The notes under the pieces: generated by a model | What the model was told of the DNA's origin: nothing | The model's input: the letters and a program-made list of their open reading frames with translations, nothing else | The model's database searches: none | Position numbers and translations under genes: made by a program | From: Thermosynechococcus sp. HN-54 | GTDB lineage: Bacteria > Cyanobacteriota > Cyanobacteriia > Thermosynechococcales > Thermosynechococcaceae | Assembly (NCBI RefSeq): GCF_023650955.1 | Contig: NZ_CP098039.1 | Coordinates: forward strand, 558,001-622,000 | DNA: 64,000 nt | Direction of reading: 5' to 3' | Shown here: one piece after another, positions 1 through 64,000 of the stretch | How positions within the stretch are numbered: the first letter of the stretch is position 1 | How the letters are laid out: every line of letters starts with the position of its first letter

Positions 1-1190
1 GCGTGATCACCTCCTTGGTGGCGCAACATATGTACTCGCTGCCGCCCTATGCCTTCATTGCCCAAGACCACACCACGATGGCTGCCCTTTATACCCATCA
101 CCAGTACATTGCTGGCTTCTTGATGGTGGGTGCCTTTGCCCATGGTGCCATCTTCTTGGTGCGCGACTATGATCCAGCCCAAAACAAAGGCAACGTTTTG
201 GATCGGGTGCTGCAGCACAAAGAGGCGATTATTTCCCACCTAAGCTGGGTGTCCCTCTTCTTGGGCTTCCACACCTTGGGTCTCTATGTCCACAACGATG
301 TCGTGGTGGCCTTTGGTACTCCTGAGAAGCAAATCCTGATTGAGCCGGTGTTTGCTCAGTTCATTCAAGCGGCTCATGGGAAACTGCTCTACGGCTTCGA
401 TACGCTGCTGTCGAATCCCGATAGCATTGCCAGCACTGCTTGGCCGAACTACGGCAATGTCTGGCTACCCGGCTGGCTCGATGCCATCAACAGTGGTACC
501 AACTCCTTGTTCTTGACGATTGGTCCTGGGGACTTCTTGGTGCACCACGCCATTGCCCTAGGTCTGCACACCACCACCTTGATTTTGGTCAAAGGTGCCT
601 TGGATGCCCGTGGCTCCAAACTGATGCCCGATAAAAAAGACTTCGGCTATGCCTTCCCCTGCGATGGCCCTGGCCGTGGCGGTACCTGCGATATTTCCGC
701 ATGGGATGCCTTCTATCTGGCGATGTTCTGGATGCTGAACACCATTGGCTGGGTCACCTTCTACTGGCACTGGAAACACCTCGGTGTCTGGGAAGGCAAT
801 GTGGCGCAGTTCAATGAAAACTCCACCTACCTCATGGGTTGGCTGCGGGATTACCTGTGGTTGAACTCGTCCCAGCTCATCAATGGCTACAATCCCTTTG
901 GCACCAATAACCTGTCGGTATGGGCATGGATGTTCCTGTTTGGTCACCTTGTGTGGGCCACAGGCTTCATGTTCCTGATTAGCTGGCGCGGTTACTGGCA
1001 AGAGCTGATCGAAACCTTGGTGTGGGCGCACGAGCGTACTCCCTTGGCCAATCTTGTCCGCTGGAAAGACAAGCCTGTGGCGCTGTCAATTGTTCAAGCC
1101 CGTTTGGTTGGTTTGGCACACTTTAGCGTCGGCTACGTCTTGACCTACGCTGCCTTCCTCATTGCCTCAACCGCAGCTAAGTTTGGTTGA
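1..1190 (+). CDS. psaB: Photosystem I P700 apoprotein A2, C-terminal part
   Basis: PsaB pairs with PsaA to form the thylakoid reaction-centre core that carries P700, the A0 and A1 cofactors and the shared FX iron-sulfur cluster. The window opens inside the gene, so only about 395 C-terminal residues of a protein usually near 740 are seen; the N-terminal half and start lie outside. The FX-binding loop is visible, with cysteines at about fragment residues 220 and 229 in a [10 protein letters not shown] context. Many His-containing hydrophobic helices follow, as expected for chlorophyll ligands. The reading frame runs without breaks to the TGA at 1188-1190 and is followed by a hairpin terminator. 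The identity is secure from the sequence itself. Confidence 0.98.
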
Positions 1191-1212
1191 TTGGGTTGAT
1201 TGAGAATGCTAT

Positions 1213-1242
1213 GTCCCCTGCCCCTGTGGTGGGGGATTTTTT
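1213..1242 (+). terminator. Rho-independent terminator after psaB
   Basis: TCCCC pairs with GGGGA across a 13-base loop, and six T's follow at 1237-1242. It lies 23 bases past the psaB stop and just before the next gene, so it probably ends the psaA/psaB transcript. Confidence 0.65.
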
Positions 1243-1272
1243 ATGCCTTTGTCCAAACAGTTCTTGCGACCT

Positions 1273-1749
1273 ATGATGTTCAGGAGTGCTGTTGTTTCTC
1301 TGGGCTTGAGCCTGCCAGCCGTATTTCTACCTATGATGGCTCAGGCCAACTGTCATGCGGTTATTGCGGAGGTTCAGCAAAATCTGATCTCACGCTTTGG
1401 CGTTGTTGTGCGTGGTGTAGAGACTCGTCCAGTCGTTGAGCGCACGAATCCCTTTAGAGATCGCGATAAGTGGTTAATTTTTGTCCTTGAACACAATACG
1501 CCTCGGCGGCAAAGGGCTGCCAACCAACTCCTTAGGAGTGTTGATTTACGCAGGACGTATGCCCAGAGAATTACCGACAACTGTACAAATGTCGCGATCG
1601 TCAGCTTTGGACTCGCAGCAACGGGCATGATGGTGTCAGTTTATCGGATGCCCGATGGCACTGTTCGTGAGGCCGTTTATGTTGATCCTGCTGACAGAAG
1701 GGAGCCAAATAGGCCGTTACCTTGGGGATATCAACCCTGTTGTTTGTAG
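1273..1749 (+). CDS. Predicted secreted protein of unknown function
   Basis: About 158 residues. The N-terminus has a basic start, a hydrophobic stretch (VVSLGLSLPAVFLPMM) and a plausible signal-peptidase site at AQA-N, so the mature protein is probably periplasmic or thylakoid-lumenal. I do not recognise a domain in the mature part, which is basic and has a few cysteines, including CC near the C-terminus. The frame could start at 1243, but that ATG overlaps the T-run of the psaB terminator; the paired ATGs at 1273 and 1276 give a better signal peptide. It is probably a lineage-restricted cyanobacterial protein. Confidence 0.6.
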   Translation: MMFRSAVVSLGLSLPAVFLPMMAQANCHAVIAEVQQNLISRFGVVVRGVETRPVVERTNPFRDRDKWLIFVLEHNTPRRQRAANQLLRSVDLRRTYAQRITDNCTNVAIVSFGLAATGMMVSVYRMPDGTVREAVYVDPADRREPNRPLPWGYQPCCL

Positions 1750-1922
1750 TTTTAGTTTTGTATCTCATCCTTTAGAAAACGGTTGTATTGTGCTAAAGGT
1801 TAGAATTTTTTAACGTATCTCAATATTCTATAAACTTAAAAATTATTTTCTTTAAGATCACTCTATCCTTCGGCTATAGTGAGACTGAATTCCGCTACTG
1901 GTTTTGACTGAGGGTAGTTGTG

Positions 1923-3590
1923 ATGCAGGGTAGAGTTGCTTATTTTATTCTTCCGTATGAAAATCATATTGGATGGTCATTAGCGCAACTGAGTATTGGA
2001 GAACCTTCCCCGATCGCTGGCGAGAATTCAGCAAGTCCAGCCTTTGACCTCAACAATTTGGGTGCTCTTTTAAGCCAAGTGGTCATTGCCGTTGTTCTGT
2101 TGATCATTGGCTGGATTGTTGCAACCATTTTGGCAAAGGTGACGCAATCGCTCCTTAAGCGGACACGGTTTGATGAACGGTTGACTCAGTTTGTCGGGGG
2201 TGATGACTCCCTACGGGGTCTATCCATGACCCGAATTCTTGCAGGGGTGGTCTTTTGGGTCATCTTTTTGCTGGCAGTGGTGGCCTTTTTGGATGCGCTG
2301 CGTTTGACAACGGTGTCCCAGCCCCTCAATGCGTTTCTCAATCAAGTTTTTAGTTTCTTGCCGAAACTGGGGGCAGCTATTTTGCTGGCGGCGGTAGCTT
2401 GGGTGGTGGCTACCCTAGCAAAAATTATGGTTGTGCAGTCTGCCCGCTCTTTGAATTTGGATCGTCCGCTGCAAGAGGTAGCCGTTGAAGAAAGTTCGCA
2501 AGAGGCTGCACCGCCGCTGCTTGTCAGCGAAACCTTGGGGAATGCCCTTTATTGGTTTGTCTTTCTTTTTTTCTTGCCCTTGATCTTGGGGGTGCTCGAC
2601 CTCCGAGGCCCCCTGCAGCCGGTGCAAAATCTCCTCAATGATATTTTGGGGGCACTGCCCTTTGTGCTCAAGGCAGGGATTATTGCGGTTGTGGGTTGGT
2701 TTGTTGCCCGCATTGTGCGGGGATTAGTGATCAACCTGATGACTGCGATGGGAATTCAGCGGATTGGTCAGCGCTTGGGTCTTGGGCAAACCAGTTTAGG
2801 CCAGTCTCTGGCGACGGTTATTGGCACGATTGTCTATGTCTTAATTTTGATCCCGACAGCGATCGCCAGCCTCGACGCCCTGCAAATTGTGGCAATCACA
2901 GAACCGGCAATAGCGATGCTGAACCAAGTGCTGACCGCCTTGCCGCGAATTTTTACTGCGGTGATTATCTTAATTTTGGCCTATGTGATTGGTCGCTTTG
3001 TCGCCGAGACTGTGCAGAGCTTTCTACAAACGATTGGTTTTAATCAGGTGGTTGTCTGGTTGGGTATTGAATCTGTCCCTGCCACTGCTGAAGAACCTGA
3101 AGCTCGTCCCCCTGCGGAGCGTCCTTATCGCTGGCGGCAACCCTCTGAAGTTGTGGGAATTGTAACTTTAGTGGGGATTATTCTCATTGGAGCGATCGCG
3201 GCGGTGGAGGTGCTCAATATTCCTGCCCTCAGTGCTTTTGTCAGTGCCCTTGTGGTGATCCTCGGTCGGGTGCTCGTGGGTATCCTCATCTTGGCTGTGG
3301 GGCTATACTTTGCCAACTTGGCGTTTCGGATTCTCGCTAGTTCGGGAACTTCCCAAGCCCGTTTTCTGGCTCAAGCGGCACGGATTGCAATCATGACGTT
3401 TGTGGGGGCAATGGCGCTCCAGCACATGGGCGTTGCCACCAGTATTGTTAACCTTGCCTTTGGCTTACTCTTTGGCTCCATTGCGGTGGCGATCGCCCTC
3501 GCTTTTGGGTTGGGATGTCGCGCGATCGCGGCCGCTCAGGTGGAAGAGTGGATTGCCTTGCTCAAGGGTAAAAACTCTAATCCAGAGTAA
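1923..3590 (+). CDS. Multi-pass membrane protein with TM-helix repeats (MscS-related)
   Basis: A 555-residue integral membrane protein. It contains several copies of a conserved unit in which an amphipathic stretch such as LNQVLTALPRIF leads into a hydrophobic helix ending in G-W/R-F-V-A. Such units occur near residues 45-80, 140-180, 235-280 and 330-380. This is the conserved TM-helix repeat of the mechanosensitive-channel superfamily annotations. I see no clear MscS beta domain, so channel activity is uncertain; it may be a structural or accessory envelope protein. The start is GTG 1920 or ATG 1923 in the same frame. It stands alone on the + strand with about 170 bases of AT-rich sequence upstream. 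Confidence 0.75.
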   Translation: MQGRVAYFILPYENHIGWSLAQLSIGEPSPIAGENSASPAFDLNNLGALLSQVVIAVVLLIIGWIVATILAKVTQSLLKRTRFDERLTQFVGGDDSLRGLSMTRILAGVVFWVIFLLAVVAFLDALRLTTVSQPLNAFLNQVFSFLPKLGAAILLAAVAWVVATLAKIMVVQSARSLNLDRPLQEVAVEESSQEAAPPLLVSETLGNALYWFVFLFFLPLILGVLDLRGPLQPVQNLLNDILGALPFVLKAGIIAVVGWFVARIVRGLVINLMTAMGIQRIGQRLGLGQTSLGQSLATVIGTIVYVLILIPTAIASLDALQIVAITEPAIAMLNQVLTALPRIFTAVIILILAYVIGRFVAETVQSFLQTIGFNQVVVWLGIESVPATAEEPEARPPAERPYRWRQPSEVVGIVTLVGIILIGAIAAVEVLNIPALSAFVSALVVILGRVLVGILILAVGLYFANLAFRILASSGTSQARFLAQAARIAIMTFVGAMALQHMGVATSIVNLAFGLLFGSIAVAIALAFGLGCRAIAAAQVEEWIALLKGKNSNPE

Positions 3591-3615
3591 GACTTTCCCT
3601 TAGACTCGGTGTAAT

Positions 3616-4578
3616 TTAACGTCAGTTTGGGATAAGAAGAGCTAGAGAACAATCGCAGGCTTCTTGGGCTGATGAGCATAGGCCATCAGCCCACAAATGA
3701 GATTCACACAGAAATTCAGAGGACTACGGTGCCGAGAATGCTCAATCTGAGAAATGTTTTTCAACTGGTCGATAACTGTGTCTATAATGACCCGTTTACG
3801 CGATAATACCTTCTCCATCAACAGCATCAGATGGTTTTTCATGGTGCGGCGCGGCTTCGCGAAAAACTGAATTTGGCACTGTTTCCACAACTGTTACCCT
3901 AAGGAGGCTGAGACATAGCCTCGGTCAGGAAAGACTTAGACTTTGCCAAAGACCAATTGCAGAAGCTCGGGCATAGGCTGGCGGTTATGGACATTTCCCG
4001 GAGTGAGTTGTACGGCCAACACTGGCGACGGTCATTGACCACTAAATGCAGCTTGAAGCCATACGTTTTGCCACCGGCTGCAAGGCCTTCGAGCACCGGA
4101 TGGCGGTTAATCCGGCGTGGATAGCAGATCGCTAAACTCATGGAATCAATAAAACTAATCCCTGTACAGGTGTCAAAGAGCGTTTTGAAGTACACACACA
4201 GCGGCATGAGCAAGCTGGGCATCCATTCGACAAACTGCTGGTAGCTGAGTAAGCGGGGGAAAGCCTCCCGCCAATGGCACAGATGTGCTCCAGATAAAAC
4301 TGCTTAAAGGTGCGATAGTGAGACTGATGAAAAGCAATAACGATGGTCATCTGTTCACTCAAGGTCAGGCAGCGAGGGCAGAGCCGCCGCTTTGAGCCTG
4401 TACCTAGTTGCTGGCGACGCCAGAGAGGAAGAAAGTGTTTACAAAAGTCATCGACGGAGCAGAACAAGGCGTCTAGATTTAGAGTAGATCTAAGGCAAGA
4501 GATGGGGGATATGTTTTCGCTTAGTTTACCCGTCTCTCTTTCTTTTTCAGCAGACCACTTATCCCGAACTCAGGTTAA
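3616..4578 (-). mobile_element. Decayed IS982-family insertion sequence
   Basis: An element of about 960 bp bounded by imperfect inverted repeats. The left end (3618-3636) matches the reverse complement of the right end (4558-4576) at 16 of 19 positions, with GGGATAAG on the inner side; TTAA extends both ends by two bases. Size and transposase match the IS982 family. I find no clear target-site duplication, which suits an old insertion. Confidence 0.8.
3642..4467 (-). pseudogene. IS982-family transposase, frameshifted
   Basis: Homology to IS982 transposases is spread over three reading frames. The N-terminal part (4467 down to about 4270) has FCSVDDFCKHF and [27 protein letters not shown]. 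The middle (about 4222-3990) has [29 protein letters not shown]. The C-terminal part (3890-3642) has [30 protein letters not shown] and [12 protein letters not shown]. At least two frameshifts and an internal loss around the second catalytic region mean no active enzyme can be made. Family assignment rests on these motifs in the usual order. Confidence 0.85.
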
Positions 4579-4712
4579 GATAGCTCGAAAAAGCCGAAGC
4601 TGTTTACTGTTTGGCTTGCTTCTCTCATTAGTTAAGCTTATCGCCTTGAAGTCAAAATGGCCAAACTGACTCCCTAGCGGGTGTTTTACAACAGAGAATT
4701 GACGTTTTTTTA

Positions 4713-4772
4713 CTAAGCAATAGGGTTTCTAAATACTGTAAAGGATTGATAACCAGTATCAATTAAAATGTG
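4713..4772 (-). pseudogene. Severed C-terminal codons of the methyltransferase gene
   Basis: Joining the methyltransferase frame at the end of the 9-bp target duplication to the sequence just left of the IS4 element keeps the frame open. It adds 19 codons (HILIDTGYQSFTVFRNPIA) and then a TAG at 4713-4715. The junction falls exactly on a codon boundary. This fragment is therefore the original 3' end of the gene at 5859-6518, cut off by the insertion. Confidence 0.85.
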
Positions 4773-4781
4773 CTCAAATAG
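4773..4781. repeat. Target-site duplication, left copy
   Basis: CTCAAATAG lies directly outside the left inverted repeat of the IS4-type element; the identical copy at 5871-5879 lies outside the right repeat. It encodes L-F-E of the interrupted gene on the minus strand. Confidence 0.9.
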
Positions 4782-5870
4782 CAGAAGTGTTGAATTCTGC
4801 AACAAAACTTAACATCCTAAGTGACAAGTAGCTCTGGCTGCCAATCAAAGCTCCAATGCACTATCGAGCAGCGGCGACTCAGTTCCAGTTGCAAATATCG
4901 CAATTTGTCTAATAGCTTCCTGCCAAAGTATTCAGGTATCTCCATTAGCTCTAAAATTAAGTACCCAATCAAAACCATATAAATCTGATTTATCACCCCA
5001 TTCAAACTCTTCGTAATCAGCTTGTCTAATGATAAATGCATCTTTAGAAACTTCCATAAGTTCTCAATCCCCCACCGATGCCGATACAGCTCACTCACTT
5101 CCTCATCACTTAGATGCATTAGATTCGTCGCAATACGAAACTCTGTTCCATGCTCATCAAAAAATTGAACCACTCGGTATCTCTCATGATTGAGCTTCAT
5201 TCTCATGTTATTCTTGATACGCACAACAAATAAACACTTCCTCTCACTCAGCCGCTCTAAAAATCTCCAACTCGCAAACCCTCTATCCATGATGGCAACG
5301 GCATTCTCAGGGATCATTTCTAAAATCTCGTCTTGAAAGCTTAGGTCATGTCTCTCCCCAAAAGAGACTACTGCCTTACCCAGGATGTTCTCTGTTAAAT
5401 CAAATCCTGTAATTAACTTCACTTGATGGTATTTGTAGAACCAAAAGAGCTTACTCGTCAGGGTAATGACGGTTGAATCAATAGGAAACAGCATCAGACT
5501 TGAACAACGATGTCTCTTGCGAGCTTGAGACATGAGATGAGTGTAAATCCTCTCAAATAAGGTGGTTGTTCGAGTTTTGTTCGCCTTGGAAAACGTGGAC
5601 ATATCCACTGTAATCCCCGAATGATTCAAGCGATAAAATAAGGCTCTCATGCTGGTTAATCCTTGGTCGAGAATGTAGGTCAACCAGATTTTGAAGAACA
5701 ATTGAGAGTTGAGGACGGGGTAGTCGCAAGGGCTGAGCTGCTTGAGAATAGACTTGACAAGAACTGAAAAAGATGCCATAGTAAGCTGATTAATTTTTCT
5801 TCTTTTGAGGGAAGAATACGACATTTCTTCCCTTTTTTCTAGCCTCTTAAACTATCTTTCAACACTTCTG
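4782..5870 (-). mobile_element. Intact IS4-family insertion sequence, 1089 bp
   Basis: The ends are perfect 13-bp inverted repeats, CAGAAGTGTTGAA at 4782-4794 and its complement at 5858-5870. They are flanked by identical 9-bp repeats (CTCAAATAG). The single transposase gene is uninterrupted. Perfect ends, a perfect duplication and an open frame together point to a recent insertion. Base composition is clearly more AT-rich than the flanking housekeeping genes. Confidence 0.93.
4817..5824 (-). CDS. IS4-family transposase
   Basis: A 335-residue DDE transposase that would cut and join the ends of its own element. Candidate catalytic residues are D116 (PIDSTVI), D180 (IMDRGFA) and E254 in the YRHRWGIENLWKFLK block; the latter has the Y-(2)-R-(3)-E-(6)-K spacing typical of IS4 enzymes. 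The frame is complete from ATG at 5824 to the stop 35 bases from the left inverted repeat, so the enzyme is probably active. It is transcribed in the same direction as the methyltransferase gene it interrupts. Confidence 0.93.
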   Translation of the reverse strand: MSYSSLKRRKINQLTMASFSVLVKSILKQLSPCDYPVLNSQLFFKIWLTYILDQGLTSMRALFYRLNHSGITVDMSTFSKANKTRTTTLFERIYTHLMSQARKRHRCSSLMLFPIDSTVITLTSKLFWFYKYHQVKLITGFDLTENILGKAVVSFGERHDLSFQDEILEMIPENAVAIMDRGFASWRFLERLSERKCLFVVRIKNNMRMKLNHERYRVVQFFDEHGTEFRIATNLMHLSDEEVSELYRHRWGIENLWKFLKMHLSLDKLITKSLNGVINQIYMVLIGYLILELMEIPEYFGRKLLDKLRYLQLELSRRCSIVHWSFDWQPELLVT

Positions 5871-6518
5871 CTCAAATAGTTCCTCGTCAATCAATTCATC
5901 AATCACTTGCTTCACAGGTGAGTTATTATTACCTTCGGCATCATACCAGCCATAGTAGTCATGCAAAATAAAGTAACCCCCCGGTCGCAAATACCAAGGC
6001 ACATAATTGAAAACATCAGCCTTGCATCCCTCATAGCTGTGATCACCATCAATGAAAATAAGATCAACTAAACCTTCAACCGTAACTTCATCTGAACGAG
6101 CGTTAATAAATTCAACATAGCTCTCAAGATTGGCTTCAGCAATCAGCTCCTCAGCTTCCTTAGTTGGAAAAGGATCAATTGAAAGTAGTTGCCGTTTTTT
6201 GGGCGCCTCAAATTCTCTGTAGTCTATGTCAGGACGTTGCTTGTGTTGTTGTGGTTCTTGCCAACCAATATCAATGAATCGCAGCGCACTTGCTAGGCAT
6301 AGTGTGGAAAAGCCCTTAAAGCATCCAATTTCAATAATTCGCGTGGCACGAATGCTCACTGCCAGAGAAAAAAGAGTCATGCCCAATCCAAGTTCCGAGC
6401 CACCAGCAACGAGTGACCGCCGCATCAAGCCAAAAAAATTTCCAAAATACCCATCCATTCTTTTTTGATTATCAGTTAGGGGTTCTGTTGTCATTAAGTA
6501 TTCTTGACTAAAGCTCAT
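5859..6518 (-). pseudogene. Class I SAM-dependent methyltransferase, 3' end cut by IS4
   Basis: The 219-residue product has a Rossmann-type SAM motif (IIEIGCFKGFSTLCLA, about residues 60-75), an acidic beta-strand motif (LIFIDGDHSYEG) and LRPGGYFILHDYYG. These match the Methyltransf_24/cephalosporin-hydroxylase-like group, often linked to sugar or antibiotic tailoring; the substrate here is unknown. The last true codon is E216. The following Q-K-C and stop come from the right end of the insertion sequence. The original protein was 235 residues. The catalytic core is intact, so the shortened protein might still fold. Start is the ATG at 6518, or the ATG eight codons later. Confidence 0.82.
5871..5879. 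repeat. Target-site duplication, right copy
   Basis: CTCAAATAG, identical to 4773-4781, directly abuts the right inverted repeat of the IS4-type element. Confidence 0.9.
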
Positions 6519-6596
6519 AGGAGGTATTCTCGGCAGCTATCCTTTCTAACTTGTCTTATCTTAACTGAGGTTAATTTGACTAGCAGCCAAACCAAT

Positions 6597-6625
6597 AAAA
6601 AAATCCCCCAAGGTCACTTGGGGGA
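6597..6625 (-). terminator. Rho-independent terminator of ftsH
   Basis: On the minus strand a 9-bp stem (TCCCCCAAG with CTTGGGGGA, loop of four bases) is followed by seven T's. It lies 26 bases past the ftsH stop. Confidence 0.92.
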
Positions 6626-6651
6626 CAACAGGAAGAGAGAAATTTTTGGCT

Positions 6652-8547
6652 CTAGAGTTGGGGCACAAACCGCTCTTTGTCGGGAACCACGGTGTACTCA
6701 GCAACAATTTGGCGAAACTCCTCACCATCAATCGTTTCTTTTTCCACCAGTAGATCCACCAAGCGGTCAATCACGACCCGATTTTCGCGGATGATCTTGA
6801 TGGCTAGCTCGTAGCTGTGCTGCACCAACTCTCGCACTTGGGCATCAATGCGAGCGGCAATTTCCTCGGAGTATTCTGTCCGAGAGACCAAGTCCCGCCC
6901 CAAGAACACTTCACCGTTTTGGGTTTCCAAGGAGAGAGGCCCTAGATCCGACATGCCAAAGCGAGTAACCATTTGCCGTGCCATCGCTGTCACCTGTTGC
7001 AGGTCATTGCCGGCACCAGTCGTGACTTCAGCATCGCCAAAGACCACGTATTCGGCAGCGCGACCACCAAGGGCACCGGCCATCCGCGCCATCAGTTGCG
7101 ATCGCGAGATGAGACCGGAATCTTCTGAAGGCATGAACCAAGTGAGACCACGGGCTTGACCACGCGGCACCAAGGTCACTTTTTGCACGGGATCGTGATC
7201 CTTCAGGAGGGTGCCAACAATGGCGTGACCCACCTCGTGGTAAGCGATGAGGCGTTTGCTCTTGCCATCAATGAGCGGTGTGCCCTCCATACCAGCGACA
7301 ACCCGATCCACGGCATCGTCAATTTCCAGCATGGTGATGGCGGGTTTCCGCCGACGGGCCGTGAGAATCGCCGCTTCATTGAGCAAGTTGGCTAAATCCG
7401 CACCCGTAAAGCCGGGAGTACGGCGAGCGATCGCCTCAAGGGAGACTTCAGGCGCTAATTTTTTGTTGCGGGCATGCACCTTGAGAATGGCTAAACGCCC
7501 CTTGATATCTGGTGCATCCACGATCACCTGACGGTCAAAGCGACCCGGACGCAAGAGAGCCGCATCAAGAACGTCGGGACGGTTGGTTGCTGCAATCACA
7601 ATAATGCCCGTATTTCCCTCAAAGCCATCCATTTCTGTCAGCAATTGGTTGAGGGTCTGCTCCCGCTCATCATTGCCACCGCCAATTCCCGCACCCCGTT
7701 GGCGACCCACGGCATCAATTTCATCAATAAAGATAAGGCAGGGGGCATTTTCCTTGGCCTTGCGGAAGAGATCCCGCACGCGGGAGGCACCGACACCAAC
7801 AAACATTTCGACAAACTCTGAGCCAGAGATGGAGAAAAAGGGCACGCCAGCTTCCCCGGCGATCGCCTTGGCCAGCATCGTTTTCCCTGTACCAGGAGGC
7901 CCCACCAGCAATACCCCCTTGGGAATGCGGGCACCAACTGCTGTAAATTTCTCCGGTTTTTTCAGGAAGGTGACCACCTCTTGCAGTTCTTCCTTGGCTT
8001 CATCCACACCCGCCACATCATCGAACATGACGCCCGTTTTGGCCTCCATTTGGAAGCGGGCACGAGATTTACCGAAGTTCATCGCCTGTCCGGGACCACC
8101 GGGCACGTTGCTAGAGCGGCGAAAGAGGAAGAAAAGTCCTCCTAGAAGCAGGACAGGGAAGAGCAAATTGCCCAAGAGGCTCCAGAGAGCACTATCATTG
8201 CGGGCTGGATGCACATCGATTTCTACATGCTGCTCCCGCAGTTTACTGATGACCTCTGGCGCTGTGCCGGGCATGTCCACGCGTACCCGCAGGGGTCGGC
8301 CGTTAATCAGTTCCGGATCAGAGACATCGACAATGGCAGTGCGACCATTATCGAAAATATCCACTCGACTAATGCGACCGGCGTCTAAGTAGTTGAGGAA
8401 TCGGCCATAGCTCATGCGCGTACTGGCGGTATTTAAGGGAGGCTGACTTTGATTGAGCATCAAGTTGCTTGCCCCCTGCCATAGCAGAACCCCCATCAGC
8501 AGTAGGGGAATTGACCAAAGGAGAACGGTTTTCCAAGAGACTTTCAT
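6652..8547 (-). CDS. ftsH: ATP-dependent zinc metalloprotease FtsH
   Basis: A 631-residue membrane AAA+ protease that extracts and degrades damaged membrane proteins. In cyanobacteria, paralogues of this type remove photodamaged D1 from photosystem II. Two N-terminal membrane helices (about 9-24 and 121-141) flank a lumenal domain. The AAA module has Walker A GPPGTGKT at 216-223, Walker B IFIDEID and the second region of homology near ATNRPD. The zinc site HEVGH is at 437-441. By eye the sequence most resembles Synechocystis FtsH2 (Slr0228). The gene has its own strong terminator and follows recG on the same strand with a gap of about 60 bases. Confidence 0.97.
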
Positions 8548-8608
8548 TGGCGGCGCTTTTTATCAGGTTCTTAACTAAATTTAACATATCCCTCCCCAAG
8601 GCGGGGTC

Positions 8609-10993
8609 TTAGTTCATCATGCCTTCAAGGAGGCGATCGCGCCGTTGTTGGAGAACTGCTTGCAGAAGAGGGTACCCCTGCAGTTCAGGATCCTGTTCTA
8701 TTAGTTGACTCGCGGCCGCACGCGCCGCCTCTAGGCAATCTTGATCCTCTACTAGGCTTGCGAGGGCAAAATCCGGCAGTCCCGATTGTCGTGTGCCCAG
8801 CACTTCCCCTGGACCGCGCAGCCGCAGATCCATCTCGGCAATAAAGAAGCCATCCTGAGACTGAGCCAACACACTTAAGCGTTGCTTGGCCGCCTCATTG
8901 CGAGAACTATTCAGCAAGAGACAATAGGACTGTTGGGCACCCCGCCCCACCCGCCCCCGCAGTTGATGCAGTTGGGATAGGCCAAAGCGTTCCGCGTGTT
9001 CAATGAGCATCACCGTGGCATTGGGGACATCTACCCCCACCTCAACCACCGTGGTGGCCACAAGAATATCCAGTTCCCCCTTGGCAAAGGCTTGAATCGT
9101 TGCATCCTTGTCACTAGATGCCATGCGACCGTGGAGCAGCCCGACCCGAAAATTGGGAAAAATCTCTGTTTGTAATCGCTCGTGCTCGGCAATGGCGGAT
9201 TTCAGATCCAGTTTTTCCGATTCCTCAACCAAAGGGAGGACAATGTAGGCCTGACGCCCCTGGGCCACTTCACGGCGGATTAAATCGTAGGCATGGGGGC
9301 GATCGCACCGTCCCAACACCGTGGTTTGAATCGGCTGCCGACCGGGGGGCAATTCATCAATTTGACTCACATCCAAATCCCCATGGAGGGTCAACGCAAG
9401 AGTACGGGGAATCGGTGTCGCCGTCATTGTCAGCACATGGGGCAAGAGTCCCTTGGCTTGCAGCTTTGCCCGTTGCGCCACCCCAAAGCGGTGCTGTTCA
9501 TCAATCACCACGAGACCCAGCCGCTGAAACGTTACCCCCTCTTGGATGAGGGCATGGGTACCCACCAGCACCGGTAATTCCCCTGTTGCTAATTGATCCA
9601 AAATCTGACGTCGCTTGGCCGCGCGTATCGATCCTGTGAGCAGTTCCACCGGCACATGGAGGGGGGTGAGCCATTCAAAAAGCTTGCGATAGTGCTGCTC
9701 TGCCAGAACCTCTGTGGGTGCCATCAGGGCTGCTTGGTAACCCGACTGCACAGCCGCCAATAGCGCAATCACAGCGACCACAGTTTTGCCGGATCCCACA
9801 TCCCCTTGGACAAGGCGATTCATGGGAATCGGGCGCTCTAAATCTGCCAAAATTTCAGCCACCACCCGCTGCTGCGCCCCCGTAAGTCGAAACGGTAGCT
9901 GTTGATAAAATTGCTCGATGAGCGCCCCTTGGGGGTTGAGGGGGACACTGGCCTGCTGTTGTTGCTGCCGCCGCCGTTGGAGCAATCCCAGTTGTAGGTA
10001 GAAAAATTCATCAAAAATCAGCCGCCGCCGTGCCAGACTCAGTTGGGCTTGATCTGGCGGAAAGTGAATGTGACGCAGCGCCGTATCTAGAGGAATCAGT
10101 TGGTGACGTTGGCGTAGCTCCTGCGGTAGGGGATCAGGATAGCCCTGCACCAAGGGCAGAACGCGATCGACCGCACGGCGAATCACATCGGGAGAAACTC
10201 CCTCGGCTAGGGGATAGATCGGCACAATACGGCCAATCGTGAGGGAGTCTATTTCTGCCGCAGCATGATCCAGCACTTCCAACTGGGGATCCTCAAGGGT
10301 GAGGCCATACTTCGTCAGTTTCACGAGGCCAGAGGCAGCCACAATTGTCTGTGGGGCATAGAGGCGTTTTTGCTGCTCTTGCCATCCGCGTTGGGCATAG
10401 CGGGCACCGGCGTAGAAGCGGCTGAGGCGAATTTGACCCGTCCGATCTTGGAGGACAAGTTCCAAAATCGTTAGCTTGGCATTGCGAGGACTGGTAAAAC
10501 AGTTGCAACGGCGAACTTTACCTACAAGGGTGACGGTTTCTCCGGCTTGCAGTTGCCGAATCGGTACTTGGCGAGCATAGTCAACATGATCGCGGGGAAA
10601 GTAGTCAATGAGATCCCTAACCGTGTAAAGCCCCAGTTTTTCCAGCTTGGCAGCAGTGCGATCGCCAATGCCATTGACCGTCTTTAGCGGCTGGTTGAGG
10701 AGACGGGGAGGGGAGCTAGTAATAAGTTGTTTGTGGACATCGTGCAGCAGTTGGCGCGTTTGCACCACGAGGTGCTGTCGTTGCGTGGGGGACAGATCGT
10801 TGTACTGGGCATAGGCTGCTGCCGTTTCCTGCCAGCGATCGCGCACCTGAACAGGCAGTTGTTGCAGGGGGGCTTGCGTTAACGCTTCGTGTAAATACTC
10901 ATTGAACCGATAGGTATTGCCCTGAAGGTTGCAAAAGCCCCGCTCCATTTCGATGGCAAGGGCGCGTTGTAGGCGTGGCCAGTCTAGGGACAT
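8609..10993 (-). CDS. recG: ATP-dependent DNA helicase RecG
   Basis: A 794-residue branch-migration helicase that remodels stalled replication forks and Holliday junctions. It has an N-terminal extension (about 110 residues, common in cyanobacteria), the wedge/OB domain with [15 protein letters not shown] and YFPRDHVDY, then SF2 motifs: [28 protein letters not shown] and [14 protein letters not shown]. The start at 10993 is supported by an AAAGGAGG ribosome site just upstream. A hypothetical gene ends 14 bases before it, so the two are probably co-transcribed. Confidence 0.97.
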
Positions 10994-11007
10994 CGCAGGC
11001 CTCCTTT

Positions 11008-11868
11008 CTAAGGCTCACCATCCATTGCCTCGGAAACGTTGGCTGTCGCGTCTGCGGTTTCATTGGCTTTCCATGTTTGCCACCACGCCCGACTGGCCTT
11101 GAGAACCAGATATTGCCGCTGTTTTTTGTGGAGTTGTTTCTGGAGTGTGGCCAGACGAGCCTCCAGCTGACGAATTTGGCTGCGCTGATTGGCAAGGGGG
11201 GGATGCTGAAACTCCAGTTCCTCAAGTTGCAGATAAATGGCGGCCATGGGGTGATGGGTGACAGATTCCCTTTTGGACTCACTTGTGTCTTGCTCCTCTT
11301 CACCTGCCTCTTGCAGCTTTTGCTCATCCAGCATCATGGTCAGCAAATGAGGAATTCTCCCAAGGGGGCGATTTTCTGCCTTACTGGCAATCTCTAAAAT
11401 CACTGCGATCGGAGCAGGAGGCAAAATGGCGGCCTGTTGGAGCAGGTAGTTAATCTTCAGCGAACTTTGATAAAGGACTTGGCTCAATTGCTCCGGTAGG
11501 GAGGGGGGGTCCTGTTCTTTGGTTGTGTCTTCCTCTGACGGCGCTTCCCCATTCACCGCCTCTTGCCTTGAAGTTGAGTCTTCTTGGTGACGGGGCTGTA
11601 GGCCTAAAATCGTGGTTTCCAAGGCGATCGCCAGTTCAACAATCTGACGCTGAAGTTCCTGCCGCTCTGCATCCTCAAGGGTCAAAAATTGCTCTGGAAA
11701 GACTTGAGTGCACACCTGATAACTGACCGTGATCAACTGCTGACGGGCAATGGGGGCAAGCATCTCTAGATAGACATCATAAAGCTGACGCATTTCCGCC
11801 AAGGCGGCCAATAGCATCCCCTGTAACCCTAAAATTTCCCGCTCAACGGCTTCTAAGTTACCCGACAT
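11008..11868 (-). CDS. Conserved coiled-coil protein upstream of recG
   Basis: A 286-residue acidic protein rich in Gln, Glu and Leu, with predicted helical or coiled-coil segments at both ends (about 1-100 and 210-270). A low-complexity charged linker (SRQEAVNGEAPSEEDTTKEQD) lies in the middle. I see no membrane segment or enzymatic motif. It lies 14 bases upstream of recG on the same strand, so a role in DNA or chromosome maintenance is possible but only inferred. Confidence 0.7.
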   Translation of the reverse strand: MSGNLEAVEREILGLQGMLLAALAEMRQLYDVYLEMLAPIARQQLITVSYQVCTQVFPEQFLTLEDAERQELQRQIVELAIALETTILGLQPRHQEDSTSRQEAVNGEAPSEEDTTKEQDPPSLPEQLSQVLYQSSLKINYLLQQAAILPPAPIAVILEIASKAENRPLGRIPHLLTMMLDEQKLQEAGEEEQDTSESKRESVTHHPMAAIYLQLEELEFQHPPLANQRSQIRQLEARLATLQKQLHKKQRQYLVLKASRAWWQTWKANETADATANVSEAMDGEP

Positions 11869-12010
11869 ACACGCCTAAACTGGGAAAACGGCAAAACAGT
11901 GCTGCTGCGTTTAGAGGACTGTTTCTACAATCTATTACAAAATCTTGGCGAGGATAGCCTGTTCACCCACTCATGGCAAGATGGTGAGGTCGCAAAGGTG
12001 AGGCAAAAAC

Positions 12011-12832
12011 GTGGATATTATTCTCTGGTTGCAAGCGGTTATCCTCGGCTTAGTACAAGGCATTACAGAGTTTTTACCCATTAGCAGCACCGCTCACCTC
12101 ATTCTCTTGAGTGATGTGTTGGGGTGGAAAAGTGTCTGGCATAAAACAGCCCTTGACGCGATGCAATTCGGCAGTGTGATTGCGGTTTTTGGCTATTTTT
12201 GGCAGGACATTCGCCAAATGGTTCAAGGCGGTTGGCAAGCATGGCGGCAACGGGATTGGCAGCGGGAGGAGTGGAAGCTGCTGGCCGGCATTGCCGTGGG
12301 CACGATTCCTGCATTGGTGGCGGGACTGATTCTGAAATTGGCCAAGGTAGAACTGGATCGCCCTCAAATCATTGCCACGATGGCGATCGCCATGGCGATT
12401 CTCTTGGGACTGGCGGAAAAGTGGGGTGCTCGCAAACGCACCTATCAAGACATTGGCATTTTAGATGGCGTGTTGGTGGGCTGTGGCCAGATGATTGCCC
12501 TGCTGCCAGGGGCTTCGCGATCTGGATCTACATTAACCACGGCTTTGTTGCTAGGACTGGAGCGGCAAACAGCGGCTCGCTTTTCGTTTCTGTTGGGTAT
12601 TCCCACACTGACGATCGCGACCCTTGTCCAAGCCAAAGATGTCTTTGATCAGGGCACCCTGTTTTTTCCTTTAGTGATTGCCACGCTATCGAGCATGGTT
12701 TTCTCCTATCTGGCGATCGCTTGGCTGCTGCGATTTCTCCAACGTCACTCCACTTGGGTCTTTATTTGGTATCGCATTGGCTTGGGAGCTGCCCTCTGGG
12801 GGGCGATCGCCCTTGGCAATTTGCAAACCTAA
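12011..12832 (+). CDS. uppP: Undecaprenyl-diphosphate phosphatase
   Basis: A 273-residue polytopic membrane enzyme that dephosphorylates undecaprenyl pyrophosphate to recycle the lipid carrier for peptidoglycan and polysaccharide synthesis. The BacA-family signatures are present: the N-terminal GLVQGITEFLPISSTAHL block with the catalytic Glu region, and LLPGASRSGSTLTTALLLGL further on. The start codon is GTG at 12011. It is divergent from the coiled-coil gene at 11008-11868. Confidence 0.97.
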   Translation: MDIILWLQAVILGLVQGITEFLPISSTAHLILLSDVLGWKSVWHKTALDAMQFGSVIAVFGYFWQDIRQMVQGGWQAWRQRDWQREEWKLLAGIAVGTIPALVAGLILKLAKVELDRPQIIATMAIAMAILLGLAEKWGARKRTYQDIGILDGVLVGCGQMIALLPGASRSGSTLTTALLLGLERQTAARFSFLLGIPTLTIATLVQAKDVFDQGTLFFPLVIATLSSMVFSYLAIAWLLRFLQRHSTWVFIWYRIGLGAALWGAIALGNLQT

Positions 12833-13030
12833 GGAACAGTATTTAGCAAAATTTAACCAAATGTGTGGTGAGGATCACAGGGAAATTACGGATGCCTTGC
12901 CATACTGAGTGTGGAATGGTGAAAGAAGGTAAAACTGTACAGGGGCGCGATCGCTCTCCAACGAGGTGAAGAAGTAACGTCATATCCGCTCATTTTGGAA
13001 AGGGTAGGGAAACCAAAACGTGTGTGGCCT

Positions 13031-13834
13031 ATGTCCAATACGGCACTAAATACTGATAATGCTGATAATGCTGACCTAAAGGGTTCTACCCTCTCTCTGT
13101 TGCAGGCCTACCAAGACCGTCCTGCACTGGAATTGCGGAATCGCCTTGTGCAGTTGAACATGGGGCTAGTGCGCAAAGAAGCCCATCGCTGGGTGAAATG
13201 CACCCAAGAAAGTTTTGAGGACTTGATGCAGGTGGGTACCTTGGGTCTGATTCACGCCATTGAACGCTTTGACCCTAGCAAGGGCGTTGCCTTTAGCTCT
13301 TTCGCCATTCCCTACATTCGCGGTGAAATTCAACACTACCTGCGGGACAAAAGCCCCCACATTCGGGTACCGCGTCGTTGGCAAGCCCTACAAAGCCAAG
13401 CCAAGCGGGTTGCTCAGGAGTTACGCCAACAACTGCATCGCCCTCCCACTGATAGTGAAATTGCCCAAGCCCTCGATGTCTCCCTTGAAGAATGGCAAAC
13501 GGCAAAACTTGCCAGCTACCATACCACACCTGTGAGCTTAGATGCCCCCACCCTCGAAGGGGAAGAGGACAGTGTTTGTTTAGGGGACATCGTGCCCGAT
13601 CAGCGGTACCAAAGTTTTCAACTAGCTCAAGAAGACCGCATTCGCTTGCAGCAGTGTCTTCAGAAACTAGAAGCCCGCACCTGTCAAATTCTCGAATTTG
13701 TCTTTTTGCACGATTTGAGTCAAAAGGAAACAGCTGAACTGTTGGGGCTAAGTGCGGTCACAGTCTCTCGGCAGATTAAAAAAGGCCTGCAAGCCCTTCA
13801 ACGGATGATGAGTCACGACGACGCTGAGTCGTAA
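13031..13834 (+). CDS. sigF: Group 3 RNA polymerase sigma factor (SigF type)
   Basis: About 267 residues. Region 2 (MGLVRKEAHRWVKCTQESFEDLMQVGTLGLIHAIERFDPSKGVAFSSFA), a region 3 helix (RPPTDSEIAQALDV) and region 4 with a helix-turn-helix (SQKETAELLGLSAVTVSRQIKKGLQAL) are all present. There is no long N-terminal region 1, as in the SigB/SigF alternative group. In Synechocystis, SigF controls motility and type IV pilin expression, which fits the pilus-related genes in this window, though the link is inference. ATG 13031 is preferred over an in-frame TTG at 12995. The symbol rests on family resemblance. Confidence 0.88.
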   Translation: MSNTALNTDNADNADLKGSTLSLLQAYQDRPALELRNRLVQLNMGLVRKEAHRWVKCTQESFEDLMQVGTLGLIHAIERFDPSKGVAFSSFAIPYIRGEIQHYLRDKSPHIRVPRRWQALQSQAKRVAQELRQQLHRPPTDSEIAQALDVSLEEWQTAKLASYHTTPVSLDAPTLEGEEDSVCLGDIVPDQRYQSFQLAQEDRIRLQQCLQKLEARTCQILEFVFLHDLSQKETAELLGLSAVTVSRQIKKGLQALQRMMSHDDAES

Positions 13835-13853
13835 AAACGCATAAAATATATTC

Positions 13854-14882
13854 ATGGCTGATTTTGCTGCCCCTTTAGCGGCTTTAGCGGCACATCGTTG
13901 GTTCAAACTCATTAACGGTGCTAGTTTCCAAGATGTTGCCCAAATCTATAACCTGACCTTGGCCTATGCACTAGCAGGCGCTGATTGTATTGATGTGGCC
14001 GCCGATGCGGCAGTGATTCACGCGGCCAATGAGGCTTTGACAGTGGCTGAAGGCCTCGGTGCAGCCCGACCCCTGCTGATGGTGAGCATCAATGATGGAG
14101 CTGACCCGCATTTTCGGAAGGCAACATTTGATCCGAGTCGCTGTCCACCTGCCTGCGATCGCCCCTGTGAGCGGATTTGTCCTGCGGCGGCCATTCGCTT
14201 TGATGAACCCCTGCAGGGGGTAGTGCGCGATCGCTGTTATGGGTGTGGTCGCTGTTTACCCCTGTGTCCCTTCGGCTTAATTACGACCCATGAGCAGCCA
14301 GCGGTTTTTGAGCACATCACTCCGCTCATTGCCAAAGGCACCCTTCAAGCCCTCGAAATCCACACCCAACCCCAACGCAATAGTGCTTTTGCCCAACTTT
14401 GGCAGCGCGTCCGCCCTTGGGTTCGACATTTGCAGGTGCTAGCCATTAGTTGTCCCCCCGGAGAGGGAGTCATTGACTATTTGCGCTGGATTAATGAGCA
14501 AATTCAGCCCCTTGAGTGTGCCCTCATTTGGCAAGCAGATGGGCGTCCTATGAGTGGCGACATTGGCGATGGCGCAACCCGAGCCACCATTCAATTCGGC
14601 CAAGCGATTTTAGGGGCAAATTTACCCGGATTTGTTCAACTGGCGGGCGGCACAAATGACCATACGGTTGCTAAACTCAGGGCAATGGGATTGTTAGCCC
14701 CACGGGGAATCGCTGGTGTCGCCTATGGTAGTTATGCCCGCAAACGCCTTGCACCGTTTCATGCACTGGCTGAGCAACCATGGCAAACGATTCCCTCTGT
14801 CCTTGCAGCGGCTGTTGCCGAAGCAGCTACCCTAGTGTCTTCTTTGAAATCTGTCCCGTCACCCTCTGTACCCTATGGTTGA
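13854..14882 (+). CDS. ldpA: Circadian input iron-sulfur protein LdpA
   Basis: A 342-residue protein of the light-dependent period family, which in Synechococcus senses redox state and feeds it to the KaiABC clock. Two ferredoxin-like cysteine groups stand out: C97, C101, C105, C109 and C128, C131, C134, C138 (CYGCGRCLPLCPFG), enough for two 4Fe-4S clusters. The rest resembles a TIM-barrel-like LdpA C-terminal domain. It starts 19 bases after the sigma factor gene and its stop overlaps the next start by 8 bases, so the three genes may form one transcript. Confidence 0.88.
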   Translation: MADFAAPLAALAAHRWFKLINGASFQDVAQIYNLTLAYALAGADCIDVAADAAVIHAANEALTVAEGLGAARPLLMVSINDGADPHFRKATFDPSRCPPACDRPCERICPAAAIRFDEPLQGVVRDRCYGCGRCLPLCPFGLITTHEQPAVFEHITPLIAKGTLQALEIHTQPQRNSAFAQLWQRVRPWVRHLQVLAISCPPGEGVIDYLRWINEQIQPLECALIWQADGRPMSGDIGDGATRATIQFGQAILGANLPGFVQLAGGTNDHTVAKLRAMGLLAPRGIAGVAYGSYARKRLAPFHALAEQPWQTIPSVLAAAVAEAATLVSSLKSVPSPSVPYG

Positions 14883-16578
14883 ATTGACTGCTGGACAACG
14901 CCAAGTTACCGACGATCTCGATCAACTATTGGCCATCCTCCCACCGCCCTTGGGGCAGTCTCTCACCCATCACCCCCAGCGGGAAGAACTCTTAGAAATC
15001 GTCCTTGATTTGGGGCGACTGCCAGAAGCGCGGTTTGTCCACAGTACGCAATACCTTGCCGAGACGCCCGTCAGCCGTGAAATGTTGCAGTATGCCGTGG
15101 ATCGGGTGGGTGAGTTTAGTGGTGACAATCGCGCCGGCATTGAGCGTACCCTCCACCGCATTAGTGCGTTGCGCAATCGCCAAGGAACCATCATTGGCTT
15201 GACCTGCCGGGTGGGGCGGGCGGTCTTTGGCACCATTGGGATGATTCGCGATTTAGTCGAAAGTGGCCAGTCGATTTTGCTCTTGGGGCGTCCCGGCGTG
15301 GGTAAAACCACGGCACTGCGGGAAATTGCCCGTGTCTTGGCGGATGAGCTGCACAAACGAGTGGTGATTATTGACACCTCCAATGAAATTGCGGGCGATG
15401 GCGACATTCCCCACCCAGCAATTGGCAAGGCGCGGCGGATGCAGGTGGCGCGTCCGGAACTTCAGCATCAAGTGATGATTGAGGCGGTAGAAAACCACAT
15501 GCCCCAAGTGATTGTGATTGATGAGATTGGCACAGAGTTAGAGGCGCTTGCCGCACGGACAATCGCGGAACGGGGGGTACAACTGATTGGTACAGCCCAC
15601 GGCAATCAAATTGAGAACCTAATGAAAAACCCGACCCTTGCGGATTTGGTGGGCGGCATTCAATCGGTCACTTTGGGGGATGAAGAAGCGCGGCGGCGCG
15701 GCACCCAAAAAAGTGTGCTCGAACGCAAAGCTCCCCCCACCTTTCAAATTGCGGTGGAAATGCTAGAGCGCGATCGCTGGGCTATCCATCTCGATGTAGC
15801 TGCCAGTGTGGATCTCCTGTTGCGGGGTCGCCAACCGGCTCCTGAAATTCGCAGTATTGCTGCCGATGGCTCAGTGGTGATTAGCCGCCCCGAACTTTCC
15901 CCCCAGCGCTCAGAGGCTAAACCCCTGCCTCAGCGTCCCTCTTGGCGCGACAGTGGCCAGATGCTACCCGTGGTTGATGGCAATAAAGAACCCCTAAGAG
16001 CTAATTTTGCCCAGCTGCTTGAAAGAACCTTGGATGCTCCCACAGTTGGTCCCAATGGTGAGGAACTGCCCCTCCATGTTTTTCCCTACGCCGTCAGCCG
16101 CCACCATTTAGAGCAAGCGGTTCGCACCCTCAACTTACCTATCGTGGTGACTAAAGACATTGATCAGGCGGATGTGATTTTAACACTCCGCTCCCACCTC
16201 AAAGGGGAAAGCAAGCTACGGCACCTTGCCCATATTCATCACCTGCCGGTGCATGCCATCAAAACCAACAGCATGGCACAAATTGTGCGGGGACTGCGGC
16301 ATCTACTTGGCATAGAAGACCCTAGCCCAGCGGAATCGGCAGATCTCTCCCTCTTTAGCCCAACGGGGAGTGATGATGAATTGGAGGCGCTTGAGGAGGC
16401 ACGCTTGGCAGTTGAAGAAATTGTCATTCCCAAGGGTCAAGTTGTGGAGTTATTACCGCGATCGGCCAACATTCGGCGAATGCAACATGAACTGATTGAG
16501 CACTACCAACTCACTTCCTGTAGCTTCGGTGAAGAGCCAAACCGACGGCTGCGGATTTACCCAAATCTATCGCGTTAA
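14875..16578 (+). CDS. ycf45: Ycf45/SpoIIIAA-like AAA ATPase with R3H domain
   Basis: A 567-residue soluble P-loop ATPase. Walker A is GRPGVGKT near residues 138-145, followed by the VVIIDTSNEIAGDGD and VIVIDEIGT motifs found in Ycf45, the chloroplast and cyanobacterial relative of sporulation protein SpoIIIAA. The C-terminal region (about 520-560) fits an R3H nucleic-acid-binding domain. Its cellular role is unknown. The ATG at 14875 overlaps the ldpA stop by 8 bases, which points to coupled translation. Confidence 0.88.
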   Translation: MVELTAGQRQVTDDLDQLLAILPPPLGQSLTHHPQREELLEIVLDLGRLPEARFVHSTQYLAETPVSREMLQYAVDRVGEFSGDNRAGIERTLHRISALRNRQGTIIGLTCRVGRAVFGTIGMIRDLVESGQSILLLGRPGVGKTTALREIARVLADELHKRVVIIDTSNEIAGDGDIPHPAIGKARRMQVARPELQHQVMIEAVENHMPQVIVIDEIGTELEALAARTIAERGVQLIGTAHGNQIENLMKNPTLADLVGGIQSVTLGDEEARRRGTQKSVLERKAPPTFQIAVEMLERDRWAIHLDVAASVDLLLRGRQPAPEIRSIAADGSVVISRPELSPQRSEAKPLPQRPSWRDSGQMLPVVDGNKEPLRANFAQLLERTLDAPTVGPNGEELPLHVFPYAVSRHHLEQAVRTLNLPIVVTKDIDQADVILTLRSHLKGESKLRHLAHIHHLPVHAIKTNSMAQIVRGLRHLLGIEDPSPAESADLSLFSPTGSDDELEALEEARLAVEEIVIPKGQVVELLPRSANIRRMQHELIEHYQLTSCSFGEEPNRRLRIYPNLSR

Positions 16579-17451
16579 TCAGGGATTCACCAGTGCCTGC
16601 AAAGAGGCACCCATGCGGTCAATGGGCAAAACATGCTGCACGGCACCGAGGGCAATGGCCTCCTTGGGCATGCCAAAAATCACGCTAGTGGCCTCGTTCT
16701 GGGCAATTGTGATGCCACCAACACTGGCGATCGCCTGCATCCCCGCTGCACCATCATCTCCCATTCCTGTGAGCAAGACCCCAACAACGGCATCACCATA
16801 GTAAGCTGCTAGGGAGCGAAACATGGCATTTACCGAGGGACAATGTCGTTCATTGGCCGCAGCGGGTGTCAGACAAAACTTGCCGCGGCGATCAATTTCT
16901 AAATTCAAATGATCCGGCGCAAAATACACGACGCCGGGCTGAGGCATCTCGCCCGCAGTTGCCACTGCCACCGTCACCCGCAGTTGAGTGTCTTGAGACA
17001 ACCAACCAATCAGACCGCCGAGAAAGCCAGAACTAATATGCTGGGTACAGACAATCGGTAGAGGGAATGTCGCAGACAGTGGCTGCAAGACTTTAGCAAT
17101 GGCTTGGGGACCCCCAGTCGAAGCACCAATTCCGACAATAGCGAGGTTTGATGATGAGTGACCCTTGGGCAGCGGTGGCCCTGCAACGCTAGTGGTACTA
17201 GGAGGGGTGGGGCGTAGGGGACGGGTAAACACTCTCATGCCTGCCAGCACCCGAATTTTATTCAGCAGTTGGGTGCGGTCGTAGTCGGCTAGCAGACCAC
17301 TACTCGGCTTGGGAAACACATCAATCGCCCCTACTTGCAACAGCTGAAAGGCCGTTTCTGTTTCTCCTGCTGCCACACTGATCACTAAAATAGGACGCGG
17401 ATAGCGTGCCATGAGCTGACGGGTTAGCGCTAGCCCATCCATTTCCTTCAT
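16579..17451 (-). CDS. cheB: CheB-type methylesterase lacking most of its receiver domain
   Basis: A 290-residue product. The C-terminal methylesterase domain is complete, with the catalytic triad S111 (GASTGGP), H138 (CTQHIS) and D233 (LLTGMGDDG). In chemotaxis this enzyme demethylates receptor glutamates. The N-terminal receiver is cut: only its second half remains (DGLALTRQLM to DVFPKPSS). Upstream the same frame still spells QPDVVCTDLYM, including the phospho-acceptor Asp, but a TAA shortly before it closes the frame. The ATG overlaps the stop of the upstream receiver gene (ATGA). It may act as an unregulated or trans-regulated esterase, or be on the way to a pseudogene. Confidence 0.82.
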   Translation of the reverse strand: MKEMDGLALTRQLMARYPRPILVISVAAGETETAFQLLQVGAIDVFPKPSSGLLADYDRTQLLNKIRVLAGMRVFTRPLRPTPPSTTSVAGPPLPKGHSSSNLAIVGIGASTGGPQAIAKVLQPLSATFPLPIVCTQHISSGFLGGLIGWLSQDTQLRVTVAVATAGEMPQPGVVYFAPDHLNLEIDRRGKFCLTPAAANERHCPSVNAMFRSLAAYYGDAVVGVLLTGMGDDGAAGMQAIASVGGITIAQNEATSVIFGMPKEAIALGAVQHVLPIDRMGASLQALVNP

Positions 17452-17903
17452 GTACAGATCCGTACAGACGACATCGGGCTGGCAGGATGGAATTGCGATT
17501 TAGGACGAGCGAGCATCTGAATTTTTCTAATCAAGGTGCTTCTAAGCTCTGGTAAATCAGGGGTGATGGCAGCGGGTTTAGGGAAGAAATCGAGAATGCC
17601 AGCCGCTTTGAGATGGGCGATGCTATGGGTCTGCTGGAGGACTTCTGGGGTAGCACTAATCACGAGAATTGGGCGTGGAAACCGCTGTTGAACCGCTTCA
17701 ATAAATTCAAAGCCCCCCATCCCTGCCATTTCTAAATCGGTACAAATAACGTCGGGCTGAGTCTGCTCAATCAATTGCAGACCCGCAAGACCATCGGCAG
17801 CCGTCCCCACGATCTCAACTTCTGAAGAGCCAGCAATGAGCCGTTCTAGAACTTTGAGGGCAACTGGGGAGTCTTCAATGAGAACAACCGTAATTTTAGC
17901 CAT
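17448..17903 (-). CDS. Stand-alone CheY-like receiver, likely relic of a second CheB
   Basis: A 151-residue protein with one complete receiver domain: acidic pair E10-D11, phospho-acceptor D56 (VICTDLEM), the Thr/Ser strand (VISA) and K109 (FFPKP). The sequence is of CheB-receiver type (MAGMGGFEFI and DFFPKP), yet no methylesterase domain follows in frame. The last residues (about SPMSSVRICT) are the CheB gene below read in the wrong frame. ATG 17903 gives a normal receiver start; the frame is open for 20 more codons upstream without recognisable homology. Confidence 0.8.
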   Translation of the reverse strand: MAKITVVLIEDSPVALKVLERLIAGSSEVEIVGTAADGLAGLQLIEQTQPDVICTDLEMAGMGGFEFIEAVQQRFPRPILVISATPEVLQQTHSIAHLKAAGILDFFPKPAAITPDLPELRSTLIRKIQMLARPKSQFHPASPMSSVRICT

Positions 17904-17993
17904 TGCATGGCATCCTAGGAACCCTTCGTCCGAGTCACCCCTCACTGTCTTGATGACGATCAAGAAAAAACAGGAAAGGAGGCTGCTGAGCGG

Positions 17994-18104
17994 CTATTCT
18001 AATCTAGTTTGAGTGTCTGTTGTTGCTTCTACTGCTGCACGAATGCTGATCCCTGTTTGTCGGCGGATGAGGTTTAGAAATTGTTCGAGTAGTCGATCAT
18101 TCAT
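17994..18104 (-). pseudogene. CheR-like N-terminal stub, 36 codons
   Basis: An ATG at 18102-18104 opens a 36-codon frame that begins MNDRLLEQFLNLIRRQTGIS. This resembles the N-terminal helix of CheR methyltransferases (FLxLIRRxTGI). It then loses the similarity and stops at 17994-17996. It sits directly upstream of the receiver and CheB genes, where cheR is often found. It is best read as the remnant of a deleted cheR gene, but it is short, so the assignment is tentative. Confidence 0.5.
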
Positions 18105-18173
18105 CGGTTCTATCCCCTAGGGTATGATCGTATAGGAAATACCCCAGTCTGTCGGCAATCATCAATTAAGTAA

Positions 18174-18362
18174 ATGACACAAGCATACACCCCTGAAGAT
18201 GTTTGGCGGTTATTGGGGGAACTACTGGAAGCTCAAAAGGAAACAGAACGCCGATTTCAAGAAACTGAGCGTCGTTTTCAGGAGACTGAACGTTTACTGC
18301 GGGAAGAAGCTCGTCAACTCAACCAACAAATTGGCAAGCTGGGCAGGGCGAACGCATACTGA
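18174..18362 (+). pseudogene. Truncated coiled-coil protein (DUF3782-like N-terminus)
   Basis: The first 57 codons resemble the N-terminus of a common cyanobacterial family. They give a short helix (YTPEDVWRLLGELLEAQ), a heptad-like tandem repeat (RRFQETE twice, then RLLREEARQ) and NQQIGKLG, which normally leads into a nuclease-like C-terminal domain. Here the match stops at GKLG and the frame ends five codons later, where transposase-related sequence begins. An insertion or deletion has evidently removed the 3' part. Confidence 0.65.
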
Positions 18363-18404
18363 AGGAATAAGCAAAGCGTACAGTCAGGCAAAGCAGGAGT
18401 GGCT

Positions 18405-18810
18405 GCGAGGCTTTTTGTAGTTGATGGGAAGACCCTGCGACACTCCTACGATTTTAGTGCATGGGTGCATCGTTACGATTGATGCCACGGGGACACAAAA
18501 CCAGATTGCCCAGCAGATGATTGAGCAGGGTGGCGAGTATGTGTTGAGCCTCAAGGGCAATCAACGCCATCTGCATAAGGATATGTGCAACAAGTGCTTG
18601 AGTGGGCACAGCAGACGGACGTCAAAGACGTTGACCACGAGTTTTATCGAACCGTTGAAGGGGCTCATGGTCGCATGGAGATGCGCCGTTATGGGCTGCT
18701 GAGAGCCGCCGAGCGTTTGGTCGATGGGCATCTGTGGCTCAATCTGCGACGGGTGGGCGTGGTTGAATCAGAACGTACGTCAGGACACCTTTGCGAAGGG
18801 GGGTGTTGAG
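18405..18810 (+). pseudogene. ISAs1-family transposase relic
   Basis: Fragments of an ISAs1-type transposase lie in order but in different frames. The VVDGKTLR signature is at about 18417-18440. GCIVTIDATGTQNQIAQQMIEQGGEYVLSLKGNQ spans about 18463-18565. The third part, DVDHEFYRTVEGAHGRMEMRRYGLLRAAERLVDG, spans about 18620-18730, and LWLNLRRVGVVESER is at about 18735-18780. Sequence between the first two blocks is missing and frameshifts separate the rest, so no active protein is made. I could not define terminal repeats. Confidence 0.8.
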
Positions 18811-18918
18811 GCAAAACGTTTAAGGGCAGGATGGGACGATGACTACCTTGCCCCCGTGGTATCTTCGCCTGATGTGCAGTAGGCTAGTCTATAGTTATCA
18901 AGCCTGATCAGTCTCTTT

Positions 18919-19197
18919 ATGGATAACCGTGGCAATGGCTTTGGCTGGGGATTTCTTGCAGGTGCCCTCTTTGGTGGCATTGCGGGTTCCCTAGTCACGC
19001 TTTTAGTCAAGGATAAATTGAGCGAAGCAATCACAGGTGACTCTGGACGGCTGAAGGGGGATAAAGCGATTCCTCTCAATGGCAGTGATGACAATTTGAT
19101 GGAGTCGATGCGGCTAGAGCTAGAGGCAAAAATTGCCCAAATCAATGAAGCGGTGGATGACCTGCAAAACCGCCTCAGCAATGAGGATCAGCCTTGA
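18919..19197 (+). CDS. Small membrane-anchored protein (YtxH-like)
   Basis: A 92-residue protein with a glycine-rich N-terminal membrane segment (GWGFLAGALFGGIAGSLVTLLV, about residues 9-30). A polar linker and a C-terminal helix with heptad character (LELEAKIAQINEAVDDLQNRL) follow. This layout is typical of YtxH-like stress-associated proteins, but no specific function is known. It stands alone, convergent with psaC. Confidence 0.7.
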   Translation: MDNRGNGFGWGFLAGALFGGIAGSLVTLLVKDKLSEAITGDSGRLKGDKAIPLNGSDDNLMESMRLELEAKIAQINEAVDDLQNRLSNEDQP

Positions 19198-19246
19198 GCA
19201 GCAGGTGAATACAGGTTGGTTCGTGCTAAAGACAACAAATAAAAGA

Positions 19247-19273
19247 CTTGAGACGTAGGGATGTTGCCTCAAG
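19247..19273 (-). terminator. Possible terminator downstream of psaC
   Basis: On the minus strand CTTGAG pairs with CTCAAG across a 15-base loop, then a T-rich run (TCTTTTATTTG) follows. It lies about 42 bases past the psaC stop. The stem is short, so this is a moderate call. Confidence 0.4.
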
Positions 19274-19314
19274 CCCAATCAAGAATCTAACGAAGGTTTC
19301 ACGAAAATAGGGGA

Positions 19315-19614
<300 letters not shown>

Positions 19615-19723
19615 TCAGGAAGCCCCTAAGCTACGACAATAAGGGCAGTCTGGAGATAAATACCGAGATTTAGGATACCGCAGTGGTTGATTGCTGGGCG
19701 GGGTGGATGAGCAAACTTCAAAG

Positions 19724-19764
19724 AATGTAACTTTTTTGTAAAGTCTGGTAAATTTACCTATTGT
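19724..19764. promoter_or_regulatory. Divergent psaC / DUF4168 promoter region with palindrome
   Basis: A perfect 12-bp palindrome, GGTAAATTTACC, lies at 19747-19758. On the + strand it fills most of the 17-base spacer of TTGTAA (19736-19741) and TATTGT (19759-19764), a candidate promoter for the DUF4168 gene. On the minus strand TTTACC, TTTACA and GTTACA follow one another upstream of psaC. They resemble the half-sites of the HLR1 element bound by RpaB, though their spacing (10 and 11 bases) is not fully canonical. Apart from this block I see no gene between 19561 and 19861. Confidence 0.45.
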
Positions 19765-19861
19765 GGGGTCAATCTTAGTCAAAACAGTTTTTAATCTGTG
19801 GTGCTTGCCTGCATTGAGGAACTTGAAGGGGTTCTATGGATTCCAAGTACAGTGTAGTCGG

Positions 19862-20302
19862 ATGCGTTGTGTGTGGTGGTCAATGTCTTGGAAGTGGTTA
19901 TTCCTTGCTATGTGTAGTGCAGGTCTGCTGCTGGCGCCTGTGCCTTTACCTCGTTCCATGGCTCAAACCTCTCCGCGCACAGATGTGATTGCTCCGTGGG
20001 AGATCATGAACTATGCCCGCGTGGTTCTGGAAATTGAACCCATCCGCCAAAAATATTATCGTCAAGCTCAGGCAGCTTTCCAAGGTCAAGTACCCCGCAA
20101 CTCTTGCTTTGGCATGAATCCCCAAAATATCCCCAGTGGCTTGGAGACCATTTGCGCCAACTATGTACGCGAGGCAATGCAGGTGCTGAGGAAATATAAT
20201 ATGTCTCTAGAGCAATTCAATGCGATTACACTGCGAGCACAGCAGGACAGCGCCTTTAGCCAACGTATCCAAGCCGAAATGTTGCGGTTGCAACAACCTT
20301 GA
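19862..20302 (+). CDS. DUF4168 family secreted protein
   Basis: About 146 residues. A Trp-rich basic start leads into a hydrophobic segment (LFLAMCSAGLLLAPVPL) and a probable cleavage after SMAQ, so the protein is exported. The C-terminal part (SLEQFNAITLRAQQDSAFSQRIQAEMLRLQ) matches the short helical DUF4168 domain found in many cyanobacteria, function unknown. Starts at ATG 19862 or 19883 fit the signal peptide; the frame is open from 19763 but that would put 33 extra residues before it. Confidence 0.72.
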   Translation: MRCVWWSMSWKWLFLAMCSAGLLLAPVPLPRSMAQTSPRTDVIAPWEIMNYARVVLEIEPIRQKYYRQAQAAFQGQVPRNSCFGMNPQNIPSGLETICANYVREAMQVLRKYNMSLEQFNAITLRAQQDSAFSQRIQAEMLRLQQP

Positions 20303-20329
20303 TCATACTTCTTCATACTCAATACCTCT

Positions 20330-21076
20330 GTGCAACCAACTCTTAGTATCATCACGGCAACTTATAATGCTGAGAATTATCTTTCCCGCTTGATTGCTTC
20401 CTTGGTTGCTCAAACTGATCCAGATTTTGAATGGGTGGTTGCTGATGGCGGTTCTACAGATCGCACATTAGAACTAATCAACGAAGCAAAATCACAATTG
20501 AAGACAATTACTGTAGATTCGCGCCCAGACTTCGGAATTTATGATGCTTTGAATCGTGCCGTGAAGCTAGCCTCTGGTGACTATTACGTGGTTGTTGGGG
20601 CAGATGATGTTTTATTTCCTGAAACGGTTGCCCACTACAAGACAGCTTGTGCAGAAACTCATGCGGACTTGATTACAACCTGCTACTACGATGGCGATCG
20701 ACTAGTCACAGGTATTCAGCAGCCAGCTTGGGAATGGCTAAGGGGAATGCATGCTTATGTAACTGGCCATGCCGTAGGTTTAGCAATTCGGCGGGACTTG
20801 CACAAGGAAGTTGGAGAATACTCTCGCTATTTTCCGTTGCTGGCAGATCAGTTGTTTATTTTGCAAGCCATACATCAAGGAGCTAAGGTTGTTCTTAGAG
20901 ATTTTATTGCTGGACGTTACTATCCCCAAGGAACTAGTAGCCGCAATGTACTGGGTTTCATTCTCGAGCTGTACCGTATTCAAGTCAAAATGGGACATTC
21001 ATTGACTTTCCAAACTCTGCTGCTTCTCTACCGGCTCATCAGATGCTGGCCTCGCATTCAGAAACAGAGATTATGA
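20330..21076 (+). CDS. Family 2 glycosyltransferase
   Basis: A 248-residue GT-A fold enzyme expected to transfer a sugar from a nucleotide donor to a growing glycan. The N-terminal SIITATYNAENYLSRLIASL, the VVADGGSTDRTLEL motif and the VVVGADDVLFPE metal-binding region (in place of DxD) are classic GT2 features. The sequence resembles WcaA/WcaE-like enzymes of exopolysaccharide clusters. The start is GTG 20330. It overlaps the next glycosyltransferase by ATGA, so the two act as one operon. Confidence 0.88.
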   Translation: MQPTLSIITATYNAENYLSRLIASLVAQTDPDFEWVVADGGSTDRTLELINEAKSQLKTITVDSRPDFGIYDALNRAVKLASGDYYVVVGADDVLFPETVAHYKTACAETHADLITTCYYDGDRLVTGIQQPAWEWLRGMHAYVTGHAVGLAIRRDLHKEVGEYSRYFPLLADQLFILQAIHQGAKVVLRDFIAGRYYPQGTSSRNVLGFILELYRIQVKMGHSLTFQTLLLLYRLIRCWPRIQKQRL

Positions 21077-22047
21077 TTTCCGTTGTTATTCCTCTATACA
21101 ATAAGGCTGCCCATATTGGTCATACCCTTGAGTGTGTTTTACAACAAGCTAGCCCAGCGGCAGAAATTATTGTGATTGACGATGGTTCTACGGATGGCAG
21201 TGCTGCTATTGTTCAAGAATTTGTAAGTCAGGGCGTACGCTTGATTCAACAGACAAATCAAGGGGTTAGTGTCGCTCGCAATCGAGGATTAGCAGAAGCG
21301 ACTGAACCATACGTTGCTTTTCTGGATGCTGACGATGAGTGGTTGCCTGAGCATCTCACAATACTGCAAAGGCTGATCCGAGATTTTCCAAACGCTGCTC
21401 TGTGGAGTACTTGTTGTGTTATTCGTCGAGATGGTGAGTATCGTTTACCCCCTTCTCCCTTTTCAGAAGGATGGCGAGGAATAGTTGATCCTTTCTTTGA
21501 AGCCTATGCCAAGGGATTGAGTATTGTGACTTCTTCAACTTGTTGTGTGCGTAAAGAGCATTTATTAGCTGTGGGCGGTTTTCCAGTGGGTGTAAAACTC
21601 AATGAAGACTACATCACTTGGTGCAAGCTAGCTCTGCGATTTCCTGTTGCCCATGAAGCCACAGTGACAGCAATCTACAATCAGGATGCAGAGAATCGCT
21701 GCGGCGAACCTCAAACACTTCCTATTCCTGCCTCATTACCTTTTTTAGTAGAACTTTTACATTCTCAAGCAATGCCTATTTATCACTACAGGGGCATTCA
21801 GGCTTGTTTCCAGCGGGTTGCCTTAGCCACTTTAACCCATGCAAAAATTCAAGGGGCTTCAGTAGATGTAATGAATCTGCTACGTCTGGCGTGGCGGGGG
21901 AAATGTTATAAAGCAATACTTGCGCTGGCTTTGCTGAATGTTTTGCCGACAGGTCTTTTGAACCAAATCAAGTCCCTACGACATCAACATCAACGACAAC
22001 AAGCCCAGCGCATTTTTTCTGGTAGGGAAGGGGCTAGCTTTTTCTAG
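21073..22047 (+). CDS. Family 2 glycosyltransferase
   Basis: A 324-residue GT2 enzyme: SVVIPLYNKAAHIGHTLECVLQQ, IIVIDDGSTDGS, GVSVARNRGLAEA and the metal-binding FLDADDEW. The C-terminal part is basic and may contact the membrane. ATG 21073 overlaps the stop of the preceding gene (TTATGA), which argues for this start over an in-frame ATG ten codons earlier. The acceptor is unknown; a surface polysaccharide or glycoprotein glycan is likely. The gene ends at the convergent smtA stop with a 4-base overlap. Confidence 0.88.
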   Translation: MISVVIPLYNKAAHIGHTLECVLQQASPAAEIIVIDDGSTDGSAAIVQEFVSQGVRLIQQTNQGVSVARNRGLAEATEPYVAFLDADDEWLPEHLTILQRLIRDFPNAALWSTCCVIRRDGEYRLPPSPFSEGWRGIVDPFFEAYAKGLSIVTSSTCCVRKEHLLAVGGFPVGVKLNEDYITWCKLALRFPVAHEATVTAIYNQDAENRCGEPQTLPIPASLPFLVELLHSQAMPIYHYRGIQACFQRVALATLTHAKIQGASVDVMNLLRLAWRGKCYKAILALALLNVLPTGLLNQIKSLRHQHQRQQAQRIFSGREGASFF

Positions 22048-22211
22048 GCGCAGCCACAGCCTGTATGGCCACAACCACCGCTTTGTTTGCAGGTGCCGTT
22101 GGCGCAGGCTTCGGAGCAGTAGGGCTTGCCTTCAACCATGATGGCATCGCTGAGGGAGACAACACACAGGCAATGGGGGCAAGCACATTTCATTTGGGTA
22201 ACGGTTGTCAT
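22044..22211 (-). CDS. smtA: Bacterial metallothionein SmtA
   Basis: A 55-residue cysteine-rich protein that sequesters zinc and cadmium. Ten cysteines are present (9, 11, 14, 16, 32, 36, 41, 47, 52, 54) with His13 and His49. The KCACPHCLC, YCSEACANG and GCGHTGCGC blocks align with Synechococcus SmtA, including the AlaCys-rich zinc-finger core. ATG 22211 is preceded by GGAG and is preferred to an upstream TTG. It is divergent from smtB with a shared operator. Confidence 0.95.
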   Translation of the reverse strand: MTTVTQMKCACPHCLCVVSLSDAIMVEGKPYCSEACANGTCKQSGGCGHTGCGCA

Positions 22212-22264
22212 GGCTGTTTTCTCCAAATAGGTGACACAAGGGAGGTATGCTTCACCTCTCTTTT

Positions 22265-22294
22265 AATATATCTGAACGGTTGTTCAAATATCAA
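22265..22294. promoter_or_regulatory. smtA promoter with SmtB operator
   Basis: ATATCTGAAC and GTTCAAATAT form an inverted repeat (9 of 10 positions, four-base centre GGTT) at 22268-22291. This matches the pattern of SmtB/ArsR-type operators (TGAACx4GTTCA core). On the minus strand it lies between TTGATA (22289-22294) and TATATT (22265-22270), spacer 18, a candidate smtA promoter. Bound repressor would cover the promoter. The smtB start is 38 bases to the other side. Confidence 0.85.
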
Positions 22295-22329
22295 TTAGTT
22301 AGCACCTGAACAATGCCTATGATGGAAGT

Positions 22330-22701
22330 ATGAATCCTAAAACCATTGCTGCTCCTCATCCCCATCATCCCGAAGCGTTGGCAAGGGCAAGCGATCGCCT
22401 GCTCTCTACGGAAAAAGCCCAACGGATGGCGCAATTTTTTGGCCTGCTGGCTGATGCGAATCGGTTGCGAATTGTGGCCTTGCTTGCCCAAGGGGAGTTC
22501 TGTGTCGGCGATATTGCCGTGGCATTAGACATGAGTGAATCAGCCGTCTCCCACCAGTTACGGATACTCAAGGCCATGCGACTGGTGAGTTTCCGTCGCC
22601 AAGGACGACATATCTTTTACCAATTGCTGGATCACCACGTGCTGGCGCTCTATGAGGCGGTGGCGGAACACTTAGATGAGGAAGATTCAGAAACAGCCTA
22701 G
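22330..22701 (+). CDS. smtB: ArsR/SmtB-family zinc-responsive repressor
   Basis: A 123-residue winged-helix repressor that leaves DNA when zinc binds. The recognition helix region is MSESAVSHQLRILKAM. The alpha-5 sensory site is conserved (D101, H103, H114, E117) and so is the cysteine of the alpha-3 site (C58), each offset by three from SmtB of Synechococcus. The N-terminus is His-rich (HPHHPE), a further possible zinc ligand set. It probably represses smtA and itself through the operator at 22268-22291. Confidence 0.94.
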   Translation: MNPKTIAAPHPHHPEALARASDRLLSTEKAQRMAQFFGLLADANRLRIVALLAQGEFCVGDIAVALDMSESAVSHQLRILKAMRLVSFRRQGRHIFYQLLDHHVLALYEAVAEHLDEEDSETA

Positions 22702-23165
22702 GGAGAAGGGCAAGTCGGTGGCGAGGCAATGCTGGAACCCGAAGAAGCGGCTTCTAAAATTTGGGTTGTGGTCAATGTTGTGTACGTGGCGTAGGTGCAG
22801 CCTGTGTACGCTTTCAATTCTAGACGCTCAGGGGTGGCTTGGAATTCCGCGTAGTTACTATTCGCAACGGTGATCCCGTAATCATAGTCGGGCGTATCAC
22901 TAAAGCCGATTTGTAAACTTGCGATGTCAGTGGTGAATGTGGGATTGGCTAAACGGTAGGCTTGCTGGGCACGGTTCACGGCGCCAATATTGGTTTTGGC
23001 TTGAGATTCACGGGCTTTGGTGGCTTGATTCAACATTGAGGGGAGGGCGATCGCCGCCAAAATCGCAATAATAATGACAACGACGAGCAGTTCAATGAGG
23101 GTAAAGCCCTTGGAGAGGATGAGCGATCGGTAGAGCCAAGGCAGGTTGGAACGATAAGGAGACAT
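22698..23165 (-). CDS. Type IV pilin-like protein
   Basis: A 155-residue prepilin. The leader ends in KG and is followed by FTLIELLVVVIIIAILAAIALPSM, the class III signal and N-terminal helix that prepilin peptidase PilD cleaves and methylates. The globular part has two cysteines near the C-terminus that could form the pilin D-loop disulfide. It could be a major pilin (PilA) or a minor pilin or pseudopilin. It is convergent with smtB, overlapping it by four bases. Confidence 0.92.
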   Translation of the reverse strand: MSPYRSNLPWLYRSLILSKGFTLIELLVVVIIIAILAAIALPSMLNQATKARESQAKTNIGAVNRAQQAYRLANPTFTTDIASLQIGFSDTPDYDYGITVANSNYAEFQATPERLELKAYTGCTYATYTTLTTTQILEAASSGSSIASPPTCPSP

Positions 23166-23241
23166 AAGAGTGCTCCAGTATTGGACTCGTCTTTACTCTC
23201 AAGTGTTCCCACAGATCTCCGTAAAATTACAGAGATCTCCT

Positions 23242-26200
23242 CTATAACCCCAGTAGTTTTTTCTTGGCCGCTTGGAACTCCGCTTCTGAGAGTAGCCCCT
23301 GCTGGTACATGGCCATGAGTTGTTGCAGTTGCTCTAGGCCAGAGGAACTCGCCGAAGCAGTGGTTTCAGATGTTGGTTCAGGTTGGGGTGGGGATGGTTC
23401 AGGGACAGGGGGCGTTGGCGTGGGGCTAGGGGTTGTAGGTGCCAATTGAGCCAATTGGTAGGTTCGGATTACCTCTTGGAGAATGGCGGCTTCCCGCTTG
23501 TATTCAAGGCTATCGCGCCCCCCAGCTTTATGGAGTTCTTCCTCGCGTCGCTTCAAATAGTTCAGTAAATGCTCATAGAGAGCTTGCTTTTGTTCTGGGG
23601 TTTCGGCTGCTTTGAGGATAAGCGTGACTTGGCGCTGAATTTCCTCTAAGTCGGGACGGCAGGCCAGTACCTCTAGGACTTGGGTCACTTCCTCCCAGTT
23701 GGCGGCAATGTCCACATCTTCAAGGCCAACGGCCGTATGGCGCGTATAGCGGATTGTGGCTTCACGGGTAGCACGGTTTTCCGCTTGTTTGAGAACATTA
23801 AGGGCGCGCGCAGTTACCACGAGTTTCAAAATCTGTGGGTTTTCTGGGAACACATCCCAGAAGGGGGAATCCTTTTGTAGATGGACAGGGATAGGTAGAT
23901 CGCGGTTTTCCCCGCGCAGGCGGGCACGTTTGGCAGTAATCATTTGGCCTCGCCAATCTTGATAGGACTGGCGTAGTTCGGGCATGCCCTCAATACAGCG
24001 CAATGAAAAGCCGCCCATCTCTTGGACAAAGACAATCCGATGGCGCTCGCGATCGCCCAAGGGCTTGATATCATCACTCGTAATACTTTGGCCGTTGGGT
24101 TTGACGAGGTTTTTGAGCAGGGGAATCAGTTTTTTCGCAGCCAAATCGGTAGTATTTTCACCGCCGACAATGGCGATATTCGTATTCACCGAGGGGGTAA
24201 AGCCAGCATCGCGCCCACTCATGACCGCTTGGGAGAGCAACAATAAGGGCTTTGATTTCTGGTAGGCCATGCGCAGGACACTGAGGATGTCTCCTTCATC
24301 GTTGCGATAAACCTGCAACAGGCGATCGCAGGCGGTGAGATCCCGCACAAGGCGGCTTTCTTCTGGCGCGTTTTGCACGGTGCGCTGTACCGTTTCTTGG
24401 ATAATCTCCCGCAAGTCACTCTCTTGAACATCCGCCAGTTGTGCCAAATCTAATAAACGCATGACCTCATTGGCAGTGCGGGTTTCCTTCCAGAGGGGAC
24501 TGGCCTCTCGCAACACCGTTGTTGCCGTGGTGGTACAGAGTTGATTGAGACCAATGGCAAATGTGGACTGCACCCCGGTATTGGCACCTGCGTAGCGCTC
24601 TACTAGGTCTTGGTAAAGGTCATTGAGTTCTTGGCGATCGTAGAGCTTGACGCCGTTGATCCGCAGGGCATCAGCACTATCGGCTTGACTATCGGCCATT
24701 GCCTTGAAGCTATCCCGTAAATTCAGGAGCCGCTGGTTGAGTTTGGCAAGGCGCGCTTCCATTCCCTGGAGCCACTCTTCTAGCTTGGTCAGCACCTCTT
24801 TGGCCAGAAAGCGGGCTTTGGCTTGAATGATGGCATTGAAACTACCCTCAATTCCCTCTAGAGCCTGCTGACAAAATTCCTCCATTTTTGCTTGCTTGGA
24901 AATGCCAAAGAGCTGACTAAAGTGCCGGATGTCTTGGAGGGCATTGTCGTATTGCTGATAACGATTGGTGATATTGGGATGCCAAGTTTGCTGGATTTCA
25001 CGGTCATATTTTTCCTTTTGGCTCATAAAGATTTGGCGAATTTGCAGCAGAAAGGCATTGGCAAACTTTGGCCCGCGATTGCGATCCTCAACGATGCGGT
25101 AGAACTCCTCCTCAAGACTTTGGCGAGCTTGCTGGATGATCTGATTGCGGTTGTCGTACATGCGTTGCAAAAAGTCACCGTGGAGGCGCTCATCGGGGCT
25201 ATGTTCGCGCAAGTGGGCAGCACGGTAATTGTCCACCTGTTCACTGAGCCAAGGCACAAACTGCAAAATTTTCCCCCTTTCAGCTCCAATCATGCCCGCT
25301 ACTCCCTGTTGGGTACATTCAAGGAGGTTTTCACGGCTAATTTGGTTGCGCAGCTCATTCACCCAGCGGGAGATTTCTTGCATGTAGGGGCGATCGCCCG
25401 CCGCTGCTAGAGCCAAGACCAAATCCATATCCAGTAGGTTCATGGGTTTTAGGAGGCTCTGCGTCACCTCCAAGAGTTGCGGTGGCAGTTGTACGGACTC
25501 GTTGAGCCACCAGCTCATAAAGTCTTGGCAGAGGCGATAGGTCAAGGAGGCGCGAATTTGGGCAATGGGAATTTCGACACTGGAGAGGCCAAAGGCCATG
25601 AAGTTTTTGGGATAGCCTCGACCCCCGGCATCCTGAGAGGCCCAAGCGGCCTTAATGTTGTCACGGATCGAGCGTTTGTGGGGAGCAAAGTCGGAGGTGA
25701 GATCCAAAAAGATATTTTGAGCAATCATTTCGCGGATCTCATCGAGCTTGAATTCACTCTCGCCGTTTTTGGTGCCTACGAGGTAGGTAAAGTCAAAGGG
25801 GGGCGAGTTGTAGCGAACTTCATCATTGAGACTACTGCTAAATTGGGCCATGTACTCAGTGCGGTAGTCAGAAAAATAACTGAGTTCCATCAGGGCGGCG
25901 TAGCCATTGGCCAGCACGCGATCGCCAACACTAATGGCGGCAAAGGCATTGGGCATGGGCACAATTGCAGTTATAAGGGGACTCGACTGCCCCTTGAGCC
26001 AGTGGCGCACACAATAGCCGAGGTCAATGAGCATACCGCTACCCGTGCCCCCCGAGAGGGAACCGGTAATAAAGACATTGAGGCTACTATTGTTGACCTT
26101 CAGCCCATAGCGGCTCTGCATGAAGGCTTCATGGCCTTTGACGCGATCGCTCGCCGCTTGGAATTTTTGCTGAATGGCATGGTAATTGCAAAAGAAGGCA

Positions 26201-26574
26201 AACCGCCCACAGGCACGAATTTGTCCGGCTCCTGCCTCTAAAGCCGTAATGTTGCGCTCTAATTCCTTGGGAAACCAAGAGGCAATCCAAGGGTAGTTGT
26301 CAAGGTTTTGAATAATTTGCTGCACGTTTTTGCCACTGACACTGGCCCAGTGTTTTTCGTTGTCCTTCAGGGGAGAACCCGCTGCGAGGGGGTTGCTCAC
26401 TTTGTAGTCGCGATCGGTGTCAATGGCGAGAAAACTAATCACGGGAAACTGTTTTAGGCTACCGTAGGTTTCCTCAACTAACCGCCGCACCCGCGATAGC
26501 ACTTCAATGCCTGTACCACCTACGCCAACAATCACTGTCGGAACAATGGACTTTTCCTCAACCTGTGCAGGCAT
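23242..26574 (-). CDS. Giant tubulin-like protein with C-terminal SHOCT motif
   Basis: A 1110-residue protein of the bacterial tubulin-like (Tubulin_2) group. The N-terminus has a nucleotide-binding start (VIVGVGGTGIEVLSRVRRLV) and the tubulin/FtsZ signature loop as ITGSLSGGTGSGMLIDLGY near residues 170-188, expected to bind GTP. A long helical region (about 420-800) follows. Near the C-terminus come a Pro/Thr-rich linker and a SHOCT-type ending (LEQLQQLMAMYQQGLLSEAEFQAAKKKLLGL). SHOCT modules are linked to oligomerisation. Its role is unknown. It lies next to a pilin gene and a chemosensory operon on the same strand, but separated from the latter by 108 bases. Confidence 0.85.
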   Translation of the reverse strand: MPAQVEEKSIVPTVIVGVGGTGIEVLSRVRRLVEETYGSLKQFPVISFLAIDTDRDYKVSNPLAAGSPLKDNEKHWASVSGKNVQQIIQNLDNYPWIASWFPKELERNITALEAGAGQIRACGRFAFFCNYHAIQQKFQAASDRVKGHEAFMQSRYGLKVNNSSLNVFITGSLSGGTGSGMLIDLGYCVRHWLKGQSSPLITAIVPMPNAFAAISVGDRVLANGYAALMELSYFSDYRTEYMAQFSSSLNDEVRYNSPPFDFTYLVGTKNGESEFKLDEIREMIAQNIFLDLTSDFAPHKRSIRDNIKAAWASQDAGGRGYPKNFMAFGLSSVEIPIAQIRASLTYRLCQDFMSWWLNESVQLPPQLLEVTQSLLKPMNLLDMDLVLALAAAGDRPYMQEISRWVNELRNQISRENLLECTQQGVAGMIGAERGKILQFVPWLSEQVDNYRAAHLREHSPDERLHGDFLQRMYDNRNQIIQQARQSLEEEFYRIVEDRNRGPKFANAFLLQIRQIFMSQKEKYDREIQQTWHPNITNRYQQYDNALQDIRHFSQLFGISKQAKMEEFCQQALEGIEGSFNAIIQAKARFLAKEVLTKLEEWLQGMEARLAKLNQRLLNLRDSFKAMADSQADSADALRINGVKLYDRQELNDLYQDLVERYAGANTGVQSTFAIGLNQLCTTTATTVLREASPLWKETRTANEVMRLLDLAQLADVQESDLREIIQETVQRTVQNAPEESRLVRDLTACDRLLQVYRNDEGDILSVLRMAYQKSKPLLLLSQAVMSGRDAGFTPSVNTNIAIVGGENTTDLAAKKLIPLLKNLVKPNGQSITSDDIKPLGDRERHRIVFVQEMGGFSLRCIEGMPELRQSYQDWRGQMITAKRARLRGENRDLPIPVHLQKDSPFWDVFPENPQILKLVVTARALNVLKQAENRATREATIRYTRHTAVGLEDVDIAANWEEVTQVLEVLACRPDLEEIQRQVTLILKAAETPEQKQALYEHLLNYLKRREEELHKAGGRDSLEYKREAAILQEVIRTYQLAQLAPTTPSPTPTPPVPEPSPPQPEPTSETTASASSSGLEQLQQLMAMYQQGLLSEAEFQAAKKKLLGL

Positions 26575-26682
26575 GATTCCAGTCTCCGTGACAAGTCATC
26601 CCCATCCTAGCAAGGATGTCCGCGAAATCTGGTGATCGCAATGTTTGATAAAAAATTTTTGCAGCAATACAATCTGATAGTT

Positions 26683-29292
26683 TTATCCGCTGAGCGTCAC
26701 TACAGCAGCAGGACGACCTGCAAGCAGTTGGGTCACCGTTTGCAATAACCCTTGGGGTTGAAAGGGCTTGGTAATGTAACCATTGGCACCCAGTTGAAAG
26801 GCTTTTTGGCGGTGGGTGTCCCCTCCCCGTGACGTTAACATTGCGACCGGTAAATGGCGTAAGCGCCCCGAAAGACGAATCGCCTCTAGCAAACCATAGC
26901 CATCGAGGCGGGGCATCTCGATATCGGTGATCACAAGGGACACCTGATCCCCTTGGCCAAGGAGAAAATCCAATGCTTCCTTGCCATCGCGGCATTGCAC
27001 GACATCGTAGCCCGCCTGCCGCAGCACACGATCCAAGAGCCGTCGCACAGCAATCGAATCATCAACAATCAGCACTTGGGGTATGGTGCGCTGCCGAGCT
27101 GTGGCTGTCACTAGGGAGGCCGGTACCTCCATGGGCGTGAGCAGCACTGTAAAGTTGTCGGGAGCCAGAACTGGCGCCACTTCACCGCTTCCCAGAACCG
27201 TACACCCCATGATGTAGGGGGGCACAGGTACCGTTTGATCAAAGGGTTTGACCACCAGCTCTCGCTCGGCAATGAGGTAGTTCACTGCCAAGGCCACCGC
27301 CTGACCGGCGACATCCACAACCACACCCACACCAAGGGGCTGGTTTGGGGCACTCAGGGGACGCTGATAGGGCAAGAATTGATGCAGTGGATACAAGGGG
27401 ATAGATTGTCCTTGCCACTCAATGGTGGCGCTGGGGTGGCGAATATCTGTGTATTCCTTCAGGGCAATGACTTCGCGGATACTCAGATCTGGGATGGCCA
27501 AGGTTAGCTCCCCGACTTGACACAGCACCATGGGCAGCAGACTGAGCGTCAAGGGGAGAGTAAGCGTAAAGGTCGTTCCCCGCTGGGGTTCAGTACTAAT
27601 CTGAAGGCGCCCCCGCGATCGCTGGACTTGCTCGCGCACCACATCCAATCCCACCCCCCGACCGGAAAGATGACTCACCTGCTTGGCGGTTGAAAACCCC
27701 GGTACGAAGAGAAATTCCAAAATCTGCTCGCAGCTCAGGTGGGGAACTTTTTCGGGAGAGCAGAGCTTGAGTTCAACGGCCTTTTGGCTGACACGTTGGA
27801 GATCAATCCCCCGACCATCATCGGCTACCTGAATTTCCACGGCATTCCCCCACAGTCGTGCTCGTAGCCAAATCGTTCCAGTGGGGGACTTCCCCAATTG
27901 TTGCCGCTCTTGGGGAAGCTCAAGGCCATGGTCAAAGGCATTGCGCACGAGATGGGTCAAGGGTGCCTTGAGTTGCTGCAAAATCACTTGATCCACAAGG
28001 GTATCGCCCCCCTCAATCACCAGTTGAACCAGTTTATGGTGGCGATCGCCCAAGGTTTGCACAGCGGTCACAAACTTTTCTGCCAGTTGCCGAAAGGGCA
28101 CCAAGCGGGAATTTGTCAGTTCACCGTACAGACTGTTTAAGTGCTGGCGGTTGAGATCAAGGGCTTCTTGGAGATCGCGGTTGAGCAGATCAATATCAGC
28201 GCCTGTCTCCTGAATCCGCACCAGCAATTCTTGAAAATCTTGGAGCGCGGTGTGCAGTTCTGTGTAGCGGTCAAATTGCAGGGCATCAAAGTCACTATGA
28301 CCATTCGCAGCTAAACCTCGACTCCCAAGGGGGGTGGCCAAGCGATCGTAGCAGGTCTGCACCTGATCGCGAATGGGGCGAAATTGCTCAAGGCGGTGCT
28401 TAAGTTCGCGATTGGCACGCAAAAATTGCTGTTGATAGAGGGTGAGGCGCTCTTGGCCAATGAGCAATTCACTGACGGTGTTGCCTAAGCGTTCCAGCTT
28501 ACTGACAGGAATCCGCAGGTAATTGTCTTCTAAGGGCGCTGTCTCAGGAACTGCAGGGGGGGTAGGGGTCGGTAACTTGGCTAGTTCTGCCTGCTGCAAT
28601 TGCCGAAACTCAGTGACAACGGCGGGCACTAATTCCCCAAGGGGCAAATCCGCTGCGAGCTTCGGTAATTCTGCAGCCAGTTGCTGCAACCAAGGAATGG
28701 CGTACTGCTCCGCGAGGGTTTGGGTGGTGCCAATCAGGTGGGCTAAGGCAGTCTCCCGCTCGGCATCCGTGGCACTTGCCTCTAGAGTCTGTAGGGATTC
28801 CTCAAGGGTCTGGGTCAAAGCGGTGCGTAAATCGGGAGCAGCAGGGGTGGCTGCTGAGGGTGCTGAGACTGTTCCTAGGAGTTCTGTCAGTGCCTCAAGG
28901 AGGGCTTGGTAAAGCGGTGTGGGCATTAGGGAATGGTTTTGTTTGGCTGCCGCGAGGAGTTCTTGAGCTTGTTCAATACCCTGCACTAGGAGCCTGTGGG
29001 CACGGGGGCGATCCCCCATGCGACCCTCTTTGAGGGCTTCCAGAACATCCTCTAGGCGATGGCACAAGCCCTGTAGCTCACTGAGTTGGGCAATCCCAGC
29101 CCCTCCCTTGAGGGAATGCGCCGCCCGCATCAGGGTGTTGTAATCCTCAGCCGTATAGTGACGCTCAGGATCAGTCGCGACCTGCTCTGCCCATTGTTCG
29201 AGAAGTAGTAAATACTCCGGCGCATCCTCGTAAAGGAAGCAATGGCGTGCCTCTTGGGTAATGGCATCAAGGTCGGCAGCATTGAGGGTCAT
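26683..29292 (-). CDS. CheA-type hybrid histidine kinase with receiver
   Basis: An 869-residue kinase that relays signals from the MCP. Domains in order: Hpt with phospho-accepting H59 (AAHSLKGGAG); a linker; the dimerisation helices; the HATPase (VRNAFDHGLE, VADDGRGID, GRGVGLDVV); a CheW-like domain; and a C-terminal receiver with acceptor Asp in LVITDIEMPRLDGY and Lys in ITKPF. It ends the five-gene operon, 13 bases after the MCP gene. By order and architecture it matches PixL/PilL-like kinases of cyanobacterial phototaxis and pilus systems. Confidence 0.93.
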   Translation of the reverse strand: MTLNAADLDAITQEARHCFLYEDAPEYLLLLEQWAEQVATDPERHYTAEDYNTLMRAAHSLKGGAGIAQLSELQGLCHRLEDVLEALKEGRMGDRPRAHRLLVQGIEQAQELLAAAKQNHSLMPTPLYQALLEALTELLGTVSAPSAATPAAPDLRTALTQTLEESLQTLEASATDAERETALAHLIGTTQTLAEQYAIPWLQQLAAELPKLAADLPLGELVPAVVTEFRQLQQAELAKLPTPTPPAVPETAPLEDNYLRIPVSKLERLGNTVSELLIGQERLTLYQQQFLRANRELKHRLEQFRPIRDQVQTCYDRLATPLGSRGLAANGHSDFDALQFDRYTELHTALQDFQELLVRIQETGADIDLLNRDLQEALDLNRQHLNSLYGELTNSRLVPFRQLAEKFVTAVQTLGDRHHKLVQLVIEGGDTLVDQVILQQLKAPLTHLVRNAFDHGLELPQERQQLGKSPTGTIWLRARLWGNAVEIQVADDGRGIDLQRVSQKAVELKLCSPEKVPHLSCEQILEFLFVPGFSTAKQVSHLSGRGVGLDVVREQVQRSRGRLQISTEPQRGTTFTLTLPLTLSLLPMVLCQVGELTLAIPDLSIREVIALKEYTDIRHPSATIEWQGQSIPLYPLHQFLPYQRPLSAPNQPLGVGVVVDVAGQAVALAVNYLIAERELVVKPFDQTVPVPPYIMGCTVLGSGEVAPVLAPDNFTVLLTPMEVPASLVTATARQRTIPQVLIVDDSIAVRRLLDRVLRQAGYDVVQCRDGKEALDFLLGQGDQVSLVITDIEMPRLDGYGLLEAIRLSGRLRHLPVAMLTSRGGDTHRQKAFQLGANGYITKPFQPQGLLQTVTQLLAGRPAAVVTLSG

Positions 29293-29305
29293 AGACTACC
29301 CACCC

Positions 29306-30868
29306 TTAAGCATCCACACGGAACCGCGATACAGAGGCTTGCAGTTCTGCGGCAACAGCCACTAGGCTTTCCATAGCATCCACCACAGCAGCAGCGGCTG
29401 AAGTTGTTGTTTGTGCCATCTGGGCAACCCCCTGCATAATCTGCGTCACTTCTGCGGCCGTGGACGTTTGGGAAGCAGTACGCTCAGAAATCATTTGCAG
29501 CCGTGAATCAATCTGCTGGTTGAGGCGAGCGAGTCCCTGTAATGTTGCTTTGGTTTGACTCACCAACTGGGTGCCCTTGACCACCTGCGCCGTACTGCCC
29601 TCCATTTCCTGAAGCACCTCAGCCGTCTCCTGCTGAATCCCCGTCACCAACTGCTCAATATCCCGCGCTGAATCGGTCACCCGCTCGGCCAAGCGGCGCA
29701 CCTCATCGGCCACCACCCGAAAGCCTTGGCCATGTTCCCCGGCGCGTGCGGCTTCAATCGAGGCATTAAAGGCCAAAAGGTTGGTTTTCTCAGAGATGCT
29801 GGAGATGATGTTGATGATTTTGGAGATCTCTTGGGAGGATTCAGCGAGGCGTTTCATTTTCTTGGCGGTGTCGGCCACACTGAGGCGGATATTTTCCATA
29901 CTCTCCACGGTGGTGTCCATGGTTGCATCCCCCAATTGGGCTGCCGTCAACCCCTCCGCGGCGATCGCGGCTGCTTCTTGGGCAGAATTGGCGACTGCTT
30001 GCACTGAGGTGGCCATCCTCTCAACCGCTTCTACGCTGCGATCAATGTCGGCAGCTTGCTGGGTTGCCCCTGCCACAAGTCCGGCGATCGCCTCTTGGGT
30101 GGTTTGGGCAGCGGCCTGGACTTGGTTGGCAGCGGTCTGGACTTGCACGACAATTTGCCGCAAACTGCGTACCGTGGCATTGAAGGCATCGGCAATGGAT
30201 CCCATTTCCCCTTCGTCCACCTTGGCGCGGACGGTGAGGTCTCCCCGCTGTGCCCCTTCAATATCCAACAGTAGGTTAATTACCGCCTCCTGCATTTTCA
30301 TCCGCTCTTGGCGCTGCCGCTGTATCTCTGCTTGGCGTTGGGTTTCAAGAGTTTGGATCTGGTCTTGCTGCTGTTGCAGTTGCGCCACCAAGGCAGCAAT
30401 CCCTTGGCCAATGGCTGCTAGTTGGGGATCGCTGAACTCGGGCAAGGGTGTGTCCCACTGTTGCTGATGGAGTTGTCCAAGCCAAGCCTCTAGCGTATGC
30501 AACCCTTGCCGCAGCTGTTTGATTTGGCCACGCCCCAAGGGGATGGGCGTCGGCACAGGCGGAGGACTCGGCGGCGGGGGGGCTGGTATCGGTTGGACAG
30601 TAGGGCTTCCCTGCAACAAAGCCAAGGCATTGCGGGCACTTTGGCCAAAAATTCCCTGATCCGCATCGGCGATCGCCTGATAGAGGGCTTCAGCGGCGCC
30701 AATCTCACCGGCTTGCTCTAAAGCGGTGGCCAAGGATAACTGTAGCAAACGATCCGTTGGCTCCTCCTCAAGCAGAGCACGCAGGGTCGGGATATCCTGA
30801 GTGAGAATGGCATTGAAGTAGCGATCGCTCAGGGAGGTGGTGGGGGTAGAATTCGCAAGGGAGGTCAT
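29306..30868 (-). CDS. Soluble methyl-accepting chemotaxis protein
   Basis: A 520-residue receptor. There is no membrane helix. The N-terminus (1-90) looks like a short TPR-type helical unit, followed by a Pro-rich linker ([16 protein letters not shown]), a coiled coil, a HAMP-like stretch ([33 protein letters not shown]) and a full MCP signalling domain with the hairpin tip [36 protein letters not shown]. It resembles the signalling half of PilJ, but lacks a membrane or GAF photosensory input. The ATG overlaps the CheW stop by four bases. Confidence 0.92.
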
Positions 30869-31362
30869 AGGGCAGAGGAGGGTGAACGGGCTATACTTGC
30901 AAAAATGGCCTCAACATTCAATAGTAAAATCGGTACACGATCAAACTGCACAAACCCCTGCAAGTACTGCTGCACCTGCCGTTGAAGTCGCTGGGGCACG
31001 GGCTGCTGCTTTTCGGGCGGAACATGGATGATCCCCCGCAGTTGACTGACGACACAGGCGAGTTGACGCGGCGATGATCTGTCCGTGTCTCGCATGACTA
31101 GTGCCGTCCAACGTTGGTGGGGCGATCGCCCCCAATCATGCTGCACCCCCAGCAATTGCAATAGGTCGAGCATCCATAATAACCGCCCCCGCTGGTTACT
31201 AATGCCCAAAAGGGCAGCTGAAACCCCCGGCATCAGACAAATATCCCGTGGCTCTAGGCTAAAGACCTCAGCGGTTTGCTCAAGGGGAATCGCTACATTC
31301 ACCCGTCGGGGAAGCTCCACATGAAAGTATTCTTGAATTGCCGGCGTACTCACAGGCATCAT
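30865..31362 (-). CDS. CheW-like coupling protein
   Basis: A 165-residue CheW-fold protein that couples the MCP to the CheA kinase. The [27 protein letters not shown] stretch and the [19 protein letters not shown] strand are typical. It corresponds by position to PixI/PilI of related operons. It overlaps the MCP gene by ATGA and follows the CheY gene by 19 bases. Confidence 0.88.
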
Positions 31363-31381
31363 TTCAAATTAGGACTTCAAA

Positions 31382-31756
31382 TTAAGACAGCGGCGGTAGG
31401 TATTCGTTGATGGTTTCAATCAACTCTTCGGGTTCAAAGGGCTTGGTAATGTAGGCATTGCCCCCCTGACGCAATGCCCAGAATCGATCAAAGTCCTGAT
31501 CCTTAGAAGAGCAAAAGATAATCGGTACTGTCTTGAGGAGGGGGTTTGCCCGCACTTCCCGACACAGTTCCAAACCATTGACGCCGGGCATCACAATATC
31601 AAGCACAATCAAATCGGGGGGCTGATGACTGGCCAACCATTCCATTGCTTTTTCTGCTGTTTCCGCCACGTGGGTTTGGTGTCCCAATTTCTCTAAAATT
31701 GAGACAATCATGGTTTGCTCTGTGCGGGAATCCTCAACGACTAGCACCTGCTTCAT
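31382..31756 (-). CDS. CheY/PilH-like single-domain response regulator
   Basis: A 124-residue receiver: acidic pocket E8-D9 (VVEDSR), phospho-acceptor in LIVLDIVMPGVNG, and the conserved Lys in ITKPFEPEEL. No output domain. It probably acts as a diffusible output or phosphate sink of the operon, as PixH/PilH do. It overlaps the upstream regulator gene by four bases. Confidence 0.92.
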   Translation of the reverse strand: MKQVLVVEDSRTEQTMIVSILEKLGHQTHVAETAEKAMEWLASHQPPDLIVLDIVMPGVNGLELCREVRANPLLKTVPIIFCSSKDQDFDRFWALRQGGNAYITKPFEPEELIETINEYLPPLS

Positions 31757-32898
31757 GAATGACTCTCCATCGCCGCAGTCTGGGTAAATCGCTCTGCTAA
31801 CGATAGTAACTCCTGTGGGGTAAAGGGCTTCGTTAAATAATCCGTTGCACCCACCATGCGTGCCCGAATCCGATCCACTAACCCATCGCGCCCTGTGAGC
31901 ATGACCACTGGCACATCCTTAAGGGTTTCCGTCTGCCGCAGCTGACGGCACAGCTCGTAGCCATCCATTTCTGGCATCGAGATATCCATCAAGACTAAGT
32001 TAGGCTTGGTGTCATTGAGGGCACTCAGGGCATGGGTCGGCTCCATCAAGCCCAGTACCCGATAACCACAGGTCTCCAAAATGAGGCGGACGTTGCGCTG
32101 AATGGTGCGACTGTCGTCAATACAGGCGACAATGGGACGGGTATCACTAGTGGGCGCATTGTAGGGATGCTGAGCAATCAACCCATTCACGAGGGCGGGT
32201 TGCAGTAACTGGGCAGTGGCGATCGCCTCCATGCGCAATTGAGTCGCCACCTCATAGAGTACAGGTGTCTGCTCCAAGAGTTGAGGCAATGCAGCGGCAA
32301 TATCGCCGCCATAATCCATCGGCCACAGATCAGCGGGAATTCGCTCAGTGGTGGTGAGCACCAGCCGTTGCAGCGGCGAGTTCAAATAGGTGCGCACCTG
32401 TACCGCTTGGGTAATGGCTTGCCGCAGGTGACTCAGGGTTTGCTTGATCGGCACACAGAGCACCAAGTGATCGAGACCCGCCACTCGCTCCACCCGCACT
32501 GAGGCTTGGGGCATGGCAAAGATATGAACCAGCGCTTCTTGACTAAAGAGAAAGAGCAGCTTACGCAGTTGGGGAAGGGTCAATTGCCCCTGTTGCCAAA
32601 GACGACAGAGATACTGATACTCCGTTTCATCGGCTGCCAATGTGGTGCTGAGTTGGGGGCAATAGCGTTGACACAGGTAGTTGAAGCGTTCCTGATGCCC
32701 GACAGTGCTATTGGCGTAATGCAGTTGACCATTGCCGACATAGAGGTTCCAGCCGATGGAGGAATCCTTCGGATCGGTAAAGGTTAAGTGACCGGAGAGG
32801 CGATCGCCAATCACCTTTTGGATCACTCGTGCGGGAAATGCCAATGCTTTGTCGCCCACTTGCGCTACTGAACTTGACGTAGGTGTACTCGTCGTCAT
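31753..32898 (-). CDS. PatA/PixG-type response regulator
   Basis: About 381 residues. The N-terminal two thirds form a DUF4388/PATAN-type domain (ARVIQKVIGDRLSGHLTFTDP, then QLHYANSTVGHQERFNYL), which in relatives binds partner proteins at the pilus motor. The C-terminus is a receiver with IDDSRTIQRN, phospho-acceptor in LVLMDISMPEMDGY and Lys in LTKPF. It is the first gene of the operon, as pixG is in Synechocystis. ATG 32898 is preferred over an in-frame start 11 codons upstream. Confidence 0.9.
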   Translation of the reverse strand: MTTSTPTSSSVAQVGDKALAFPARVIQKVIGDRLSGHLTFTDPKDSSIGWNLYVGNGQLHYANSTVGHQERFNYLCQRYCPQLSTTLAADETEYQYLCRLWQQGQLTLPQLRKLLFLFSQEALVHIFAMPQASVRVERVAGLDHLVLCVPIKQTLSHLRQAITQAVQVRTYLNSPLQRLVLTTTERIPADLWPMDYGGDIAAALPQLLEQTPVLYEVATQLRMEAIATAQLLQPALVNGLIAQHPYNAPTSDTRPIVACIDDSRTIQRNVRLILETCGYRVLGLMEPTHALSALNDTKPNLVLMDISMPEMDGYELCRQLRQTETLKDVPVVMLTGRDGLVDRIRARMVGATDYLTKPFTPQELLSLAERFTQTAAMESHS

Positions 32899-33459
32899 AG
32901 AAGTCGTACCTTTGACAATCTGATAAACCACCGACTCAGCAACAGAGAACTACTGCGTTGAAGAACTCGTAAATTTTTTGGCACTGTTTGTGTCAGAGAA
33001 TTACCAGTACCCAATATTCAAACTTTGAACTTGTTTCAAAAGCAGGCTGGTTTGCCGCTTTTTTCTTAAGATCGAATGCCCCAAAATTCACTGTATGATA
33101 GGCTGCTACTCCTTATGATGTGCAGCCTCACCTTCGAGGAGCGCTGTCGCTACTCCCATCCTTCGAATCATACCCCCTCCCAATCTGTCGATTTTTCAGT
33201 ATTTTTGCTGTAATCCTTATTCTAAGCCTCGCGTCCCGTTGGAAAATGTATTCTACTTAACGCTTTTTGTCTAGACACCTGACACATTATATTAAGGAAA
33301 ACAGTTGAGGCGGATTCTAAAAGGGGGGCTTGATAAGTGTTGCAAAAGAGGCAATACTGATTTGATTATCTGATAGTAACAATAGCATCTATTGTACATA
33401 AAAGGGCAAAATGGCTTCTTTTTGCCTCTGCAACGTCAGCACACCGTAGGTTCGTTTTG
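32899..33459. other. 561-bp intergenic region without a gene
   Basis: No convincing coding frame is present. It holds the candidate operon promoter at 33011-33039 and two hairpins. One is AGGCTGC with GCAGCCT at 33100-33128, loop of 15. The other is GGCAAAA with TTTTGCC at about 33404-33426, in the leader of the BASS transporter gene. Neither hairpin has a clear T-run on the relevant strand. The long AT-rich spacing separates divergent transcription units. Confidence 0.6.
33011..33039 (-). promoter_or_regulatory. Candidate promoter of the chemosensory operon, palindromic spacer
   Basis: On the minus strand TTGAAA (33034-33039) and TATTGG (33011-33016) are 17 bases apart. The spacer contains a perfect 6-1-6 inverted repeat, TTCAAA-C-TTTGAA (33017-33029), which could bind a regulator. 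The transcript would begin about 107 bases before the PatA-type gene. Confidence 0.4.
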
Positions 33460-34398
33460 ATGTCTCCCCTCGAATGGTTGACTAACTTATTTCCTCTCTG
33501 GGTGCTGCTTACGGCAATTGTGGCGCTGCTGTATCCACCCCTCTTTTTGTGGGTGAGTAGTGATCTCATTGTCTGGATCCTGATGATTGTCATGCTCGGT
33601 ATGGGGATCACCCTGACTTGGCAAGAGTTCCAAGCCGTAGGTCTGATGCCCCGCACCGTAGTCCTAGGCTTTGTCGCCCAGTACGTGATTATGCCAACTG
33701 CAGGATGGCTGGTTGCCCAGCTATACCAGTTACCCACCCCCTTTGCCGTGGGGCTGATTTTGGTGGCTTGCTGCCCCGGGGGGACGGCCTCGAATGTGGT
33801 GACGTTTATTGCGCGCGCCCATGTGGCGTTGTCAGTGGTCATGACGCTGTGCTCAACGCTGGCAGCGATTATTTTGACCCCCCTGTTAACCAAGCTCTTG
33901 GCGGGTCAATATGTCGAAGTCAATGCACTCCAGTTATTCTGGGGAACGGTACAGGTGGTGTTGCTGCCGATTCTCGTCGGCTTAGCTTTGAACACCAAAG
34001 CGCCCAACTTGGTGAAAAAAGTACTCCCCATTTCTCCCTTTGTTTCAGTGTTGGGTATTTGTGTCATTTGCGGTGGCGTGTTTGCGGCGAGTGCCAAGGC
34101 GATTCTCAGTCATGGTTTGCAACTGTTGGCAGCCGTTGTTTCCCTCCACAGTTTGGGCTTCCTCGGCGGTTATTACCTCGCACGAGCAGTGGGCTATTCG
34201 GAACGCACCTGTCGGACGATCGCCATCGAGGTGGGCATGCAAAACTCTGGGTTAGGAGTGGCGCTGGCGCGGCAAGCCTTTGCGAATCCGCTTACCGCAG
34301 TACCCTGTGCAATTTCTGGGGTTGTTCATTCCCTGATGGGTAGTCTCTTGGCAGGTATTTGGCGGTGGCAGCAGGGAGCAGCAGTTCCCAAAATTTGA
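33460..34398 (+). CDS. Bile acid:sodium symporter (BASS) family transporter
   Basis: A 312-residue protein with about ten hydrophobic helices. The family motifs MIVMLGMGITLTWQEF near the N-terminus, ACCPGGTASNVVTFIARAHVALSV in the middle and EVGMQNSGLGVALARQAF near the C-terminus are clear. In plants and cyanobacteria, members of this group move organic acids such as pyruvate with sodium; the substrate here is not evident. The ATG at 33460 starts right after an alternative TTG. Confidence 0.9.
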   Translation: MSPLEWLTNLFPLWVLLTAIVALLYPPLFLWVSSDLIVWILMIVMLGMGITLTWQEFQAVGLMPRTVVLGFVAQYVIMPTAGWLVAQLYQLPTPFAVGLILVACCPGGTASNVVTFIARAHVALSVVMTLCSTLAAIILTPLLTKLLAGQYVEVNALQLFWGTVQVVLLPILVGLALNTKAPNLVKKVLPISPFVSVLGICVICGGVFAASAKAILSHGLQLLAAVVSLHSLGFLGGYYLARAVGYSERTCRTIAIEVGMQNSGLGVALARQAFANPLTAVPCAISGVVHSLMGSLLAGIWRWQQGAAVPKI

Positions 34399-34445
34399 GG
34401 CTCCTTCACGATAGATTGAAAAATGTTTGCGCCCTGAGTATCGTC

Positions 34446-35777
34446 ATGACAGCTTCTTCTCCCGTGTCGACAACAACTGCCCCCTCATTCACCCCAGTGG
34501 CAATCCCCCGTCATGATCTCACAGTTCCTCTTTGGTTAGCGCTGGCGATCGCTGCTGTTGCCACAGTGATCCTTTACATTTTCTTTTTGCCGCTCCAAGG
34601 GACGTACATTGGCCAACTGCTGCTCAATCGCGGATGGACACAACCGGTGGCCGTCTTTTTTGCTTGGATCGTCTTGGTGTTTACGATTTTGAAGGCGATC
34701 GCCCTCTTTCAGCAAGCACCCAGTCTGCGGCAAATCTGGATCCCCGCCAACTATCCCTTCATCTCGATGCGGGATATTTTGCAATTGCAGCAAACCCTTG
34801 CCCAACGGCGGACGCTGCTGCCCAATCGCTGTGCCCGTGTTTTAGGAGTGTTTCTCAGTAGTGGCCAGCGAGAGATTGCCGTTGAAGCCGCCGCAGAAGA
34901 TAGTGGCAGTGCCGCAGCAGTCACCGATGCCTCCTATACGATTCCCCGTGTCCTAGTCTGGGCGATTCCCTTGTTGGGCTTTATTGGCACCGTGGTTGGG
35001 ATTAGCCAAGCGGTCAGTGGCTTTTCCAGTTTTTTGGAGACGGCTCAGGACGTGAACCAAATCAAGGAGGGGATTGGCGGTGTAACGACGGGGCTAGCGG
35101 TTGCCTTTGATACCACACTCGTGGCCTTGGTGCTGAGTGTTCTAGTCATGATCCCGATGGTGATTGTTGAGCGCTGGGAGAATAAGCTGCTGCTGCAAAT
35201 TGACACCTACATTAACGATCAACTGCTGCCCCGCCTCCCCGTTACGAATACGCCCGCAGGGGTGGATCGCGAAACTCTCCAAGAAGTGGTTCAGGAAACA
35301 ATTCGCGCGGAGTTGCCCACGGAGGAACGGCTACAACAACTGTTGGACAACTTAAATCAACTAGCCCGTGCCGTGGTCAGGGATCGACAGCAATTTGTGG
35401 CCACACTGGAGGAGCGTCAGCAACAGTCCATTGAGCAGTTTGAGCGCCTCGTGACCCAAATTCAGCACAGCCAAGGGGAACTACTGGCGCGTGTCAATCA
35501 GGAACAGACCGCCATTGCCCAGGAACTGCGGCAACAGAGCCAATACATTGCTCAACTCTTGGCTGAGAGCGATCGCACGCTGCAACAGCGGCTGCAACTT
35601 CTAGAGACGCTCCATCAAGCCTTGCAGGCGCTAGCGGATACCGGCAATTTGCAACTGCTGCTTGATAGCCTCAACCACACCTTGGCGAATCTGCAACCGG
35701 TGCTGCGACAATTGGCTCAACCCCGCCGTGTGACCCTTGTGGAGCAACCTAGCTCCTTGGAAGCGGCCGATCGCTAG
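34446..35777 (+). CDS. MotA/TolQ/ExbB-like proton-channel protein
   Basis: About 443 residues. Three or four membrane helices are seen (about residues 25-50, 65-90, 165-190, 210-235). The family core is IPLLGFIGTVVGISQAVSGF and GVTTGLAVAFDTTLVALVLSVLVMIP. A long Gln-rich coiled coil fills the C-terminal half (about 285-430), unusual for ExbB and closer to a cytoskeletal or tether-like extension. No ExbD/TolR partner is adjacent. ATG 34446 is preferred over an in-frame start 29 codons upstream. It is convergent with urtE, overlapping by four bases. Confidence 0.82.
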   Translation: MTASSPVSTTTAPSFTPVAIPRHDLTVPLWLALAIAAVATVILYIFFLPLQGTYIGQLLLNRGWTQPVAVFFAWIVLVFTILKAIALFQQAPSLRQIWIPANYPFISMRDILQLQQTLAQRRTLLPNRCARVLGVFLSSGQREIAVEAAAEDSGSAAAVTDASYTIPRVLVWAIPLLGFIGTVVGISQAVSGFSSFLETAQDVNQIKEGIGGVTTGLAVAFDTTLVALVLSVLVMIPMVIVERWENKLLLQIDTYINDQLLPRLPVTNTPAGVDRETLQEVVQETIRAELPTEERLQQLLDNLNQLARAVVRDRQQFVATLEERQQQSIEQFERLVTQIQHSQGELLARVNQEQTAIAQELRQQSQYIAQLLAESDRTLQQRLQLLETLHQALQALADTGNLQLLLDSLNHTLANLQPVLRQLAQPRRVTLVEQPSSLEAADR

Positions 35778-36532
35778 ACCGCGAGGAATCGTTGAATCAC
35801 TTCTTGACTGAGATCACTGGTGGGACCAGAGGCAACAATACCCCCCTTTTGCATCGCATAGTACCAGTCCGCCTCACGGACAAAGTGGAGGTGTTGCTCC
35901 ACTAGGAGGACAGAAAGGCCTCGGGCGGCAATAATGCGACGCACAGCTGCCTCAATCTCCAAGATAATAGAGGGTTGAATGCCTTCAGTGGGTTCATCCA
36001 AAAGGAGGAGTTTCGGTTGTCCCATCAGGGCGCGGGCGATCGCCAACTGCTGCTGCTGACCACCGCTTAAATCTCCTCCCATGCGGTAGAGCATTTTCTT
36101 CAGCACAGGAAATAGCTCAAAAATTTCCTCCGGAATCTCCTGTTTCCCCCTAACCCTTGACCGAGGACAAGCCTCCAAGCCGAGCAGCAGGTTTTCTTTG
36201 ACCGTCAATTGAGGAATGATTTCCCGACCTTGGGGCACATAGGCAATTCCCAACTTGGCGCGCTGATCAGGACGCAGAGGTAGCAGTGAAAAACCTTGAC
36301 AGTCCAGTTGACCACTGCGGGGCTTGAGCAGGCCAATAATGGTTTTCAAGAGAGTCGTTTTGCCGACACCATTGCGACCAATCAGGCACACCATTTTGCC
36401 AGTGGGCACACTCAGGTCAATGTCCCATAGGATGTGGCTTTCACCGTAATAGACATTGAGGCCACGAATGCGCAGCATCCAATCGGCATCTACCGCTGTT
36501 GTGGGGAGGGGATAGTGATCAACGGGGGTCAT
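35774..36532 (-). CDS. urtE: Urea ABC transporter ATP-binding protein UrtE
   Basis: A 252-residue ATPase with Walker A GRNGVGKTT, the LSGGQQQQLAIARAL signature and Walker B LLLLDEPTEGI. It belongs to the LivF-like class. With UrtD it powers urea uptake across the plasma membrane. The start overlaps the urtD stop by four bases, last gene of urtABCDE. Confidence 0.95.
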   Translation of the reverse strand: MTPVDHYPLPTTAVDADWMLRIRGLNVYYGESHILWDIDLSVPTGKMVCLIGRNGVGKTTLLKTIIGLLKPRSGQLDCQGFSLLPLRPDQRAKLGIAYVPQGREIIPQLTVKENLLLGLEACPRSRVRGKQEIPEEIFELFPVLKKMLYRMGGDLSGGQQQQLAIARALMGQPKLLLLDEPTEGIQPSIILEIEAAVRRIIAARGLSVLLVEQHLHFVREADWYYAMQKGGIVASGPTSDLSQEVIQRFLAV

Positions 36533-37302
36533 GGCTGTTTCGTCGAGTGGGATTCTTCAAGGGGGGCGCCGAGATAGACTTCAATGACACGGGGGTCGTT
36601 TTGGACTTCTGCAATCGAACCTTCGCAGAGCACTGAGCCTTCATGGAGCACCGTCACCGTGCGGGCAATTTGGCGCACAAACTCCATATCGTGCTCAATC
36701 ACAATAATGGAATGGCTTTCGGCCAAGGCCAGCAGTAGCTCCCCTGTGAGGTGTGTTTCCTCATCGGTAAGGCCGGCAACGGGCTCATCCACCAGCAGCA
36801 AATCTGGGGATTGTGCCACCAGCATGCCAATTTCTAGCCATTGCTTTTCACCGTGGGAGAGGAGTCCTGCCGGAAAGTTTGCCTTTGGCCGCAGACCAAT
36901 GGTGTCAATGAGGGTTTGTAGGCGATCGCGCTCCTGCCGCGACGGTCGCTGAAATAGGGTTGCCCATACCCTCTTGTGGCGCGCCCCCACCAACTCCAAG
37001 TTTTCCCGCACTGTAAGGTTGAGATAGACACGGGGGGTTTGAAACTTACGGCCAATGCCCATACGGGCAATTTGATCCTCACTGTAGCGGCGTAGATTGC
37101 GACCCTTGAAGAGCACTCGCCCCTGGGTTGGCTTGACTTTCCCCGTAATGACATCGAGGAACGTGGTTTTACCCGCACCATTGGGGCCGATAATTACCCG
37201 TAGCTCCCCCGCCTGCATGCGAAAGGAAAGATGGTTGAGGGCGTTGAAACCATCAAAGCTAACAGTGAGATCCTCAATTTCTAGAATTGGTGGTGATGTC
37301 AC
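36529..37302 (-). CDS. urtD: Urea ABC transporter ATP-binding protein UrtD
   Basis: A 257-residue LivG-like ATPase: Walker A GPNGAGKTT, signature LSHGEKQWLEIG (the variant typical of UrtD) and Walker B LLLVDEPVAGLT. ATGA overlaps with both neighbours show tight translational coupling within the operon. Confidence 0.95.
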   Translation of the reverse strand: MTSPPILEIEDLTVSFDGFNALNHLSFRMQAGELRVIIGPNGAGKTTFLDVITGKVKPTQGRVLFKGRNLRRYSEDQIARMGIGRKFQTPRVYLNLTVRENLELVGARHKRVWATLFQRPSRQERDRLQTLIDTIGLRPKANFPAGLLSHGEKQWLEIGMLVAQSPDLLLVDEPVAGLTDEETHLTGELLLALAESHSIIVIEHDMEFVRQIARTVTVLHEGSVLCEGSIAEVQNDPRVIEVYLGAPLEESHSTKQP

Positions 37303-38477
37303 GGTGAGTGTTTGCCCTCCTGTTCGAGCACTTCACGTTCGTATTGCACCTCCGGATCAAACTCCAACTCCGGATAGGTGGCTACGGGCTGTGGCCGTCC
37401 CCAAAGTTTCGCGATCAGGTTGGGGGCTTCCGTACGCAGCCAGCCAACAATACCGCTGGGTAACGCCAAGACCACCATGAGGAAAAGCGCCCCTTGGAAA
37501 AACAGCCAAATATCGGCAAACTGTTCGCTGAGGAGGCTGCGGGCAAAGTTGACAAGAAGTGCCCCCAGTACCGCCCCAATCAGGCTGGCACGACCGCCAA
37601 CCGCCACCCAAATCACCATCTCAATCGAGAAAGCAATATCCATTGCCCGTGGTGAGATAATGCCTGTGCGTAGGGTAAAGAGGGCACCCCCGATCCCCGC
37701 CAAGGCAGCGGAAATGGCAAAAACGAGTACTTTATAACTAGTGGGGTTGTATCCCGAAAAGCGGACACGGGCTTCGTCATCGCGGATGGCAACCAGCAGC
37801 CGGCCAAAACGTCCCATAGTCAGCCAACGGCAGAGAAGATAGGCCAGAGCCAAAAAGATCACCGTCAGGACATAGAACCAATACTGCGTTTGGGGACTGC
37901 GCACAGGAAACCCCAACAGGGTTTGAAAATCCGTTAAACCATTGGTGCCGTTAAAAAGCTTTTGCTGACCATTGAAGAAGTTAAAGAAGACAATAATGGC
38001 CGCTTGGGTAAGGATGGAAAAATAGACCCCCCGAATGCGGTTGCGAAAGACAAGGTACCCCAAAAGTGCCCCCAGTAGGGCTGGAATCAAAACCACTGCT
38101 GTTACGGCAAAGGCAAAGGAATAGAAGGGATACCAAAACCACGGCAACTCCGTGACGCCGTAGAGAATCATAAAGTCGGGTAAGGGGCTAGAGGCAGTGG
38201 CGGGTACTTGCAACTTCAGGTGCATGGCGATCGCGTACCCCCCCAAAGCAAAGAAAATGCCATGGCCAAGGCTGAGCAACCCTGTAAAGCCCCAAATCAG
38301 ATCAATTCCCAAAGCAACAATAGCCAAGGCCAGATAGCGGTGGAGGAGATCCAAACGAAAGCCCGGCAAAAGCGGCGGCATCAGAAAAATCAGGATCAGG
38401 GCAAGAGCAACCACGACGAATAACTCGCGGCCACTCAGACGATCCTTGGGAAAGGAGAACTGCGGTAGCTTAGGCAT
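37299..38477 (-). CDS. urtC: Urea ABC transporter permease UrtC
   Basis: About 392 residues, a LivM-like permease with 8-10 hydrophobic helices and the GFTGLLSLGHGIFFALGGYAIAMHL motif. ATG 38477 (MPKLPQFSF) overlaps the urtB stop by 8 bases and is preferred over an in-frame start 19 codons upstream that lies well inside urtB. Confidence 0.94.
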   Translation of the reverse strand: MPKLPQFSFPKDRLSGRELFVVVALALILIFLMPPLLPGFRLDLLHRYLALAIVALGIDLIWGFTGLLSLGHGIFFALGGYAIAMHLKLQVPATASSPLPDFMILYGVTELPWFWYPFYSFAFAVTAVVLIPALLGALLGYLVFRNRIRGVYFSILTQAAIIVFFNFFNGQQKLFNGTNGLTDFQTLLGFPVRSPQTQYWFYVLTVIFLALAYLLCRWLTMGRFGRLLVAIRDDEARVRFSGYNPTSYKVLVFAISAALAGIGGALFTLRTGIISPRAMDIAFSIEMVIWVAVGGRASLIGAVLGALLVNFARSLLSEQFADIWLFFQGALFLMVVLALPSGIVGWLRTEAPNLIAKLWGRPQPVATYPELEFDPEVQYEREVLEQEGKHSP

Positions 38478-39627
38478 CGACCGTCCGTCCTTTTTGTGGG
38501 AAAAGACCAGCGGGACGCACTTGCAGGAAAGCAATGATCAGGATGAAGACCATCACCCGTGCCATGCTGGTACTGGCAAAAAATTCAAAGAAGTCAAACA
38601 GTGCCGTTTGCGGTTCAAGAAAGCGGGTCATCAACCCCGAACCAATGACATAATTGACAAAGCCAATGCCAAGGGCAGCCACGATTGACCCAACAATTTT
38701 ACCGACGCCGCCAACAACCACGACCATGAAGGCTTCGACAATGTAGTTCTGCCCTGTATTCGGACTCACAGAACCCAAGAGGCTAATGGCACACCCTGCT
38801 ATCCCCGCTAGACCAGAGCCAAGGGCAAAGGTGAGTGCATCCACTGTTTCAGTGGGAATCCCCAAGCAGGCACTCATACTGCGGTTTTGGGTCACAGCGC
38901 GAATCCGTAGCCCCCATTGCGATCGCAGCAGAAAGAGGTAAATCGCTACCAGACACACTGCCGTCAGGGCAATAATAAAGAGGCGGACAAAGGGAAACTG
39001 CACCCCCCAGAGATTCACCCCTCCCCGCAGCCAACTGGGGGCCGTCACATCCACCCCCTGAGCGCCAAACCAAGGCTTTGTCATTGCCAGACCCACCGCG
39101 CCCCCAGCCACAAAGCCAGCCGTCAGGCCAATCCCGACAGAGAGCACTAGTAACACTGGCCTTACCCAAGCCTGCCAACGGGGGGCGATCGCCCGTTTGG
39201 AGAGGAGCCAGCGGCCACCAAAGAAGAGCAGACAAAAGAGGGCGATTTGCAGCGTCATCTGCCAACTGATACTGCGCACCAACTGTTGCAGGATCAAACT
39301 CACGCCCCAAGTGGCCAAGAGGGTTTCGAGGGGGCGACCATAGAGATAGCGAATGACTCCCCGTTCAAGGAGGAGACCGACACCAGCGGCAACGCCAAAG
39401 GCCAAGGGCACTGCTATCAATAGATAAGCATCAAACCAACCCTCCCCCAGTTGGCGGAAGCCATTTTGTACCACGAAGGTGGTGTAGGCTCCCAGCATCA
39501 TCAGTTCACCGTGGGCAAGGTTAATCACGCCCATAATGCCAAAGACGATCGCCAGCCCCAGTGCGGTTAACAGCAACACCGCACCAATACTCATGCCATT
39601 GAAGACACTTTCTAGCAAAAAGGTCAT
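38470..39627 (-). CDS. urtB: Urea ABC transporter permease UrtB
   Basis: About 385 residues, a LivH-like permease. The N-terminal block (ALGLAIVFGIMGVINLAHGELMMLGAYTTF) and the C-terminal FMVVVVGGVGKIVGSIVAALGIG segment are diagnostic. An ATG at 39627 fits better than a TTG three codons earlier. About 110 bases separate it from urtA, and they contain a hairpin. Confidence 0.94.
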   Translation of the reverse strand: MTFLLESVFNGMSIGAVLLLTALGLAIVFGIMGVINLAHGELMMLGAYTTFVVQNGFRQLGEGWFDAYLLIAVPLAFGVAAGVGLLLERGVIRYLYGRPLETLLATWGVSLILQQLVRSISWQMTLQIALFCLLFFGGRWLLSKRAIAPRWQAWVRPVLLVLSVGIGLTAGFVAGGAVGLAMTKPWFGAQGVDVTAPSWLRGGVNLWGVQFPFVRLFIIALTAVCLVAIYLFLLRSQWGLRIRAVTQNRSMSACLGIPTETVDALTFALGSGLAGIAGCAISLLGSVSPNTGQNYIVEAFMVVVVGGVGKIVGSIVAALGIGFVNYVIGSGLMTRFLEPQTALFDFFEFFASTSMARVMVFILIIAFLQVRPAGLFPQKGRTVDA

Positions 39628-39645
39628 CGTTCTCAAACCTGTGGG

Positions 39646-39696
39646 AAAAAAGCCACCCCGGACAGTTAACCGCGATCGTCAACCGCCTTGGGGGGC
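39646..39696 (-). terminator. Leaky terminator or attenuator between urtA and urtB
   Basis: On the minus strand GCCCCCC (39690-39696) can pair with GGGGTGGC (39652-39659) with one bulge, and six T's follow at 39646-39651. The loop is long (about 30 bases). A partial stop here would give more binding protein UrtA than permease, as is common in such operons; that part is inference. Confidence 0.45.
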
Positions 39697-39738
39697 AAAA
39701 ACTGTTTTCAGGACTACTAAATTGCGGAAATGAGGAAA

Positions 39739-41052
39739 TCAAGCCCCCGCAGCCTTAAATTTGCCGGGGTTATCCACATCGGTGCGCGTCCAGTCACAGG
39801 CAAATCCCTTCGTTTCCGCCACAAACTGGTTCCAGGGCAGCGGATCTACGGGTTGAGGTGTGGAATAGACAATCTTAAAGAGACCATCTTCCCCTACTTC
39901 ACCGATGCGCACGGTTTTGGAAATGTGGTGGTTCGGGAACATTTTCACTGGCCCTTCAGGCGCACTAAAGGTCTGGCCAATCGCTGCTTGGCGCACTTTT
40001 TCTAAATCGTCGGCTGTCCCTGCCTGCTCCACCGCTTGCTTCCACAGGTGAACAGCAATATAGGCGGCCTCCATTGGGTCATTGGTGACGCGGTTTTGGC
40101 CAAACTTGGCTTTGAAGGCCTCCACAAAGGATTTATTTTCGGGAGTTTCCACCGTCATGAAGTAGTTCCAAGCGGCATAGTGCCCCTTTAGATATTCGAC
40201 ACCGATGGCTTGAACCTCTTCCTCAGCAATACTGACGGACATGGTTGGGTATTTGTCGGGCGTTAGGCCAGCCCCTTGCAGTTGTTTGAAGAAGGCCACG
40301 TTGCTATCGCCATTGAGGGTGTTGAAAATCACACCACCATCGGGCAAGGCATTGCGGATTTTTGTGATGATAGGGGTAACTTCCGTGTTGCCCAAGGGGA
40401 GATAGTCTTCCCCGACGGTTTCACCGCCTTTGGCTGCCAGTTGTGCCTTGATAATGGTGTTGGCCGTGCGGGGAAAGACATAGTCGGAACCCACAAGAAA
40501 GAATTTTTTCCCCTTGTTTTGCAACAGCCAATCCACCGCTGGCTCAATTTGCTGGTTGGGAGCCGCGCCAGTGTAGAAGATATTTTTTGAGCACTCTTGG
40601 CCTTCGTACTGCACGGGATACCACAGCATGTGGTTTTTAGCTTCAAAAACCGGCAATACAGCTTTGCGAGAAGCAGAGGTCCAACAGCCAAACACCGCCA
40701 CTACCTTATCTTGATCAATGAGCTTTGTGGCTTTTTCGGCAAAGGTTGGCCAGTCGGATGCCCCGTCCTCTAGAATCGCTTCAATCTGCTTACCAAGAAC
40801 CCCCCCCGCTTGGTTGATTTGCTCAATGGCCAGTTGGGTAGCATCCACCACGCTCTTTTCACTAATGGCCATCGTGCCACTCAGGGAGTGGAGAATCCCC
40901 ACTTTGATCGGATTGCCACTGGGAGCTGGGGTTTGTCCACCGCCGCCCGTTTGTGTGGCTGGGGCGCAGCCTTTGATGAGTAGGCTCGTTCCCAATGCAG
41001 CTGAGCCATAGACCAAAAACTTCCGTCGTCCGAGTCCGAATTGTTGAGCCAT
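39739..41052 (-). CDS. urtA: Urea ABC transporter substrate-binding lipoprotein UrtA
   Basis: A 437-residue periplasmic urea-binding protein. The N-terminus has GRRKFLVYG, a twin-arginine-like start, and a lipobox-like IKGC, so it is probably lipid-anchored after export. The mature part matches UrtA/AmiC-like binding proteins ([75 protein letters not shown]). It is first in the operon, behind an NtcA-type promoter. Confidence 0.96.
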
Positions 41053-41084
41053 GGGGTTTTGCTGTCTCGTATAAGCAAGAATCT

Positions 41085-41132
41085 CCCATAGGTTAAGGGG
41101 ACGTTATTGGTGCAAACTGTATCCTAGGCTAC
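41085..41132 (-). promoter_or_regulatory. NtcA-activated promoter of urtABCDE
   Basis: On the minus strand the perfect NtcA consensus GTA-N8-TAC lies at 41119-41132 (GTAGCCTAGGATAC). It is followed after 23 bases by TAACCT (41090-41095), which fits the TAN3T -10 box. This is the layout of class II NtcA-dependent promoters. The ATG of urtA is about 38 bases past the -10 box. It predicts induction under nitrogen limitation. Confidence 0.85.
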
Positions 41133-41189
41133 TAAGTTTGGGCGATCGCTCCCTAAGAAGAATTACGCTAAGTAAACAACGGTATCTCC

Positions 41190-41564
<375 letters not shown>

Positions 41565-42773
41565 TTAGGGATCGACCCAGCGGCCGTCCGCCTTGATTAA
41601 TTCCACAAGGGCAGCCACTCCTTCGGCTTCAGGGACTTTCTTGACTTCCTCACGACCGCGATAGAGGGAGATGTAGCCAGGTTGTTTGCCCACATAGCCA
41701 TAGTCGGCGTCGGCCATTTCCCCCGGACCATTGACAATGCAGCCCATGACGGCAATGTTGAGACCCGTCAGGTGTTTGGTTGCTTCGCGGACTTTGTGCA
41801 GCACTTCCTCAAGATTAAAGAGGGTACGGCCACAGGAGGGACAGGCCACATACTCCACCATGGTTCGCCGTAGTCCCAAGGCCTGCAAAATGCCGTAGCA
41901 AACCGGGATTTCTTTTTCGGGGGCTTCAGTGAGGGAGACACGAATCGTATCGCCAATGCCCTCGGCGAGGAGGGTGGCAATGCCCGCGGTGGATTTGATA
42001 CGGCCATACTCGCCATCGCCGGCTTCGGTAACTCCCAAGTGGAGAGGATAATCCATGCCCAGTTCATCCATGCGCTTGACCATGAGGCGGTTGGCGGCAA
42101 TCATCACGGGTACCCGTGAGGCCTTGAGGGAAATTTCAAGGTTATAGAAGTTCAAAGACTCGCAGATACGGATAAATTCTAGGGCGGACTCCACCATGCC
42201 CTCAGGGGTGTCGCCATAGGTAAAGAGCATTCGCTCCGAAAGGGAACCATGATTCACGCCAATGCGCATGGATTTGCCTTGATCCCGCAGGGAGATCACC
42301 AGCGGTTCAAGAGTTTCGCGAATTTTGGCACCAATTTCTTCAAACTCGGCTTGGGTATATTCGGTGCGATCAGGTTTGGGCTTCTCAAAGACGTATAGAC
42401 CCGGATTGATGCGCACATTGTCCACATACTTGGCGACTTCGAGGGCAATTTTCATGCCGTTGTGGTGAACATCGGCGACAAGGGGCACAGGTTTGTAGGT
42501 TTTGTAAAGGCGATTGCGAATTTCTTCCATGGCTTTGGCATGGGCAAGGCTGGGCACCGTGACCCGCACAATTTCACAGCCAATTTCATGGAGACGACGA
42601 ATGGCGGCCACTGAGCCTTCTATATCTAGGGTGTCTTCATTGATCATTGATTGCACGGCCACCGGATGACCGCCACCAATGATGACAGAGCCGATAGGTA
42701 CAGGACGGGTTTTGCGACGGACAATGGTGGTTTCTGTTGGCAGAGATTGAACTGGAGTCGGCAGGGTTTGCAT
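41565..42773 (-). CDS. ispG: 4-hydroxy-3-methylbut-2-enyl diphosphate synthase IspG
   Basis: About 402 residues. The iron-sulfur enzyme of the MEP pathway that converts MEcPP to HMBPP for carotenoid, phytol and quinone synthesis. The cluster cysteines are seen in ACPSCGR and [23 protein letters not shown] near the N-terminus and [18 protein letters not shown] (a plant/cyanobacterial-type insert) support the call. ATG 42773 (MQTLPTPVQ) is preferred over an in-frame start 30 codons upstream. Confidence 0.97.
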
Positions 42774-42895
42774 AGGATTGGGTTCGCCAGTATCGCGCAA
42801 GTTCTCCCTTTCAGAATGCCATAGAAGCGGCAAGCTGGGGCAGGCGATCGCCCCTGTGAACATTTGCTATCCCTCTCTGGGAACTTAAGAAGCTC

Positions 42896-43255
42896 TTAGT
42901 CCGTCCTGTCAGCAGTTTTCTTTAACCACTGGAGGGCTGTTTCCAGTACCCGACCTGCGGTGGTAGCTGGTAAGTGGCGCACTTTAGCAACAATTTCATT
43001 GACCAGTTGCTCTTCGGCATGAATTGTGACATCGGTTTGATTGAGGTAGGCAATAAAGCTCTCCAAATCATCAAACCCAAAAACACGACATAACTTTAAT
43101 AGGTTTTCGGTATTCGGAAATAAGACCATCTTTTCCCATTTCTGCAAGCAGGTGTAGGAGATCCCTAGCTCAGCAGCAAAGGCACGTTGACTGCGCATCC
43201 CCCGCTTTTGACGTAGCAGTTTGGAGAGTTGTTTTCGAGAGAGTGAACTCACCAT
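42896..43255 (-). CDS. XRE-family helix-turn-helix protein
   Basis: About 119 residues. The N-terminal half is a Cro/CI-type helix-turn-helix (KLLRQKRGMRSQRAFAAELGISYTCLQKWEKMVLFPNTENLLKLCRVFGF). The C-terminal half (EQLVNEIVAKVRHL) is probably a dimerisation helix. ATG 43255 is preferred over a frame start 23 codons upstream. It is divergent from an Nlp-like regulator; the 165 bases between them hold several TGTCAA/TTGACA repeats. Confidence 0.85.
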   Translation of the reverse strand: MVSSLSRKQLSKLLRQKRGMRSQRAFAAELGISYTCLQKWEKMVLFPNTENLLKLCRVFGFDDLESFIAYLNQTDVTIHAEEQLVNEIVAKVRHLPATTAGRVLETALQWLKKTADRTD

Positions 43256-43310
43256 GCGGAACCTAGATACGCCCTTAGAAAGGGCAGCATGTCTTTGAAT
43301 AACTTTACAT

Positions 43311-43388
43311 GTCAACCTTGCCAATGAACACCCCCCGCTACTCTGTCAAAAGTTGTCGCTTGACAACATGGGTTCTCGCAACTAGCAT
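43311..43388. promoter_or_regulatory. Divergent operator/promoter between XRE and Nlp genes
   Basis: GTTGTC-GCTT-GACAAC (43352-43367) is a perfect inverted repeat that overlaps TTGACA (43360-43365). TTGACA is 17 bases from TAGCAT (43383-43388), a candidate promoter for the Nlp-type gene. Further TGTCAA half-sites lie at 43311-43316 and 43344-43349. The layout suggests auto- or cross-repression by one of the two HTH proteins. Confidence 0.55.
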
Positions 43389-43420
43389 TGAGTTGTTGGG
43401 CGCAGATTGATGACACCGCT

Positions 43421-43636
43421 ATGCATCCTGAGGACATTAAGGCAGAACTGCGGAAACGGGATTGGAATGGCGCAAAAATCGGCCAAAAGCTAGGGGTTTC
43501 TCGCCACTGTGTATCGGCAGTTATTCGTGGCCGTTCCCGCTCAGCAATGATTGAGAAGGAAATAGCAACGATTCTTGAAAAGCCCCTTTACGTTGTTTTC
43601 CCCGATTACTATAGTTGTCAGTCGCCCTCGGATTAA
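43421..43636 (+). CDS. Nlp/Ner-type HTH regulator
   Basis: About 71 residues, essentially one helix-turn-helix domain: MHPEDIKAELRKRDWNGAKIGQKLGVSRHCVSAVIRGRSRS. This matches the Ner/Nlp group, first known from phage Mu Ner and from SfsB. The C-terminal end (IEKEIATILEKPLYVVFPDYY) is also typical. ATG 43421 fits the family start; a TTG at 43388 would sit on the -10 box of the candidate promoter. Confidence 0.85.
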   Translation: MHPEDIKAELRKRDWNGAKIGQKLGVSRHCVSAVIRGRSRSAMIEKEIATILEKPLYVVFPDYYSCQSPSD

Positions 43637-43785
43637 TTTTTATTTTTATCTCTAACTATCTATCTTTAGTGTAGCCTAACAATTAGAAAGTTTTATCTTG
43701 GTAAATAATCTTTAATCTTTCAGTGTGTTCCTGAAATATTTCTTATTAGTACAACCATTCCTTTGATTAGGCTTGAACAAAACAA

Positions 43786-44778
43786 ATGAAGGGCACACTT
43801 ACTGAGTATATTCGCCTTTTTCCAGAGCCGATCGCGATCGTGAACAGTAACGGTGAAATTCTGGCAATCAACGATGGTGCCTCGCTCTTTTGGCAACAGG
43901 ATGCCCAAGAATTGATAGGTCAATCCCTCGCAGTGCTGCTCCAACAATCGCAGGATCAGGTACAGGCATGGTTAAAGCTGTGCCAAGGCAATGCCCAGAT
44001 GTTGGCTGCTCATTTTCCGATTCCTCAGCCTGAAACCAATCATTGGGTCATTGAAGGCATTGGTATCAATCTGGATGGCGAACCTGCAATTTTGACACGG
44101 ATTGTGCCTAGCTTTTGCCACAATCAGCAGTTACTCGCTGCCCAGTTACAGCAACTACAGGCAGAACTGGCTCGGCAAGTCGCCCTTGTGACGGAATTGC
44201 AACAGCGCCAGCAGACCCTAGAGCAGGAAAGACAGCAGCTACAAATCCTTGCCCAACGGGATCCGCTAACGGCTTTAGGGAATCGTCGTTTTTTTGACAA
44301 AGCCTTGAGTCGTCTTTGGCAGGAGGCGCAAGTTCAAGGCCACCCCTTGACGCTGGCGTTAATTGATATTGATGACTTTAAGGCCTATAACGACTGCTAT
44401 GGTCACTTGGCGGGCGATCGCGTGCTGCAACAGGTAGCTCACACCCTAAAGGCACATGTGCGCTCTAACGATGCTATTGCCCGCTATGGGGGTGAGGAGT
44501 TTACCTTGGTGCTGGCCTGCCTTTCTGCTGAAACAGCGCTGCAAATTCTCAATCGGATGCGCAACCATGTGCGGGAGCTAAAAATCCTTCAATCAAAGGC
44601 AGCATGTCATCCCTACATCACCGTGAGTGGAGGGCTATGTTTTGTGCCTGCTAGGAATAGGGCAACGCTAACAGAGATTTTTGCTATTGCTGATGTGGCG
44701 CTTTATCAGGCGAAGCAAGCGGGGCGCGATCGCTGTGTTCTGCTGACGTGGTCACCCAATGCACCTTCCAATCCTTAG
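43786..44778 (+). CDS. PAS-coiled coil-GGDEF diguanylate cyclase
   Basis: A 330-residue cytosolic enzyme that makes cyclic di-GMP from GTP. An N-terminal PAS-like domain (about 5-105; FPEPIAIVNSNGEILAIND) is followed by a Gln-rich coiled coil (about 112-155) and the cyclase domain. The active-site motif is GGEEF (235-239), and an inhibitory I-site RSND (226-229) sits five residues before it, so product inhibition is likely. It has no membrane segment and no EAL domain. Confidence 0.93.
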   Translation: MKGTLTEYIRLFPEPIAIVNSNGEILAINDGASLFWQQDAQELIGQSLAVLLQQSQDQVQAWLKLCQGNAQMLAAHFPIPQPETNHWVIEGIGINLDGEPAILTRIVPSFCHNQQLLAAQLQQLQAELARQVALVTELQQRQQTLEQERQQLQILAQRDPLTALGNRRFFDKALSRLWQEAQVQGHPLTLALIDIDDFKAYNDCYGHLAGDRVLQQVAHTLKAHVRSNDAIARYGGEEFTLVLACLSAETALQILNRMRNHVRELKILQSKAACHPYITVSGGLCFVPARNRATLTEIFAIADVALYQAKQAGRDRCVLLTWSPNAPSNP

Positions 44779-44844
44779 TGTTGTGATAGCGGTTGGCGAT
44801 CGCCCCCACCTCCGCTAGGATAAACTTGAGTTGCGTTTCCGCTA

Positions 44845-45048
44845 ATGGCTATGAATACTGCACCCAATTACTTTATTGCCAGTCAAATCACGATTGAGCC
44901 GCAGATTATCGTGGCGCAGAAATTCAAAGACACCTTGGGGGAAGACGTTTCTAAAGCGTGGGCAAACTTTGTCGATTCTGGCCAACTGTGGGCACTGATT
45001 ATTGGCCTCGCCATTGGCTGGATCTTTGGCAAGCTCCTGAATTTTTAG
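44845..45048 (+). CDS. Small single-span membrane protein
   Basis: A 67-residue protein: a polar N-terminal half (VAQKFKDTLGEDVSKAWANFVDSGQ) and a C-terminal membrane helix (LWALIIGLAIGWIFGKLLNF). I do not recognise a family. It lies only 15 bases upstream of argH on the same strand, so they share a transcript, but the link to arginine synthesis may be chance. Confidence 0.6.
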   Translation: MAMNTAPNYFIASQITIEPQIIVAQKFKDTLGEDVSKAWANFVDSGQLWALIIGLAIGWIFGKLLNF

Positions 45049-45063
45049 CCCTGAGATTTGCCT

Positions 45064-46455
45064 GTGAGTGCCCAACCCCAACCTTGGAGCCAGCGCTTTG
45101 AACAAGCCCTCCATCCGGCGATCGCCCGCTTCAATGCCAGTATTGGCTTTGACATTCGCCTCATTGAGTACGATCTCACCGGCTCCCAAGCCCATGCGCG
45201 CATGCTGGCAAAAACAGGGATTATTTCCCCTGAGGAAGCAGAAACGCTGATCCAAGGCCTTGAGCAAATTCGCCAAGAATATCGCGCTGGCCAGTTTACG
45301 CCTGGTATCGAAGCGGAGGACGTGCATTTTGCTGTCGAACGCCGCCTCACGGAATTGGTAGGGGATGTGGGCAAAAAACTGCACACGGCGCGATCGCGCA
45401 ACGATCAGGTGGGCACCGATATTCGCCTCTATTTGCGCTCAGAAATTGACCACATTCTTCAGCAACTGCGACAGTGGCAGCGTACTCTTTTGGACTTAGC
45501 AGAATCCCATGGGGAAACGCTCATCCCCGGTTACACCCACCTGCAACGGGCACAACCTCTGAGCTTAGCTCACCATCTGCTGGCCTATGTGGAAATGGCA
45601 GCGCGGGACATCGAGCGACTGCAACAAATTCGTGAGCGGGTGAATGTCTCTCCCTTGGGGGCGGGAGCACTGGCGGGCACTACCTTTCCCATCGATCGCC
45701 ACTACACCGCAGAATTGTTGGGCTTTCGCGAACCCTATCGCAATAGCCTCGATGCCGTCAGCGATCGCGATTTTGCCATTGAATTTCTCTGCGCGGCTAG
45801 CTTGATCATGGTGCACCTGTCGCGCCTCTCGGAGGAGATTATTCTGTGGGCTTCCGAGGAGTTTGCCTTTGTCAAGCTCAGCGATACCTGTGCCACTGGC
45901 TCTAGCATCATGCCCCAAAAGAAAAATCCCGATGTGCCGGAGTTAGTGCGGGGAAAAACGGGGCGAGTGTTTGGCCATTTGCAAGCGCTCTTGGTGATCA
46001 TGAAGGGGCTGCCCTTGGCTTACAACAAAGACTTGCAAGAGGATAAAGAGGCTCTTTTCGATGCCGTGGATACTGTCCGTGCCTGCCTAGAGGCGATGAC
46101 GATCCTGATGGCGGAGGGCGTCGTGTTTCAACCGCACCGCTTGGCGGCGGCTGTCGAGAGTGATTTTGCCAATGCGACGGATGTGGCGGATTACTTGGCC
46201 AGCAAGGGGGTGCCCTTTCGTGAGGCCTACAACCTCGTGGGTCAGGTGGTGAAAAACTGCCTTGCTCAAGGAAAGTTCCTCAAAGACCTCACCCTCGAGG
46301 AATGGCAAGCCCTACACCCCGCCTTTGCAGCGGATATTTACGAACGGATCGCACCGCGACAGGTGGTGGCTGCCCGCAATAGCTATGGCGGGACGGGGTT
46401 TGATCAGGTGCGCCAAGCCCTTGCTGCGGCTCGCGATCGCCTTAATGATTTTTAA
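45064..46455 (+). CDS. argH: Argininosuccinate lyase
   Basis: About 463 residues. The last step of arginine synthesis: argininosuccinate to arginine and fumarate. The superfamily signature [12 protein letters not shown] is present, with [18 protein letters not shown] and [20 protein letters not shown]. The start is a GTG at 45064 or the TTG two codons earlier; neither has a strong ribosome site, which suggests coupling to the small gene upstream. Confidence 0.97.
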
Positions 46456-46553
46456 TGAAAAACGGTGTCATTTACCCTTAGCCTGAGAAATAGACTGTTC
46501 TTACGGTCGCTTTTAGAAACAAAACGTTGCAAACTTTTAAGAAGGATCTCGTG

Positions 46554-47270
46554 ATGACGACGTCTCTAGCGACGAAATTGCGCGAAGGCACGAAAAAAGC
46601 CCATACCATGGCTGAAAATGTTGGCTTTGTCCGCTGCTTCCTCAAAGGCACCGTGGAAAAAAGCTCTTACCGCAAGCTCGTTGCCAGCCTCTATCACATT
46701 TACAGTGCCATGGAACAGGAGATGGAGCGGCTCAAAGACCATCCCATTGTTGGCAAAATTTACTTTCCAGAACTGAACCGCAAAAACAGCCTTGAGCGAG
46801 ATCTCACTTATTACTTTGGTGCCAACTGGCGCGACGAAATTACTCCCTCCCCCGCCACGCAGGCCTATGTAGCCCGCATTCATGAAGTGGCCAATACTGC
46901 CCCAGAACTGTTGGTGGCTCACTCCTACACCCGCTACCTTGGAGATCTTTCCGGCGGACAAATTCTCAAGGGGATTGCCGAGCGTGCCATGAACCTGCAA
47001 GATGGCGAGGGTACCGCTTTTTATCGCTTTGAATCCATTAGTGACGAAAAAGCCTTTAAGCAACTCTATCGCCAACGCCTCGATGAACTGGCGGTAGATG
47101 AAGCAACAGCGCAGCGGATTGTGGATGAGGCCAATGCCGCCTTTGGTATGAACATGAAGATCTTCCAAGAACTGGAGGGTAATCTTATCAAAGCGATTGG
47201 TCAGTTGCTCTTTAATACCCTCACTCGTCGCAAACAGCGCGGCAGCACCGAATTGGCCACTGCTGAGTAG
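46554..47270 (+). CDS. ho1: Heme oxygenase (biliverdin-forming)
   Basis: A 238-residue cytosolic enzyme that opens heme to biliverdin IX-alpha with ferredoxin as donor, the first step to phycobilins. The proximal His is H17 (KKAHTMAENVGF), and the distal-helix motif YLGDLSGGQILKGIAERA is complete. ATG 46554 is preceded by AAGGAT and is preferred to an in-frame start nine codons earlier. Length is typical for cyanobacterial HO-1. Confidence 0.97.
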   Translation: MTTSLATKLREGTKKAHTMAENVGFVRCFLKGTVEKSSYRKLVASLYHIYSAMEQEMERLKDHPIVGKIYFPELNRKNSLERDLTYYFGANWRDEITPSPATQAYVARIHEVANTAPELLVAHSYTRYLGDLSGGQILKGIAERAMNLQDGEGTAFYRFESISDEKAFKQLYRQRLDELAVDEATAQRIVDEANAAFGMNMKIFQELEGNLIKAIGQLLFNTLTRRKQRGSTELATAE

Positions 47271-47272
47271 CG

Positions 47273-48595
47273 CTAGAGCGTAAAGTTAAAGGCCTTGACC
47301 AGCATCCCCGGCACAGAAATGCCCCCAAGGGAGCGGCGTTCATAGGTGGCGGTGTTGGCAATCCAAACGGGGGTGTCCGTCAGGGCTTCGAGGTTGTCTC
47401 CCCAAAATTCATAGAGACTGTCATCAAAGCGTAAGTCTGTAATGGGGGCAACGATTTTGCCCTGCTCTACCCAAAAGCAGGCGTAGCGGGTCATGCCGGT
47501 CATGCGTCCATTGGGGCGATCGCTCCAGTTGAGGTAGTGTAAATTGCCCACATAGAGGCCGGTCTCTAGGGCAGCAAGCACATCTTGCTCTGGCAGAGTA
47601 CCCGGCAGTACAAGGGGCGATCGTAGGGTTTCTTGGCGGTTGGCACCATTGGCCACAAGATTGTATTCCTGAGCGGTGCGCCGACTAATCAGCAACGTTT
47701 GCAATTGCCCGCGCTCAATCAAAGACAAGCGAGGGGGCGCAATATCACCATCGGCATTAAAGCGGGGGACTGTCCCCGTCGTAAAGTCCTCTTGCAAGCT
47801 GAAAAGGGGGGATAGGGTGACCCCTTCCCGTAACTTGGCAAGGGCACTGCCACCTTGGCGATAGGCGGATTCACTCACTGCTCCCCAGGAGAGCATGCCC
47901 ACCAGTTCAGCCACGGCTGCTGGGGAAAAGTAGGTGCGATAGCGTCCCGGTGCTAACTGACGAGGAGGCTGTTCCAACTGTGCTAACTGCTGGCGATCGC
48001 CCTCAATTTGAGCTTGATAGGTGGCGTTGTCCCAATGGGTACTGGCGTAGCTATTTTTCACCGCCTTGCCCGCCGCTGTAAAGAGAGAATAATCCAAGCA
48101 AAATGTCTCCGTAGCAAACCAGTGCGCCTGTCCAGCAGAGTTAAAGCTGCCGCGAGCGATCGTCCCTTCACTGTAAATGCCGACAAAATCAAGGTCTTGA
48201 ACGGGTGTCAGAATCGTCTCTACCACTGAGTCAGGGTCAGGTAGGCGGCCAAGGTAGGTGTCTTGAATGGAACCCGTATCCGTTGGTGGCACAAGGTAGG
48301 GATCCACTGGCAATTGCACCGTTTCTGAGCGCAATGCAGCCAAATGCTCTAGGGCAGCCGCTAGATCCGCCGTCCCCGTGTAGGGAAAAGAGGTACTTGC
48401 CGTCCGCTGCTGGGATTGCAATCGCAGGGTCACCACCGTATCTTCTACGGTGCCAATTTGCCGAACCCGTGCCCGATTGAAGCGAATAAACTGGCTAGAT
48501 TCACTGGCAATTTCAACGAAGAGCGCCTCCGTGGGCTTCAAAGCAGCAAACAGATCATGGCTCAGGTGCTGAGCAGCAAAAAAGTCAAGGGTCAT
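47273..48595 (-). CDS. TldD/PmbA family protein
   Basis: About 440 residues. The TldD/PmbA (TldE) family contains metallopeptidases and their non-catalytic partners, involved elsewhere in processing small peptides and toxins. Seen here: the N-terminal beta domain (EIASESSQFIRFNRARVRQIGT), SYASTHWDNATYQAQ and the C-terminal LGGISVPGMLVKAFNFTL region. I do not see an HExxxH motif, so it more likely matches the inactive TldE-like partner. ATG 48595 is preferred over a start 10 codons earlier. It is convergent with ho1, two bases apart. Confidence 0.85.
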   Translation of the reverse strand: MTLDFFAAQHLSHDLFAALKPTEALFVEIASESSQFIRFNRARVRQIGTVEDTVVTLRLQSQQRTASTSFPYTGTADLAAALEHLAALRSETVQLPVDPYLVPPTDTGSIQDTYLGRLPDPDSVVETILTPVQDLDFVGIYSEGTIARGSFNSAGQAHWFATETFCLDYSLFTAAGKAVKNSYASTHWDNATYQAQIEGDRQQLAQLEQPPRQLAPGRYRTYFSPAAVAELVGMLSWGAVSESAYRQGGSALAKLREGVTLSPLFSLQEDFTTGTVPRFNADGDIAPPRLSLIERGQLQTLLISRRTAQEYNLVANGANRQETLRSPLVLPGTLPEQDVLAALETGLYVGNLHYLNWSDRPNGRMTGMTRYACFWVEQGKIVAPITDLRFDDSLYEFWGDNLEALTDTPVWIANTATYERRSLGGISVPGMLVKAFNFTL

Positions 48596-48706
48596 GCGGC
48601 GCAGAGGTCTTGTGAAGATTTGCAAAGGTATTCCTTAGAGTAACGTATTCTTTCTCTATCCTCTATGGTTGTCCATCAGATTTCCTCAACAAAGCAGGGA
48701 AAATAC

Positions 48707-48735
48707 TTGACTACTTCGATCCTAGTGGTTAGAGT
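48707..48735 (+). promoter_or_regulatory. Candidate promoter of a small RNA
   Basis: TTGACT (48707-48712) and TAGAGT (48730-48735) are 17 bases apart on the + strand. No + strand gene follows before 49738, but a terminator stands at 48781-48818. Confidence 0.5.
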
Positions 48736-48741
48736 GTCATT

Positions 48742-48818
48742 AGAGCACTGCTCAGGGGTAGTCGTATGATTGCCGCACAGAACCGCACCGAATGTAGGAT
48801 TGCGGTTTTGTTGTTTTT
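48742..48818 (+). ncRNA. Candidate small RNA, about 77 nt
   Basis: From the expected start near 48742, the RNA would have a 5' hairpin GAGC-ACT-GCTC, then a single-stranded stretch with AGGGGTAGTCG. It ends in a 7-bp stem AACCGCA/TGCGGTT (48781-48807, loop of 13) with a T-rich tail, a standard Rho-independent terminator. No protein frame lies between promoter and terminator. It does not show the conserved Yfr1 motif. The 3' end just touches the end of the DUF3800 gene on the other strand. No expression evidence is available. Confidence 0.5.
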
Positions 48819-49617
48819 AATGCAGATTATCAAAACAGTAGTACTTTATCCCCATCTCATGGAGACTATCGTCTCTTAAATGTGTATCGACAAGCTTGTT
48901 GTGGCGAAGTAGAGCCTGAAATGCCTGATTTTCAGGTTGTTCTTTGGATTTTGCGACTGGATGCAGACATGAATCAGCAATTTGGATTATGGGATGGCTC
49001 TTAGATTTACCCTCTATACCTGCAAGTACTTGCTCCATTTTGATAGGTGTCAGGGGTGAATATTTGCTTGAAGTTTCAGCATTGAAAGGTGCTCCTGAAT
49101 CTCTTAAACTCTTAAAGTAGTGAGTAATCAGACGATCTTCTTTTTTACCTGCTTTCTCAAAATAAATCATGACTTTTCCATTTTGGAGCAATACATACTT
49201 AGCGACTCTTTCTATCAAGATTGAGAAAGCGCTCTTCATCATTTCCCATGTATTGCTACCATAACGTTCTAGATATCGATCTAGATAGCCCTTTCGAGAA
49301 ATAACACATCCATGAACAATAATAGGGCACTGAATAATCACATCTGACAAATCACTCAAAAACCTCTCTTGCTCATCTTTTGAGCTTCGACCTAGCCAAG
49401 CAAAGTTCCTCTTTCGACTGCGAATTTCATTGCCGTGCAAAGCTATTTTTTCATCAATGCCCCAGCGTTTCTTAAAGTCCGAGAGCATTTGGAATATAGT
49501 CTTTTCATCATCATGATTGATTAGTACTCCGCCAACAGCAAAGTAACTAGCTCCATCTTTAGGATCTGGCTTAGGGCTGCCACTTTCATCCATGTAGAAA
49601 GCAAACAGTTGACTCAC
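48817..49617 (-). CDS. DUF3800 domain protein
   Basis: A 266-residue protein with the DUF3800 layout: an N-terminal FAFYMDESGSP motif (Asp and Glu in a likely RNase H-like fold) and a C-terminal IIQIADSCLHPVAK segment with a second Asp. DUF3800 proteins are widespread on mobile elements and near defence genes; their activity is unproven. The gene is clearly AT-richer than its neighbours and stands alone between unrelated genes, which suggests horizontal transfer. Confidence 0.82.
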   Translation of the reverse strand: MSQLFAFYMDESGSPKPDPKDGASYFAVGGVLINHDDEKTIFQMLSDFKKRWGIDEKIALHGNEIRSRKRNFAWLGRSSKDEQERFLSDLSDVIIQCPIIVHGCVISRKGYLDRYLERYGSNTWEMMKSAFSILIERVAKYVLLQNGKVMIYFEKAGKKEDRLITHYFKSLRDSGAPFNAETSSKYSPLTPIKMEQVLAGIEGKSKSHPIIQIADSCLHPVAKSKEQPENQAFQALLRHNKLVDTHLRDDSLHEMGIKYYCFDNLH

Positions 49618-49737
49618 AAAAACTCAACCAAAGCAAAGCAATGAAACTAAAATTATCATAATAGTAATTCAAAACTCTTGCATTGTGACTCCCCCTAGGG
49701 CACGCTGAGACAAGAATCCCTTAGATAGTGACACTTC

Positions 49738-50610
49738 ATGTATCTGGTCACGGGTGCCACAGGACAATTGGGTTTGCGGGTGGTGCGCCGCTGTATCACC
49801 TTGGGGCTGCCGGTACGAGCTTTTGTGCGCCTAACGAGCCAATACGATCTCCTCAAGGAATGGGGAGCGGAGATTTTCATTGGTGATCTACAACAGCCCC
49901 GCGATATTCAGGCTGCCATGGAGGGGGTGGCGGCAGTGATTTGCTGCCATGGTAGTCAGTTACTCAGCCGTGCCATTCAGGCGATTGATTACCGTGCCAC
50001 GTTGGATGTGATTCAGGCGGCTCAGGAACAGGGGGTGCGCCATATCACACTGATTTCTCCGCTAGCGGTGACGGGCGATCGCCAGCAGTCTCCCTTTCTC
50101 AAAGCCAAGTATGAAGTCGAGCAGGTGCTCATTAGCAGTGGCCTCAACTACGCGATTTTTCGCTGTCCTACACTCATGTCCAGTTTGCTTCCCCTTGCCG
50201 AGCGCTTTCAACAAACCGGTGTCTATTTCATCCTTGGGGATCCCCAGCATCGGTTACAACTCCTCAGTCCAGAAGATTTAGCTCGCTGTATTCTCAGCGC
50301 TAGCCAAGCCAACCAAATTGGCATTTTCAGCATGGCGCATCCAGAGGTGTTCACTCGCCAAGAGATTGCCGATCGCTTGGGTCGCTTTTTTAATAAACGT
50401 CCCTTTGTCATGACCGTTCCCCTAGCCGTGATTGACGGCGCTCGTCAGTTTTTGGGAGTGATGAATCGGGATCTCGAGGCCAGCCTAGGGACGCTGCGAA
50501 CCCTATTGGCCTATGAAAGTCTCTGCCCTGCGGGTGAAATTGAGCGCGCCCAAACCTACTTTCAACTCTCCTTTGAGTCCCTCGAGACGTTTTTGGATCG
50601 CTATTTCTAG
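49738..50610 (+). CDS. NmrA/Ycf39-like NAD(P)-binding SDR protein
   Basis: A 290-residue atypical short-chain dehydrogenase. The N-terminal dinucleotide motif is VTGATGQLGLRVVRR, followed by IFIGDLQQPRDIQAAMEGV. The usual YxxxK is present in modified form in FLKAKYEVEQVLISSGLNYAIFRC. Ycf39-like relatives help assemble photosystem II or protect chlorophyll proteins; a role here is inference. The stop overlaps the convergent amidase gene. Confidence 0.85.
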   Translation: MYLVTGATGQLGLRVVRRCITLGLPVRAFVRLTSQYDLLKEWGAEIFIGDLQQPRDIQAAMEGVAAVICCHGSQLLSRAIQAIDYRATLDVIQAAQEQGVRHITLISPLAVTGDRQQSPFLKAKYEVEQVLISSGLNYAIFRCPTLMSSLLPLAERFQQTGVYFILGDPQHRLQLLSPEDLARCILSASQANQIGIFSMAHPEVFTRQEIADRLGRFFNKRPFVMTVPLAVIDGARQFLGVMNRDLEASLGTLRTLLAYESLCPAGEIERAQTYFQLSFESLETFLDRYF

Positions 50611-51473
50611 CGGGGACCATCCCCACAGGGGCGATCGCGATAGAGCTGCCAATAGCGATTAAATTTAGCCACATCGAAGCTGCGCGGATCCATGCGCTCG
50701 CCAGAGCGATCCACAGCCGCATGGGTCGTAACCCGTTGGAGATCAATGCCGGTTTGCGCCACCAGCCATGCTAAGGTACGGTACTGAGCCTCGGTATAGC
50801 CAGCATGTGTGGAACCATTGTGGCGACCTTCAGGAGGGGTTTCTAGGGAAAAGTGGAGGGCAAAATTGTTCACCGAAGGGGCAAGGCGGGGGTTGGTCTG
50901 CACGGTTTCATCGCTAAAAACCGAGTTGCCGGCACCATAGGCACGCTTAGACCAAGGTACTAGGTGCAGCAGCCAACCCTTGAGGGTAATCAATTCATGG
51001 TAGCTAGCCTGATCTTCATCACGGGGATGCGGTGTTTGGAAAAAATCGAGCGTAGATTGGGCAGAGGCCACAGTTTCATGCAAAACAATTAGCGGTGCAT
51101 TGTCCACCACTTGACCCCGGACATCCGTACGGTAGCGATCGCCAAAATTGGTGCGGTCGATGGGGACACCGTACCAAGGGGGAGTAAATAAACACTGTTG
51201 ATGAACTTGGCGGACTTGGGCAAAGAGGCGTTCGTAGGCGGCGCCGTCACTGCGTTGTAGAGGTATGAGGGTATTCTCTGGCAGCGGGGGTAAGGGCGAT
51301 ACGTCCGTTGGCGGATCAAATTGTGGATCATCAATGGACATCGCTTGACTCAAATCAAGGGGGCGATCGCCACTAGGGATAGAGCCAATCATCACATTCC
51401 AGAGGGACAGCACAACCACGCTAGCGATCGCCAGCGAAATCACCAACCGCAGGCCTCGACAACGACGCAGCAT
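50607..51473 (-). CDS. N-acetylmuramoyl-L-alanine amidase (Amidase_2 type), membrane-anchored
   Basis: About 288 residues. An N-terminal membrane segment or signal ([21 protein letters not shown]) precedes a Pro-rich linker and a zinc amidase domain. Candidate ligands are the His of IVLHETVAS, the His of [11 protein letters not shown], and Asp near RMDP. It would cut the amide between muramic acid and the peptide in the periplasm. ATG 51473 is preferred over a start 12 codons earlier. Confidence 0.85.
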
Positions 51474-51542
51474 AGGCAGAACGGAACCAATTTGGCACAA
51501 TACAATCAAACCCTAAGCCGAAAATTTGGGATCAGCAAGCGG

Positions 51543-52574
51543 ATGATTATCGTTCTAAAAAGTGGCACCCCCAGTGAAGAGATTGAACGGGTCAGCAGTG
51601 AGATGCGCACTTGGGGATTGACCCCCGAAAAAATTGTGGGCAAGCACAAAGTCGTTATTGGCCTTGTCGGAGACACTGCGGAACTCGATCCCCTGCGGAT
51701 TCAAGAAATTAGCCCTTGGATTGAGCACGTTCTGCGGGTTGAGCAGCCCTTCAAGCGAGCGAGCCGCGAGTATCGCCACGGTGAACCCAGTGAAGTGGTG
51801 GTTCCAACACCCAACGGGGAGGTCATTTTCGGTGAAGGCCATGATGTCGTGGTTGTGGCCGGGCCTTGCTCTGTTGAAAATGAAGCGATGATCCTTGAAA
51901 CGGCGCAGCGGGTGAAAGCGGCAGGTGCCAAGTTTCTGCGCGGTGGAGCCTACAAGCCCCGTACCTCCCCCTATGCCTTCCAAGGCCATGGCGAAAGTGC
52001 CCTTGATCTGTTGGCAGCAGCAAAAGAAAAAACGGGCTTGGGTATCATTACCGAAGTCATGGACGCAGCAGATCTAGACAAAATTGCCGAAGTGGCCGAT
52101 GTGCTGCAAATTGGTGCCCGTAACATGCAAAACTTTTCGCTTCTCAAGCGTGTGGGTGCCCAACGCAAACCCGTGCTCCTGAAACGGGGGATGTCTGCCA
52201 CCATCGAGGAATGGCTGATGGCTGCGGAGTACATTTTGGCGGCAGGAAACCCCAATGTGATTCTTTGTGAACGGGGCATTCGCACCTTTGACCGCGAATA
52301 TACCCGTAACACCCTCGACTTGGCAGCAATTCCGGTACTGCGCAAGCTCACCCATCTGCCGATTATGATTGACCCCAGTCATGGCACCGGCTGGGCAGAA
52401 TTTGTACCTGCCATGGCCAAAGCCGCTGTAGCCGCAGGCGCCGATGCCCTCATGATTGAGGTACACCCCAATCCAGCCAAGGCGCTCTCCGATGGTGCCC
52501 AATCCCTCACCCCCGATCAGTTTGACGAGTTGATGCAAGCACTCCAACGTCCACTTGTCAGTCTGAGCCGCTAG
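51543..52574 (+). CDS. aroF: 3-deoxy-7-phosphoheptulonate synthase
   Basis: A 343-residue DAHP synthase of the type I-beta subfamily, which condenses PEP and erythrose 4-phosphate at the entry to the shikimate pathway. The N-terminal ferredoxin-like regulatory domain ([17 protein letters not shown]) is followed by the barrel with [48 protein letters not shown] and [10 protein letters not shown]. The symbol follows common usage; feedback control by an aromatic amino acid is usual but not visible here. Confidence 0.96.
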
Positions 52575-52594
52575 GAAAGACAGGAAAACAGCCC

Positions 52595-53095
52595 ATGACC
52601 GATATGCTGGTCAAGCTCTACGATCTCGCAGTAGACTGGCCCGCCGTGATGGCGCATCAACAGCAGGGGATTCACTACCGGCAGCCTTTGGGGTCAGAAG
52701 TGGCTTGGATTATCCAGTGGGTGGGCGATCGCTTTAGTGCCGGTTGGCGCAGTGAAGTGGCTCTTGCCTTGAGTCAGCGCCCGCCACGGGGACTGATTGC
52801 GGTTCAAAACGGCGAACTTCTCGGCTTTGCCTGCTATGATGCAGCCGCCTTGGGACTCTTTGGGCCAATGGCTGTGGCAGAACCCCATCGAGGGCGGGGG
52901 GTTGGTCGCCTGCTGTTGCAGTTAACCTTGGCTCAGATGCGAGCGGCCGGCTATGCCTATGCCGTGATTGGCTGGGTTTCCTCAGAGGCTTTTTATGCGA
53001 AAACCGTTGGTGCGATGCCAATTCCCAATTCGCGACCCGGACTCTGGCAAACGGCCTTGAACCTTGGCCAGTGCTCTAACCCGTCAGAGTCTTAA
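52595..53095 (+). CDS. GNAT-family N-acetyltransferase
   Basis: A 166-residue acetyltransferase fold. The acetyl-CoA pyrophosphate loop is visible as EPHRGRGVGRLLLQLTLAQM, with the preceding strand LFGPMAVAEP. The substrate is unknown. It follows aroF by 20 bases on the same strand, so a shared transcript is likely. Its end overlaps the convergent gene at 53076. Confidence 0.85.
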   Translation: MTDMLVKLYDLAVDWPAVMAHQQQGIHYRQPLGSEVAWIIQWVGDRFSAGWRSEVALALSQRPPRGLIAVQNGELLGFACYDAAALGLFGPMAVAEPHRGRGVGRLLLQLTLAQMRAAGYAYAVIGWVSSEAFYAKTVGAMPIPNSRPGLWQTALNLGQCSNPSES

Positions 53096-53402
53096 CGAGG
53101 ATACCTAGAACAAACCCCAAACCGGCAAAGCGCACAAACTGCCAAAAGTTTTCTTCAGCCAGAATTTCCTGCCAGTGTTCCCGCGCTGCCTCGCCTAAAT
53201 GAAATAGGAGCGTGAGGCCAAACTCTACCTCTAGTTGCCGCAGTTCTTGGACGAGGCGATCGCGCTCTTGATCTAGGGCTGCCTGATTACGTCCTTTCAA
53301 CCGTGCTTGGGTGGCTTTGATCTGCTCGTACTCACGGTAAAGCTGTGTCAGCCGCGCCTGGGTCTCTTCATACAGTTGGCGCACCTCATCTTGGGGTTCC
53401 AC
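53076..53402 (-). CDS. Coiled-coil protein with C-terminal membrane helix
   Basis: A 108-residue protein. Residues 1-60 form a charged coiled coil (EETQARLTQLYREYEQIKATQARL, then RDRLVQELRQLEVEF). A C-terminal hydrophobic helix (FVRFAGLGFVLGILVKTL) would anchor it to a membrane. I do not recognise the family. It lies 3 bases downstream of the thioredoxin-like gene, likely in the same operon. Confidence 0.65.
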   Translation of the reverse strand: MEPQDEVRQLYEETQARLTQLYREYEQIKATQARLKGRNQAALDQERDRLVQELRQLEVEFGLTLLFHLGEAAREHWQEILAEENFWQFVRFAGLGFVLGILVKTLTG

Positions 53403-53405
53403 AGC

Positions 53406-53954
53406 TTAGCCCCCATGACTGCGGGGATCATCACTGCGTTGACGGGCAAGGGGATTGGCCAATTGTGACACTTCACCCGTTGATTGACCATAGGGGAGCG
53501 GGAGATCACGACTAAGGGCTTCTAAGTTTTTAGCCATCACTTCCTTGGGTTGGAGGCCGATCGCCACTGCTTGGGGTTCCAATTGCCGATTCAGAAAGAC
53601 AAAGTGGGGAATGCCATCCACATTAAATTGCTCAATTTCCGGTAGCCACTTGGTGTTGTCCACATTCAGCATGACGAAGTTCAGGCGATCGCGATATTGC
53701 GCCTTTAATTCCCCCAAATCCTTGGCCATCGAACGACAGGTGCTACACCAGTTGGCATAAAACTCCAAAAGTGTCGGCTTGCCATTAACTTGAGCCTCTT
53801 CCCAAGGGGTGGCGTGCTGGGCTTGCTCGGCGAGGGTGAGAGGTTGATTGCTACTGCGTAAACCCGCCAATAGGGCAAGACTAATGAGAATGGCGACAAC
53901 AGCAATCACAAAATTCCGTAACCGTTGACCACTGGCTGCCGTTGCTGCTCCCAT
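53406..53954 (-). CDS. txlA: Membrane-anchored thioredoxin-like protein TxlA
   Basis: A 182-residue protein with one N-terminal membrane helix (FVIAVVAILISLALLAGL) and a thioredoxin domain with the active site WCSTC in LLEFYANWCSTCRSMAK. This matches TxlA/HCF164, the thylakoid thiol-disulfide protein that helps assemble cytochrome b6f. The cis-Pro region reads DGIPHFVFLN. Confidence 0.9.
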   Translation of the reverse strand: MGAATAASGQRLRNFVIAVVAILISLALLAGLRSSNQPLTLAEQAQHATPWEEAQVNGKPTLLEFYANWCSTCRSMAKDLGELKAQYRDRLNFVMLNVDNTKWLPEIEQFNVDGIPHFVFLNRQLEPQAVAIGLQPKEVMAKNLEALSRDLPLPYGQSTGEVSQLANPLARQRSDDPRSHGG

Positions 53955-54157
53955 AGGGCGTTCCTTGCACGTCTCGACACGTTGATCCTAGCGGATTTTC
54001 TTCGCAAGAGATGACTCATGTTGACGTACAGCGCTTTTCACGGGGATTGAACGGGCTTGAAAGGTTCAAACTTCTGTAAGACAGGCTTCTATCCCCTTTG
54101 TGTACCGTGATTTTAGAAACGGGCTATACCTTTGCTATGATAGATACTCTGGAACTT

Positions 54158-54230
54158 GGGCGGTTAACTCAGTTGGTAGAGTATCTCGTTTACACCGAGG
54201 CTGTCGGGGGTTCGAGTCCCTCACCGCCCA
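54158..54230 (+). tRNA. trnV: tRNA-Val (UAC)
   Basis: A 73-base cloverleaf. The acceptor arms GGGCGGT and ACCGCCC pair fully, with discriminator A. The D-loop has AGTTGGTA and the T-arm is GGGGG-TTCGAGT-CCCTC-like. The anticodon loop TTTACAC gives UAC. No CCA is encoded. A TATGAT box lies about 20 bases upstream. Confidence 0.95.
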
Positions 54231-54241
54231 TCAAAAATGCC

Positions 54242-54940
54242 CTAAGACTCTTCGCTATCTTTAATCTGAGATTGCCGCTGCTGGCGTAACCATGTGGCCT
54301 CATCCAAGCTATCTTTAGCCACGACAATGTATTCATTCTCTTGGCGATCGATAATTAAAATTTCCTGACCATGCTGGGGGGTGACCGTTGCCCAAGGGGG
54401 CAGCACTGCCGGCAGAATCAGTCGATTGCGATTGGCATCCAAAACACTCACTTGGCCAATACCAGTACCACTGTGGGGAATATGGGCAGAACTGACGTGG
54501 CCACTGCACCCCAGCAGGCGATCGCGACTGGTATCTTCACTAAACTGCGCAAAAATTTGCCCCAAAGGCCGCGAGCAAAGGCTGCCAATGGTTAGCGCCA
54601 AGAGTAGTGCCGCGATCGCAATCACCCCTGACCACACTCCCCCCGGCCAACTGCCACTCAGTGTGTAAAAGAGAACATTAAAAAACCAGCCCAGCACGCC
54701 CAAAAGGCTAAAGTCCAAGGCGAGCAAGAGAATGAGGGGCGCTCTCCCCACCCCCAACCAGTGCAAAATTGTCAGAAATGAGATCCCCTCCTCTAGTTCG
54801 ACTTCCACTTCCAAGGGATCGGCATCTCCCTCTAGCTCGACCTCTTCATCGCCCACATCACCAAAGATCACCGTCAAAAAGAGCAAGACCCCCATGCCCA
54901 AGACAATCCAGTAGGGAGTGTGAATCAAGTGAAACAGCAT
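54242..54940 (-). CDS. NfeD/YqiJ-like membrane protein with OB-fold
   Basis: A 232-residue protein: two or three membrane helices in the N-terminal half (IVLGMGVLLFLTVIFG, LILLLALDFSLLGVLGWFFNVLF, VIAIAALLLALTIG), an acidic loop between the first two, and a C-terminal beta-rich domain (about 140-210; GCSGHVSSAHIP, GQVSVLD) that fits an OB fold of the NfeD/YqiJ type. Such proteins often work with flotillin-like partners; none is seen here. Confidence 0.75.
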   Translation of the reverse strand: MLFHLIHTPYWIVLGMGVLLFLTVIFGDVGDEEVELEGDADPLEVEVELEEGISFLTILHWLGVGRAPLILLLALDFSLLGVLGWFFNVLFYTLSGSWPGGVWSGVIAIAALLLALTIGSLCSRPLGQIFAQFSEDTSRDRLLGCSGHVSSAHIPHSGTGIGQVSVLDANRNRLILPAVLPPWATVTPQHGQEILIIDRQENEYIVVAKDSLDEATWLRQQRQSQIKDSEES

Positions 54941-54944
54941 TGCC

Positions 54945-55733
54945 TTAGTACATAAAGGGATTTTCAGGCTCAGGAATCGGCGCTATCGTCTCAGCAACCA
55001 ATACCAATTGGCGACGGTCGTTGAGGGTTTCTGTGGTCATCCGACCTTCAACGCGAAACCACTGATCTTGGGGATAGGCTTGGCGCGATCGCCCCAGTTT
55101 TACTGGCAGTCCCACAGGATAGGCATCCGCTGCACAACAGGTAATGACAAAACGGGTGAGGGTGAGATAAGTCTCTGGCAGTTGGGGACTGTGGACAGCA
55201 AATCCCTCAATGCGAGCGGGCAACCCCCTATAGGCATCGGGTTCGGGATAGACATCAAGGGTGCGAATCCAGTCAATGAGCGTACGTTCCTCAGGCTGTT
55301 GATTGAGGCGAAAGGCCACGGGACTATTGCGGGTCACTGTCAAACCATCCTCGAGACCGCGATGAATGGCCGTTGCACTATTGAAAGGACGGGGCGTAAT
55401 CACCAACCCCACGACTGCCGCAAAAATCAGGATACTGAGCGTCCAACGAGCTGGTAAGAGCGCAACATGCTGCACAGGCGTCACCTGACCCCGCCACAAT
55501 CGCCACCCTTGCCAACCACTCACAGCAACTAAAAGAAACCCAGCGGCGATCGCCAGTCCAAAGTAGTTGGGGTGAATCAATAATCCCAGTCGCCCCTGCA
55601 ACCAATATCGGAGAAACAACAGTCCCCAGAGGAGGAGTGCCACAACCGTCCACCACTCCTGCTGTAGCCAGCGACGGCGCATGATCATGCGTTGAACACG
55701 CGGAGAGTAGCGATTGGAGGAGCTAGAAGACAT
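54945..55733 (-). CDS. TIGR03943 family membrane protein (YcgQ-like)
   Basis: A 262-residue protein with two to four N-terminal membrane helices (WTVVALLLWGLLFL, YFGLAIAAGFLLVAV, LSILIFAAVVGLVI) and a C-terminal soluble domain with RFVITCCAADAYPVGLPV. The CC motif within this segment is typical of the family and may bind a metal. Its usual partner, a DUF318 permease, is not adjacent. It ends 4 bases from the NfeD-like gene. Confidence 0.82.
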   Translation of the reverse strand: MSSSSSNRYSPRVQRMIMRRRWLQQEWWTVVALLLWGLLFLRYWLQGRLGLLIHPNYFGLAIAAGFLLVAVSGWQGWRLWRGQVTPVQHVALLPARWTLSILIFAAVVGLVITPRPFNSATAIHRGLEDGLTVTRNSPVAFRLNQQPEERTLIDWIRTLDVYPEPDAYRGLPARIEGFAVHSPQLPETYLTLTRFVITCCAADAYPVGLPVKLGRSRQAYPQDQWFRVEGRMTTETLNDRRQLVLVAETIAPIPEPENPFMY

Positions 55734-55766
55734 GGGGCGGTGGAAAATTCGCCATCCCTAAACATT

Positions 55767-56285
55767 CTAGGGGGAATCCTGCCATTGCGGACTTAGCTCA
55801 CGAAAGTTAAAGAGGGTGGCCTTGGGATGACATTGGGCACAACCATCGAGGGTGACTGGCTGCGGCACCGCAACACGGGGATGGAGGATGCGAAAGAAGG
55901 GCGATCGCCCAACGCGAAAGGGAATTTGGGCATCGTTAGGCAGGGGTCGAGAATAGGTGCGCAAATAGTTCCACAGGGGAACCAACTCTGGGCGGGGAAT
56001 GGGTTCGAGAGTTGCGCCGTAGTGATTAGTATCTTGAATCAGTACCTGCCATGCCTGAGTGGGCAATGTTTCCGGGGGTACTGCGAGGTGACAACTGCCA
56101 CAGCGCCGCAGATAGATTTGCGCTCCCAACTGGGCATTCAAGGGCAAAACATCAACGGTACCGCTCAAGTCTGGGGTGGCGATCGCTGCTAGGGCTGTAC
56201 CCACTAGGGCACAGAGCATCAAAAGAACTGCCCCTACCCCCCAGCGCCAGTGTTGTCTAATCTTGGATATACTCAAGCCCTTCAT
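55767..56285 (-). CDS. Secreted diheme cytochrome c
   Basis: A 172-residue protein. An N-terminal signal (GAVLLMLCALVGTALAAIA) directs export. Two heme-binding motifs are present, CGSCH (about residue 62) and CAQCH near the C-terminus. The spacing and the LGAQIYLRRCGSCHLAVPPETLPTQAW context match the dihaem-cytochrome-c (DHC) family, with photosynthetic or respiratory electron transfer as the likely setting. It overlaps the start-proximal region of its upstream neighbour by 29 bases. Confidence 0.87.
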   Translation of the reverse strand: MKGLSISKIRQHWRWGVGAVLLMLCALVGTALAAIATPDLSGTVDVLPLNAQLGAQIYLRRCGSCHLAVPPETLPTQAWQVLIQDTNHYGATLEPIPRPELVPLWNYLRTYSRPLPNDAQIPFRVGRSPFFRILHPRVAVPQPVTLDGCAQCHPKATLFNFRELSPQWQDSP

Positions 56286-56631
56286 CCAAACAAAACTGTG
56301 CCCGCATCAATTCACGACCGAGATAGGCCGCATGGTCAAACATCGTCACCAGTTGGCGATCCTTTTCAAAGAGTTCAATACATAACTCCTTGGCTGTTCG
56401 ACCGCTGAGTACCAGATCTGGTTCCCGCGTTACTTTCCCTTTGGTGGGAATGGGTTCCCCGGTATCGGGATCCACCGCTAAGCCCTTCTCATTGATGTCA
56501 TTGGCATAGTGTTTCATCCAGATCAGTTCTTGCTCAGGGTCAATGTAGATAATGAAATACCCTGCCGGATCAAGATGAATAAATCGCTGTGATAGCTTGT
56601 TGTCAAGAGCCGTGCGTTCTGCTTTGGTCAA
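56257..56631 (-). CDS. DUF4346 family protein
   Basis: A 124-residue acidic soluble protein: FIHLDPAGYFIIYIDPEQELIWMKHYAND, then a conserved LVLSGRTAKELCIELFEKDRQLVTMFDHAAYLGREL stretch. This matches the cyanobacterial DUF4346 family, sometimes fused to dihydropteroate-synthase-like proteins; function is unknown. It overlaps the cytochrome gene, so the two are co-transcribed. Confidence 0.85.
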   Translation of the reverse strand: MTKAERTALDNKLSQRFIHLDPAGYFIIYIDPEQELIWMKHYANDINEKGLAVDPDTGEPIPTKGKVTREPDLVLSGRTAKELCIELFEKDRQLVTMFDHAAYLGRELMRAQFCLDEGLEYIQD

Positions 56632-56702
56632 CGCCTATCTTTCCTCTAATGGATCCACTCTTTATTGTACGGTGAACTCGACTTGAATCTGCGCGCCGAG
56701 CC

Positions 56703-56730
56703 TTGAGTTTTGGGACATTCGCGTTATAAT
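56703..56730 (+). promoter_or_regulatory. Promoter of tRNA-Met
   Basis: TTGAGT (56703-56708) and a perfect TATAAT (56725-56730) are 16 bases apart. The tRNA begins 20 bases downstream. Confidence 0.75.
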
Positions 56731-56750
56731 GAAAATTGTGCAAAAATTTC

Positions 56751-56823
56751 GGCTCAGTAGCTCAGTGGTTAGAGCAGGGGACTCATAAGCCCAAGGTCGC
56801 AGGTTCAAATCCCGCCTGAGCCA
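56751..56823 (+). tRNA. trnM: tRNA-Met (CAU), elongator type
   Basis: A 73-base cloverleaf. GGCTCAG pairs with CTGAGCC, discriminator A. The anticodon loop CTCATAA gives CAU. The 1-72 pair is G-C, as in elongator tRNAs, not the initiator mismatch. The anticodon stem GGGGA/GCCCA has three G-C pairs with mismatches at both ends. No CCA is encoded. Confidence 0.92.
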
Positions 56824-56841
56824 TTCCCTTGAGGAATCAAA

Positions 56842-59511
56842 CTATACCGTTGCCGCCTCTAGCTCCAGCCCTTCTAGCAAGTCATTCACGGGGAAGCGAT
56901 CGAGAAGATAGCGTGCCTGCTGGGCACTTTGGCGCAGTTGGGGACTGGTGTGGGGCGCATGGGGAATCTGGGAAAGAAAATCGAGGGTACGCCGTAGCAA
57001 CCGCACAATATCCCCGGCATCGAGATTGGTTTCAGCGCACAATTCATTCCACGGCGTGCCCAAGGCCCACTGCTCCACCAAGCCAATCAAATCCCACTCG
57101 TACCAAAGGGGAAAGATGATGTGATGGCGGCGCTGCACCTGAAACAGCCGACGGCGAATTGGACTAAGGGCGGCAAGGCGTTCTTCTACTTCACTAGGAA
57201 TGGGGTAGTTGCACCAACTGTCGGAACGGGGCGTTTCAGTGACCAAGGCAGCGATCGCTGCGGCTAAGAGGTGGGGGGGCAAGTCATCGAGTTCGCCAGA
57301 GGCCAAGGCTAGAGCCAACCAAAGTTCGTTTTCTCCCCGCAGAGCAGCGGCCATTTCCCCAAGGGGAGTGGGGGTCAGCTCATTGAGGCCACCAAAGTCT
57401 TGCAGTGCAGCAATGAGGGCAAGAAATTGCTCCCAGTGGCGTTGAGACTGTTGATGGAGCTTGTGCTGGCGATCGCGCAGTTCCGTTTGCAGCCGTTCTT
57501 CACGACGCACTAGGCGTAGCAGCGAATGAACATTTTGCGGCAGACTCCCTTGCAGTTGGCTCAGTTTCGCCTCGAGGTCAGCGATTTTAGCGGCTTGGGC
57601 AGCCACTTCTGGCGCGGGTAAGACGGGTGGCAAATCCGGGAGAGTACCGAAGTAGCGATCAGTCTCGTTGCAGGAATAACTTTCCCCTAGGCGCAGTTTC
57701 ATCGCCTCTGGGGGCGGGGGGAGATTGCTACAGGGGGGGCGATCGGGATAAACCCCCAAAATGTCATCAATGCCAACGACCCGAAAGCGACCATCGGCCG
57801 CAAGGCACAGCCAGTGGGGCAACTGCCCGGAACCAGCAACGGGCTGACAGAGGACGGCGGCTAAGGGGGGATGCTCCCGCAGCGGGGATTTAATATGGAG
57901 CCACGTCCCCGGCGGCACCGCCATCATAAAAGGGAGGAGTTCTTGGGCACGTTCCTGCTCCGCCTGCTGTTCGAGGATTTTCAGGAGGCGTTGATCCTGC
58001 CGCAGCCGTTCCCGCAGCTTTTGATACTGCGCTAGTTGCTGCCGATCAATGCCCGTGAGGCGCTGTTGCACGGTTTGCAATTCCGTTTCCAGTTGGGCGA
58101 TCGCCTGCCGTTGGGGCGTGAGTTGCAAGGTGGCCAAGTATTGGCCAAAACTGCGCTCCACCAATTCCCGCGCTTCTTCGAGGGTGTGACGTTGGAGCAA
58201 GTTTAGTACCATGCCATAGCTGGGGGTAAATTGGCTGATCAAGGGATCGGGGGCAGCGGTGGCCAAAAAGGCCGCTTCATGGGCACCCTCAAAGGGAGTC
58301 TGCAGGGTCACCACATGACCCACCGTATCCATGCCCCGCCGTCCAGCTCGCCCCGCCATTTGCAGAAATTCCGAGGCGGTTAAGAGGCGATGACCGCTAT
58401 CGGTGCGCTTCGAGAGAGTCGAAATGACCGTGGTGCGCGCGGGCATATTGATCCCTGCGGCAAGGGTTTCTGTGGCAAAGACCAGCTTGATCAGCCCTTC
58501 CTGAAACAGGGTTTCCACCAAGGTTTTCACCACTGGCAACACCCCCGCATGGTGGGCGGCAATCCCTTGGTAGAGGGGGGCAATCATTTCTGGTGCCACA
58601 ATCTCTTGGTGCTGCGCTAAAAATGCGTCCACCCGCTGCGCCAGCATTTCTTGTTCTAGGGGTGTGAGCAGGTTCATGCCCAAAACCTCTTGGACAGCCT
58701 GGTCACAGCCGCGGCGGCTAAAAATAAAGTAAATTGCCGGCAGCATGTCCCGCTGTTGCAGCTGACTCACGACATAGCGGATGCTCAAGAAGTCCCGCTT
58801 GCCACCGCGGCGCCGCTGTTCGGGTTGGCCGTGGAGCTTAGGGTTGAGCCGTTTGCGCTGACCATCCAAAAGGGGAAAGAGTCCCTTGCCATTGCAAAAG
58901 TAAAAGTGCAGTGGAATCGGTCGCCAGTCGGAGTAGATCAGTTCGGCCTCCCCGTGGACGGATTGAATCCAGTCGGTGAGTTGCTCGCCGTTGGCGATCG
59001 TGGCAGAGAGAGCCACCAGTTGAATGTCCTTCGGGCAGTAGATGATGGATTCTTCCCAAACGGTGCCGCGCTGGCGATCGTTCATGTAGTGGCACTCATC
59101 CAACACCACTACTTCCACCCCCACAAGGGAGGTGCCCACTTCGCCAATGGGGGTGCCGTAGAGCATATTGCGGAAAATTTCCGTCGTCATCACCAGAATC
59201 GGGGCATCGCGGTTAATGGAGACATCCCCGGTCAAAAGACCCACTTGCTCCGCGCCAAACTGCTGCTGAAAGTCACGCCACTTCTGGTTCGAGAGCGCCT
59301 TGAGGGGGGTGGTGTAAAAAACCCGTTGCTGCCGCGTCAGGGCACGATGAATTGCATACTCACCAATGAGGGTTTTACCTGACCCCGTAGGAGCACAGAC
59401 CACCACAGAGCGACCCGCATCAAGGGCAGCGATCGCCGCTTCTTGAAAGGCATCCAGTTCAAAGGGGAGTTGGGCTAAAAAATCGGTTAGAGCCGGCGAT
59501 CGCTCACTCAT
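56842..59511 (-). CDS. Ski2/Mtr4-like DExH RNA helicase
   Basis: An 889-residue superfamily 2 helicase. Motifs in order: APTGSGKT (about 40-47), TTPLKALSNQK, DECH, LSATIAN, IFSRRGCD, and QMAGRAGRRG. A long coiled-coil and insert region (about 455-560) and a C-terminal DSHCT-type helical domain (about 740-880) follow. This is the Ski2/ISE2-like group, which in chloroplasts and cyanobacteria acts in RNA processing or ribosome work. The start overlaps the stop of the neighbouring CheA gene by four bases. Confidence 0.92.
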   Translation of the reverse strand: MSERSPALTDFLAQLPFELDAFQEAAIAALDAGRSVVVCAPTGSGKTLIGEYAIHRALTRQQRVFYTTPLKALSNQKWRDFQQQFGAEQVGLLTGDVSINRDAPILVMTTEIFRNMLYGTPIGEVGTSLVGVEVVVLDECHYMNDRQRGTVWEESIIYCPKDIQLVALSATIANGEQLTDWIQSVHGEAELIYSDWRPIPLHFYFCNGKGLFPLLDGQRKRLNPKLHGQPEQRRRGGKRDFLSIRYVVSQLQQRDMLPAIYFIFSRRGCDQAVQEVLGMNLLTPLEQEMLAQRVDAFLAQHQEIVAPEMIAPLYQGIAAHHAGVLPVVKTLVETLFQEGLIKLVFATETLAAGINMPARTTVISTLSKRTDSGHRLLTASEFLQMAGRAGRRGMDTVGHVVTLQTPFEGAHEAAFLATAAPDPLISQFTPSYGMVLNLLQRHTLEEARELVERSFGQYLATLQLTPQRQAIAQLETELQTVQQRLTGIDRQQLAQYQKLRERLRQDQRLLKILEQQAEQERAQELLPFMMAVPPGTWLHIKSPLREHPPLAAVLCQPVAGSGQLPHWLCLAADGRFRVVGIDDILGVYPDRPPCSNLPPPPEAMKLRLGESYSCNETDRYFGTLPDLPPVLPAPEVAAQAAKIADLEAKLSQLQGSLPQNVHSLLRLVRREERLQTELRDRQHKLHQQSQRHWEQFLALIAALQDFGGLNELTPTPLGEMAAALRGENELWLALALASGELDDLPPHLLAAAIAALVTETPRSDSWCNYPIPSEVEERLAALSPIRRRLFQVQRRHHIIFPLWYEWDLIGLVEQWALGTPWNELCAETNLDAGDIVRLLRRTLDFLSQIPHAPHTSPQLRQSAQQARYLLDRFPVNDLLEGLELEAATV

Positions 59512-62500
59512 GGGGTAGGTGTCGGCTCCTGCTGCACAAGGACTTCACCCCTGAGGAGCCGCGCTGCCGCATCCAGTAATTGCTCCTCTAGATAGGGCTT
59601 CGTAAAGTAACCCCGTGCCCCCAGTTGTGCAGCCATCTTGCGGTGGCGATCGGCGCCCCGTGAGGTCAGCATGGCGATCGGCAGATGGTTGAGTTTGGGA
59701 TCCTTTTGAATCCGCGAGAGCAACTCCAAGCCATCCATGCGGGGCATCTCAATGTCGCAGAAGACCAAGTCACAGGGCAGACCAGAGCGCAGTTTTTCCC
59801 ACGCATCTTGACCATCCCGTGCCTGCTCGACGCGGTAGCCCGCCCGCGTAAAGGTCATTGAGAGCAACTCCCGCACCGTAATCGAGTCATCAATGATGAG
59901 TACCAAGGGTTCAGAGGCTTCCTCTGGCTCGGTAATATCGACAGTGTGCCCAAACCCACGCCAATCGCGATCCATGCGTCCTAGGGACAGGTCAATAATT
60001 TCCAGCACGTCGGCGATCGCCATTGCGCGGCCATCCCCTTGGACAGTTACCCCAGCAACACCCACTGGCTTCGGCACAGGACCCGACAACTGCTTAATCA
60101 CAATTTCCTGTTCGCCAATGACCTGATCCACCTCCATGGCCACGAGATCATCGCCACTGCGCAGCACGACAATCGAGACCATGCCATCATCTTGGGTGCT
60201 GCCGCCATAGACATTGCTGCGGCTGATGTTGCGGCTGTACTTGAGCAAATCCCCAAGTTTACGCACTGGCAGCAGGCGATCGTGCCAAGAGAGGACGCGC
60301 TGACCATCTTCTAGGGTTTGGATGCGCTCTTGGGGAATATCCAGCATATCCTCCACACCGTCAATGGGGAAGGCAATGCGGCAGTGGTTATCAATGCAGC
60401 AGAGGGCTTTGGTAATGCTCAGGGTCAGTGGCAAGCGGATCGTAAATGTGGTGCCTTTGCCCACCGTCGAGTCAATGTTAATTGTGCCGCGAATATCCTC
60501 AAGATTCTTGCGCACCACATCCATACCCACACCGCGACCGGCAAGGGCATCCGCTTGATCTTTGGTGCTAAAGCCCGATTGGAAGAGGAAGGCATACACC
60601 TCTTGGCGCGACAGATTAGGGGCATCGGCCTCCTTCAGGAGACCCTTCTCAATTGCTTTGCGTTTCACCCGTTCTGGGTCAATCCCCGCCCCATCGTCAC
60701 TGACAGAGATAATCGCTTGACTCCCTTGGTAAAAAGCCCGCACCCGAATCAGGCCTTTTTCGGGTTTGCCCAATTGCCGCCTGACCTGCGGCGGTTCAAT
60801 GCCGTGATAGACGGCGTTATTGATCAGGTGGGTCATGGGGTCAAAGAGCTTTTCAAGGATACCCTTGTCAATGAGCGTATCCTCCCCTTCAATTTTGAGT
60901 TCCACCTGCTTGCCAATGGTGGTGGCAACGCGGCGCACCGCTCCCGGTAAGCGGGAAGACATTTCGCGGAAGGGCACCATTCGTGAGCGGCTCAACCCCT
61001 CTTGGACTTGGGTGGTGACTTGACGAAATTGCCGTGCCACCTGCTCCACTTCATCAATCACGTACTGGATATCATCTGCCGCCTCCCGCACCCGCACGAT
61101 CCGCTCAATCACCTCCTGAGAGAGGGTGTGGAAGCCGGTAAAGCGATCCATTTCCAAGGCATCAAACTCGACCCCCGTGGCGTGGGTTCCCCGTTCCCCT
61201 TGGCCATTGGCTGCCCGTGCTGTCGTTACGCCCAACAGTGAACTTTCAAGGAGCGATCGCTCGTAGAGGTCTTGCATCTGTTGGCTGACATCCCCGAGTT
61301 GTTGGACTTGGTAGAGCAGGTTATCAAGAAACTGCCGCAGGCGTTCTTGGGTGTCTTCGAGGCTATTGCGGTTAACCACCAACTCCCCAACGAGGTTACT
61401 CAGGGTGTCGAGGTGGCGCACTGGTACGCGCATGGTTTGTTCCACCAAGGAGCCACCTTTTGCCCCTGCCCCTGTTCGTCGAGGAGTGGCCGCCTTGGCA
61501 CTACTCCCTGCGGGTTGGGGAATTAATTTCTCTAAATCGGCAAAACTATCATCAGTGGTGGTCGGTGCTGGCGTGGGTACCGCAGGGGTGGCTTGCCCCA
61601 AGAGTTGCTCGAGATCCTCAAAGGCTGATGGAGGTGGTGCCGCCGCCTCTAAAAGCTGATCCAATTCGTTGAACGTGGCAGCCTCGGGTGGGGTTGTACT
61701 GGTTGTACTGTGCTCAATCAGCCCCTCCAATTCCTCTAGGACGCTTTCGCGGCTAGCAGGCACAGTGGCATCATTCACCAGTGCTTCCAGTTCAGCCATG
61801 CTGGCAGCTTCAGGGGAGGGGATGGATTCTTCCACCAGCACTTCGGGCGCCGTCATGCCCGCAGCTTCAAGCGAGGCAAGAGATTCCTCTGCCAGTGCTT
61901 CAGATTCAGTAACGGTCGCAGCCTCAGGAGAGATTAGGGACTCTTCCATGAGGGATTCTAGCTCGGCAATGCTAACAGTCTCAGGAGCGGGTGTAACCTC
62001 CTCTACTAGTGGTTCGGATGCAGCGATATTTGCCGCTGTGACTTCAGGTGTACTTGGCTCAGCGATCGCCGGCGCATCGGATAGCGTTTCTGCCCAAGGA
62101 TCATCAGTGCTTGGCGGGGCAATAAATTCCGCGAGGGGTTCTTCCGCCGCGTTATCTACGACCAAGTTTTCTAGGACATCGTTGAGACCCGGCACCTCTT
62201 CGAGGAACTCAGCCACATCCTCAGCGACATGACTGAGAGTAGGGCTCTCAAAGTCCTCTTCTAGGGGAAGCAGATCGCGAGCCTCAGTGTTTTCCACCTC
62301 ACCCAAAAAGTCTTCTAGGGAAGCAACTGCCTCATCAAGAGCGGCCATCTCTGAGGGGGCTTCCTCAGTGAATTGTTCAAGGAATGCATCCAGAGCGAGT
62401 TCGGCGGGTTCTGCGGCTGCACTCTCCTCAGCAGGACTGTCAAGTGTCAAGGGCGCCTCAAGGGCCTCAACCATACTTTCGGCGATCGCTGGCGGCGTGA

Positions 62501-63815
62501 GGTCATCGAGGGATGCTTCCTCCACCTCCGCGGCGACCAACTCACTAGAGAGTCCTTCAATTTCATCGAGGATGGCATCAAGGCTAGGTTCTGCCTCAGG
62601 CAACTCCTCAGCAGCGGTCATGTTCAAAAAGTCGGAAATCTCCTCATCAAAGGCCGCTTCACCCCCCAGCCCTAAACTGGCCAAATCCTCCTCAAGGGTG
62701 TCCTCCAGCCAGTCCGTCGGCAGTGCCGTGGCATCACTAAAAATGTCACTCAATTCTTGGAAATCAGCCCCACTCTCCTCGCCAAAAACAGTGACACCAT
62801 CGCCACCGCTGCTCATTGGCTCCATTGGCTCGGAAATCTCTTCTTCAGGCGCACTCACCTCTAGCGGAGCAACCTCAGAGGCCATTTCAGGGGATTGCGG
62901 TGGTTCCTCAAGGGTCACGGGAGCTGATTCTAAGACCGCAGGCTCTGGCTCTTCTGGAACAACAGCCGGCGCTTCCTCAATCACAGAAGGCTGAAGCATC
63001 AATAAACTGTCACTGGGACGAATCGCACTGCCTTTACCATTGAGCACCAAGTCGCGAGCCGCCATAATCTCTTTGATCACCACGGGTGCCAAAGCCGTGA
63101 GGGGCTGAGCTGTGTTACTGACCGCCTGTTGAGCGATCGCCAGCAATTCAACCCACTGGGGCAGGGCAAAGGTTTCCCCCAATTGACCCAAATTAGAACA
63201 GGCTTCGGCCAATTCTTGCCGCACTTGGGGCGAATCGGGCTGCTTAAAGAGTTGCAACATTGCCCGCAGGCGATCGGGCACCTCCGTTTGAAAGACTAAG
63301 CGGTAGCTGGAATCGGCAACGGGTTGTACCGGCGGCTTAACGGGTTCAGCCACAGGGGGAGAAGGCACAGTCACAGGGGGAGCCGCCTCTGTTCCTTGGG
63401 TCAGGTGGCTCAAGTGGGCTTGCAGTTGATTAAAGACTGGCTCCACCCGATTCAGCGTTGCCGTTGCTGTCTCCTCCGTCAAACCAAAGGGGCCTTGCAA
63501 TTCATCGAGGAGTTCCCGCAGCGCATCAAAGGCTTGCAAAAAGAGTTGCTCTAGGGTTTCATCCACCGTTACGGGGTGTTCCCGCAGAATTTTGAAGTAA
63601 TCCTCTAGCTTGTGGGCGGTGTGCTGAATGCTGTGGAGTCCGAGCATGGCCGCCCCCCCTTTGACGGAGTGGGCTGCCCGAAACATTTCACTTATTGCCT
63701 CGGGGTCATTGACCACCTGCTGGAGATTCATCAAACTGTCTTCAATGGTGGTCAGGTGTTCCTGTGCCTCCTCAATGAAGTAGCCAAGAATGCGCTTTTG
63801 TTGATCGCTTTGCAT
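59508..63815 (-). CDS. Large CheA-type hybrid histidine kinase (PilL-like)
   Basis: A 1435-residue kinase. Residues 1-110 form an Hpt domain with phospho-accepting H49 (AAHSVKGGAAML), and a degenerate Hpt-like block lies around 170-265. Residues about 275-775 form a very acidic linker with repeated LExL and PEAA units. The kinase core begins near 790 (EQTMRVPVRHLDTLSNLVGELVVNRNSL), with the HATPase (INNAVYHGIE, VSDDGAGID, GRGVGMDVV) and a CheW-like domain. The C-terminal receiver has its acceptor Asp in LVFCDIEMPRMDGLELL. PilL-like kinases drive type IV pilus twitching. The MCP gene lies 18 bases upstream. Confidence 0.92.
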   Translation of the reverse strand: MQSDQQKRILGYFIEEAQEHLTTIEDSLMNLQQVVNDPEAISEMFRAAHSVKGGAAMLGLHSIQHTAHKLEDYFKILREHPVTVDETLEQLFLQAFDALRELLDELQGPFGLTEETATATLNRVEPVFNQLQAHLSHLTQGTEAAPPVTVPSPPVAEPVKPPVQPVADSSYRLVFQTEVPDRLRAMLQLFKQPDSPQVRQELAEACSNLGQLGETFALPQWVELLAIAQQAVSNTAQPLTALAPVVIKEIMAARDLVLNGKGSAIRPSDSLLMLQPSVIEEAPAVVPEEPEPAVLESAPVTLEEPPQSPEMASEVAPLEVSAPEEEISEPMEPMSSGGDGVTVFGEESGADFQELSDIFSDATALPTDWLEDTLEEDLASLGLGGEAAFDEEISDFLNMTAAEELPEAEPSLDAILDEIEGLSSELVAAEVEEASLDDLTPPAIAESMVEALEAPLTLDSPAEESAAAEPAELALDAFLEQFTEEAPSEMAALDEAVASLEDFLGEVENTEARDLLPLEEDFESPTLSHVAEDVAEFLEEVPGLNDVLENLVVDNAAEEPLAEFIAPPSTDDPWAETLSDAPAIAEPSTPEVTAANIAASEPLVEEVTPAPETVSIAELESLMEESLISPEAATVTESEALAEESLASLEAAGMTAPEVLVEESIPSPEAASMAELEALVNDATVPASRESVLEELEGLIEHSTTSTTPPEAATFNELDQLLEAAAPPPSAFEDLEQLLGQATPAVPTPAPTTTDDSFADLEKLIPQPAGSSAKAATPRRTGAGAKGGSLVEQTMRVPVRHLDTLSNLVGELVVNRNSLEDTQERLRQFLDNLLYQVQQLGDVSQQMQDLYERSLLESSLLGVTTARAANGQGERGTHATGVEFDALEMDRFTGFHTLSQEVIERIVRVREAADDIQYVIDEVEQVARQFRQVTTQVQEGLSRSRMVPFREMSSRLPGAVRRVATTIGKQVELKIEGEDTLIDKGILEKLFDPMTHLINNAVYHGIEPPQVRRQLGKPEKGLIRVRAFYQGSQAIISVSDDGAGIDPERVKRKAIEKGLLKEADAPNLSRQEVYAFLFQSGFSTKDQADALAGRGVGMDVVRKNLEDIRGTINIDSTVGKGTTFTIRLPLTLSITKALCCIDNHCRIAFPIDGVEDMLDIPQERIQTLEDGQRVLSWHDRLLPVRKLGDLLKYSRNISRSNVYGGSTQDDGMVSIVVLRSGDDLVAMEVDQVIGEQEIVIKQLSGPVPKPVGVAGVTVQGDGRAMAIADVLEIIDLSLGRMDRDWRGFGHTVDITEPEEASEPLVLIIDDSITVRELLSMTFTRAGYRVEQARDGQDAWEKLRSGLPCDLVFCDIEMPRMDGLELLSRIQKDPKLNHLPIAMLTSRGADRHRKMAAQLGARGYFTKPYLEEQLLDAAARLLRGEVLVQQEPTPTP

Positions 63816-63833
63816 AGCCCCCTCCCGGATTGC

Positions 63834-64000
63834 TTAGGCTTGATCTTCAGTATTTTCAACGCGGAACCGTTCCACCGATGCCTGCAAGTTGCGTGCCACA
63901 CTCACTAGACCTTGCAACGAGTCGGACACCCGCTGTGCCTCCTGAGAAGTAGCCTGCGCTGTCAACTCAATGGATTGCATCACCTGCGCCATGGCTCGCG
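63834..64000 (-). CDS. Methyl-accepting chemotaxis protein, C-terminal end
   Basis: The last 55 codons of a gene that continues beyond the window, ending at TAA 63834-63836. The visible part (MAQVMQSIELTAQATSQEAQRVSDSLQGLVSVARNLQASVERFRVE) is the C-terminal helix of an MCP signalling domain, close to the PilJ type. It precedes the large CheA gene by 18 bases, so the two form a second chemosensory operon. Confidence 0.88.
   Translation of the reverse strand, partial: RAMAQVMQSIELTAQATSQEAQRVSDSLQGLVSVARNLQASVERFRVENTEDQA

Follow-up and report, generated by a model that had tools for sequence, protein, structure and literature searches.

The 1110-residue tubulin-like protein encoded in the stretch of Thermosynechococcus sp. 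HN-54 DNA analysed here (64,000 nucleotides, called the window) belongs to the FtsZl1 family, published in 2010. With a probability of about one in two, we read it as the cytosolic member, from the tubulin superfamily, of an envelope module of three proteins, the other two being a periplasmic-binding-protein (PBP) receptor-like membrane protein and a von Willebrand-type (vWA) membrane protein. Membership of FtsZl1 in the PBP/vWA module is well supported. The family is known; new are the PBP-vWA-tubulin module, whose genes are scattered in this genus, and a revised FtsZl1 fold from structure prediction.

The gene is an intact ATG-initiated ORF on the minus strand, located at C1:581245-584574 in the window's genome (G000). 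Pfam Tubulin_2 (PF13809) covered residues 14-352 (E=1.1e-113; 380.5 bits against a cut-off of 27), and canonical Tubulin (PF00091) matched weakly (E=0.0014). The protein had no match to FtsZ_C in Pfam and no family match in NCBIfam; the FtsZ_C domain of the same genome lies in a separate 427-codon frame, i.e. a distinct FtsZ. When compared with eight orthologues, the gene gave dN/dS of 0.045-0.079, which indicates strong purifying selection, with the tubulin domain lowest and the tail highest. The gene and the parts of its product are located in the window as follows.

23242..26574, minus strand: FtsZl1/Tubulin_2 protein, 1110 aa, stop codon included (ORF, Pfam, purifying selection).
25870..26535, minus strand: tubulin-type GTP-binding domain S1-H7, residues 14-235, with T1 (GVGGTG), T2-like IDTD, T4 (SGGTGSG) and the invariant P208 and N223 (Pfam Tubulin_2, alignments, structure).
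26035..26055, minus strand: SGGTGSG (T4 loop), residues 174-180 (alignment).
25504..25869, minus strand: first half of the predicted C-terminal domain, S7-H9-S8-H10, residues 236-357 (from DSSP and structural alignment).
24205..25503, minus strand: predicted helical insertion of about 430 residues, residues 358-790 (model; boundaries approximate).
23905..24204, minus strand: second half of the predicted C-terminal domain, S9-S10-H11, residues 791-890 (conservation, model, structural alignment).
23455..23904, minus strand: C-terminal mixed strand/helix region in the model, residues 891-1040, with no assigned family.
23251..23334, minus strand: SHOCT tail, residues 1081-1108 (Pfam).

Makarova and Koonin (2010; PMC2875224) described FtsZl1 as an FtsZ-like domain followed by a coiled coil and a helical C-terminus, and named Thermosynechococcus elongatus as a member. 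The window protein shares the domain, the length (about 1000-1100 aa), the helical body and the vWA link of that family (a link that is common but not obligatory), and in its model the helical region is followed by a further C-terminal domain. In PMC2875224 the T6-H7 elements and a tubulin-like C-terminal domain were not identified, and the S6-T7 region could not be fitted. In the literature that we searched, no experimental study of FtsZl1, PF13809 or the tll gene names was found; prediction papers were all that turned up, in line with the statement in the preliminary description of this DNA that such proteins are poorly studied. The same description had pointed to the SGGTGSG tubulin signature, the unusual size, a long helical body and a SHOCT tail, all of which were recovered here by alignment, ORF length, structure model and Pfam, respectively.

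A search of solved structures by sequence gave chance matches only, all in the Pro-rich tail, such as one with interleukin-11 at E 0.04. We built a structure model of FtsZl1 from 69 homologues (mean pLDDT 86, pTM 0.72), and the tubulin-like domain that the preliminary description expected was present in it, with both GTPase and C-terminal topology. Foldseek placed CetZ and tubulins as the top matches with probability 1.0, and VIA-align superposed 311 of 342 residues of CetZ at 3.8 A with a Z of 24.5. Each of the 50 matches listed by VIA spanned from residue 10-11 to residue 865-912, with Z of 20-24.5. The order of elements assigned by DSSP was S8 (325-334), H10 (337-357), helices, S9 (795-803), S10 (846-856) and H11 (864-886). 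Outside residues 14-357, the best conserved 30-residue stretches fall at 835-876, i.e. S10-H11, where E852, F856, L858, R859 and Y871 are invariant. This peak of conservation is what a core fold predicts. The aligned chains themselves also end where the VIA alignments stop (residues 865-912), so the final elements of the tubulin fold would have to come from residues beyond 790.

From the model, the C-terminal domain of FtsZl1, 'missing' until now, seems to be present and to complete a tubulin/CetZ fold. It appears to be split between H10 and S9 by the helical insertion, which contains two long helices of 53 and 77 residues; this placement follows from the element order and the ranges of structural alignment, with approximate boundaries. 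A complete but split C-terminal domain is what would distinguish the present fold from the description of 2010. Since the family is suggested to keep the whole tubulin fold, its assembly could be tested by known FtsZ/tubulin methods. CetZ (3zid, 4b46, 4b45) is the closest solved fold, with 17% identity to FtsZl1, but it has neither the insertion, the C-terminal extension nor the SHOCT tail.

FtsZl1 shares with FtsZ a GTP-binding fold and its T1 and T4 loops; unlike FtsZ, it contains neither FtsZ_C nor the GxxNxDxxD T7 motif. SGGTGSG is nearly invariant in the alignment of 69 homologues. The T4 loop was found in 69/69 of them and the T1 loop in 66/69. In the T4 region, S172, G175, G176, T177, G178, S179 and G180 are invariant, as are P208, N223, Y225 and E230 further on. 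The T7 motif GxxNxDxxD/E was absent from its expected position after H7 in 69/69 homologues. Binding of GTP by FtsZl1 is likely, and FtsZ-like activated hydrolysis doubtful. With T7 lacking and an insertion that emerges from the fold between H10 and S9, FtsZl1 is unlikely to treadmill fast as the GTPase FtsZ does. In tubulin, the region between H10 and S9 is near the longitudinal contact.

The same features bear on the original proposal of 2010, in which FtsZl1 is a membrane-remodelling polymer whose filaments at the inner membrane bend or bud the membrane, helped by vWA and other accessory membrane proteins (Makarova and Koonin 2010). Consistent with it are the association with vWA and the predicted full tubulin fold, whose C-terminal domain is a requirement for filaments. 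The T7 catalytic motif is absent from the expected place, the big insertion is close to the longitudinal face, and the conserved partners described below include a ligand-binding receptor and no membrane-remodelling protein. We regard remodelling as possible but doubtful.

The SHOCT match at the end of the protein scored 26.8 bits in the whole protein against a cut-off of 27, and 30.2 bits when the tail was searched alone. A Pfam scan of 36 homologue tails found a zinc ribbon in 16, SHOCT in 8 and GYF_2 in 4, all at the equivalent position, and we read the tail as a putative exchangeable docking adaptor. FtsZl1 tails of clade C, such as L189:11007-11366 and L177:11022-11381, have another conserved helical tail (FLENDGEIDLEEQ...) and no zinc ribbon or SHOCT.

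Clustering of flanking genes divided cyanobacterial FtsZl1 into several subfamilies, each with its own partners. The window protein is in clade A, where mostly a protein of about 300 residues is encoded directly upstream and a protein of about 530 residues before that. Outside Thermosynechococcaceae, 56 clade-A loci were counted, a few contigs being counted twice. The gene of the smaller partner (vWA) was upstream in 34 of them, within 0.8 kb in 30, and the gene of the larger partner (PBP) was upstream in 28, 24 of the Peripla_BP_6 type and four of the PBP_like_2 type. The gene order PBP-vWA-FtsZl1 was found in many genera.

The smaller partner has weak Pfam VWA matches and a DxSxS motif. In its confident model (pLDDT 86), a Rossmann-like domain is preceded by one TM-like helix and followed by two; this domain matches TFIIH p34, BatB and vWF A3 in structure, and the vWA fold is thus confirmed by prediction as well as by Pfam. 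Cys 156 and Cys 301 are invariant, and both would be periplasmic by the predicted topology. The larger partner contains a Cys-rich N-terminus, a TM segment, TPR and Peripla_BP_6 (Pfam). At L040:11374-12528, L082:7784-8986 and L131:6652-7785, the receptor has PBP_like_2 (PstS-like) where others have Peripla_BP_6, which looks like a swap of the sensor domain. At L119:5292-5669 and L122:8754-9131, a protein of about 125 aa with the membrane part is all that is left of the vWA partner; its vWA domain is lost, and the PBP and FtsZl1 genes are kept. A tandem pair of clade-A FtsZl1 genes lies 3' of a single vWA gene at L126:5614-12536 (G231), and its products might form a heteromeric pair. A candidate for a second upstream partner (318 aa, 7 loci) was rejected; by reading of its sequence it is a metallo-hydrolase-like neighbour in one Microcystis-like genus.

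In the window's genus the partners are dispersed, and the vWA gene is not adjacent to FtsZl1 in the window. Homologues of vWA (46-50% identity) and PBP (48-51%) were found at distant sites in 11/11 genomes of the genus. In the window's genome they are at C1:1482494-1483351 (vWA) and C1:2515426-2517021 (PBP), remote from FtsZl1. In G006, an incomplete genome of the same genus, both partners were found and FtsZl1 was not detected. Thermosynechococcaceae are nested within the operon-bearing clade of the FtsZl1 tree, a quick-method tree with starred support there and long branches elsewhere, so the dispersal in the genus looks derived. The displaced vWA gene of the genus lies in a region (L241:6618-11665; C1 about 1480600-1485700 in G000) whose content is conserved and includes dapF-like and DUF819 genes and a weak matrixin-like one.

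Of 386 genomes taken from the phylum, 24 contained clade-A FtsZl1 (>700 bits), and these cover ten GTDB families. PBP (>350 bits; next best 240) was found in 21/24 genomes with clade-A FtsZl1 and in 0/362 genomes without it (Fisher 9e-32, kinship ignored). The corresponding figures for vWA were 16/24 and 0/362 (Fisher 9e-23, kinship ignored), leaving out one weak partial match in G296. The exceptions were as follows: vWA was not detected in seven Microcystis-like genomes that kept FtsZl1 and PBP, neither partner was detected in the FtsZl1-positive G276, G231 and G414 have FtsZl1 with no PBP of the Peripla_BP_6 type, and the vWA match in G250/G337 is confined to the membrane part.

In the proposed module, the first component would be a membrane protein that crosses the membrane once (topology from sequence) and combines a Cys-rich N-terminus, TPR and a PBP receptor domain, the second a TM-vWA-TM-TM protein with its vWA domain predicted to be periplasmic, and the third FtsZl1, presumably binding GTP. 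The tail of FtsZl1, its long helical stalk or both may tether the protein at the inner membrane, and the PBP/vWA pair would control whether an FtsZl1 scaffold is formed or dismantled, such that a periplasmic signal alters GTP-dependent assembly on the cytosolic side. Orientation, GTP dependence and the flow of signal are inferred parts of this scheme. We hold more tentatively the specific form of a transmembrane signalling device, in which a periplasmic PBP ligand would act through vWA on how a tubulin homologue in the cytosol assembles with GTP; that the device is built on a tubulin with a helical stalk in its C-terminal domain is put forward just as tentatively.

A role in transport or signalling was already proposed by the reviewer Jekely (PMC2875224), who noted that the T. 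elongatus gene lies beside the PilA-like tll1019 and the Arthrospira gene beside a branched-chain amino-acid periplasmic component. That periplasmic (PBP) partner was dismissed in PMC2875224 as not conserved, whereas the PBP partner found here is conserved across genera and co-occurs with FtsZl1. In the dispute of 2010 between remodelling and transport or signalling, the present data favour the reviewer's side for the clade-A subfamily. Were PBP the real actor and FtsZl1 an accessory of nutrient uptake that clusters it, as Jekely's suggestion allows, the solute-binding family Peripla_BP_6 would be expected, and it is what we found. No recurrent permease or ATPase gene was noticed beside the subfamily, and the PBP is TM-anchored and TPR-bearing, unlike free solute-binding proteins, so that an uptake accessory seems quite improbable.

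Like the GTPase-centric conflict systems that Kaur et al. described in 2020 (PMC7159879), the envelope module combines a tubulin-domain protein with a membrane vWA protein whose vWA domain is outside (by prediction for the module). Such pairing, and the patchy occurrence in 24/386 genomes, would fit a role in conflict or immunity, as in their GTPase/tubulin/vWA systems. Unlike those systems, the window's genome has no match to GAP1-N2, and a PBP receptor replaces the FNIII and effector proteins. PADLOC models matched none of the module's components, which together with the lack of GAP1-N2 weakens the conflict reading, and the dispersed genes are retained genus-wide under strong purifying selection, unlike a mobile defence island. 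We consider this reading unlikely. For the envelope module, each of the two named partners has one gene, at a site of its own, in a genus of thermophilic cyanobacteria with small genomes, and the proposal is testable there.

As the preliminary description stated, a pilin gene and a chemosensory operon flank FtsZl1 in the window (Pfam). In addition, a conserved block lies upstream of the gene.

22698..23165, minus strand: pilin-like gene, type IV (Pilin_GH), a neighbour in some Thermosynechococcus and not a conserved partner beyond (Pfam, locus surveys).
26575..26620, minus strand: upstream block with invariant TTGCTAGGAT (orthologue comparison).
26683..32931, minus strand: chemosensory operon (PatA-like, CheY, CheW, MCP, CheA; Pfam, locus surveys).

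From these neighbours it had been guessed that the protein has a role in cell polarity or envelope organisation. In our gene-neighbour survey across cyanobacteria, cheA was adjacent in 6/10 and the pilin gene in 7/10 Thermosynechococcaceae loci, and each of them in 0/56 other loci of the same subfamily; all these adjacencies among the 66 subfamily loci are within Thermosynechococcus. The chemosensory operon adjoins FtsZl1 in G001, G003, G005 and G007, and is not beside it in G004 (95% identical protein), G002, G010 and the related genus G012. The preliminary description had named non-conserved neighbours as a ground for refuting its guess, and on that ground the guess fails; a role at the envelope is retained on the evidence of the vWA and PBP partners. 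FtsZl1 offers an example of how adjacency in a single genome can mislead.

Recruitment of Thermosynechococcus FtsZl1 to the adjoining chemosensory/type IV pilus apparatus, for cell polarity or phototaxis, would accord with its location on the same strand 108 bp from cheA and with the retention of this adjacency in six of the ten family loci. The adjacency is missing for the 95%-identical orthologue, G002, G010 and G012, and from all 56 loci outside the family, and the conserved upstream block persists where the operon is lacking; we consider recruitment very unlikely. The operon would rather adjoin FtsZl1 through rearrangement, and not as a conserved partner. The upstream block, which is about 45 bp long, lies 5' of the ATG and has the invariant TTGCTAGGAT, is probably FtsZl1's own promoter region, because it stays with the gene in orthologues where the operon is absent. 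Pattern scans for promoters and terminators gave results at chance level.

The genome also contains a second FtsZl1 gene, of clade B (C1 about 2655150-2659457 in G000; L033:9151-13458), which is broken near codon 491 by a 1,090-bp IS (DDE_Tnp_1 transposase) identical to the copy at 4781-5870 of the window. The break looks recent, since the gene on either side of it has kept 53-75% identity to intact relatives. Clade B has a stable four-gene order in 36/38 loci (L033, L034, L035 and L044 included): a protein of about 380 aa with no Pfam match, FtsZl1, a protein of about 560 aa and a weak OmpA-like protein of about 225 aa.
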